Shown piece by piece: positions 1 to 32,413 of a stretch of DNA of 32,413 nucleotides (the stretch's first letter is position 1; each line of letters opens with the position of its first letter). The notes under the pieces are model-generated. The model was not told where the DNA came from. It saw only the letters and a program-made list of their open reading frames with translations, and made no database searches. The stretch lies in NCBI GenBank assembly GCA_938006875.1, contig CALLMJ010000034.1, positions 1 through 32,413 on the forward strand, written 5' to 3'. This DNA is from an uncultured Bacteroidia bacterium. Lineage in GTDB: Bacteria; Bacteroidota; Bacteroidia; J057; CALLMJ01. The position numbers and the translations under genes are program-made.

Positions 1-1575
1 TGCTTTATGACGTCCAAAAACTTTTTCCATTGCGTAAGAAATTTCACCCAAAGTAGCTCTACGTTTAGCGGCTTCAATAGCTAATTCTAATAAATTTCCT
101 TCTCCACTTTTTGCACATTCTGTTATACGATTTAAAATTTCTTCCACCGCTGAACTATCTCTGGTACTTTTGATTTGATTTAAACGGTCAATCTGTGCCT
201 TTCTTACTGCTTGGTTATCTACTACTAATAAATCAGGGATTTTTCCTTCTGCTTGAAATGCGTTTACTCCAACAATAATATCTTCTCCGGAATCAATTTT
301 TGCTTGACGGCGTGTTGCGGCTTCTTCAATACGTAATTTAGGGATACCTTTTTCTATAGCGGCAGTCATACCACCCAGTTGTTCTACTTCTTCAATAAGG
401 ATTTCCGCTTTTTTTATAAGTTCTTGGGTTAAAGTTTCTAAATAGATACTACCCCCGAAGGCATCAATGATTTTACCGATTTGGTTTTCTTCTTGTAGGA
501 TAATTTGGGTATTACGAGCGATAGCAGCTGAGAAGTCTGTTGGCAAGGCAAGTGCTTCGTCCAGTGCGTTCGTGTGTAGGGATTGGGTTCCACCGAGTGC
601 CGCCGCTAAAGCTTCTATGCAAGTACGAGCTACATTGTTGTAAGGGTCTTGTGCCGTTAATGACCAGCCGGAAGTCTGGCAATGTGTCCGTAGAGCTAAT
701 GACTTATCAGACTTTGGCTGAAAATTTTCTTTGACTATCTTTGCCCATAATACTCTTGCCGCCCTCAACTTGGCAATTTCCATAAAGAAATTCATTCCAA
801 TAGCAAAAAAGAACGATAAACGCGGAGCAAAATCATCTACCTGTAAACCTGCATTAAGACCTGCACGAATGTATTCTATGCCGTCTGCTAAGGTGTAAGC
901 TAATTCAATATCAGCAGTAGCCCCCGCCTCTTGCATATGGTAGCCACTGATACTAATAGAATTAAATTTTGGCATATTTTGGGAGGTATATCGGAAAATA
1001 TCGGTGATAATGCGCATGGAAGGTTTTGGAGGATAAATATAGGTATTACGCACCATGAACTCTTTAAGAATATCATTTTGGATTGTTCCAGAGAGTTTAT
1101 CTGGAGGAACACCTTGTTCCAAAGCAGTAACGATGTAGAAAGCCATGATAGGAATTACAGCGCCGTTCATGGTCATAGACACGGATACTTTGTCTAAAGG
1201 AATATCCTGGAAAAGGATTTTCATATCTTCAACAGAGGAAATGGCTACGCCTGCTTTCCCTACGTCACCAATAACGCGTTCATGGTCTGAATCGTAACCT
1301 CTATGAGTAGCTAAATCAAAAGCCACGGATAAACCTTTTTGCCCTGCAGCTAAGTTCCTTTTATAAAAAGCATTACTCTCTTCCGCCGTAGAAAAACCCG
1401 CATACTGACGTATCGTCCATGGTTTCACAGTATACATACTCGCATAAGGTCCTCGCAAAAAAGGAGGTACTCCTGAAAAATAACCGCAATGTTCAATTTC
1501 ATTGAGTTCCGTATAAGAATACTCTGATTTTATACTTATTCCCTCAGGGAACGTAAAAATATAATCTTTTTTCAT
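1..1575 (-). CDS. scpA: Methylmalonyl-CoA mutase, catalytic (large) subunit, 5' part; gene runs off the left edge
   Basis: Interconverts (R)-methylmalonyl-CoA and succinyl-CoA with adenosylcobalamin in the cytoplasm (propionate pathway). The frame is open from the start codon to base 1 (about 525 residues) and is absent from the ORF track only because it has no stop in the window. The TIM-barrel half shows family signatures: [17 protein letters not shown] (substrate tyrosine), [10 protein letters not shown], the VRNT arginine and [11 protein letters not shown] (active-site histidine). The C-terminal B12-binding domain with DxHxxG lies outside the window. Two starts are possible, ATG at 1581 or ATG at 1575. 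I chose 1575 because it forms an ATGA overlap with the stop of the upstream gene, implying translational coupling. No small-subunit gene (mutA) precedes it; instead the partner is an outer-membrane barrel gene. Confidence 0.95.
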
Positions 1576-2396
1576 TTGCATAGTCTCAAATAAGTAGAAA
1601 AGCCTAACTGAAAAAATAAACTACTTTTTGCATTCCATTCCTTGTTTTGAGTAATAAGATAACCGAAAGTTGCGTCTAATTGATAACGTTTTTGAATAAC
1701 ATAAACCGCACCAATATGAGCATAATTATCCATTCCTGATAATTCAGAACTTTTATTGCCATAGTTTTCTAAGAATAACGTCAGATTATCAATAGGAATA
1801 AGGCCAAGCATTAACGTATAAATATATTGGTTATCAAAATTGTTGAAGTTCATTCCGAGGTTATATAGAACAAAAATTTTCTCGGAAAGGGTATTTTGGA
1901 ACATAAAACGAAAAAAAGCCTGATTTCTATCTAGTTTGAGGAAAGAGGATGCAGCTTCTGCGAGTTGTAGTTGCCCGAGGAAAGTAGTTTGTGGAATAGC
2001 ACCTTTTTCGTCATGAACGTGTAATTTAAGTCCTACGTTAAGTGGGTTAAAACCTGAGGTTTTGGTGGTAATAGTTCCTACTTTTATAACATTTTGATAA
2101 AAATCAGTACCTAATCGAAGTTCAAAACGGTCATGTATTCCATAACGAAACATAAAGTTAGGCAGGGTTTGGTCGGAAGTTTTCAAGTTATTTTCATAAT
2201 GAGTTAATTGATTAAAATAACCTATCTCACTTATTAAAATTCCTTTTGGAGCAATGGAAGAGGCATAGCTGGCACTGGGACGGTCTGTGGAAATGGAATA
2301 TTCTTCAGCATTTGTGTTAATGGTATTTTCTTGGGAAAAAGCCCATGAATTCAAAGAAAAAATTGCAACTAGAAAAAGAAGATTTTTTAATTTCAT
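1572..2396 (-). CDS. Outer-membrane beta-barrel protein, transporter/MetA-pathway-of-phenol-degradation-like
   Basis: About 274 residues. The ORF track starts six codons earlier (2414), but the second ATG at 2396 gives a clean signal peptide ([13 protein letters not shown]...AFSQ). The segment [13 protein letters not shown] followed by a G...SEIGYFNQ strand is typical of the family called putative MetA-pathway of phenol degradation (PF13557). These are predicted barrels whose substrate is usually unknown. Alternating hydrophobic and polar strands continue to the C-terminus. The stop overlaps the mutase start as ATGA, so the two are probably co-transcribed. A TACTTTTG -7 box lies just upstream. 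The family call rests on pattern recognition; membership in an outer-membrane barrel class is more certain than a transport role. Confidence 0.7.
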
Positions 2397-2416
2397 TACT
2401 AAAGTTTTAAACAAGG

Positions 2417-2424
2417 CAAAAGTA
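2417..2424 (-). promoter_or_regulatory. Candidate -7 promoter box (TACTTTTG) for the barrel-mutase pair
   Basis: Minus-strand TACTTTTG fits the Bacteroidota -7 consensus TAnnTTTG and ends about 20 bases before the chosen ATG at 2396. No clear TTTG -33 box is seen at the usual spacing. Confidence 0.45.
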
Positions 2425-2550
2425 AGTAAAATTTTTGGAATGTAGTAAATATGACTAATAAAACTATAAATTTAAAAAATGGCTGAACTTTCTCAGAGTT
2501 TTAAGAGTTTTTTAGTAGCCAATAGCAGAGTTAAAAAGTAGCATATAATT

Positions 2551-3645
2551 TTATTCCCTTATTCTTACCCCACGAATATGCGAAGAACCAGTATTGAAAA
2601 ATCCAAGAACTTTTTGTTTATTTAAGGATTTTATATTAGTTATGATATTTTCAGGAGTTCTAGCAAATAAACCTCCGTTGGTCATTTCTGATTGGGCTTG
2701 ATTTAAGAAAATCCATGTTTCTTTATTTAAAGAATAAATTTCTACTGCTAAACTATCCCCTACATTTAAACCATTATCAGGATTGATAGCAAAAACTGCA
2801 ATATTGGGAGTAAAAAAGAAACCATCAGCACCTTCTCCACTGGCTCCATCTACTGCTAAATTAATTTGACTGGGGCGGGACAAAAATTTTCCGTTATAAT
2901 AACTTTTTAACCAATAATAATCTGGACCTCCCAAAGAATCTCTTGCAACAAGTCCAACAAAATATTTTCCTTTACTTTCCCCAAAACCGTTTTCATTTTT
3001 TTCGTATAAAAATGTATCAATTACAGTAGTACGATTTAATCTACTATAAGATTCGTATTCATTTCCATTGATATTCACCCAGAGTTTATATTCATGATTA
3101 ACTTTAAAAAATGGATTTAAACTGTCTGGTAAATAGTTATAATTTCCATTGCCAATGGGGTTAAAAATCACTGTATCTTGGGTAGTCAGATTGATAATTT
3201 TTACGATAGCGTTATTTTCTGTAGGGGTTTCAGAATTAGAAAAATAAGGAGCAGAATAAGAAATTCTTATATTTTGAGGGGTTGGTTGGTCATTTAAGAA
3301 AGCGTCAATAACTAAGTATTTTTCGCCATCTTTTAAATTTACATCAACTACATCTTCACAACTAATAAGGAATAAAGAGGATATAAACAATAAGAAACGA
3401 AGTTTAGGAGTAAGCGTAAGGGATACGAAGGGCTTGGTACTGCCTTTTAATGATGAGTTTAGAGAAGCATAAAAAGGATTGTGATACATTGAGTTCATAG
3501 AAATGCTGAAACAAAGTGAAACCCACTTTGGCAAGCTCAGCGTAAACTCAACTAGCCCTACCTGAGCGTAGCGAAGGGCACGCCCAAATATTTTTAATAC
3601 ATTTCTTGCCTCTGTTTTTATGTTTCTTTTCATACGATTTTCCAA
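2551..3645 (-). CDS. DUF4249-domain lipoprotein with repeat-derived N-terminal extension
   Basis: 364 residues as an open frame. The body from about residue 95 (CEDVVDVNLKDGEKYLVIDA) is the DUF4249 family, a periplasmic or surface lipoprotein routinely encoded beside a TonB-dependent receptor, as here, where the receptor stop directly abuts this start. A lipoprotein signal (LRFLLFISSLFLISC) is found only at residues 81-95. Residues about 20-80 are the translation of a dispersed repeat copy (see 3413-3585). Translation from the first ATG would put a lipobox 95 residues in. The internal ATGs at residues 50 and 53 would shorten this to a roughly 45-residue leader. The repeat contains no stop in this frame, so the gene may still work. 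Function is unknown beyond the receptor partnership. Confidence 0.85.
   Translation of the reverse strand: MENRMKRNIKTEARNVLKIFGRALRYAQVGLVEFTLSLPKWVSLCFSISMNSMYHNPFYASLNSSLKGSTKPFVSLTLTPKLRFLLFISSLFLISCEDVVDVNLKDGEKYLVIDAFLNDQPTPQNIRISYSAPYFSNSETPTENNAIVKIINLTTQDTVIFNPIGNGNYNYLPDSLNPFFKVNHEYKLWVNINGNEYESYSRLNRTTVIDTFLYEKNENGFGESKGKYFVGLVARDSLGGPDYYWLKSYYNGKFLSRPSQINLAVDGASGEGADGFFFTPNIAVFAINPDNGLNVGDSLAVEIYSLNKETWIFLNQAQSEMTNGGLFARTPENIITNIKSLNKQKVLGFFNTGSSHIRGVRIRE
3413..3585 (-). repeat. Dispersed mosaic repeat, copy A, inside the 5' end of the DUF4249 gene
   Basis: Read on the minus strand it starts GGGCGTGCCCTTCGCTACGC and ends CCCTTACGCTTAC. The middle contains a block (TTTACGCTGAGCTTGCC, AAGTGGGTTTCACT, GTTTCAGCATT) shared with copy B at 10871. 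Both ends match other copies in this window. It is visibly richer in G+C than the flanking coding DNA. Confidence 0.8.
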
Positions 3646-5988
3646 TTAAAAGTTAAAGTTATAAGTTACCGCTGGAACAAATGAACCAATTACTGAATAA
3701 CGCACTGCCTCCGTTTCTAAATTATTGTTTTTGTTAGAACGGAAATAAATAGAGAAAGGATTTCTACGATTGTAAACGTTGTAAACAGAAAATACCCACT
3801 CGCTTTGAAAGCGTTTTCCTTCTTTTTGCTTACCGCTTAATGTTGCGGATAAATCTAAACGATGGTAATCAGGGACTCTAAAATTATTACGTTTTTCGGT
3901 AGAATTATAAGGAATTACATAACCTTGAATTTGTACTCTGGTATCAGGAAAAGTAGCTGGTGTACCAGATAAATATACAAAGTTTGCAGAAAAAGACCAT
4001 CTTTTATTGAGTTCGTAAGTTAAAACGGTGTTAAGGTTGTGAGGTCTATCAAAACGAGTTGGGAACCATTCATTTTGGCTAATTCCATTGGTTTTTCTTT
4101 CTGTTTTTGATAAAGTATAACTAACCCAACCAGTAAGTTTTCCTTTATTTTTTTTGATGTAAAATTCTGCTCCATAGGCTCTTCCTATTCCTTGCAATAA
4201 ATCTCCTTCTAATTTTTCGTTAAGTAATAAATTTGCATTAGGAACAAAATCTAAAAGGTTGTCTAAAGATTTATAATAAACTTCTACGGAGGTTTCAAAA
4301 GCATTGTTAGCAAAATTTCTGAAATATCCTATAGCGAACTGGTCAGCAATTTGAGGTTTTATGTTATTGGTGGAAATAGTCCAAATATCAATAGGTGTTG
4401 GTGCTGCGGTATTAGAAACTAAATGTAAATATTGAACCATTCTGTTATAACTAGTTTTGATAGAAGAATTTTCGTCTAAATCAAATTTTAAAGAGATACG
4501 AGGTTCTGGATTGTAATAAGCTTTAATCAGTTCTAAAGAATTATAAGATTGAGTGGTTAATAATCTACGAGAAACGGCTTCGTTAGTGTCTGCAAAAGTA
4601 TAAGCATCGCCTTTTCCGATAAAATGAAATCCTGAAAAACGTATTCCATATTCTGCGGCTATTCTATCAGAAATTTTCCATTCATGATTGAGGTATAAAC
4701 CTGATTCTATTCCATAACGATGTTTCAAGCTAAGATTAAAACTCAAATCTTCTGACGTTACTTTTGCATTACCAGGCTGCATGTGGAATAAAATAGATTG
4801 ATAACCAAATTTCACTTTATGTTTATCACTAACAAACCATGTAAAATCGGGTTTAACACTATAATTAATAATTTTTGCTTTCCAATCAAAACCTTGCCCT
4901 TGTTCATCGGTAAATTTAAGTTTATAATCGTAATTACTGTAAAACGCTGTTAAGTTTAGGAATAATTTAGGATTAATGACCCTGTTCCAACGAACTGTTG
5001 TTGTGGCGTTACCCCAATTAAATTTGAAACCTGCACCAAAAACATCTCTTCCAAAATAACCACTCACAAACAAAGTGTTTTTCTCATCAATAATATAATT
5101 CAGTTTCGCAGTTAGGTCATAGAAATAAAATTGAGCTTGTCTTAAATCTTTGTTAAGAAAAGGTTTTGCAAGCACATCAATATAAGAACGCCTTGCAGCA
5201 ACAATAAAAGAGGCTTTGTCCTTGATGATAGGTCCTTCCACAGAAAAACGGCTAAAAATGGTTCCTATGCCTCCTTTGTATTCAAATTTTCTGTTATTTC
5301 CTTCTTTCATACGAATATCTAACAAAGAGGAAAGCCTTCCTCCGTATACAGATGGTATACCTCCTTTTACAAGTTTTACATCTTTGACTGCATCAGGGTT
5401 AAAAACTGAAAAAAATCCAAACAAATGAGAAGAGTTAAAAACAGGAGCTTCATCTAATAGAATTAAGTTTTGGTCTATATTGCCACCTCTTACATTAAAT
5501 CCAGAAGCACCTTCCCCCACTGTGCTAACTCCGGGTAATAGTTGAATACTTCTGATAATATCCACTTCACCGAGTAAAGCAGGCATTTTTTGAATAAATT
5601 TAATATCCAATTTATTAACAGACATTTCAATTGATTTGATGTTTTCGTCTTCTTTTTTGTCTGTGATTACTACTTCCTCACCTTCAATGATTTCTTCAGA
5701 AAGCTCAATATCTAACTTGGTATTTTTTTCCAAATTGATTTCTTTTTCAACTTTTTTGTATCCAATATAAGAAAAAACAATGTTGTGATTACCTTTTGGT
5801 AAAGACAAGGAATAATAACCATATTCATTGGTATTTACGCCTACATTGGAACCTGATTTATAGACGGTAACACCGATAAGTTTTTCTCCTGATTTTGAGT
5901 CTTTTACGTATCCGCTCAGTACTAATTTTTCTTGAGCAAACATAGTAAACGATAAAAACAAAAAGAAAACTAAGGAAACTGATTTCAT
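3646..5988 (-). CDS. TonB-dependent receptor with N-terminal carboxypeptidase-regulatory-like domain
   Basis: About 780 residues from the ATG at 5988. I prefer this start to the track start at 6126 because it begins a signal peptide (MKSVSLVFFLFLSFTMFAQ). Domains in order: a CarboxypepD_reg-like beta-sandwich (LSGYVKDSKSGEKLIGVTVY...GYYSLSLPKG, about residues 24-105), a plug (MPALLGEVDIIRSIQLLPGV, GFNVRGGNIDQNLILLDEAP), then a 22-strand-type barrel ending in YNFNF with a terminal aromatic. It imports an unknown ligand using the TonB system. The next gene downstream is its DUF4249 lipoprotein, the usual genetic partner. Such pairs are loosely FecA-like or SusC/D-like in arrangement, but the substrate cannot be told from the sequence. 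Confidence 0.93.
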   Translation of the reverse strand: MKSVSLVFFLFLSFTMFAQEKLVLSGYVKDSKSGEKLIGVTVYKSGSNVGVNTNEYGYYSLSLPKGNHNIVFSYIGYKKVEKEINLEKNTKLDIELSEEIIEGEEVVITDKKEDENIKSIEMSVNKLDIKFIQKMPALLGEVDIIRSIQLLPGVSTVGEGASGFNVRGGNIDQNLILLDEAPVFNSSHLFGFFSVFNPDAVKDVKLVKGGIPSVYGGRLSSLLDIRMKEGNNRKFEYKGGIGTIFSRFSVEGPIIKDKASFIVAARRSYIDVLAKPFLNKDLRQAQFYFYDLTAKLNYIIDEKNTLFVSGYFGRDVFGAGFKFNWGNATTTVRWNRVINPKLFLNLTAFYSNYDYKLKFTDEQGQGFDWKAKIINYSVKPDFTWFVSDKHKVKFGYQSILFHMQPGNAKVTSEDLSFNLSLKHRYGIESGLYLNHEWKISDRIAAEYGIRFSGFHFIGKGDAYTFADTNEAVSRRLLTTQSYNSLELIKAYYNPEPRISLKFDLDENSSIKTSYNRMVQYLHLVSNTAAPTPIDIWTISTNNIKPQIADQFAIGYFRNFANNAFETSVEVYYKSLDNLLDFVPNANLLLNEKLEGDLLQGIGRAYGAEFYIKKNKGKLTGWVSYTLSKTERKTNGISQNEWFPTRFDRPHNLNTVLTYELNKRWSFSANFVYLSGTPATFPDTRVQIQGYVIPYNSTEKRNNFRVPDYHRLDLSATLSGKQKEGKRFQSEWVFSVYNVYNRRNPFSIYFRSNKNNNLETEAVRYSVIGSFVPAVTYNFNF

Positions 5989-6110
5989 TACTTTTAGTTT
6001 TTCAAAAACAAAATTGATAACAAAAACAGAAATAAATAAGTTCAAAGTGATAAATGGCAAAAAAATGAAATAATCGTTAAATGTAGTTTTTTCTATGGGG
6101 GTGGTTATTC

Positions 6111-8024
6111 TTATTTCCATTTCCATTGAATACCAAATAAAAAGTTACGACCCGGCATAGGGCGATTTTTCATAACTTGGTACTCTAAATTCCATAAATT
6201 TTTTAATTGAAGATTTGTGCTAATTTCATGTTTTTTGTAATAAAATTGATAAGAACTCACGAAATTTCCTATAAAAAAGTCTGGTAACCATTCTGAATTA
6301 TCGGTTGTATAAAAAACATAACTATTCCAAATTTGTTGATATTGTAGAAATAGATTTTTATAATTCCATGAAAATTGGGCATTCCAACGATATTTTGGCT
6401 GATAAATTAACTGTTTAAGATACGCTTCATCATTAGGAAATCTTTCTTGTTTTAAGATAGAATGACCATAAAAACCACTAAATTCTAAAATCCATTGATG
6501 ATTACGATAATGAAAAAAAGTTTTTCCAAAAAATTCCAATCCTTGTGATTGAGTTTGATTCATATTTTGGGCAGACCACAAAGAACCTACGGGCAACCAA
6601 ATGATTAAATCTTGGTATTTCCCTGAATAATAGGTAAGTTGTAACTGATAATTTGATTTTTTATAACCTAATATAGCTTCATATTGAAAACCTTTTTCGG
6701 GTTTCAAATTAGGGTTCCCTCCAACCTGCCAATACAAATCATTCAAAGAAGGATAACGATAAGTATTTCCTAAACTGGCTTTTATGTACCCATGAGAAAT
6801 AAAATTCCAATTTCCTGATAAATTAAAAATTGGGATAATCCATTGATTTTGTATATTTTCTTGACGAAAAGTAAAATGATATTTCCATTTTTGATTTTTG
6901 GTTTGAAATTGATGTGTCCCTATGAAACTATATCTTTTCCATATTTTAGGTAAAACCATTGTTGAATTGGGTTCAGGAAAAATCCAATGATTTTGAATTT
7001 GTAACTGAAAAAAATTTTGTAGATTTGAATATTGAAAATAATGGTCTGAGAACCATTGGTGGCTTAAATAATTACTAAAAATTTGAGCAATAGAATCTTC
7101 ATAATATAATTCATCTTTTAAATAGCTTTGCTGGCTTGAAAATTTGATTTTTCCCAAAAATGTTTGATAAAAAAATTGTAATCTTAAATTACTATCTTTT
7201 TGGTTCTGAGCAGAAGTATCGGAAGTCATAACAGAAGGAATTTGATTTTGAGATTGATGTTTCCATAAATGTAGTTCAATAATATTTTTTTTCCATACTG
7301 TTTTATAATCTAATTGTAAACCATAATTTTGAGTTTGAGCATGTTTTAAAATTTCTTTAGGGCTTCCCCATTTTTCACGATTGATATAAGGGAAATTATT
7401 ATTAGCAAACATTCTATAAGCTTGAATTTGAATTTTATGGTTTTGAATTGAGGGTTGTAAAAATAAAGATTGGTGATTAAGACCAAAACTTCCAATTTGA
7501 TGCTGAAATTGAAATTTATAAGGTAGTATCCAATTAGGAATTATTAATAATGAACTACTAGCACCAGCGCCCCATAAAGCTGGATTTGCACCTCTTAATA
7601 TAGATAAATTTATTGAATTAATAGGTATTTGTGAAAAATCAAAAGTTCCATTAAATGGACTTTGTATCGGTACTCCATTCCATAAAACTTGGCTTTGATT
7701 AGCTGTATTTCCTCTGTATGCTATAGTATTTAATTGACCTTTACCATAATTTTTGATATAAAATAATCCTTCCATTTCAAGCCATTCCGATACTCGCTGA
7801 TTAAAAAAAATCTTATGTTTGATACTATCTAAATTAAAAACTTCTTGACCAACAGATGACAATTCCCATTTTTGTTCAATAATAGAAATTTCGGGAAGAA
7901 AATATTGTTTATATACAGTATCATTTTGGGCATTAAGAAATGAAAAAAAAGAAATATACACTAATTTTATTAAAAAAGAATATTTTTCTTTCCATTTAAA
8001 CCCCAAATAAATTTTGATTTTCAT
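6111..8024 (-). CDS. TonB-dependent plug-domain receptor (BtuB-like architecture)
   Basis: 637 residues, outer membrane. It has an N-terminal hydrophobic stretch (about residues 17-32, ending LNAQ) that serves as a signal peptide, then a short plug (LPEISIIEQKWELSS, IAYRGNTANQSQVLWNGVPI, NLSILRGANPALWGAGASS), and a barrel ending in a terminal aromatic (FLFGIQWKWK). Unlike the neighbouring receptor it lacks the carboxypeptidase-regulatory domain, so it resembles the BtuB/cirA size class. I looked for a cobalamin riboswitch upstream and found none, so a B12 role is not supported. A TATTTTTG promoter box lies only five bases before the ATG, suggesting a very short or absent leader. There is a gap of about 120 bases to the next receptor gene, which is on the same strand. 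Confidence 0.88.
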   Translation of the reverse strand: MKIKIYLGFKWKEKYSFLIKLVYISFFSFLNAQNDTVYKQYFLPEISIIEQKWELSSVGQEVFNLDSIKHKIFFNQRVSEWLEMEGLFYIKNYGKGQLNTIAYRGNTANQSQVLWNGVPIQSPFNGTFDFSQIPINSINLSILRGANPALWGAGASSSLLIIPNWILPYKFQFQHQIGSFGLNHQSLFLQPSIQNHKIQIQAYRMFANNNFPYINREKWGSPKEILKHAQTQNYGLQLDYKTVWKKNIIELHLWKHQSQNQIPSVMTSDTSAQNQKDSNLRLQFFYQTFLGKIKFSSQQSYLKDELYYEDSIAQIFSNYLSHQWFSDHYFQYSNLQNFFQLQIQNHWIFPEPNSTMVLPKIWKRYSFIGTHQFQTKNQKWKYHFTFRQENIQNQWIIPIFNLSGNWNFISHGYIKASLGNTYRYPSLNDLYWQVGGNPNLKPEKGFQYEAILGYKKSNYQLQLTYYSGKYQDLIIWLPVGSLWSAQNMNQTQSQGLEFFGKTFFHYRNHQWILEFSGFYGHSILKQERFPNDEAYLKQLIYQPKYRWNAQFSWNYKNLFLQYQQIWNSYVFYTTDNSEWLPDFFIGNFVSSYQFYYKKHEISTNLQLKNLWNLEYQVMKNRPMPGRNFLFGIQWKWK

Positions 8025-8029
8025 AATTT

Positions 8030-8037
8030 CAAAAATA
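8030..8037 (-). promoter_or_regulatory. Candidate -7 box (TATTTTTG) very close to the receptor start
   Basis: TATTTTTG matches TAnnTTTG and ends five bases before the ATG at 8024. If it is used, the transcript would begin near or at the start codon. Confidence 0.4.
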
Positions 8038-8079
8038 GGAAAAAGTTTTTTTAAATTTATTTTCTAGTCAATAGAAAAA

Positions 8080-8101
8080 GGGAAAGGTTTTTACCTTTCC
8101 C
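8080..8101 (-). terminator. Perfect 9-bp hairpin followed by U-run on the minus strand
   Basis: GGGAAAGGT and ACCTTTCCC are perfect complements around a four-T loop. Read on the minus strand the stem is followed by TTTTTC, the form of an intrinsic terminator. It lies only about 55 bases before the receptor start, so it could end an unrecognised transcript from 8100-8500 or attenuate a longer receptor leader. Confidence 0.55.
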
Positions 8102-8535
8102 CACATCTACAATATAACTAAACGCTTTTACTTTTACTTGCTTGCAAAGCTATAAACAACTTTTTACATAAAAAAATTTATTTGTACAAAATTTATAATT
8201 TTTTGAAAATCAACAAAATTTTTTGTGTTTTTTATATTTATGCAAAATAATTCTTACTAGTTTGGTTTATTTTGGAATAGTATTAAATCTGAGTAATTTA
8301 TGAAGTGGAAGAAAGTGTATTCTAACAATAAATTTAGAGCAACGTAAACTTTCAATATGTTCTAAAAACTTAATTTTGAAAAACATTGGTTTCAAAAATA
8401 CCATGGCGTAATCTCTTGACTCGTAAATGATTTTCATAATACATTTTTTTATACACTTCAAATTAGTCTTTTTATAATTCATATTCCAGGATTAGCTCTT
8501 TACTCAAATTTAGTTATGAAAATAAAAACTTTCCA

Positions 8536-8566
8536 TTGGATTTTCTATAAAGATTGTGTAATTTCG
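8536..8566 (+). promoter_or_regulatory. Promoter for the O-antigen ligase-lgt transcript
   Basis: TTG at 8536-8538, a 20-base spacer, then TAATTTCG at 8559-8566, close to the Bacteroidota pattern TTTG-N19/20-TAnnTTTG. The chosen TTG start codon at 8586 follows 19 bases later. Confidence 0.5.
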
Positions 8567-8585
8567 CACCTTATTAAAAGCAGAA

Positions 8586-10040
8586 TTGGAAAAAATTCAA
8601 AAACAAATAAAAAGTTTAGATACCAAATTATTAGCCATTGTCTTTGGAATGGTTGTAATATTTTCTTTGAGTTTCATAATGATTAATAAATCTTTGCTTC
8701 TTTTTGCAGTAGGTTTAGCATGCATTGTGATTACATTTAGTTTTTATAACTTTAAATATCTTTGGTATTTAGGGGTTTTGGGTATGCCTATAAGTTTAGA
8801 ACTAAGCGAATTGATAGGAGATTCAGCATTAACTGTTCCTTCTGATTTAATTGCAGTAGGATTTTCTTTACTTTTCTTACTTAAAGCGCCTTCCTATAAA
8901 GAAGATTTACAGAAAATATTCTCACACCCAATTACTATTGCTATATCATTATATTTTTTATGGATGGTACTCACTTCCATTTTTGCGGAAAAACCCATTG
9001 TTGCTTTTAAATTTACACTCAATACTTATTGGTATCTTTCTACTTACTTTTTTTGGACGATTCTTTTTTTAAAAGACAACAAAAAAGATTTTTATAATTG
9101 GCTTTATATTATTTTAATACCCATTTGTTTTGTGGTTTTTTTTACGATGTTCAAACATGGTTTAAAAGGATTTAGTAAACAAGCATCTTACTATATCATG
9201 CGTCCATTTTATAAAGAACATACTGCTTATGCCGCTTCCATTGCTGTTTTTGTGCCTATTTATTATATTTTAGCTATTTACGGAAATTTCAAAAAATGGA
9301 TAAAAATTGTTTTTTTTATAGCATCTACGATTTTAATTCTTGGTGTAATTACATCGTTTACTAGAGGAGCTTGGTTAGGAATATTAGTTGCAATAGCAAC
9401 ATTTTGGGCTTTAAAATTTTGGGGTTTTACTCGTGTGATTATTCCTTTTTCTTTGCCGTTTCTTGCTGGATTTATGGTTTTTTTTGGTGCTGATGTGTTT
9501 TTTTCATTTTCTAATACGGGTAATGCTACCAATCAAGGATTAACCAAACATATTAAATCCATTATTAATTTAAGAACCGATGAATCTAACAAAGAACGTA
9601 TTAACCGTTGGGTAGCAGCAAGAGGCATGTTAGAAGATAGACCCATGACGGGTTTCGGTCCTGGAAATTATGCTATGACTTATGCCCCTTTTCAACAATA
9701 TGAATTTATGACTTCTATCAGCACATTCAGAGGTGATGGAGGTACCGCACATAGTGAATTTTTCTTGGCGGCTTCTGAAATGGGCTATTTAGGTCTTATT
9801 TTAGTAATTATTTGGTTTTCTACTACCATTATTAAAGGTTTTCAAGCGGTTCTTAGAACCCAAAATGATGAAAATCGTTATCTTTACATGGCAGCTTTAA
9901 CCGGTCTTATGACTTACTTTGTTCATGCTTTTTTCAATAATTTTTTAGACCAAGACAAAGTTGCTATTCCCGTATATTTTTGTATGGCTATGATTGTTGC
10001 TTTAGATACTTTTTATAAAAATCCTTTTCATGATAATTAA
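8586..10040 (+). CDS. O-antigen ligase-like / Wzy-type polytopic membrane protein
   Basis: 484 residues with about 12 hydrophobic segments. A large hydrophilic loop at about residues 315-400 contains NKERINRWVAARGMLEDRP and GFGPGNYAMTYAPF. That loop with its G-x-G-x-x-N/R-x-x region is the hallmark of the Wzy_C/O-antigen ligase family (PF04932). Such proteins transfer or polymerise undecaprenyl-linked glycans at the periplasmic face of the inner membrane. The start appears to be TTG at 8586, placed well behind the promoter at 8536-8566; the first in-frame ATG would remove part of the N-terminus. The 3' end overlaps lgt by 11 bases, so they are translationally linked. Whether it is a ligase, a polymerase or a protein O-glycosyltransferase cannot be decided from sequence alone. 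Confidence 0.85.
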   Translation: MEKIQKQIKSLDTKLLAIVFGMVVIFSLSFIMINKSLLLFAVGLACIVITFSFYNFKYLWYLGVLGMPISLELSELIGDSALTVPSDLIAVGFSLLFLLKAPSYKEDLQKIFSHPITIAISLYFLWMVLTSIFAEKPIVAFKFTLNTYWYLSTYFFWTILFLKDNKKDFYNWLYIILIPICFVVFFTMFKHGLKGFSKQASYYIMRPFYKEHTAYAASIAVFVPIYYILAIYGNFKKWIKIVFFIASTILILGVITSFTRGAWLGILVAIATFWALKFWGFTRVIIPFSLPFLAGFMVFFGADVFFSFSNTGNATNQGLTKHIKSIINLRTDESNKERINRWVAARGMLEDRPMTGFGPGNYAMTYAPFQQYEFMTSISTFRGDGGTAHSEFFLAASEMGYLGLILVIIWFSTTIIKGFQAVLRTQNDENRYLYMAALTGLMTYFVHAFFNNFLDQDKVAIPVYFCMAMIVALDTFYKNPFHDN

Positions 10041-10860
10041 TCTTTTAAATTACATTACTTGGAACGTAAATCCTGTAGTTGTAGAAATTCTAGGTAGAGA
10101 AATTCGCTGGTATGGAATTTTATTTGCTCTGGGATTTGTTGTTGGGCATTATTTAATGACCAAAATCTTTGAAATTGAAAAAATTGATATAAAAAATTTA
10201 GATGCTCTTACATACTACATGATTTTTAGTACAGTCATTGGTGCAAGACTTGGGCATTGTTTTTTTTATGAGCCTAAATATTACTTAGCCAATCCTGCTG
10301 AGATTATTGCCATTTGGAAAGGTGGTTTAGCCTCTCATGGAGCGGCTATTGGTATTTTACTTGCTTTATGGCTTTATTCTCGTTCAAGACCAGAACAACC
10401 TTTTCTTTGGGTAGTAGATAGAATCGTTATTACAGTTGCATTCGCTGGTGTTTGTATAAGATTAGGAAATCTCATGAATCATGAAATTATTGGTAAACCT
10501 ACTGATGTACCTTGGGCTTTTATTTTTACATTAGTTGATGACCAACCTAGGCACCCTTCTCAACTCTATGAAGCCATTTGTTATGCTTTTATTTTCCTAT
10601 TTTTATATCGCTTATATTTCAGAAAATATACTACTCAAACACCTCTTGGGCTTTTATTTGGTTGGTTTTTGGTATTAATTTTTGGCGTTAGAATTTTAGT
10701 TGAGTTTTTAAAAGAAGACCAAGTAATCAACGAACAAGATTTAGTGATTATTCCCGGATTAAACATGGGGCAAAACTTGAGTATCCCTTTTGTTCTATTA
10801 GGTATTTATTTGATTTATAACGCATATAAAAAATACCCTTCTAAAAATTTAGATGCTTAA
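10030..10860 (+). CDS. lgt: Prolipoprotein diacylglyceryl transferase
   Basis: 276 residues, inner membrane, first enzyme of lipoprotein maturation: it moves diacylglycerol from phosphatidylglycerol to the lipobox cysteine. Visible family signatures are IRWYGILFALGFVVG near the N-terminus, GARLGHCFFYEP, KGGLASHGAAIG (conserved His region), the IRLGNLMNHEIIG signature that matches GRxGNxxNxE, and RHPSQLYEA. Length and membrane layout are normal. It overlaps the upstream ligase gene by 11 bases, and its stop overlaps the nominal start of the next ORF by 8 bases. Lipoproteins are plentiful in this window (DUF4249, the 27888 gene), consistent with a housekeeping role. Confidence 0.97.
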   Translation: MIINLLNYITWNVNPVVVEILGREIRWYGILFALGFVVGHYLMTKIFEIEKIDIKNLDALTYYMIFSTVIGARLGHCFFYEPKYYLANPAEIIAIWKGGLASHGAAIGILLALWLYSRSRPEQPFLWVVDRIVITVAFAGVCIRLGNLMNHEIIGKPTDVPWAFIFTLVDDQPRHPSQLYEAICYAFIFLFLYRLYFRKYTTQTPLGLLFGWFLVLIFGVRILVEFLKEDQVINEQDLVIIPGLNMGQNLSIPFVLLGIYLIYNAYKKYPSKNLDA

Positions 10861-11824
10861 AAGTATCATTTGGGCGTTCCCCTTGCTACGCTGCGGGTCG
10901 GGCTGTTACGTTTACACTGATCTTGCCGAAGTGGGTTTTACATCGTTTCAGCATTACGGTAAACTCAGCATCAAAAGGCTTTACCACTTTGTGGTCAATG
11001 AGTATTATCGAATTGTACCCTACACCTCCCTCACGCTTACTTTATGCTTTGCATTCCTTTTCCCTTTTTATTCTTTTGCTCAACAAACTGCTCCCCAAGA
11101 TACTATTCCCTCCCAGTTTCAAAAAATACTCAAAAAAATGAAGTACAAATGGGTAAATGATGCCCTTTGGCAAACCGGTAACGTAGAAAGGTTTTTATAC
11201 AACACCAATTTTCAATGGATTTTTAATGACAGCCTTTTAGATTTTGAAATTAAACCGCGTTTTAGTTATGGTGAAGTAACTCAAAAACAAAATGATAAAA
11301 TCATCAAAGGAGTAGTTCAAGAAAGAGAACAAATTCTGGATTTACATTTCGGGTTATTTTCTCAAAAAAGAATTTATGGATTTAGTTTTGGTACTTTTGA
11401 AAGAAGTAATTTGAGAAAAATCCATTTTAGGTGGCAAACAGGTATAGGTGTAGGTTGGCATATTCTAAAAACCCAAAATAAAAATCAAAGATTAAACTTG
11501 ACCGCTGCATTATTACGAGAAGAAACTGATTTTATCAATCCTAAACAAGCAGATTATAAAATTTTTAGAGCTTCTATAAGGCTTAGAGGGCGTCATGTAT
11601 TTTTTAATAATCGTTTAATAGTCACATATTTAACTACTTATATGCCGTCTGTTGCTTTTGATAATAATAAGCGACTTACAAGCAATGTTTCTGTTGAAGT
11701 TCCTATAAGTAAAAAAATACAGTTAAGAAGTAGTTTTGATTATACTTATGAAGGAATTGTTCCTCAAAATGTTAAAAAAACTGATACAAGAACTTTAGTA
11801 GGATTAGTATTCGGAAATATGTAA
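10853..11824 (+). CDS. DUF481-like outer-membrane barrel protein with repeat-derived N-terminus
   Basis: 323 codons as an open frame. The body (from about residue 97, MKYKWVNDALWQTGNVERFLYN) resembles the DUF481 / YdiY salt-induced outer-membrane family: alternating strands with FEIKPRFSYGEVTQ, QILDLHFGLFSQKRIYG and a C-terminal LVGLVFGNM. A secretion signal, LTLTLCFAFLFPFYSFAQ, occurs only at residues about 59-77. Everything before it (residues about 6-58) is the translation of repeat copy B. The authentic start was therefore probably lost or displaced by the repeat. Translation may begin at the ATG overlapping the lgt stop, giving an unusually long leader, or at a non-ATG codon closer to the signal. 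The function of the family is unknown. Confidence 0.75.
   Translation: MLKSIIWAFPLLRCGSGCYVYTDLAEVGFTSFQHYGKLSIKRLYHFVVNEYYRIVPYTSLTLTLCFAFLFPFYSFAQQTAPQDTIPSQFQKILKKMKYKWVNDALWQTGNVERFLYNTNFQWIFNDSLLDFEIKPRFSYGEVTQKQNDKIIKGVVQEREQILDLHFGLFSQKRIYGFSFGTFERSNLRKIHFRWQTGIGVGWHILKTQNKNQRLNLTAALLREETDFINPKQADYKIFRASIRLRGRHVFFNNRLIVTYLTTYMPSVAFDNNKRLTSNVSVEVPISKKIQLRSSFDYTYEGIVPQNVKKTDTRTLVGLVFGNM
10871..11040 (+). repeat. Dispersed mosaic repeat, copy B, inside the 5' end of the DUF481-like gene
   Basis: Starts TGGGCGTTCCCCTTGCTACG, continues with GCGGGTCGGGCTGTTACG, and shares the central block TTGCCGAAGTGGGTTTTAC...GTTTCAGCATT with copy A. It ends CCCTCACGCTTAC. It is read in a different frame from copy A, again without a stop codon. 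Confidence 0.8.
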
Positions 11825-11894
11825 ATTGAGAATTATTTAATTTTGAAAAAGTATTTAACCAAAATATTAAGAAATACAATTTTATTGCATTATT

Positions 11895-12018
11895 TGCGTA
11901 AGGGATATGCGTAGAGCAGGAAGTGGAGTGCGAATTTTTTTGAGCAGCCAAAGGATTGCCGTAGCGAACAGCGAAGCCCTAGCAGCCCAACCCTGAGCAT
12001 TAGCGAGAAGCACGCCCT
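11895..12018 (-). repeat. Dispersed mosaic repeat, copy C, intergenic
   Basis: On the minus strand it begins GGGCGTGCTTCTCGCTAATG, contains CTCAGGGTTGGGCTGC, and ends ATCCCTTACGCA. Both ends match the other copies, while the middle (GGGCTTCGCTGTTCGC onward) is different. This is why I call the family mosaic. It fills most of the gap between the DUF481-like and DUF7033 genes. Confidence 0.75.
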
Positions 12019-12045
12019 TATAATGATGCACGCCCTTATAATGAT
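12010..12045 (+). repeat. Exact 18-bp tandem duplication at the edge of repeat copy C
   Basis: GCACGCCCTTATAATGAT occurs twice in direct succession. Each unit includes the GGGCGTGC end of the repeat (as its complement), so the terminus of copy C is doubled. Confidence 0.9.
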
Positions 12046-12054
12046 AAAAATTTA

Positions 12055-12062
12055 TAACTTTG
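12055..12062 (+). promoter_or_regulatory. -7 box (TAACTTTG) fixing the start of the DUF7033 gene
   Basis: TAACTTTG is an exact TAnnTTTG match downstream of the track's start codon (12023) and 14 bases before the ATG at 12077. It argues for the internal start. Confidence 0.55.
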
Positions 12063-12076
12063 TAAACCTTTTTGGA

Positions 12077-13300
12077 ATGAAAAATTCTCATACCCAACTT
12101 TTCTTGGTTTGTCCGAAATATTCTAAACGATTAGATTATGTAATTCATCTATGGAATACGCAAATTGCTTCACCGACTCTAATTTACTCTACAGAAATTC
12201 CAAGAAATTTTCCATACCTTTTATATACACAAGATTCATTAATTCCTAATTCAGGTTTTTTGTTCTCTGAAAGTTGGGATTTTTTTTTACAAAAGGTAGA
12301 TTTTACAATGGATTTCCCTGATTTTGATTTTTTTAGTTATGCCTTTGTAATGGCTACGGAATCTTATCATTATGAAAAAAACTATCCCAAAGATAGATAT
12401 AACCGTTATTTAGAAATTCAAAATCCTGTTTTGGTTAATAATTTAAATGAAAAGCCATTTTTCCCATTTTGGGCTAAAAAAATTTGTGATTATTTAAAAA
12501 TTCCTATTCAGTTTTATCCTGCTGAGCCTTTATGGGTAACTTTAGATATAGATAATCCTTTTCATTTTGTACATAGAGGTTGTTGGGCTCAATTGAAAAG
12601 CCTTTTAATGGATATAAAAAATTTTAATTTTCAAGAGTTTTTTTATAAATTTCAAATTTTAGCAGGTTACTCAAAAGACCCTTTTAAGATAGAAAATTGG
12701 TTACAGCATGTAAAGCACTTGCAGTATTTAGTGTTTTTTTTATTAGATGACCAAAAATATAACTCAAACACAAGTCCTTATAATCCCTATTATCATCAAG
12801 AAATTTTACAAATTCCTTTGGAAAGAATAGGTTCTCATTTTTCGTTGAAAAGTAGTTCATTGGCACTTGATGCTATGAAAAATGAAAAAAAAATTTTGGA
12901 AGCTATAATTAAAACTTCAGTTACAAAAAGCCGTCAACATTTTTTACAATATGAACTTCCTTATACTTTTCAAAGATTAATCCAATTAGGCATTCAACAG
13001 GATTATACGACTTGTTTTTATTCTCAAAAGGGATTTAAACATGGCTTGGTTAGACCATTTCTATGGTATGATTTAGAAAATGAAGAAATCACTCAATTAA
13101 TGAGGTTTCCAGTATTTTTTATGGATCGCCATGCTTTAAATGAAGGTATGACCTCTCAAGAAACTTTGATTTATGTACAAGAACAAACGAAATTAATACA
13201 ATCTTATGGGGGTATTCCTATCATTTTATTGCATAATGAAACTTTTAGTGGTAGAAGAGAATGGAAAAATTACCAACCTATAAATTGGATATATCATTAA
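12077..13300 (+). CDS. DUF7033-type polysaccharide deacetylase-like protein
   Basis: 407 residues from the ATG at 12077. The track start (12023) lies in the tandem-repeat tail of copy C, upstream of a good promoter box, so I reject it. The N-terminal domain resembles the DUF7033 region found before Bacteroidota polysaccharide-deacetylase-like domains (FLVCPKYSKRLDYVIHLWN). The second half shows the family landmarks WVTLDIDNPFHFVHRGCW, KSRQHFLQYELPYTFQRLI, GFKHGLVRPFLWYDL and a C-terminal FFMDRHALN segment. In related proteins an IGxHPS motif supplies a metal ligand; here the equivalent reads RIGSHFSLKSS, so catalytic activity is not assured. The stop overlaps the convergent mltD-like stop by four bases. 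A role in envelope polysaccharide metabolism is inferred only from the family. Confidence 0.75.
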   Translation: MKNSHTQLFLVCPKYSKRLDYVIHLWNTQIASPTLIYSTEIPRNFPYLLYTQDSLIPNSGFLFSESWDFFLQKVDFTMDFPDFDFFSYAFVMATESYHYEKNYPKDRYNRYLEIQNPVLVNNLNEKPFFPFWAKKICDYLKIPIQFYPAEPLWVTLDIDNPFHFVHRGCWAQLKSLLMDIKNFNFQEFFYKFQILAGYSKDPFKIENWLQHVKHLQYLVFFLLDDQKYNSNTSPYNPYYHQEILQIPLERIGSHFSLKSSSLALDAMKNEKKILEAIIKTSVTKSRQHFLQYELPYTFQRLIQLGIQQDYTTCFYSQKGFKHGLVRPFLWYDLENEEITQLMRFPVFFMDRHALNEGMTSQETLIYVQEQTKLIQSYGGIPIILLHNETFSGRREWKNYQPINWIYH

Positions 13301-14802
13301 TTTTTTTCTTCAACTAACAAGGTTTGACCGACATATAGTTTGTGTTTGGTGTTGATTTTATTGAGTTCACAAATTCTATCAACAGTTAAACCTTTATATT
13401 TTTGGGAAATACCCCAAAGGGTATCACCATTCTGGACGACATGTTTTTTTATTACGGCTTGATTCGTTTTATTTTGAATACTAGGGTTAGAAACTGCGGA
13501 GGGTTTTTGAGTAGCTGCTTGAAAGTCCTTTGTGTAAATTTTTAAGTTTTGACCTACATAAATATTGTAATTATTCAAGCCATTCCAAGCCATTAAATCT
13601 TTGAGATTAATGTTGTATAAATCTGCAATGATGGCTAAAGTTTCACCAGCATTTACACGATGATAATTAAGTTTGGAATCTTTGGGAATAACAGGATTTT
13701 TATATTGTGAGTAAGTAGGATATTGGCGGAGATTGTTATTGCTGGGAGTTAAATTAGCAATTTCTAATTTTTGATCGGGTTTAGTAAAAAATCCGGGATT
13801 TTGAAAAGCAAATTCAACCACTTTTGAAGGTACTCTTAAAACATATGGTTTCGTAGAGTAAGGAATAACCCCAATTTTAAGTTCAGGATTTAAATCTTTT
13901 AACTCTTGTAAATCCACACCTGTTTGTTCAGCAATAGTTTTTAAAGAAATTTGTTTATTGATAACATGAATAGTATCTCGGTTATAAGTGAAGTTCGTCC
14001 ATACAGGATATAGATTATGTTCAGCAGCGTAATTAAAGACATAAGCAACAGCAATAAAAGCAGGAACGTAACTACGAGTTTCTTGTGGTAAGAATTGTTT
14101 AATTTCCCAAAAATTGGTTTTTCCTCCTGCCAATTTAATAGCACGGTTTACGGTTCCAGGTCCTGAATTATAAGCAGCAATCGCTAAAATCCAATCATTA
14201 TAAATATTATACAAATCTTTTAAATAACGAGCAGCATGAACAGAAGATTTATAAGGGTCTCTTCTTTCATCAATGTAAGAATCAATTCTCATGCCTCTTT
14301 CTTTACCAGTAGAAAGAATAAACTGCCATAAACCCACAGCTCCCGCAAAAGAAGTTGCATTCATTCTAAAAGCACTCTCTACTACTGCTAAATATTTTAG
14401 TTCTAATGGAACTCCTTCTTTATCAAAAACTTCCTCAATAATTGGAAAGTAAACATATTGTAAACCGAGAAGAATAGGAGTAGTATTTTTTAATTTAACT
14501 GTATACAAATCAATCCATTTTTGAACATCTTCATTATAAGTTAATGGAATAACAGAGCAAATTTCTTTGATTCTCTCTCTATAAGTATCAGGATTATAAG
14601 TGGGAATAAAACCTTCAGGGAAGTTATAACGATTAATATTCGCAGAATCCTGACGGGTTTTTTGAATAACCTTGAAATGAAAGTCCCCTAATAAACTATC
14701 TAAAATAGAGACTACCATACGAGATTCTTTCATAAAATCGGAATCCCATTGAGCATAAATGTAATGAAAGCAAAATATGAAAACAAAAAATAATTTTTTC
14801 AT
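13297..14802 (-). CDS. mltD: Membrane-bound-type lytic transglycosylase with LysM repeats
   Basis: 501 residues, exported (signal MKKLFFVFIFCFHYIYAQ). It cleaves peptidoglycan glycan strands to give 1,6-anhydromuramoyl ends. The SLT domain spans about residues 115-260: LELKYLAVVESAFRMNATS carries the catalytic Glu (about residue 142), followed by AGAVGLWQFILSTGKERGM and AIAAYNSGPGTVNRAI. A degenerate LysM-like segment (SLKTIAEQTGVDLQELKDLN) is followed by two clear LysM modules, YHRVNAGETLAIIADLY and HVVQNGDTLWGISQKY, which bind peptidoglycan. This is the MltD arrangement. No lipobox is seen, so it may be periplasmic rather than lipid-anchored. It lies 25 bases downstream of tatA on the same strand and is probably co-transcribed. 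Confidence 0.93.
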   Translation of the reverse strand: MKKLFFVFIFCFHYIYAQWDSDFMKESRMVVSILDSLLGDFHFKVIQKTRQDSANINRYNFPEGFIPTYNPDTYRERIKEICSVIPLTYNEDVQKWIDLYTVKLKNTTPILLGLQYVYFPIIEEVFDKEGVPLELKYLAVVESAFRMNATSFAGAVGLWQFILSTGKERGMRIDSYIDERRDPYKSSVHAARYLKDLYNIYNDWILAIAAYNSGPGTVNRAIKLAGGKTNFWEIKQFLPQETRSYVPAFIAVAYVFNYAAEHNLYPVWTNFTYNRDTIHVINKQISLKTIAEQTGVDLQELKDLNPELKIGVIPYSTKPYVLRVPSKVVEFAFQNPGFFTKPDQKLEIANLTPSNNNLRQYPTYSQYKNPVIPKDSKLNYHRVNAGETLAIIADLYNINLKDLMAWNGLNNYNIYVGQNLKIYTKDFQAATQKPSAVSNPSIQNKTNQAVIKKHVVQNGDTLWGISQKYKGLTVDRICELNKINTKHKLYVGQTLLVEEKN

Positions 14803-14827
14803 TTAGTTTGAAGACCAAATTAAAGAA

Positions 14828-15010
14828 TTATTTTTTTTCTTCCGTAGAAGCTTCTTTTTCTATTTCGTTTTTTATACCGCTAGCAGCGTCTTTAAATTCT
14901 CTGATGCCTTTTCCTAATCCTCTTGCAAATTCAGGAATCCTTTTTCCCCCAAAAAATATTAATACTACTACTAAAATTAAAACGATTTCTGTTGTGCCAA
15001 GTCCTAACAT
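14828..15010 (-). CDS. tatA: Sec-independent translocase subunit TatA/E
   Basis: 60 residues: one N-terminal transmembrane helix ([14 protein letters not shown]), a hinge with [16 protein letters not shown], then an amphipathic helix and a short charged tail rich in Glu and Lys. This is the standard TatA/TatE layout, which forms the pore of the twin-arginine export system; the tail is short, as in many Bacteroidota. tatC is not in the window. The promoter at 15030-15060 is among the best in the window. The gene is followed closely by the lytic transglycosylase gene. Confidence 0.96.
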
Positions 15011-15029
15011 ATTATTTTTAATTAAACCA

Positions 15030-15060
15030 CAAAATTAAGCATAATTCGTTTACTTTCAAA
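15030..15060 (-). promoter_or_regulatory. Bacteroidota-type promoter for tatA-mltD
   Basis: Minus strand: TTTG at 15060-15057, a 19-base spacer, then TAATTTTG at 15037-15030. Both boxes and the spacing match the TTTG-N19-TAnnTTTG consensus. The tatA ATG follows 19 bases later. Confidence 0.65.
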
Positions 15061-15090
15061 AAAATTGAATTTTTTAGGACTCCAATTTTT

Positions 15091-15109
15091 AAACAATTCA
15101 AAATTGTTT
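15091..15109. promoter_or_regulatory. Perfect inverted repeat upstream of the 15122 gene, possible operator
   Basis: AAACAATT and AATTGTTT are exact inverted copies separated by CAA. The centre is 22 bases before the ATG at 15122, and the element lies in the divergent region next to the tatA promoter. It could be a repressor site or a small hairpin; there is no T-run after it. Confidence 0.4.
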
Positions 15110-15121
15110 CATATTTGTATC

Positions 15122-15748
15122 ATGAAAATAAAGTTTCTTTTTTTAACTTTTATCTTTATCCAATTTTCTGTATATTCTCAAAAAATGGGGTTAGGAATGC
15201 GTTTTTTTTCTGATTTTCATTTTGCTTATAGAGCTAAAGAAAATTTATTAGTGAATGGTGTTTTTTCTACGGGAGGATTAGGTTTATATTTTTTTAATTA
15301 CAATGATTTTGGGGGTATAGAAATTGGAGGAAATTTTGGGTATAAAGGCACCAAAGGAAATTTTGCAATGCCTTTAATTATGCAAGATTTAACCAAAGAT
15401 GATAAACAAAATACGGGTTTAACTTATGTAGAGTTAGATTTAAGAATGGGACCTAAACTTGGAAAAGTTTTTTATCCTCAATTTGGTTATGCTGCTGGCT
15501 ATCGTTTGAAAATGGAAAATTTAGTAGAAAATCCTCAAATTAAACATGAATTAAAATCTTTTTATATGAATTTGCCGGTAGGTTTGAGTGTTTATTTGCC
15601 TACTCAATTTGGTAATACAGGATTGGGATTCTTTTATATCATCGGATTAACCAATACTTTAATCTCAGAAAAAAATTTTGACTATAAAAGGGAAGTGGGT
15701 AGGTTGCATGGTTTACGATTTCAAATCACAGTTTTATTTGGTGAGTAA
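15122..15748 (+). CDS. Small outer-membrane beta-barrel protein, unknown function
   Basis: 208 residues from the ATG at 15122. The track start at 15065 is a TTG without a signal peptide, whereas 15122 begins MKIKFLFLTFIFIQFSVYSQ, a clear export signal. The mature part alternates short strands and glycine turns (GMGLGMRFFSDFHFAYRAK, GGIEIGGNFGYKGTKG, YFPQFGYAAGYRLK, VGLSVYLPTQFGNTGLGFF). This pattern is typical of 8-stranded barrels common in Bacteroidota. I do not recognise a specific family. It is divergent from tatA and converges on hutI with only two bases between stops. Confidence 0.75.
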   Translation: MKIKFLFLTFIFIQFSVYSQKMGLGMRFFSDFHFAYRAKENLLVNGVFSTGGLGLYFFNYNDFGGIEIGGNFGYKGTKGNFAMPLIMQDLTKDDKQNTGLTYVELDLRMGPKLGKVFYPQFGYAAGYRLKMENLVENPQIKHELKSFYMNLPVGLSVYLPTQFGNTGLGFFYIIGLTNTLISEKNFDYKREVGRLHGLRFQITVLFGE

Positions 15749-15750
15749 GA

Positions 15751-16989
15751 TTACAAAACCCATTTCCCTTTAATCATTACTTTATGAATAAAATTTTCAC
15801 CAAAAAAGTAAGGAATTTTAGACAAATTGCCAATCGGTTGAGTAATCAAAAGATTAGCAATTTTGCCTTTTGCTAAACTGCCTACTTGAGTATCTCTTAA
15901 AGCATAAGCGGCATTTAAAGTTAAAGCAGTCAAAGATTCTTCGGGGAGCATTTTCATTTGTAAGCAAGCCAAAATCCAAACAAAATACATATTGAATGAT
16001 GGGGAAGTTCCCGGATTAAAATCAGAGGCTAAAGAAACAATGGCATTGTTATCAATTAATTTTCTTGCAGGAGCATACTGCAATCTTAAATAAAAAGCTG
16101 TGCTGGGTAAGAGTGTAGCAACGGTTTGAGAATTTTTTAAAAGTTCAATTTCTTCTGCACCCAAACATTCCAAATGGTCAACGGAAACTGCACGATATTT
16201 TACCCCCACTTGTACACCACCAGATAAATCCAATTCATTTGCATGAACTTTTACTTTTAATCCGTATTTATTAGCACATTCTAAGATTTTACAAGTTTCT
16301 GAGGGAGTATAAAAACCTGTTTCACAAAAAACATCTACAAAATCTGCCAATCCTTCTTGTGCTATGTAAGGAATCATTTTTTGAGTAAGTTTCTGAATGT
16401 AACCTTCTCTATGATTTTTGTATTCTTTGGGTATTGCATGAGCTCCTAAAAATGTAGCATAAACATTTTGCTCAACAAAAGGTTTAAGTTGCTGAATAAC
16501 TTTCAACATTTTAATTTCATTTTCAAAATCTAATCCATATCCTGATTTGATTTCTACAGTTGTTGTGCCATTTTTAGCCATTTTTTTAAGATAATCAACA
16601 CCATGTTCTAACAGTTCATTTTCAGATGTATTTTTAATTTTTTCCACTGAACTAAAAATTCCACCACCATTTTGAGTTATTTCTTCGTAAGTAAACCCTT
16701 TTAGTTTCATAATTAATTCATGGTCTCTTGTACCAGCAAAAAGGGTATGAGTATGCGAATCTACAAATCCGGGTAAAACTATACCTTGATTACAATCAAT
16801 GATTTCATTGACTTCTTGAGTAAATGGGGCATCCATGAAACCATAATCTAAGATTTTATCTACTTCAATGATTAGCCAAGCATTTTCTAAACAAAAAGGA
16901 TTTTTCATATCCTTTCCACGTAAATAATGCACATTAGGGTTTTCAGTAACCAAGTATAACTTTCCAATATTTTTTAAGCAGATTTTCAT
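15751..16989 (-). CDS. hutI: Imidazolonepropionase
   Basis: 412 residues, cytoplasmic. Hydrolyses 4-imidazolone-5-propanoate to N-formimino-glutamate in histidine degradation. Amidohydrolase features: GFVDSHTHTLFAGTRDHE with the metal His pair (about residues 79 and 81), the NGGGIFSSV loop, TTTVEIKSGYGLD, FLGAHAIP, VKVHANELDLSGG with the metal-binding His, and VSLASDFNPGTSPSFN with the metal Asp. Length is normal for the family. No other hut gene is nearby, so the pathway genes are scattered. A TATATTTG box ends four bases before the ATG, pointing to a leaderless transcript. Confidence 0.96.
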   Translation of the reverse strand: MKICLKNIGKLYLVTENPNVHYLRGKDMKNPFCLENAWLIIEVDKILDYGFMDAPFTQEVNEIIDCNQGIVLPGFVDSHTHTLFAGTRDHELIMKLKGFTYEEITQNGGGIFSSVEKIKNTSENELLEHGVDYLKKMAKNGTTTVEIKSGYGLDFENEIKMLKVIQQLKPFVEQNVYATFLGAHAIPKEYKNHREGYIQKLTQKMIPYIAQEGLADFVDVFCETGFYTPSETCKILECANKYGLKVKVHANELDLSGGVQVGVKYRAVSVDHLECLGAEEIELLKNSQTVATLLPSTAFYLRLQYAPARKLIDNNAIVSLASDFNPGTSPSFNMYFVWILACLQMKMLPEESLTALTLNAAYALRDTQVGSLAKGKIANLLITQPIGNLSKIPYFFGENFIHKVMIKGKWVL

Positions 16990-16993
16990 GCGA

Positions 16994-17001
16994 CAAATAT
17001 A
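16994..17001 (-). promoter_or_regulatory. -7 box (TATATTTG) immediately before hutI
   Basis: Exact TAnnTTTG on the minus strand with only four bases between the box and the ATG. Transcription would start at or beside the start codon. Confidence 0.45.
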
Positions 17002-17047
17002 GTTCTAAAAATTTTCAAAAATCATAAATTCACTCAAAGAAAAATGT

Positions 17048-17055
17048 TAACTTTG
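17048..17055 (+). promoter_or_regulatory. -7 box (TAACTTTG) before a 16-codon ORF
   Basis: Exact TAnnTTTG in the 185-base gap between hutI and the helical-repeat gene, on the strand opposite to both neighbours. No long gene follows it. Confidence 0.4.
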
Positions 17056-17062
17056 TAAAATC

Positions 17063-17113
17063 ATGAAAGATATACTTGCAGAAATTGCCTATAGACCTTT
17101 TTCCAAAAAGTAA
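17063..17113 (+). CDS. Possible 16-residue mini-ORF or gene remnant
   Basis: ATG to TAA, sequence beginning MKDILAEIAYRPF, seven bases behind a promoter-like TAACTTTG. The peptide looks like a normal protein N-terminus, so it may be the stub of a lost gene, a short peptide gene, or chance. A T-run (nine T) with a short flanking palindrome (CTATAAA and TTTATAG) follows about 40 bases downstream and could end a small transcript. Confidence 0.25.
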   Translation: MKDILAEIAYRPFSKK

Positions 17114-17174
17114 CCAATCGATTTACTATAAAGAGTGAAATCATGCTGTTTTTTTTTATAGGAAAGTTCCATTC

Positions 17175-18560
17175 TTAATTTTTTTGAATACATAAATCCA
17201 ATAATTTTCCATAAACTGCATAGCTTCCTTTTTGAAAAGTATCATAAATATTTTGAAATTCTTTATTTAAAGAGATTTTTTGGTTTGTTTTTTTAAATTT
17301 AGCAATTTTTTCTAAAAATCGTAAATAATTTACGTAATTAGATTCTTTAGATTTTAACCCTTTAGTTTTGAAATACTTGTATTGTTTTTTTATGTTTGAT
17401 TCCAAAAATTCAAAACTTTCAGTTAAAAAGACTATTGTGCTTTCTAATAAACGAATTTCAAATTCATAAGGTAAATAAAAATTTTTATCATTTAAAAATC
17501 GGGCTTTTTGTAATGCAAAATGAGCTTCTTTAAAATCTTGTTGAAGTAAAAAAAATTTAGTGTAATTTATAGATGCCATAGTACCTCTTGTAGGGTGCAT
17601 AATATGAAGGTAGTTCAAAAAGTATTGATTGAGAATTTTTTCTACATTTTGATAATCATTTATAATTAAACTGATTTGAATAAACTTGGTTAAATGGTAA
17701 AAATCTTCATAAAAGAACTGTGGGTATTCCTTTTGAATTATTTGATAGTTTTCATAAGCTTGAAAAAAATCGGATAAATAATATTGATTTTCAGCAATTT
17801 TAAGTTTCGTGAGAACTATATCATCTAATTCAATGCTTCCAGAACTATCAAAATTTACCAAATATAAAGCAGTTTCTAAAAAATGAATGTTATTGGGAGA
17901 GTTTTCAAAAAAATTGTAATAATTATAAAGTGCATGATACAAATGAAATTTAGACCAAGCATTTATGCTAAAATCTAAAAGTTGTTCAAGTTCTAAAAGT
18001 CTTATTTTTAGATTTTTAGCTTCATTACTTTTCTGTAAAGCTGCTAATTCAAAAATTTTAGAACGCATTCTTCGAACTTCTAGAAAATAGGGTAAATCTT
18101 TTTTTATATTTGAGTAAGGTAGGTTTTTGGATAATTCTAATAATTTTTGGGAAAAATATTGAATGATTTCTTCATCATGATTTTTATAAGAACCTCTTTG
18201 AAGTAGTTCAAAAGCTAATAAATTGAATTTAAAATTGTTATTAAGTTTTTTTTCCTGCTGGAAGATTTCGTGTTTTAGATTTTGATACAAATCTCTTTTT
18301 GATAAAAATTTTAGGGTTTCAAAAATATTAGCGTTAAAAAGAAATTCGTAGCATTTATCTAATAAAACTGAACAAGCTTTATAAAAATGATTTTCAGAGA
18401 ATTGAAGTTTTTCAAGAATAGTATCTTTGGGTAAATTTTTGTTTTTGTATTCTATCAAAATCTCTAAAAGTTTTTTTTCTTTACCAATTAATTCAATGAA
18501 TTTCAGTTTTTGAATTTCCTCTGGATTTAAAACTGATAAGAACTGAACTAAGTAATTCAT
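17175..18560 (-). CDS. Hypothetical all-helical repeat (TPR-like) protein
   Basis: 461 residues; I do not recognise a named family. It has no signal peptide or transmembrane segment. The composition is rich in Leu, Lys, Glu, Phe, Tyr and Asn with regular 30-40-residue helical pairs (for example KLKIAENQYYLSDFFQAYENYQIIQKEYP), a pattern typical of TPR/SEL1-like superhelices used for protein binding. It starts nine bases after the stop of the DUF1599 gene and is probably the third gene of the MlaD-DUF1599 operon. A structural or regulatory scaffold role would be a guess. Confidence 0.7.
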   Translation of the reverse strand: MNYLVQFLSVLNPEEIQKLKFIELIGKEKKLLEILIEYKNKNLPKDTILEKLQFSENHFYKACSVLLDKCYEFLFNANIFETLKFLSKRDLYQNLKHEIFQQEKKLNNNFKFNLLAFELLQRGSYKNHDEEIIQYFSQKLLELSKNLPYSNIKKDLPYFLEVRRMRSKIFELAALQKSNEAKNLKIRLLELEQLLDFSINAWSKFHLYHALYNYYNFFENSPNNIHFLETALYLVNFDSSGSIELDDIVLTKLKIAENQYYLSDFFQAYENYQIIQKEYPQFFYEDFYHLTKFIQISLIINDYQNVEKILNQYFLNYLHIMHPTRGTMASINYTKFFLLQQDFKEAHFALQKARFLNDKNFYLPYEFEIRLLESTIVFLTESFEFLESNIKKQYKYFKTKGLKSKESNYVNYLRFLEKIAKFKKTNQKISLNKEFQNIYDTFQKGSYAVYGKLLDLCIQKN

Positions 18561-18569
18561 TTGATAAAT

Positions 18570-19097
18570 TTAGGGTTTTTCTTTGAGTTTTATAAGAGCA
18601 AATATAGCATAATTTACGCAATCTATATAATTATTTTCTATACCTTCAGAAGCCATTAATTCTTTTTGGTGGTCTTCAATTTGCTTGATTCTTAATAGTT
18701 TGACCAAAATCATATCGGTAAATGAAGGAACACGCATTTCTCTCCAAGCTTCACCATAATCATGATTTTTTTTTAACATCGTTTCATAACATAATTTTAC
18801 TTGCTGGTTATAACATTCTAATAAATCATTTTGAATTTGATTTTCTGAGCATCTTGCTAAAATCAAAGCCATTAAACTATAATTAATAATTCCAATATAC
18901 TCTCCTTCTATATTTTCTCCTACTAAGTTTACTTGTGTATCTTCAATCGAACGTATTCTTTTGGCTTTAATGTATATTTGGTCTGTTAAAGAGGGAAGCC
19001 TAAATACTGTCCAAGAAGTTCCATAATCATGATTTTTTTTTAAGAAAAGATCTTTACAGTGGTCAATAATTTCAAAATATTGCTGTTCTGTATTCAT
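18570..19097 (-). CDS. DUF1599 (nucleotide modification-associated domain 1) protein, tandem duplicated
   Basis: 175 residues made of two copies of the same roughly 75-residue unit. Unit 1 (about 8-83) has LKKNHDYGTSWTVFR, SLTDQIYIKAKRIRSIED and INYSLMALILAR. Unit 2 (about 95-172) has LKKNHDYGEAWREMR, SFTDMILVKLLRIKQIED and VNYAIFALIKL. This is the DUF1599/Nmad1 family, placed by others near the dCTP/all-alpha NTP pyrophosphohydrolase-like world; its biochemical role here is unproven. Bacteroidota homologues commonly carry both units. It lies between the MlaD-family and helical-repeat genes with gaps of 12 and 9 bases, so it is an operon member. Confidence 0.85.
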   Translation of the reverse strand: MNTEQQYFEIIDHCKDLFLKKNHDYGTSWTVFRLPSLTDQIYIKAKRIRSIEDTQVNLVGENIEGEYIGIINYSLMALILARCSENQIQNDLLECYNQQVKLCYETMLKKNHDYGEAWREMRVPSFTDMILVKLLRIKQIEDHQKELMASEGIENNYIDCVNYAIFALIKLKEKP

Positions 19098-19109
19098 AAA
19101 GCAAGTAAA

Positions 19110-20096
19110 CTATTTTTTTTCGGATTTAGGGAGTGAATTTTGTGGTTTATCTTTTTTTCCAAATAAAGAAAAATGCACAAAACGCTTGGGATGTTCTTTA
19201 AATTCCACTAATAAAGCATTTAAACTTTCTGTGGTTTTAACAACGGATTGATGCAATTCGTCCCCTTTTAAAAGTTTACCAATTGTACCTTCACCATTGT
19301 TAATGGATTTAACAATTCCTTGAAGTTCTGCTAAGGTTTTTTGAGCGTTTTGCATCAATTGTTTTATATCGCCAGAACCTGCGGCTAACGAATCCGATAA
19401 CAATTTTACATTATGAACAATTTTTTGAATTTTCTCTTTTTCTTGAGCCAAAGTGCCTGTAATAGTGCTAGTATTAGAAGCGATGGTATCAAATTTAGCC
19501 AATAATTGAGGGAATTTTTTTGTGGATTGAGATAAATTATAAGTAGTTTGTTGAAAATGTGCTAACATAGTTTGGATACGATAATTGGTGGAGTCTTCAA
19601 TAACCTTTCTGATGGATTTGGCTAGAAGATTTACTTCTGTTAAGGTACTTTCTAATTTTACTTTTACGGGTTCAAGTTCTGTCATAGCTTTATCCACCAT
19701 TCCAATTTCTAAAGAATCTTTTAAAGTGTCTCCTGCAATACAAGGTTCACCAGAACCCATAATTAATTGAATTCCTTTTGTGCCCAGAAAGTCCACAGAA
19801 TGAATCATAGCAATAGAATTTTTGGGTATATCAAAAACATGAGCTAAATCAAAATTTACAATAATCTCTTTGGATTGAGGGTCAATGTAAATAGAACGAA
19901 CTTGACCCAGTTGGTATCCATTATATAGTACTTTTCCGCCCACCATTAAACCATTAATTTGTTTATATTTAGCATTTAGGGATATACGGCTTTGAAAAAA
20001 TGATGTACCTTTTAAGTAATTCATTCCAATAATAAATAATACCACCACAATTACCGTAAAAATTCCCACTTTGATTTCCTTTGAATATTTGTTCAT
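19110..20096 (-). CDS. MlaD-family (MCE-domain) lipid-transport protein
   Basis: 328 residues. One N-terminal transmembrane helix (VGIFTVIVVVLFIIGMNYL) anchors it in the inner membrane. An MCE domain follows (about residues 35-115: LNAKYKQINGLMVGGKVLYN, QLGQVRSIYIDP, FLGTKGIQLIMGSG). A long periplasmic coiled-coil-like tail (about 130-300) with repeated polar heptads and GEGTIGKLLKGDELH comes next. MCE proteins form hexameric shuttles that carry phospholipids between the membranes. The ATPase and permease partners are not in the window, as is common in this phylum. It is the first gene of a three-gene operon and divergent from the acidic small protein. Confidence 0.92.
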   Translation of the reverse strand: MNKYSKEIKVGIFTVIVVVLFIIGMNYLKGTSFFQSRISLNAKYKQINGLMVGGKVLYNGYQLGQVRSIYIDPQSKEIIVNFDLAHVFDIPKNSIAMIHSVDFLGTKGIQLIMGSGEPCIAGDTLKDSLEIGMVDKAMTELEPVKVKLESTLTEVNLLAKSIRKVIEDSTNYRIQTMLAHFQQTTYNLSQSTKKFPQLLAKFDTIASNTSTITGTLAQEKEKIQKIVHNVKLLSDSLAAGSGDIKQLMQNAQKTLAELQGIVKSINNGEGTIGKLLKGDELHQSVVKTTESLNALLVEFKEHPKRFVHFSLFGKKDKPQNSLPKSEKK

Positions 20097-20112
20097 AAAT
20101 TTTATGAATAGG

Positions 20113-20120
20113 CAAAAATA
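20113..20120 (-). promoter_or_regulatory. -7 box (TATTTTTG) for the MlaD-DUF1599 operon
   Basis: Exact TAnnTTTG on the minus strand, 16 bases before the ATG at 20096. It shares a short divergent region with the promoter of the acidic protein. Confidence 0.45.
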
Positions 20121-20127
20121 ACTTTTT

Positions 20128-20158
20128 TTTGAATGATAGAAAAAGTTTTATATATTCG
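20128..20158 (+). promoter_or_regulatory. Promoter of the small acidic protein
   Basis: TTTG at 20128-20131, 19-base spacer, TATATTCG at 20151-20158 (one mismatch to TAnnTTTG). The ATG at 20174 follows 15 bases later and rules out the track start at 20129, which lies in the -33 box. Confidence 0.55.
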
Positions 20159-20173
20159 CAAAAGAAATTTTTT

Positions 20174-20356
20174 ATGAAAAAGAAGTATTATAATTATCGT
20201 GAAGAAGATTTTGAAGAAACTTCTTATGAAGACTTTGAAGAAGGTTTTGACGATACCGAAATCTTTGATGAATTTCAATCAGACTTTTCTGATATTGATT
20301 TGCTCAATGATGTTTTTGAAGGTGATACTGATTTATTGAGTAATTTTTATGATTAA
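20174..20356 (+). CDS. 60-residue hyperacidic small protein
   Basis: From the ATG at 20174 it begins MKKKYYNYREEDFEETSYED and is then almost entirely Asp, Glu, Phe, Tyr, Ser and Leu. There are no Lys or Arg residues after about residue 9. The N-terminus is basic (KKK) and the rest strongly negative, with regularly spaced aromatics (repeated D/E-F/Y pairs). I know no named family. Such proteins can be DNA mimics, ribosome- or chaperone-binding peptides, or simply disordered. Promoter and start are well placed, so I think it is a real gene, not chance. Confidence 0.6.
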   Translation: MKKKYYNYREEDFEETSYEDFEEGFDDTEIFDEFQSDFSDIDLLNDVFEGDTDLLSNFYD

Positions 20357-20392
20357 GTAGTTCAAATAAAAATGAAAATTAAAAAAAATTTC

Positions 20393-20400
20393 TAATTTTG
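20393..20400 (+). promoter_or_regulatory. -7 box (TAATTTTG) for the 20415 gene
   Basis: Exact TAnnTTTG, 14 bases before the TTG start at 20415. It lies downstream of the acidic-protein stop and shows the next genes can be transcribed independently. Confidence 0.5.
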
Positions 20401-20414
20401 TCAGAAATTAGGGT

Positions 20415-21038
20415 TTGAAGAATTTACTTGTACTCATCATAATTTTAACTTTTTCTAAAGGTTATGGACAAATATTAGAACCGAAAAGGCTTAAAATAGG
20501 GGCTTCTATTGGTGCTGGTGGTTTGCATACCTTTGGTTTCCCTAGTTTTGATTTACATAAACATCATACTACACTTAGACTTGCACCAGGTCCTTTTTAT
20601 TGGGGAGTGGGTTTATCCCAGAAATTGTTTGATTATAACGGAAAAATTCGTAATGATAGACCTATTTACGCAAATATTTATTTTTTAGATGATTATTTCC
20701 TTTCCAATATTAGAAATCAAGCATTAAATAAACCTAGGACAGATATTAAACTTTATATGCTTACTTTTTGCACAAGAGTTCCATTAAATTATTTAAGAAC
20801 CGTTTATGCAGAATTTGGATTGGGTGCAATGTATGCAAAAGAAACTTTAACTCGTTTCCCGAATGAACCTACCTTTCAAAAACAAGTTTTAAATCATGTT
20901 TTGCCTATGATAGAATTTAGACTTGGAGGAACTTTCTTGCAACGTAAATATTATACCCAAAAATTTGATGACCCTAATAAAGGTTGGTTTAAAATTCGTA
21001 TTTCCATCATCAAAAAGAAAAAAAAGAAAAAGAAATGA
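20415..21038 (+). CDS. Hypothetical exported (outer-membrane) protein with poly-lysine tail
   Basis: 207 residues, starting at TTG: the codons TTG AAG AAT directly begin a signal peptide (MKNLLVLIIILTFSKGYGQ), no nearby in-frame ATG exists, and a promoter box is correctly placed, so a TTG start is likely. The mature part has glycine-rich strands (LKIGASIGAGGLHTFGF, YAEFGLGAMYAKE, IEFRLGGTFLQRKYY) suggesting a small barrel. It ends with an uninterrupted run of eight lysines from an A-rich tract, which may be slippage-prone. The stop overlaps the CPBP-gene start as ATGA, so the two are coupled. No family recognised. Confidence 0.7.
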   Translation: MKNLLVLIIILTFSKGYGQILEPKRLKIGASIGAGGLHTFGFPSFDLHKHHTTLRLAPGPFYWGVGLSQKLFDYNGKIRNDRPIYANIYFLDDYFLSNIRNQALNKPRTDIKLYMLTFCTRVPLNYLRTVYAEFGLGAMYAKETLTRFPNEPTFQKQVLNHVLPMIEFRLGGTFLQRKYYTQKFDDPNKGWFKIRISIIKKKKKKKK

Positions 21039-21982
21039 AGAAAGTTATTCATTACCTTATAGAATTTTATCAAGAACATCCTAAAAAAAACTTTCTTTTT
21101 GCTTTGATGAGTTTTAATGGGGTATGTATTTTTTTGAATTATTACTTTAACTTTGAATCCAACTATATCAATAATCCGAATGTTTATCAAGGGTGGCATT
21201 TCTTGTATTATTTTCTTTTTTATGGATTTGCTTGGTTAAGTACTTTTGGAATTTACCACTATTTTTATCCAGAAAAAAAAATCTTTCAAAACTTTCATTT
21301 TTGGTGGATTAGTTTAATTATACTTTTGATTTTTACGGTATATGTAAATTTTGATTTTTTTTATCGTTATTGGGTTTATGAAAATGTTCATTATGATGTT
21401 CAATATTTTGTGATGAAATGTTTAAATAACACCATGAAACCCATTTTAATTTTGCCGATTATTTATTTTTATTGGAGTTATTATGACCGTAAGCACAATG
21501 CAAGTTTTTATGGTTTATTCCCAAAACAAAAACAAGACTTAAAATTATATTTTTTGATGTTTACGATTATGATACCCTTAGTCGTTGGGGCATCTTTTAC
21601 TAATGATTTTTTGAATCAATATCCACGTTATTTACCTGAAAATAGTGATGCGGAAGAGTATTTAGGTTGGAAAGACTGGCAAACTTCTTTATTGTTTGAG
21701 TGGTGTTATGGTATTGACTTTGTTTTTATTGAATTGTTTTTTAGAGGCTTTGTGATTTTTGCATTAATCAGATATGTAGGAAACTGTGTAATATTTGCTA
21801 TGGCAACGGTTTATGTATTTATACATTTTGAAAAGCCTTTAGGAGAAACTATCGGTTCATTTTTCGGCGGATTAATATTAGGAGTTTTATCCTCTAAAAC
21901 GGATAGTATTTGGGGAGGTATTGTTATACATTTAGGAATAGCCTGGTTAATGGAAGCGGCAGCTTGGGCTCATAGATTGTAA
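21035..21982 (+). CDS. CPBP-family intramembrane metalloprotease-like protein (Abi/Rce1 type)
   Basis: 315 residues with about eight hydrophobic helices. CPBP motifs are present but diverged: IELFFRGF (ExxxR, Glu about residue 233), FIHFEKPLGE (His of the second motif) and VIHLGIAWLME (His of a later helix). The usual first motif has two adjacent Glu; here it is Ile-Glu, so activity is uncertain. Family members cleave prenylated or membrane peptides, process bacteriocins, or act in self-immunity. Coupled by ATGA to the 20415 gene. The last roughly 65 bases of coding sequence plus the following repeat occur again, inverted and decayed, at 31603-31772, the other side of the accessory segment. 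Confidence 0.8.
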   Translation: MKKVIHYLIEFYQEHPKKNFLFALMSFNGVCIFLNYYFNFESNYINNPNVYQGWHFLYYFLFYGFAWLSTFGIYHYFYPEKKIFQNFHFWWISLIILLIFTVYVNFDFFYRYWVYENVHYDVQYFVMKCLNNTMKPILILPIIYFYWSYYDRKHNASFYGLFPKQKQDLKLYFLMFTIMIPLVVGASFTNDFLNQYPRYLPENSDAEEYLGWKDWQTSLLFEWCYGIDFVFIELFFRGFVIFALIRYVGNCVIFAMATVYVFIHFEKPLGETIGSFFGGLILGVLSSKTDSIWGGIVIHLGIAWLMEAAAWAHRL

Positions 21983-22067
21983 TGCTTTTCAAACGTTTTA
22001 TGCGTGAGGGACGCCTTTGTCCGCGAAGCATAAGTGCCCAACCCGCAGCGTATCAAGGCAAAAAAAT
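21918..22067 (+). repeat. Left arm of a long inverted duplication (CPBP 3' end plus mosaic repeat)
   Basis: This 150-base block, covering the last CPBP codons, the stop and repeat copy D, matches the reverse complement of 31603-31751 with only scattered differences. A second exact 22-base block (21731-21752) matches 31751-31772, so the right arm is a copy with about 165 bases deleted. Confidence 0.9.
22001..22059 (-). repeat. Dispersed mosaic repeat, copy D (short form)
   Basis: On the minus strand GCCTTGATACGCTGCGGGTT followed by GGGCACTTATGCTTCGCGG and the end GTCCCTCACGCA. It lacks the first bases (GGGCGT) of the longer copies. It lies 19 bases after the CPBP stop. Confidence 0.8.
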
Positions 22068-22107
22068 ACCTTTCTTTCTAAATTGTATAACCAAAAACAA
22101 TTACAAT

Positions 22108-22563
22108 ATGCAAGTATACCATTCCAATGCAAGGAAAAATATTCATATTCGTCTTGCAATCAAACAAAGTAATTTGCCAATGAAGCTTTTCGCAAAAAAA
22201 TATCAGTTATCCGAAAACACCTCCTCACAAAAACCTACACACCAAAAACAAACGGCATGGGGGGAACGAGCCAATAGCATCATTAAGTAAAACAACATTC
22301 TCCGTCAGCAGTATCAAAGCAAACAAGAGATGGAAAATCATCTGCTTGAGTTCCTCGTGTTCTATTTGCTTTCTCGCAGGTATGGAAGTTTGAAGCGGGA
22401 ATTGGGCGTGAAAACACCTTTTGATGCCGTTAAAAAATGGCACGAACTTAAACCAGAAATTTTTTTAGAAAATCCTTTGCAGTTTAAAATTAAAAGATTA
22501 ACTTTGTCGTATTATACTAAATCAAAGCAAGGTAATTTTACCCAACAACCTTGTGAAACTTGA
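22108..22563 (+). pseudogene. Decayed IS481-like transposase, catalytic core deleted
   Basis: The N-terminal part MQVYHSNARKNIHIRLAIKQ...AKKYQLSENT is the helix-turn-helix start of IS481-like Bacteroidota transposases. It is joined directly to the C-terminal part, KPTHQKQTAWGERANSIIK, a TAA stop, then in the same frame NNILRQQ...FLVFYLLSRRYGSL, KRELGVKTPFDAVKKWHELK and PEIF. The intact family has roughly 300 or more residues. Here the section with the two catalytic Asp is gone, while the Glu of the DDE triad (GERAN, normally VERAN) remains. The ORF track shows the halves as 21982-22290 and 22330-22563. Clear terminal inverted repeats were not found. It marks an old insertion beside the DUF262 operon. 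Confidence 0.8.
22499..22506 (+). promoter_or_regulatory. Possible promoter box (TAACTTTG) inside the transposase fossil
   Basis: Exact TAnnTTTG within the 3' codons of the fossil, 143 bases before the DUF262-HNH start and pointing at it. No nearer box in the 22564-22649 gap is as good, so the fossil may supply the operon promoter. Confidence 0.3.
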
Positions 22564-22649
22564 CAATAAGCAATAAAAAATGAGAGAACATGATTTAATG
22601 AAGCATGAAAAGCAATATCTTCTAAATTTATAAATAACGAATAAGCAGA

Positions 22650-24341
22650 ATGGAAACTATCAACAACACATCAATAAAAACAATCAACGATTTACTGAAA
22701 TCTAATTTCTTTATACCGTCTTATCAAAGAGGATATCGTTGGACGGAGCAACAAGTAACAGATTTGTTGAATGATGTATGGGAATTCATAAATAAACCCA
22801 ATAAAAAAGATGATGAATGGTACTGTTTGCAACCAGTTGTAGTAATCAAGAGCGATGATGATACAAAAAACAAAAATGATTTAATTGGAGATTGGCACGA
22901 TGTAATTGACGGACAGCAACGATTAACAACAATATTTCTTATCTTAAAAAACTTAGAACGCTTTGTCGAAAGTGAAAGAAAAAATTTCAAAATACAATAT
23001 GAAACAAGAAAAGGCAGTGAAGAATTTTTGATAGAAATAGACAAAAAATTAGAAGATGATTCAAAAATAAATGTTGATTATTTTCATATTTACGATGCTT
23101 ACACAACTATTAAGACCTGGTTTCAAAAAAAAGCAAATGAAGGGCAAACCTCAATAAGTTCAAAGTTTATTACGCCGTTTTTAGAGAAAGTTAAAATCAT
23201 TTGGTACGAAACTACGGACTCTGACTCTATAGGTATTTTTACGAGAATAAACAGCGGAAAGATTCCTCTAACAAATGCCGAATTGATTAAGGCTTTGTTT
23301 CTGAATAGCTCCAATTTTGCCAATGCAGACAGCGAAAAATTACGTTTGAAACAATTAGAAATTGCTTCAGAATGGGATAGAATGGAATATGCCTTACAAA
23401 ACGATTCTTTTTGGTATTTCATCAACAAAAACGAAAACAAACTGGCTACGAGAATAGAGTTTATTTTCAATTTAATGGCAGATAAGCCAAGTGATGATAA
23501 TTATTCCACTTTCCATTTCTTTAATCAAAAATTTAAAACCAAATCGGAAGAAGAAATAAACGACAATTGGCAGGAAATTAAAAAGTATTTCCAAACCCTT
23601 GAAGAGTGGTACAATGACAGAGAATTATATCATAAAATTGGCTATCTGATTACAATTGGAACAGACATTAAAGATATACTCAATGAAAAAAAAGAGAAGT
23701 CAAAAAAAGAATTTACGAATTGGATTAACCAACAAATAAAATCCCAATTTAAAGATGTGAATTTGGAAGAAGTCGAATATAACGGAAAATATGTTCGTGA
23801 AATTTTATTGCTTCACAACATACAAACTATGCTCAACAACGAAAACGAAACCAATCGCTTCCCTTTTGACCGATATAAAAAAGAGCATTGGGACGTTGAA
23901 CACATTCACGCAATTGCTACGGAAGTGAAAGTAAAAAAAGAAAATCAAGTTGAATGGTTAAAAAATAACTTCATCAAAACAGATAATCATCAAGACGAAA
24001 GTAAAAATACACAAATTGAGGAAATCATCCGTACAGGAAATGCAATTGATGAAAATGAATTTGAAGAACTTATTGGCTATATTTTGGGCGAAGAAGATAA
24101 CAGATTGAAAAACCTGTGTTTATTAGATAGTGGAACTAATCGTTCTTACAAAAACGATTCTTTCAAGGAAAAAAGGAGAAAAATAATTAAAAGAGAAATG
24201 GAGGGAACTTTTATTCCAATTTGCACAAAGAATGTATTTATGAAATTTTATTCTAATGATGTAAGAGGAATTGAAATTTGGAATGATACCGATAGAAAAT
24301 CGTATTTTAAAAATATACAAGAAGTAATTAAAAGTATTTAA
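22650..24341 (+). CDS. DUF262 and DUF1524 (HNH) protein, GmrSD-type
   Basis: 563 residues. N-terminal DUF262 domain with IPSYQRGYRW (about 22-31) and VIDGQQRLTTIF (about 85-96), the ParB-like nucleotide-binding/NTPase motifs of GmrS and related proteins, followed by a helical linker with SIGIFTRINSGKIPLTNAEL. The C-terminal DUF1524 nuclease part shows WDVEHIHAIATE (HNH His, about residue 417) and LKNLCLLDSGTNRSYKNDSF (Asn of HNH, about 485-505), then FKEKRRKI. GmrSD is a type IV, modification-dependent restriction enzyme; related DUF262 nucleases serve in other phage defences. First gene of a three-gene operon. The fused order (S then D) is common. The target is unknown. Confidence 0.93.
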   Translation: METINNTSIKTINDLLKSNFFIPSYQRGYRWTEQQVTDLLNDVWEFINKPNKKDDEWYCLQPVVVIKSDDDTKNKNDLIGDWHDVIDGQQRLTTIFLILKNLERFVESERKNFKIQYETRKGSEEFLIEIDKKLEDDSKINVDYFHIYDAYTTIKTWFQKKANEGQTSISSKFITPFLEKVKIIWYETTDSDSIGIFTRINSGKIPLTNAELIKALFLNSSNFANADSEKLRLKQLEIASEWDRMEYALQNDSFWYFINKNENKLATRIEFIFNLMADKPSDDNYSTFHFFNQKFKTKSEEEINDNWQEIKKYFQTLEEWYNDRELYHKIGYLITIGTDIKDILNEKKEKSKKEFTNWINQQIKSQFKDVNLEEVEYNGKYVREILLLHNIQTMLNNENETNRFPFDRYKKEHWDVEHIHAIATEVKVKKENQVEWLKNNFIKTDNHQDESKNTQIEEIIRTGNAIDENEFEELIGYILGEEDNRLKNLCLLDSGTNRSYKNDSFKEKRRKIIKREMEGTFIPICTKNVFMKFYSNDVRGIEIWNDTDRKSYFKNIQEVIKSI

Positions 24342-24372
24342 CTCAAAACGACATCAGCAGAAAATACAGAAA

Positions 24373-26598
24373 ATGAACAATAATCCAACATCAAAAAAAT
24401 TAAACTTCCTGCAATTGCTTTCTAATGATATAGTTATTGCTGAAAATGAAACTTGGCAACCACTAAGCAAAATTGAAATTCCCATTATACAACGAGATTA
24501 TGCACAAGGCAGAGAGGGGAAAGAAGAACTAAGAAAAAACTTTTTAAATGCTTTACGTAAAGCAATTGATGATAAACCGTTGGAATTAGATTTTGTTTAC
24601 GGAAGTGTAAAAAACAAGGTTTTGCAACCGCTTGACGGACAACAACGATTAACCACTCTGTTTTTGTTGCATTGGTTTGTAGCTGTTAAAGAAAACAAGT
24701 TAGATGATGAACTAAAAAAATTATTGACAAAATTCACTTACGAAACTCGTACAAGTTCCAGAGAATTTTGCATTGATTTAATCAATAAAAGCATTATTTA
24801 CAATGCTGAACAAAAAATTTCAGAAATAATTATTGACAGTTCTTGGTTTTTCCTTTCATGGAAAAGAGACCCTACAATAAAATCAATGCTTACAATGTTG
24901 GATTCTATTCAGCATACTTTTAAAGATAAAACAGATGTTTGGGACAAGCTAAACAAGATTAGCTTTCATTACATAGAACTACAAAACTTCGGACTTTCCG
25001 ATGATTTGTATATCAAGATGAACGCAAGAGGAAAACCGCTTACTGATTTTGAAAATTTCAAAGCAAAGTTTGAGCAACACATAAAGCAAAACAAATGGGA
25101 AACCAACATGCCCCCAACTGAAACATTTTCATACAAAATTGATACGGATTGGACAGATTTGTTTTGGAATTATCGTGATGAAACCGTAAATGTTTTTGAC
25201 GAACAGCTTTTGAATTTTTTCAGAACAATGGCTATAATAAATTATGCACTAAAAGCAAAAAATACCAAAGATGATGAATTTAGTAACAATATTACATTGT
25301 TAAGAGATAGCAAAAAAGCAATTTCATTCAATCAATATGTAGAAATGGGCTGTATTGATGAAGATTATTTTAAAATGTTGAAATCCATTTTAAATAAAAT
25401 ATCTAACAAAAAAGGATTGAAAACATTTCTTTCCGATACAACTTATGCAGATGAAAAAGAAATTTTCAATGGTGCAATTAAAAATAATTTATCGTATCCC
25501 GACTTGGTAATTGCATTTGCATACTATCAGTTTTTAGTATTGGAAGAAGACATTAAAACAGAAGATTTAATAAGTTGGCTACGAATTGTTCGCAATCTTG
25601 TTGAAGGGAGCAGATCTTATTTGTTCAATGATGCCAATGATTTTGCGAATGCAATACGCTCTATAAACAAATTATTGCCAGAAAGAAAGCACATTTTACA
25701 ATATTTTGAAATACTTGAAGATAATTCACTCCCGGGCTTTATCGGCGAACAAGTGAGAGAAGAAAAGCTAAAAGCAAAACTTATTATGCAAGATGATAAT
25801 TGGAAAAACGCAATCCTTGAAATTGAAAATCACGGATATTTCAAAGGACAAATCGGCTTTATTTTGGATTGGTGTGAAGACAAAAACGGAGTACCCCATA
25901 TCGATAAATTCAAAGTATACGCAGAAAAAGCAAAAGCCGTATTTAGTGATAAAGGATTGAAAAACTTTAAAGATTATCTTTTTGAAAGAGCCTTGTTAGC
26001 AACAGGAGATTATTTGTTATATAGTCGTAATAATTATAGTTTCTTAATCGACAACCATCGTGATATCAGTTGGAAAAGATTATTGAGGGGTGATAATGAT
26101 AATAATAATGGGAAAAGAAGTGTTTTAAAATCACTCTTTGATAAAATTGAGCCAACAATCTTAATCGAAAATTTAGAACAAATCGTTAATGAATTTTTAT
26201 CTGATTCGAAGAATATTAATGATTGGAGATACTATTTCATAAAATACCCTGAAATCATTTCCGCTTGCGGAAATCAAAAACTTATACGTTTCAACGATAA
26301 GAATGAATTTGACATTCTTTTGTTAGGTTCAACAACAACAGCAGGATACCACAAAGAATATTATTCGTATTCTCTTTTTATAGAGTTGAAACATAAACTT
26401 TCATTGGACGAGAGCCAATATAAAGACCAAAGATCAGTAAATGAGTGGAAATATTTTGAATTAGATGATGGTAAGCAAATCGCTTTTGATTGTCAATCCC
26501 AAAAATATGTTTGGACAAAAAACAACGACTGGGACAAAAAACAAGCATATAACGATAAAGAAACTGCAATTTTAGAACTTACAAAAACGAAACAGTAA
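24373..26598 (+). CDS. Second DUF262 protein with a long C-terminal region
   Basis: 741 residues. The DUF262 domain is at the N-terminus: EIPIIQRDYAQGR (about 35-47), PLDGQQRLTTLFLLHW (about 86-101) and DLYIKMNARGKPLTDFENFK, a later conserved block. No HNH/DUF1524 end is seen, unlike the gene before it. From about 530 a separate region starts FERALLATGDY, SWKRLLRG, WRYYFIKYPEI, which I find again in the next protein. After that, FDILLLG...YSLFIELK recalls the Asp...ExK order of PD-(D/E)xK nucleases, but this is weak. It starts 31 bases after the first gene and its stop overlaps the third start (TAATG). Probably the sensor or partner subunit of a multi-protein defence complex. Confidence 0.85.
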   Translation: MNNNPTSKKLNFLQLLSNDIVIAENETWQPLSKIEIPIIQRDYAQGREGKEELRKNFLNALRKAIDDKPLELDFVYGSVKNKVLQPLDGQQRLTTLFLLHWFVAVKENKLDDELKKLLTKFTYETRTSSREFCIDLINKSIIYNAEQKISEIIIDSSWFFLSWKRDPTIKSMLTMLDSIQHTFKDKTDVWDKLNKISFHYIELQNFGLSDDLYIKMNARGKPLTDFENFKAKFEQHIKQNKWETNMPPTETFSYKIDTDWTDLFWNYRDETVNVFDEQLLNFFRTMAIINYALKAKNTKDDEFSNNITLLRDSKKAISFNQYVEMGCIDEDYFKMLKSILNKISNKKGLKTFLSDTTYADEKEIFNGAIKNNLSYPDLVIAFAYYQFLVLEEDIKTEDLISWLRIVRNLVEGSRSYLFNDANDFANAIRSINKLLPERKHILQYFEILEDNSLPGFIGEQVREEKLKAKLIMQDDNWKNAILEIENHGYFKGQIGFILDWCEDKNGVPHIDKFKVYAEKAKAVFSDKGLKNFKDYLFERALLATGDYLLYSRNNYSFLIDNHRDISWKRLLRGDNDNNNGKRSVLKSLFDKIEPTILIENLEQIVNEFLSDSKNINDWRYYFIKYPEIISACGNQKLIRFNDKNEFDILLLGSTTTAGYHKEYYSYSLFIELKHKLSLDESQYKDQRSVNEWKYFELDDGKQIAFDCQSQKYVWTKNNDWDKKQAYNDKETAILELTKTKQ

Positions 26599-27143
26599 TG
26601 TCAAAAAGAGGCTACATATCAAGATACTTGCTCATTCTAAAAAAAGTTGAAGAATCAAACAAGTTAGATTGCTCTGATAAAATTGTAGAATTGAACAAGA
26701 TTAAAGGAATAATTGATTCACATTTGAAGGAAGATGATATTTCAAACTTGTTTCGCAGAGCATTGCTGACAATTGGAAATAACGATTTCTATAATTATTG
26801 GAGTTCTTGGAATTACGGCACGGAAACTCACAAAAAATGTCTTATTGAAAGCCGAGATGATTTAAAAAATAATTTTACTAAAGGTGTTTGGTTTAATGAT
26901 TACTTAAAACTATTAATTATTCAGCTTTGTAAAAATGGTAATGACCTGCAACTTATTGTAGATTCATATACTTGCCCGGTTAGTATGCTAAATTGGAAAA
27001 GTAGGTTGATAAAAGAACCAGATTTATTAGATAAATATTGTCAAGGGCATTATATGGGAATTACAGATGATAACAAGCAATGCTATTTATATGGTTGGAA
27101 GAAAAGACCTGCCAGCAGAGATGAATGCTATCTTGTTGAATAA
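26598..27143 (+). CDS. 181-residue protein, stand-alone relative of the C-terminal domain of the preceding DUF262 protein
   Basis: Start and previous stop share one base (TAATG), so translation is coupled. It has no signal peptide, membrane segment or known motif. By eye it aligns with residues about 531-640 of the 741-residue protein: RRALLTIGNNDFY against ERALLATGDYLLY, then a W-x-x-L/L-x-x-L block (WFNDYLKLLI against ISWKRLLRG), then NWKSRLIKEPDLLDKYCQG against DWRYYFIKYPEIISACGNQ. This suggests one domain present both fused and free in the same operon. The function is unknown; it could be a regulatory, assembly or immunity subunit. The domain relation is my inference and needs a profile search. 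Confidence 0.6.
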   Translation: MSKRGYISRYLLILKKVEESNKLDCSDKIVELNKIKGIIDSHLKEDDISNLFRRALLTIGNNDFYNYWSSWNYGTETHKKCLIESRDDLKNNFTKGVWFNDYLKLLIIQLCKNGNDLQLIVDSYTCPVSMLNWKSRLIKEPDLLDKYCQGHYMGITDDNKQCYLYGWKKRPASRDECYLVE

Positions 27144-27239
27144 AAAAATAACTAATGGATAAACTTATCAAGATTTTTGTATAATACAAAATTGAGCAGT
27201 CCAAAAAATAAAAATATTGATAACCAATGAGATACTAAG

Positions 27240-27344
27240 ATGTTCGCAATTATCCAAAACGTTTCAAAGCACTCATACTTATCTGACGAAAATCTTCAAC
27301 AGCGCTACTCTAATCTTGTAAATAATGAAGAATTAATGTTATGA
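27240..27344 (+). CDS. Possible 34-residue ORF, perhaps a gene remnant
   Basis: ATG to TGA in the 270-base gap after the DUF262 operon. The peptide starts MFAIIQNVSKHSYLSDENLQ and has a composition like real protein, but no family is recognised and there is no promoter box. It may be the 5' stump of a deleted gene. The rest of 27144-27386 shows nothing else. Confidence 0.2.
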   Translation: MFAIIQNVSKHSYLSDENLQQRYSNLVNNEELML

Positions 27345-27386
27345 CTCAATACCCACTAATATAATTTTTGGTTTTACAAAATTAGC

Positions 27387-27394
27387 TAAATTTG
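27387..27394 (+). promoter_or_regulatory. -7 box (TAAATTTG) for the umuD-like gene
   Basis: Exact TAnnTTTG with TTTG at 27367-27370 upstream (16-base spacer, shorter than usual). The ATG at 27413 follows 18 bases later; the track's TTG start at 27392 lies in the box and is rejected. Confidence 0.5.
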
Positions 27395-27412
27395 TATCGA
27401 AATTATTTCGTT

Positions 27413-27835
27413 ATGCCTATAGAAATTTACCAAATTAATACAGAAACAGAATTAGAGTTACCGCTTGTAACAGAAGGAATTAGTGCAGGCTTTCCTTCAC
27501 CGGCTCTTGATTTTGTAGATTTAACTATTGATTTGAATAGGCACTTAATTAAACACCCAAGTGCAACTTTTTATGGGCGTGTTAAAGGTCATTCTTTAAA
27601 AGATGCAGGTATTGATGATGGGGATTTGTTAATCATTGATAGAAGCATAGAACCCCGAGATGGGTGTATAGCGGTTTGTTTTATTGATGGTGAATTTACA
27701 GCTAAAAGAATAAAAATACAAAATAAAGAAATTTGGTTAGTCCCTGAAAATGAAAATTATAAACCCATCAAAGTTAAAAAAGATAGTGATTTTATGGTCT
27801 GGGGAATTGTAACTTATGTAATTAAATCTTTATAA
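27413..27835 (+). CDS. umuD: UmuD/LexA-type S24 self-cleaving peptidase
   Basis: 140 residues from the ATG at 27413, the same length as E. coli UmuD (139). Cleavage site Ala25-Gly26 in ISAGFPSPA, nucleophile Ser61 in VKGHSLKDAGI and general base Lys98 in GEFTAKRI match the E. coli positions (24/25, 60, 97) almost residue for residue. In the SOS response UmuD is trimmed to UmuD', the partner of the polymerase UmuC. No umuC follows: the next gene is a lipoprotein. It is therefore an orphan, perhaps working with a UmuC encoded elsewhere or acting as a stress-triggered regulator. It sits in the accessory segment, and such genes often travel on mobile DNA. Confidence 0.92.
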   Translation: MPIEIYQINTETELELPLVTEGISAGFPSPALDFVDLTIDLNRHLIKHPSATFYGRVKGHSLKDAGIDDGDLLIIDRSIEPRDGCIAVCFIDGEFTAKRIKIQNKEIWLVPENENYKPIKVKKDSDFMVWGIVTYVIKSL

Positions 27836-27864
27836 AATTTATAGTTTACAAGATAAAAATCTTC

Positions 27865-27872
27865 TAATTTTG
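27865..27872 (+). promoter_or_regulatory. -7 box (TAATTTTG) for the lipoprotein gene
   Basis: Exact TAnnTTTG, 15 bases before the ATG at 27888; it overlaps the track's TTG start at 27870, which is therefore rejected. Confidence 0.5.
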
Positions 27873-27887
27873 CCCCAAAATCAAAAA

Positions 27888-28562
27888 ATGAAAAAAATCT
27901 TATTTTTAGTGGTTTGGTCTTTTGCATTAATCTATTGTAAAAAAAACAATCAAGGGGATAATCAAAAAGCATCAGAAATTAACAAAGACTTAATTATAAG
28001 TTGCGAAGGAATTGGAAAATTGAAATTTTCTATGACTTATGATGATATTTTAAATACATTTGGAAAAGAAAATGTAAAGTCTGATACTTTTATTTATGAT
28101 AAAAATTCAGAACTAGCGATGATGTCATTAGATACAGTGGATAGAATTTCCACTGTTATAAGTGCTCCAGAAGGAAAAATTTATGTTTCTTGGTTACCTG
28201 GATTAAAAACTAGTAAAATTGAAAGTATGAGTTTAAATTTTTATGATCATCCTAAATATCAATTTACAAATGGAATAAAAGCAGGGTCCACTATGGAAGA
28301 GTTTATTAAAGCTAATGGAAATGAAGAATTTGAATTTTATGGATTTGGATGGCAGTTCGGTGGGTTACTTTTAGAGAATTCAAAAGGAAAAATTTTTCAA
28401 GATTATCCTTGCATAGGTGGTTTAACTCACTTCAGACCTGTGAATGATAATTATGGTAATGTTCAAAACTTATTAGGAGATCAAAAGTATAAATCAAAAG
28501 ATGTAAAACCAGAACAAGCAAAAAAAATTATTTTATCAGAAATTACAATTCTTAATAAATAA
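27888..28562 (+). CDS. Hypothetical lipoprotein
   Basis: 224 residues from the ATG at 27888: signal peptide MKKILFLVVWSFALIYC with the lipobox cysteine at residue 17 (the residue before it is Tyr, unusual but tolerated in this phylum), then a Lys/Asn/Gln linker. The mature part has two similar halves, GIGKLKFSMTYDDILNTFGK and GIKAGSTMEEFIKANG...FYGFGWQFGG. Such 'weak-start, motif, glycine-rich strand' units resemble the small alpha/beta fold of SmpA/OmlA-like proteins, but this is only a resemblance. No close family recognised. It has its own promoter and is separate from umuD. Confidence 0.65.
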   Translation: MKKILFLVVWSFALIYCKKNNQGDNQKASEINKDLIISCEGIGKLKFSMTYDDILNTFGKENVKSDTFIYDKNSELAMMSLDTVDRISTVISAPEGKIYVSWLPGLKTSKIESMSLNFYDHPKYQFTNGIKAGSTMEEFIKANGNEEFEFYGFGWQFGGLLLENSKGKIFQDYPCIGGLTHFRPVNDNYGNVQNLLGDQKYKSKDVKPEQAKKIILSEITILNK

Positions 28563-28607
28563 ATACGATTTTTGGGGATTACTGACCCAAAATTTCAAAG
28601 AAACTTA

Positions 28608-28615
28608 TAATTTTG
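28608..28615 (+). promoter_or_regulatory. -7 box (TAATTTTG) for the DUF4337-sbcD pair, with an AAAGGA ribosome site
   Basis: Exact TAnnTTTG 25 bases before the ATG at 28641. Between them lies AAAGGA, one of the few Shine-Dalgarno-like sequences in the window. Confidence 0.5.
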
Positions 28616-28640
28616 TAAGAATTTTAAAGGAATAATCATT

Positions 28641-29273
28641 ATGTCTGAACAAGAAGAAGAAAAAAGTAAAAGCACCGAAATGATGATAGGTCTTTTAGTA
28701 GCTTTTTTTGGTGCAGTATTAGCAATTGCTGGTATAGGTAGTGGAAAATATGGTGGAGACCAAAACATGGCTGCTGCTGAAGCTACTAAAGCCTATGCTT
28801 GGTATCAATCGAAAAGTATTAAAAATACATCTTTAGAAGCACAAAAAGATTTATTGGTTGCTTTAACAAAATCTGGGGCTATTCATAAAGATTATGTAAC
28901 AGGTGTAGATACTTTTATTAATAAACTAGAAAAAAAATCCCAACGTTACAAAAAAGAAATGAAAGAAATTTTAGAGGGTTCAGATAAAGTAGGTAAAGAA
29001 AATTGGATTCAAGATAAAAATGGAGAGTTAGGAGTAATTGTAGGTGCTCAAGAATGGGAAGAAAAAACAGCTTATTTAGAAATGGTGGGTAATTGGTTCA
29101 ATTATACCAACTTATTCCTTAATCTTTGTTTAGTTTTGGGTGCTATTTGTTTGGTAATTAATAATGAAAAAACCCAAAAACTCTTTTTTACGAGTATGAT
29201 GGTTTTAGGTATAATTGGTACCATTTTATGTGTTTACTCTTTTTATTTAGGTTGGTTTACGCCTTATAATTAA
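28641..29273 (+). CDS. DUF4337-family membrane protein
   Basis: 210 residues. One transmembrane helix after a charged N-terminus (MMIGLLVAFFGAVLAIAGIG, about 15-34). A soluble central part follows with AAAEATKAYAWYQSKSIKNT, the landmark of DUF4337 proteins, then Lys/Glu-rich helices. Two further helices (LFLNLCLVLGAICLVI and SMMVLGIIGTILCVYSFYLG) close the protein. It resembles the family in layout and in the YQSKSIK block; function is unknown. Only six bases separate it from sbcD, so they are probably co-transcribed. Confidence 0.75.
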   Translation: MSEQEEEKSKSTEMMIGLLVAFFGAVLAIAGIGSGKYGGDQNMAAAEATKAYAWYQSKSIKNTSLEAQKDLLVALTKSGAIHKDYVTGVDTFINKLEKKSQRYKKEMKEILEGSDKVGKENWIQDKNGELGVIVGAQEWEEKTAYLEMVGNWFNYTNLFLNLCLVLGAICLVINNEKTQKLFFTSMMVLGIIGTILCVYSFYLGWFTPYN

Positions 29274-29279
29274 ATCATT

Positions 29280-30506
29280 ATGAAATTTCTTCATACCTCT
29301 GATTGGCATATTGGAAAAAAATATGCTAATAAAGACCGTTTAGAGGAACAAAAACAAGTTTTAGAGGAAATTTTACAAATTGCCAATAACCATAATGTTG
29401 ATGTTATACTTATAGCTGGCGATGTTTACGACCAATCTAACCCTCCCAATGAAGCAGATAAACTTCTTTATCAAATGTTGCCACTTTTCTCAAAAAAAGG
29501 TGAAAGACCTGTTTTTATTATTGCTGGCAATCATGACAGTTCTTCTAAAATTGAAGCTCCAAAGTATCTTACAGAAGAACTATCTATTTTTTTTGTAGGT
29601 TTTAATGATACTCAATTAGAAATATTTCAAAATTCCAATGGTATTAAAATAACCCAAACAGATTTAGGATTTGCAGAATTTCAACTTCCTGATTATAATT
29701 ATCCATTGCGAATAATATTTGCTCCTTATAATCATATTGCAAGAATAAAAAAAGATATTCCAGAAAATATTTCTTCGGAATCGTTAATGGTTAGGGATTA
29801 TTTCAAACAAAAATGGTCTTATTTAGCTCAAAAATATTGTGATAATCAAGGAATAAATTTACTTATGGCTCATTATACTGTTAAATTACCGGAAGATTTT
29901 TCTCCTGAAGATTATGATGCAGATAATATCATTGGAGGTAATTACACCCTTTACCCTGACACTTTTCCCGAACAAATTCAATATGTGGCATTAGGGCATA
30001 TTCATAGTTTTACAGAAGTAAATTTAAAACCTTGTCCTATTGTTTATTCTTCAAGTCCTTTATGTTATAGCAAAAAAGAAACAGATTTACAGAAATATGT
30101 AGTTATTTTAGATGCTGAACCCAATATGCCTGTTCATTATGAAAAAATTCCTTTGAGTACTGGAAAAAAAATTTTTTTTTATGAAAACGTAACCTTTGAT
30201 GAAATTGAAAATATCCTTCAAAATAATCCTGAACATTTTTATGAATTTACTGTAAAAGTAGATGAAGTTTTTGATTATCAATCACGTAAAAACACATTGG
30301 AATCTCAATATCCACAAATTATCAGAATTACCATACTAAAGCCAGAAGTTATAAGTCGGCAAGATTTTCAGGAATGGAAAAGTTATTCAGAGAAGGAATT
30401 ATTTATTCAATTTTTGGAAAAAATTAAAAAAATACCATTAAGTCAAGTGCATATGGAAGTATTAGAAGAAATTTTAAACTTCAAGGTTGAAAATGATAAT
30501 TCATAA
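29280..30506 (+). CDS. sbcD: Exonuclease SbcD (Mre11-type nuclease subunit)
   Basis: 408 residues. Calcineurin-like phosphoesterase motifs in order: HTSDWHIGK (about 5-13), LIAGDVYDQSNPP (about 44-56), IIAGNHDSS (about 80-88), LMAHYTV and YVALGHIHS, supplying the two-manganese site. SbcD pairs with the SMC-like ATPase SbcC to cut hairpins and protein-blocked DNA ends. sbcC usually lies directly downstream, but here the next gene is the convergent pseB, so the subunit is unlinked. The C-terminal cap (about 285-400) is present, with no truncation. It starts six bases after the DUF4337 gene. Confidence 0.95.
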   Translation: MKFLHTSDWHIGKKYANKDRLEEQKQVLEEILQIANNHNVDVILIAGDVYDQSNPPNEADKLLYQMLPLFSKKGERPVFIIAGNHDSSSKIEAPKYLTEELSIFFVGFNDTQLEIFQNSNGIKITQTDLGFAEFQLPDYNYPLRIIFAPYNHIARIKKDIPENISSESLMVRDYFKQKWSYLAQKYCDNQGINLLMAHYTVKLPEDFSPEDYDADNIIGGNYTLYPDTFPEQIQYVALGHIHSFTEVNLKPCPIVYSSSPLCYSKKETDLQKYVVILDAEPNMPVHYEKIPLSTGKKIFFYENVTFDEIENILQNNPEHFYEFTVKVDEVFDYQSRKNTLESQYPQIIRITILKPEVISRQDFQEWKSYSEKELFIQFLEKIKKIPLSQVHMEVLEEILNFKVENDNS

Positions 30507-30539
30507 AAAATATTTTCTTATGAAATAGTAGTTTTTTAT
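30503..30539. terminator. AT-only inverted repeat between convergent sbcD and pseB
   Basis: ATAAAAAA (30503-30510) and TTTTTTAT (30532-30539) are complementary, with TATTT and AAATA pairing inside. It overlaps both stop regions and is flanked by A- and T-runs, so it could end transcription from both sides; the stem is weak because it lacks G-C pairs. Confidence 0.35.
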
Positions 30540-31522
30540 ATATTTAAAACAAATCTTTGTGATTTGATTATTTTTTTGAGTTCATCAAAAGTAAGCAAAT
30601 TATCTTTCTTATTGGAAATATAAACAAAATTTTCAGGAAGTTTTTTTCCATTAGATGCTTCAAGGGTTTTAAAATCAGGATAAATAACGTAGTAATCATC
30701 AAATTCTGAAGCTGTATTGGAATCTGTTTCATTAATAAGATGCTCATGTAATTTTTCGCCGACCCTTAATCCTATAAATTCAATTTTAGCTTTGGGTGCG
30801 ATAACTTTTGCTAATTGAAGGATTTTAAAGGATTTGATTTTGGGAATATATATTTCACCACCTTTTGAATCCTTTAATGCAAATAAAATCCATTGAATAC
30901 CTTGTTCCGCTGTAATGATAAATCTACTTGCTTGCGGGTGAGTAACATAAACAATATTTTGATCTTTTCGTTCTTCAAAGATTTCAAATACAGAACCTCT
31001 ACTATTTACAACGTTTCCTAACCTTATAACAGAAAAAATGGTATTTTCAGAATTTTTTTGAGCATTTACAAAAAGTTTATCTGCACAAAATTTAGTAGCG
31101 CCATATAAATTATGAGGAGAAGCAGCTTTATCACTAGATAATGCAATAACTTTTTTTACAGAATTTTGTATAGATGCTCTAATAACATTCTCTGAACCTA
31201 AAATATTGGTTTTGATACATTCTATGGGATTCTGTTCAGCAATATGAACATGCTTTAATGCCGCTAAATGAAAAACTATATCAATATTTTTCATTACTTG
31301 ATTTACCCTATCAAAATCTCTGATATCACCAATACAAAATTTTAATTGTGGATATTCAGATTCAGGGTAATCCAAACGCATTTTAAATTGTTTATGTTCA
31401 TCACGAGATAAAATAGTGATGGATTTGCAAGGATATTGATGAACAAGATAATGCACTAACAAACGTCCAAAAGAGCCTGTTCCACCGGTAATTAGTACAT
31501 TACTATTTTCTAACATTTGCAT
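30536..31522 (-). CDS. pseB: UDP-GlcNAc 4,6-dehydratase (inverting), PseB-like
   Basis: 328 residues, cytoplasmic SDR enzyme. Converts UDP-GlcNAc to a UDP-4-keto-6-deoxy hexose, first step to pseudaminic acid or similar sugars used on flagella or surface glycans. NAD-binding LITGGTGSFGR (about 10-20), GDIRDFDRV, FHLAALKHV and the catalytic triad in LSSDKAASPHNLYGATK (Asp131, Lys132, Tyr140) agree with PseB/FlaA1. Later GEKLHEHLI and YVIYPDF are family blocks. Start either ATG 31522 or two codons later. No other pse gene is near. A TAATTTTG box lies 31 bases upstream. It borders the inverted duplication on its 5' side. Confidence 0.92.
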   Translation of the reverse strand: MQMLENSNVLITGGTGSFGRLLVHYLVHQYPCKSITILSRDEHKQFKMRLDYPESEYPQLKFCIGDIRDFDRVNQVMKNIDIVFHLAALKHVHIAEQNPIECIKTNILGSENVIRASIQNSVKKVIALSSDKAASPHNLYGATKFCADKLFVNAQKNSENTIFSVIRLGNVVNSRGSVFEIFEERKDQNIVYVTHPQASRFIITAEQGIQWILFALKDSKGGEIYIPKIKSFKILQLAKVIAPKAKIEFIGLRVGEKLHEHLINETDSNTASEFDDYYVIYPDFKTLEASNGKKLPENFVYISNKKDNLLTFDELKKIIKSQRFVLNI

Positions 31523-31553
31523 GCGTAAGTTATTCTGCGTTTATAAAGAAATG

Positions 31554-31561
31554 CAAAATTA
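31554..31561 (-). promoter_or_regulatory. -7 box (TAATTTTG) for pseB
   Basis: Exact TAnnTTTG on the minus strand, 31 bases before the ATG at 31522. No good -33 box at the usual spacing. Confidence 0.45.
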
Positions 31562-31602
31562 ATTTTTTTTTTACAAAAATAAAAATTGAAATGAAGAAAG
31601 TG

Positions 31603-31772
31603 ATTTTTTTGCCTTGCTACGCTGCGGGTCGGGCACTTATGCTTCGTGGACAAAGGTGCCCCTCACGCATAAAACGTTTGAAAAGCATTACAATCTATTA
31701 GCCCAAGCTGCCGCTTCATTAACCAGGCTATGCCTAAATGTATAGCAATACAAAGCCTCTAAAAAACAATTC
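31603..31772 (-). pseudogene. Decayed inverted copy of the CPBP 3' end with mosaic repeat (right arm)
   Basis: Read on the minus strand this is a CPBP fragment: GAATTGTTTTTTAGAGGCTT from the ExxxR region, a deletion of about 165 bases, then the final codons (AAAWANRL, stop) and repeat copy E. Compared with 21918-22067 it has a handful of substitutions and a one-base deletion in the AATGGAAGCGG stretch (AATGAAGCGG here), which shifts the frame. It is therefore a non-functional duplicate, about 9.6 kb from the original in opposite orientation. The deletion joint shares a GT with both sides. Confidence 0.85.
31611..31669 (+). repeat. Dispersed mosaic repeat, copy E (short form)
   Basis: GCCTTGCTACGCTGCGGGTC, then GGGCACTTATGCTTCGTGG and the CCCTCACGCA end. 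It is nearly identical to copy D in opposite orientation, with four or so differences, and like D lacks the first GGGCGT. Confidence 0.8.
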
Positions 31773-32413
31773 CGAAACGACCGTGAAGACATAGAAAACA
31801 TTACCATACTCGGATACCGCGTGTTGTATGAACTACAAAACTACAACACTAATCCCCGAACCGAAGGTAAACAGCGCCAGGAAGCTTATTATAATTATTT
31901 CAGAGGAAACGACCCCAGCAAGCACGCTTCTTACGTAGGCTTTCACAAAGAAGCTTTAGTAAAAAATGTGTATAATGACATTGACATACGCTACTACTTT
32001 GATAAAAGCTTTTTACGCTATGATTACATTGTACACCCAGGCGCAGACCCTGCGCAAATAAAGTTTAAGCTACGTGGACAGTACAACGACTTTGTAAAAG
32101 ACGGAAAGATTGTTTACACTACCCGTTTTGGTGAAGTGCAATTGGCTGAGTTGAATACTTATCAGGATAAAAATTCTATAGCAAGCAAATTTGTGAAACA
32201 GGGAGATGTTTATTCCATAGTCTTTGGTAATTATGACCCAAGTAAAGACTTGATAATTGACCCTTTGATTTACTCTACCTTTATTGGAGGAAGTGTATAC
32301 GACAGGAGTGAAGATATAGCTATTGACCAGAACGGTAACGCTTACGTTACGGGTTCAACGAATTCTCCTGATTACGATGGTGATAACACCAAGCAATTTC
32401 AAATTACAAATTA
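31771..32413 (+). pseudogene. SBBP-repeat (beta-propeller) surface protein, 5' truncated; runs off the right edge
   Basis: An open frame without start codon begins right after the CPBP fragment and continues to the window end. The visible part is the N-terminal domain typical of SBBP-repeat proteins: YNYFRGNDPSKHASYVGFHK, VKNVYNDIDIRYYFDKS, YDYIVHPGADPAQIKFKL, then the first propeller-repeat unit (STFIGGSVYDRSEDIAIDQN, GNAYVTGSTNS). The signal peptide and the first 60 or so residues expected upstream are missing, and a TAG stop at 31743 closes the frame. Its codons use more G and C than the neighbours. The gene was probably cut by the duplication event. If the rest is intact it would be a large secreted protein, perhaps with a C-terminal sorting domain. 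Confidence 0.8.

Follow-up and report, generated by a model that had tools for sequence, protein, structure and literature searches.

Rickettsia palindromic elements, small dispersed repeats of about 150 bp, reside in frame inside protein genes and are apparently tolerated there (PMC10969869). Long signal sequences, in which an N-terminal extension precedes a normal secretion signal, have been described for autotransporters, where they exceed 40 residues and reach 55 residues in EspP (PMC2805444). We analyzed a stretch of 32,413 nucleotides (the window; contig CALLMJ010000034.1) from the genome of an uncultured Bacteroidia bacterium (GCA_938006875.1, G000), in which two exported proteins appear to carry a repeat-encoded leader. 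The Rickettsia elements, which the preliminary description of this DNA had aptly cited as the precedent for repeats inserted in frame, are the nearest known case, likened here by description rather than by sequence comparison to RPE families. As in Rickettsia, a repeat is inserted in frame into protein-coding genes, here at nine loci of the genome. Unlike in Rickettsia, the in-frame cases are restricted, as far as seen, to the n-regions of export signals and lie mostly beside an upstream stop codon, more than one reading frame of the repeat is used, the repeat-encoded residues should be absent from the mature protein, and the host belongs to a different phylum. With the autotransporter signals our case shares the extension ahead of an ordinary signal; those, however, serve one secretion pathway, whereas here unrelated proteins are extended by repeat DNA. 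MITE- and REP-type bacterial repeats are likewise short, multi-copy and mostly intergenic, but the present repeat lacks clear terminal inverted repeats or duplications, and no Y1 (RAYT-type) transposase accompanies it in G000 or in G001, a MAG of an uncultured Bacteroidia bacterium that represents the sister species. In the literature that we searched, whose coverage is incomplete, we did not encounter a description of repeats that are restricted to the n-regions of signal peptides.

At the first of the two loci in the window (locus A; Table 1), the minus-strand frame at 2551-3645 comprises 364 codons when counted from TTG 3645 and 360 codons from ATG 3633, contains no stop, and encodes a product that matches DUF4249 (PF14054, 6.4e-19). 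From the ATG, the frame runs through about 15 codons into repeat copy A, leads out of the repeat into KLRFLLFISSLFLISC, and continues through the lipobox with its cysteine into the DUF4249 domain. That the frame crosses the repeat without a stop ahead of the signal peptide, and that the lipobox lies about 95 residues from the start, had been stated in the preliminary description; both statements hold, the lipobox Cys being residue 96 in TTG numbering and residue 92 in ATG numbering. The ATGs that had been listed at residues 50 and 53 are real as well (TTG numbering); both lie within the repeat, and the stretch from residue 53 to the hydrophobic core, including everything behind the repeat, holds no further ATG. 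Since lipobox, hydrophobic core, DUF4249 domain and TonB-receptor neighbor are all in place, the product is a lipoprotein by sequence, and its lipidation is predicted. An example of the predicted leader peptides is YAQVGLVEFTLSLPK.

Table 1. Coordinates of the repeat copies and of the genes around them in the window.
Feature	Position	Strand	Remarks
DUF4249 lipoprotein gene (locus A)	2551..3633	-	from ATG 3633; PF14054; 77% identical to the G001 orthologue
Predicted start of the mature DUF4249 lipoprotein	Cys at 3360-3358	-	
Signal peptide core and lipobox, KLRFLLFISSLFLIS followed by C	3358..3405	-	right behind the repeat; without an ATG of its own
Repeat copy A, head TTTGGGCGTGCCC.., tail ..CGTATCCCTTACGC	3414..3589	-	in frame with the DUF4249 gene; 176 nt
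Codons preceding repeat copy A, MKRNIKTEARNVLKI	3590..3633	-	directly after the TonB-receptor stop; start position common to G001 (MKKIVIK...)
TonB-dependent receptor partner, upstream	3646..6126	-	stop codon 12 nt ahead of the DUF4249 ATG; gene order identical in G001
DUF481 protein gene (locus B)	10853..11824	+	start overlaps the stop of the preceding gene (10030-10860); repeat copy B, then signal peptide ending ..SFA before QQ
Repeat copy B	10868..11042	+	read in a frame other than that of copy A

Searched with the repeat consensus, the G000 genome gives about 69 chained matches; copy A is among these, and some are short. The repeat measures about 110-220 nt; its copies lie mostly near gene 3' ends or between convergent genes and tend to sit just 3' of a stop codon, with the orientation of the upstream gene. 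The consensus has fairly open sense frames and folds into a branched structure of -55 kcal/mol, a value calculated without a shuffled control. Head and tail display short complementarity only, as judged by eye, terminal inverted repeats are not clear, and a possible duplication of 4-5 bp flanks the repeat at locus L064 only. Rfam gave no match to a known RNA family. The repeat was presumably once mobile; we considered a RAYT transposase as its mobilizer and rejected it, because Y1_Tnp (PF01797) finds no match in G000 or G001 (5 of 14 control genomes do match). Among 295 genomes searched in the class, one other (G098, from another family) contains an element that agrees with the repeat in head and tail, present there in at least 21 copies with head GGGCGTGTCCCTCGCTGCGCTTCGGGTCGGGC, tail CCCTCACGC and a different middle (L146-L157); most of the copies read are intergenic, and none of those inspected is fused to a signal peptide. 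Within the window, the stretches 21953-22076 and 31594-31717 form an inverted pair (94%). The pair holds the terminal part of a CPBP-like membrane protease gene plus a short relative of the repeat that shares its head and tail; the second copy seems to be a gene end that was displaced and lacks the rest of the gene.

The arrangement at locus A is wider than the preliminary description had stated, as copy B does likewise to a DUF481 protein. Across the genome, a same-sense repeat copy precedes a signal peptide and is in frame with it at nine loci (A, B, L039, L051, L055, L057, L064, L107 and L126), two of which (A and B) are inside the window. L057 encodes a Porin_10 protein, L064 an NHL-OmpA protein, and L107 a di-haem peroxidase lipoprotein; L041 was excluded because it keeps its own ATG beside the signal peptide. 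The fused genes read the repeat in two or more frames, copy B in another frame than copy A, so that the repeat does not constitute a fixed coding module of its own. All nine fused genes look exported, compared with 5 of 18 hand-classified same-sense genes whose start lies behind a copy (Fisher p = 0.0006). An ORF-independent scan, from which L051 is missing since it falls under the length limit, returned eight genes whose signal peptide closely follows a same-sense copy, with no ATG after the copy; in each of the eight the frame is open to an ATG before the repeat. Antisense copies yielded no fused signal-peptide genes in the same scan.

These figures bear on the reading that the joined frames are a product of chance, in which a mostly open intergenic repeat happens to connect with the frame behind it while the true starts are non-canonical codons beside the signal peptide. 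The fairly open consensus would suit such an origin, as would apparent TTG starts in a few non-repeat genes and an open leader that locus A possesses in G001 without any repeat. However, in the control set (non-fused copies with a minimum length of 110 nt), only 30 of 120 sense frames (25%) are open, whereas 8/8 scanned loci have an open path, for which the probability would be about 0.25^8 = 1.5e-5 (openness alone, and a guide only, as the copies are related); moreover, 57 of 77 scanned signal-peptide-like ORFs possess an ATG no more than 15 residues from the core. We therefore regard chance as a most improbable explanation.

Cleavage sites behind the repeats are intact. In every fused gene of the SPI type (B, L039, L055, L057, L064 and L126), Gln follows Ala or Ser at the presumed cleavage site, as read from the sequence; Gln just after the cleavage site is the Q-rule of Bacteroidetes SPI substrates (PMC5837995). 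Lys or Arg is found within about 12 residues before the hydrophobic cores. With the repeat in frame ahead of them, the signal peptides of the fused proteins appear to gain about 40-75 extra translated residues, which are presumably removed on export.

Comparison with G001 revealed orthologues without the repeat at eight of the nine loci, and at most of these the start codon occupies the same place beside the upstream stop. At L064, for instance, MKWNKH, the repeat and ILAFFLLFFSLSLNAQ (ILAFF..) in G000 stand against MKWNNHIFLLLSLFFFHLNAQ (MKWNNHIFLLL..) in G001, and at locus B, MLKSII followed by the repeat stands against a repeat-free MVKFIRLG... The ATG of L051 overlaps the upstream gene in both species; L107 has no coupled upstream gene, and its start positions in the two species are not clearly homologous. 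A chimeric assembly at the repeat is unlikely, since the upstream gene is also the neighbor in G001 at several loci (A, B, L051 and L126). At the ninth locus, L126, the G001 orthologue contains the repeat at the same position and in frame (profile E = 7e-15), which reflects either one insertion that predates the species split and stayed open through near-saturating synonymous divergence, or two independent insertions at the same site. The G001 leader of L126 holds a single in-frame ATG/GTG/TTG in total, and this codon is located upstream of the repeat; hence, translation must cross the repeat there, unless a rarer start codon is used.

This observation is pertinent to the possibility that the repeat donates the start codon. 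Initiation would then occur at an ATG or GTG within the repeat (MNSMYHNPF.. at locus A; the consensus ATGAGTATTATC in several others), the n-region would be of normal or moderately extended length, and the upstream frame would be irrelevant. Internal ATG/GTG/TTG codons do exist in all nine G000 cases, and in L064, L107 and L126 an in-repeat ATG lies merely 0-13 residues ahead of the hydrophobic core; in most fused copies such codons would give a shorter signal peptide, which counts against translation through the whole repeat. A donated start nevertheless leaves the open, in-frame upstream half at 8/8 scanned loci unexplained, does not fit the G001 copy at L126, which is devoid of any internal ATG/GTG/TTG, and at locus A would still place the nearest ATG about 31 residues from the core. 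We consider it an unlikely, although serious, competitor.

The mature parts of the fused genes are under purifying selection: in seven of the eight mature regions compared between the two species, dN/dS is 0.07-0.2, with synonymous sites near saturation. For locus B, pN/pS is 0.25 with saturated synonymous sites, and for locus A, where the mature part of about 270 residues is intact, dN/dS is 0.12. It is against these values that the idea of a lost lipoprotein, in which the long leader blocks export and the DUF4249 gene is a decaying pseudogene or its product is mislocalized, has to be weighed. An n-region of about 79 residues is indeed far above the usual length, and the downstream ATG of G001 is absent from G000; on the other hand, lipobox and core are preserved together with the selected mature part, and the same layout recurs at eight other exported proteins, one of which has the insertion in G001 too. 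Loss of the lipoprotein is accordingly a very unlikely outcome.

Repeat-free orthologues with the same 80-residue leader had been named as the observation that would refute the preliminary reading. G001 comes near to this at locus A, but its leader is a different one: it begins at the first ATG, is open over about 54 residues and ends in an ATGATG directly before LRFL. This leader (L031 1090-1268) consists of unique DNA outside the repeat family, whose frame is nonetheless open up to the signal peptide; a degenerate repeat copy as its source was rejected, as neither BLAST nor a profile HMM finds anything. An open leader can hence come about with no repeat involved. The ancestral start of locus A may have been downstream, at ATGATG as in G001; with this start lost in G000 and the repeat in its place, initiation would fall to ATG 3633 or to a codon inside the repeat. 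Locus A is therefore the least tidy case, and the G001 leader weakens the claim for this locus alone, not the overall pattern.

The preliminary description had left a choice between an internal start and a lost lipoprotein. Both are less well supported than read-through with continued export, which is the better reading in view of the open path at 8/8 loci, the single start of L126 in G001, the Gln at +1 and the purifying selection; translation through the repeat with continued export thus probably resolves this choice. Our proposal, the simplest one, is based on position: the repeat would settle right after the stop codon of an upstream gene, and where the start of the next gene abuts or overlaps that stop, it would come to lie behind the start codon and ahead of the signal-peptide core. 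Only in-frame, stop-free insertions at exported proteins would survive, because there signal peptidase would discard the extra residues, which would merely lengthen the n-region and remain on the cytoplasmic side until cut off. The DUF4249 lipoprotein would be made from ATG 3633 with an n-region of about 79 residues and still be lipidated at Cys92. We judge this account, from the preference for stops to the persistence of the n-region cases, to be likely; it builds on the open frame, its recurrence, the start position common to the sister species and the conserved mature protein, and we infer from sequence the insertion by mobility, the actual use of the start and the actual export. With less assurance, we lean slightly towards the broader view that the family has repeatedly colonized export-signal n-regions genome-wide, that the Sec and lipoprotein machineries of this lineage accept signal peptides of about 75-95 residues, and that the n-region offers in-frame mobile DNA a safe harbor where gene pairs overlap. 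If true, the n-regions of signal peptides can accommodate tens of additional residues in vivo on unrelated proteins, and new translated leaders can come from mobile repeats with the mature protein unharmed. Gene callers and signal-peptide predictors may then mis-start or miss such proteins, and each fused locus would be a ready test of the allowed distance between start and signal.

Two further features of the window were observed. At 18570-19097, one small gene contains an internal duplication of 62-nt stretches that are 74% identical and 267 nt apart. At 22650-26598, two adjacent large genes look to be of the DUF262/GmrSD type, which we take to be possibly a defense locus.
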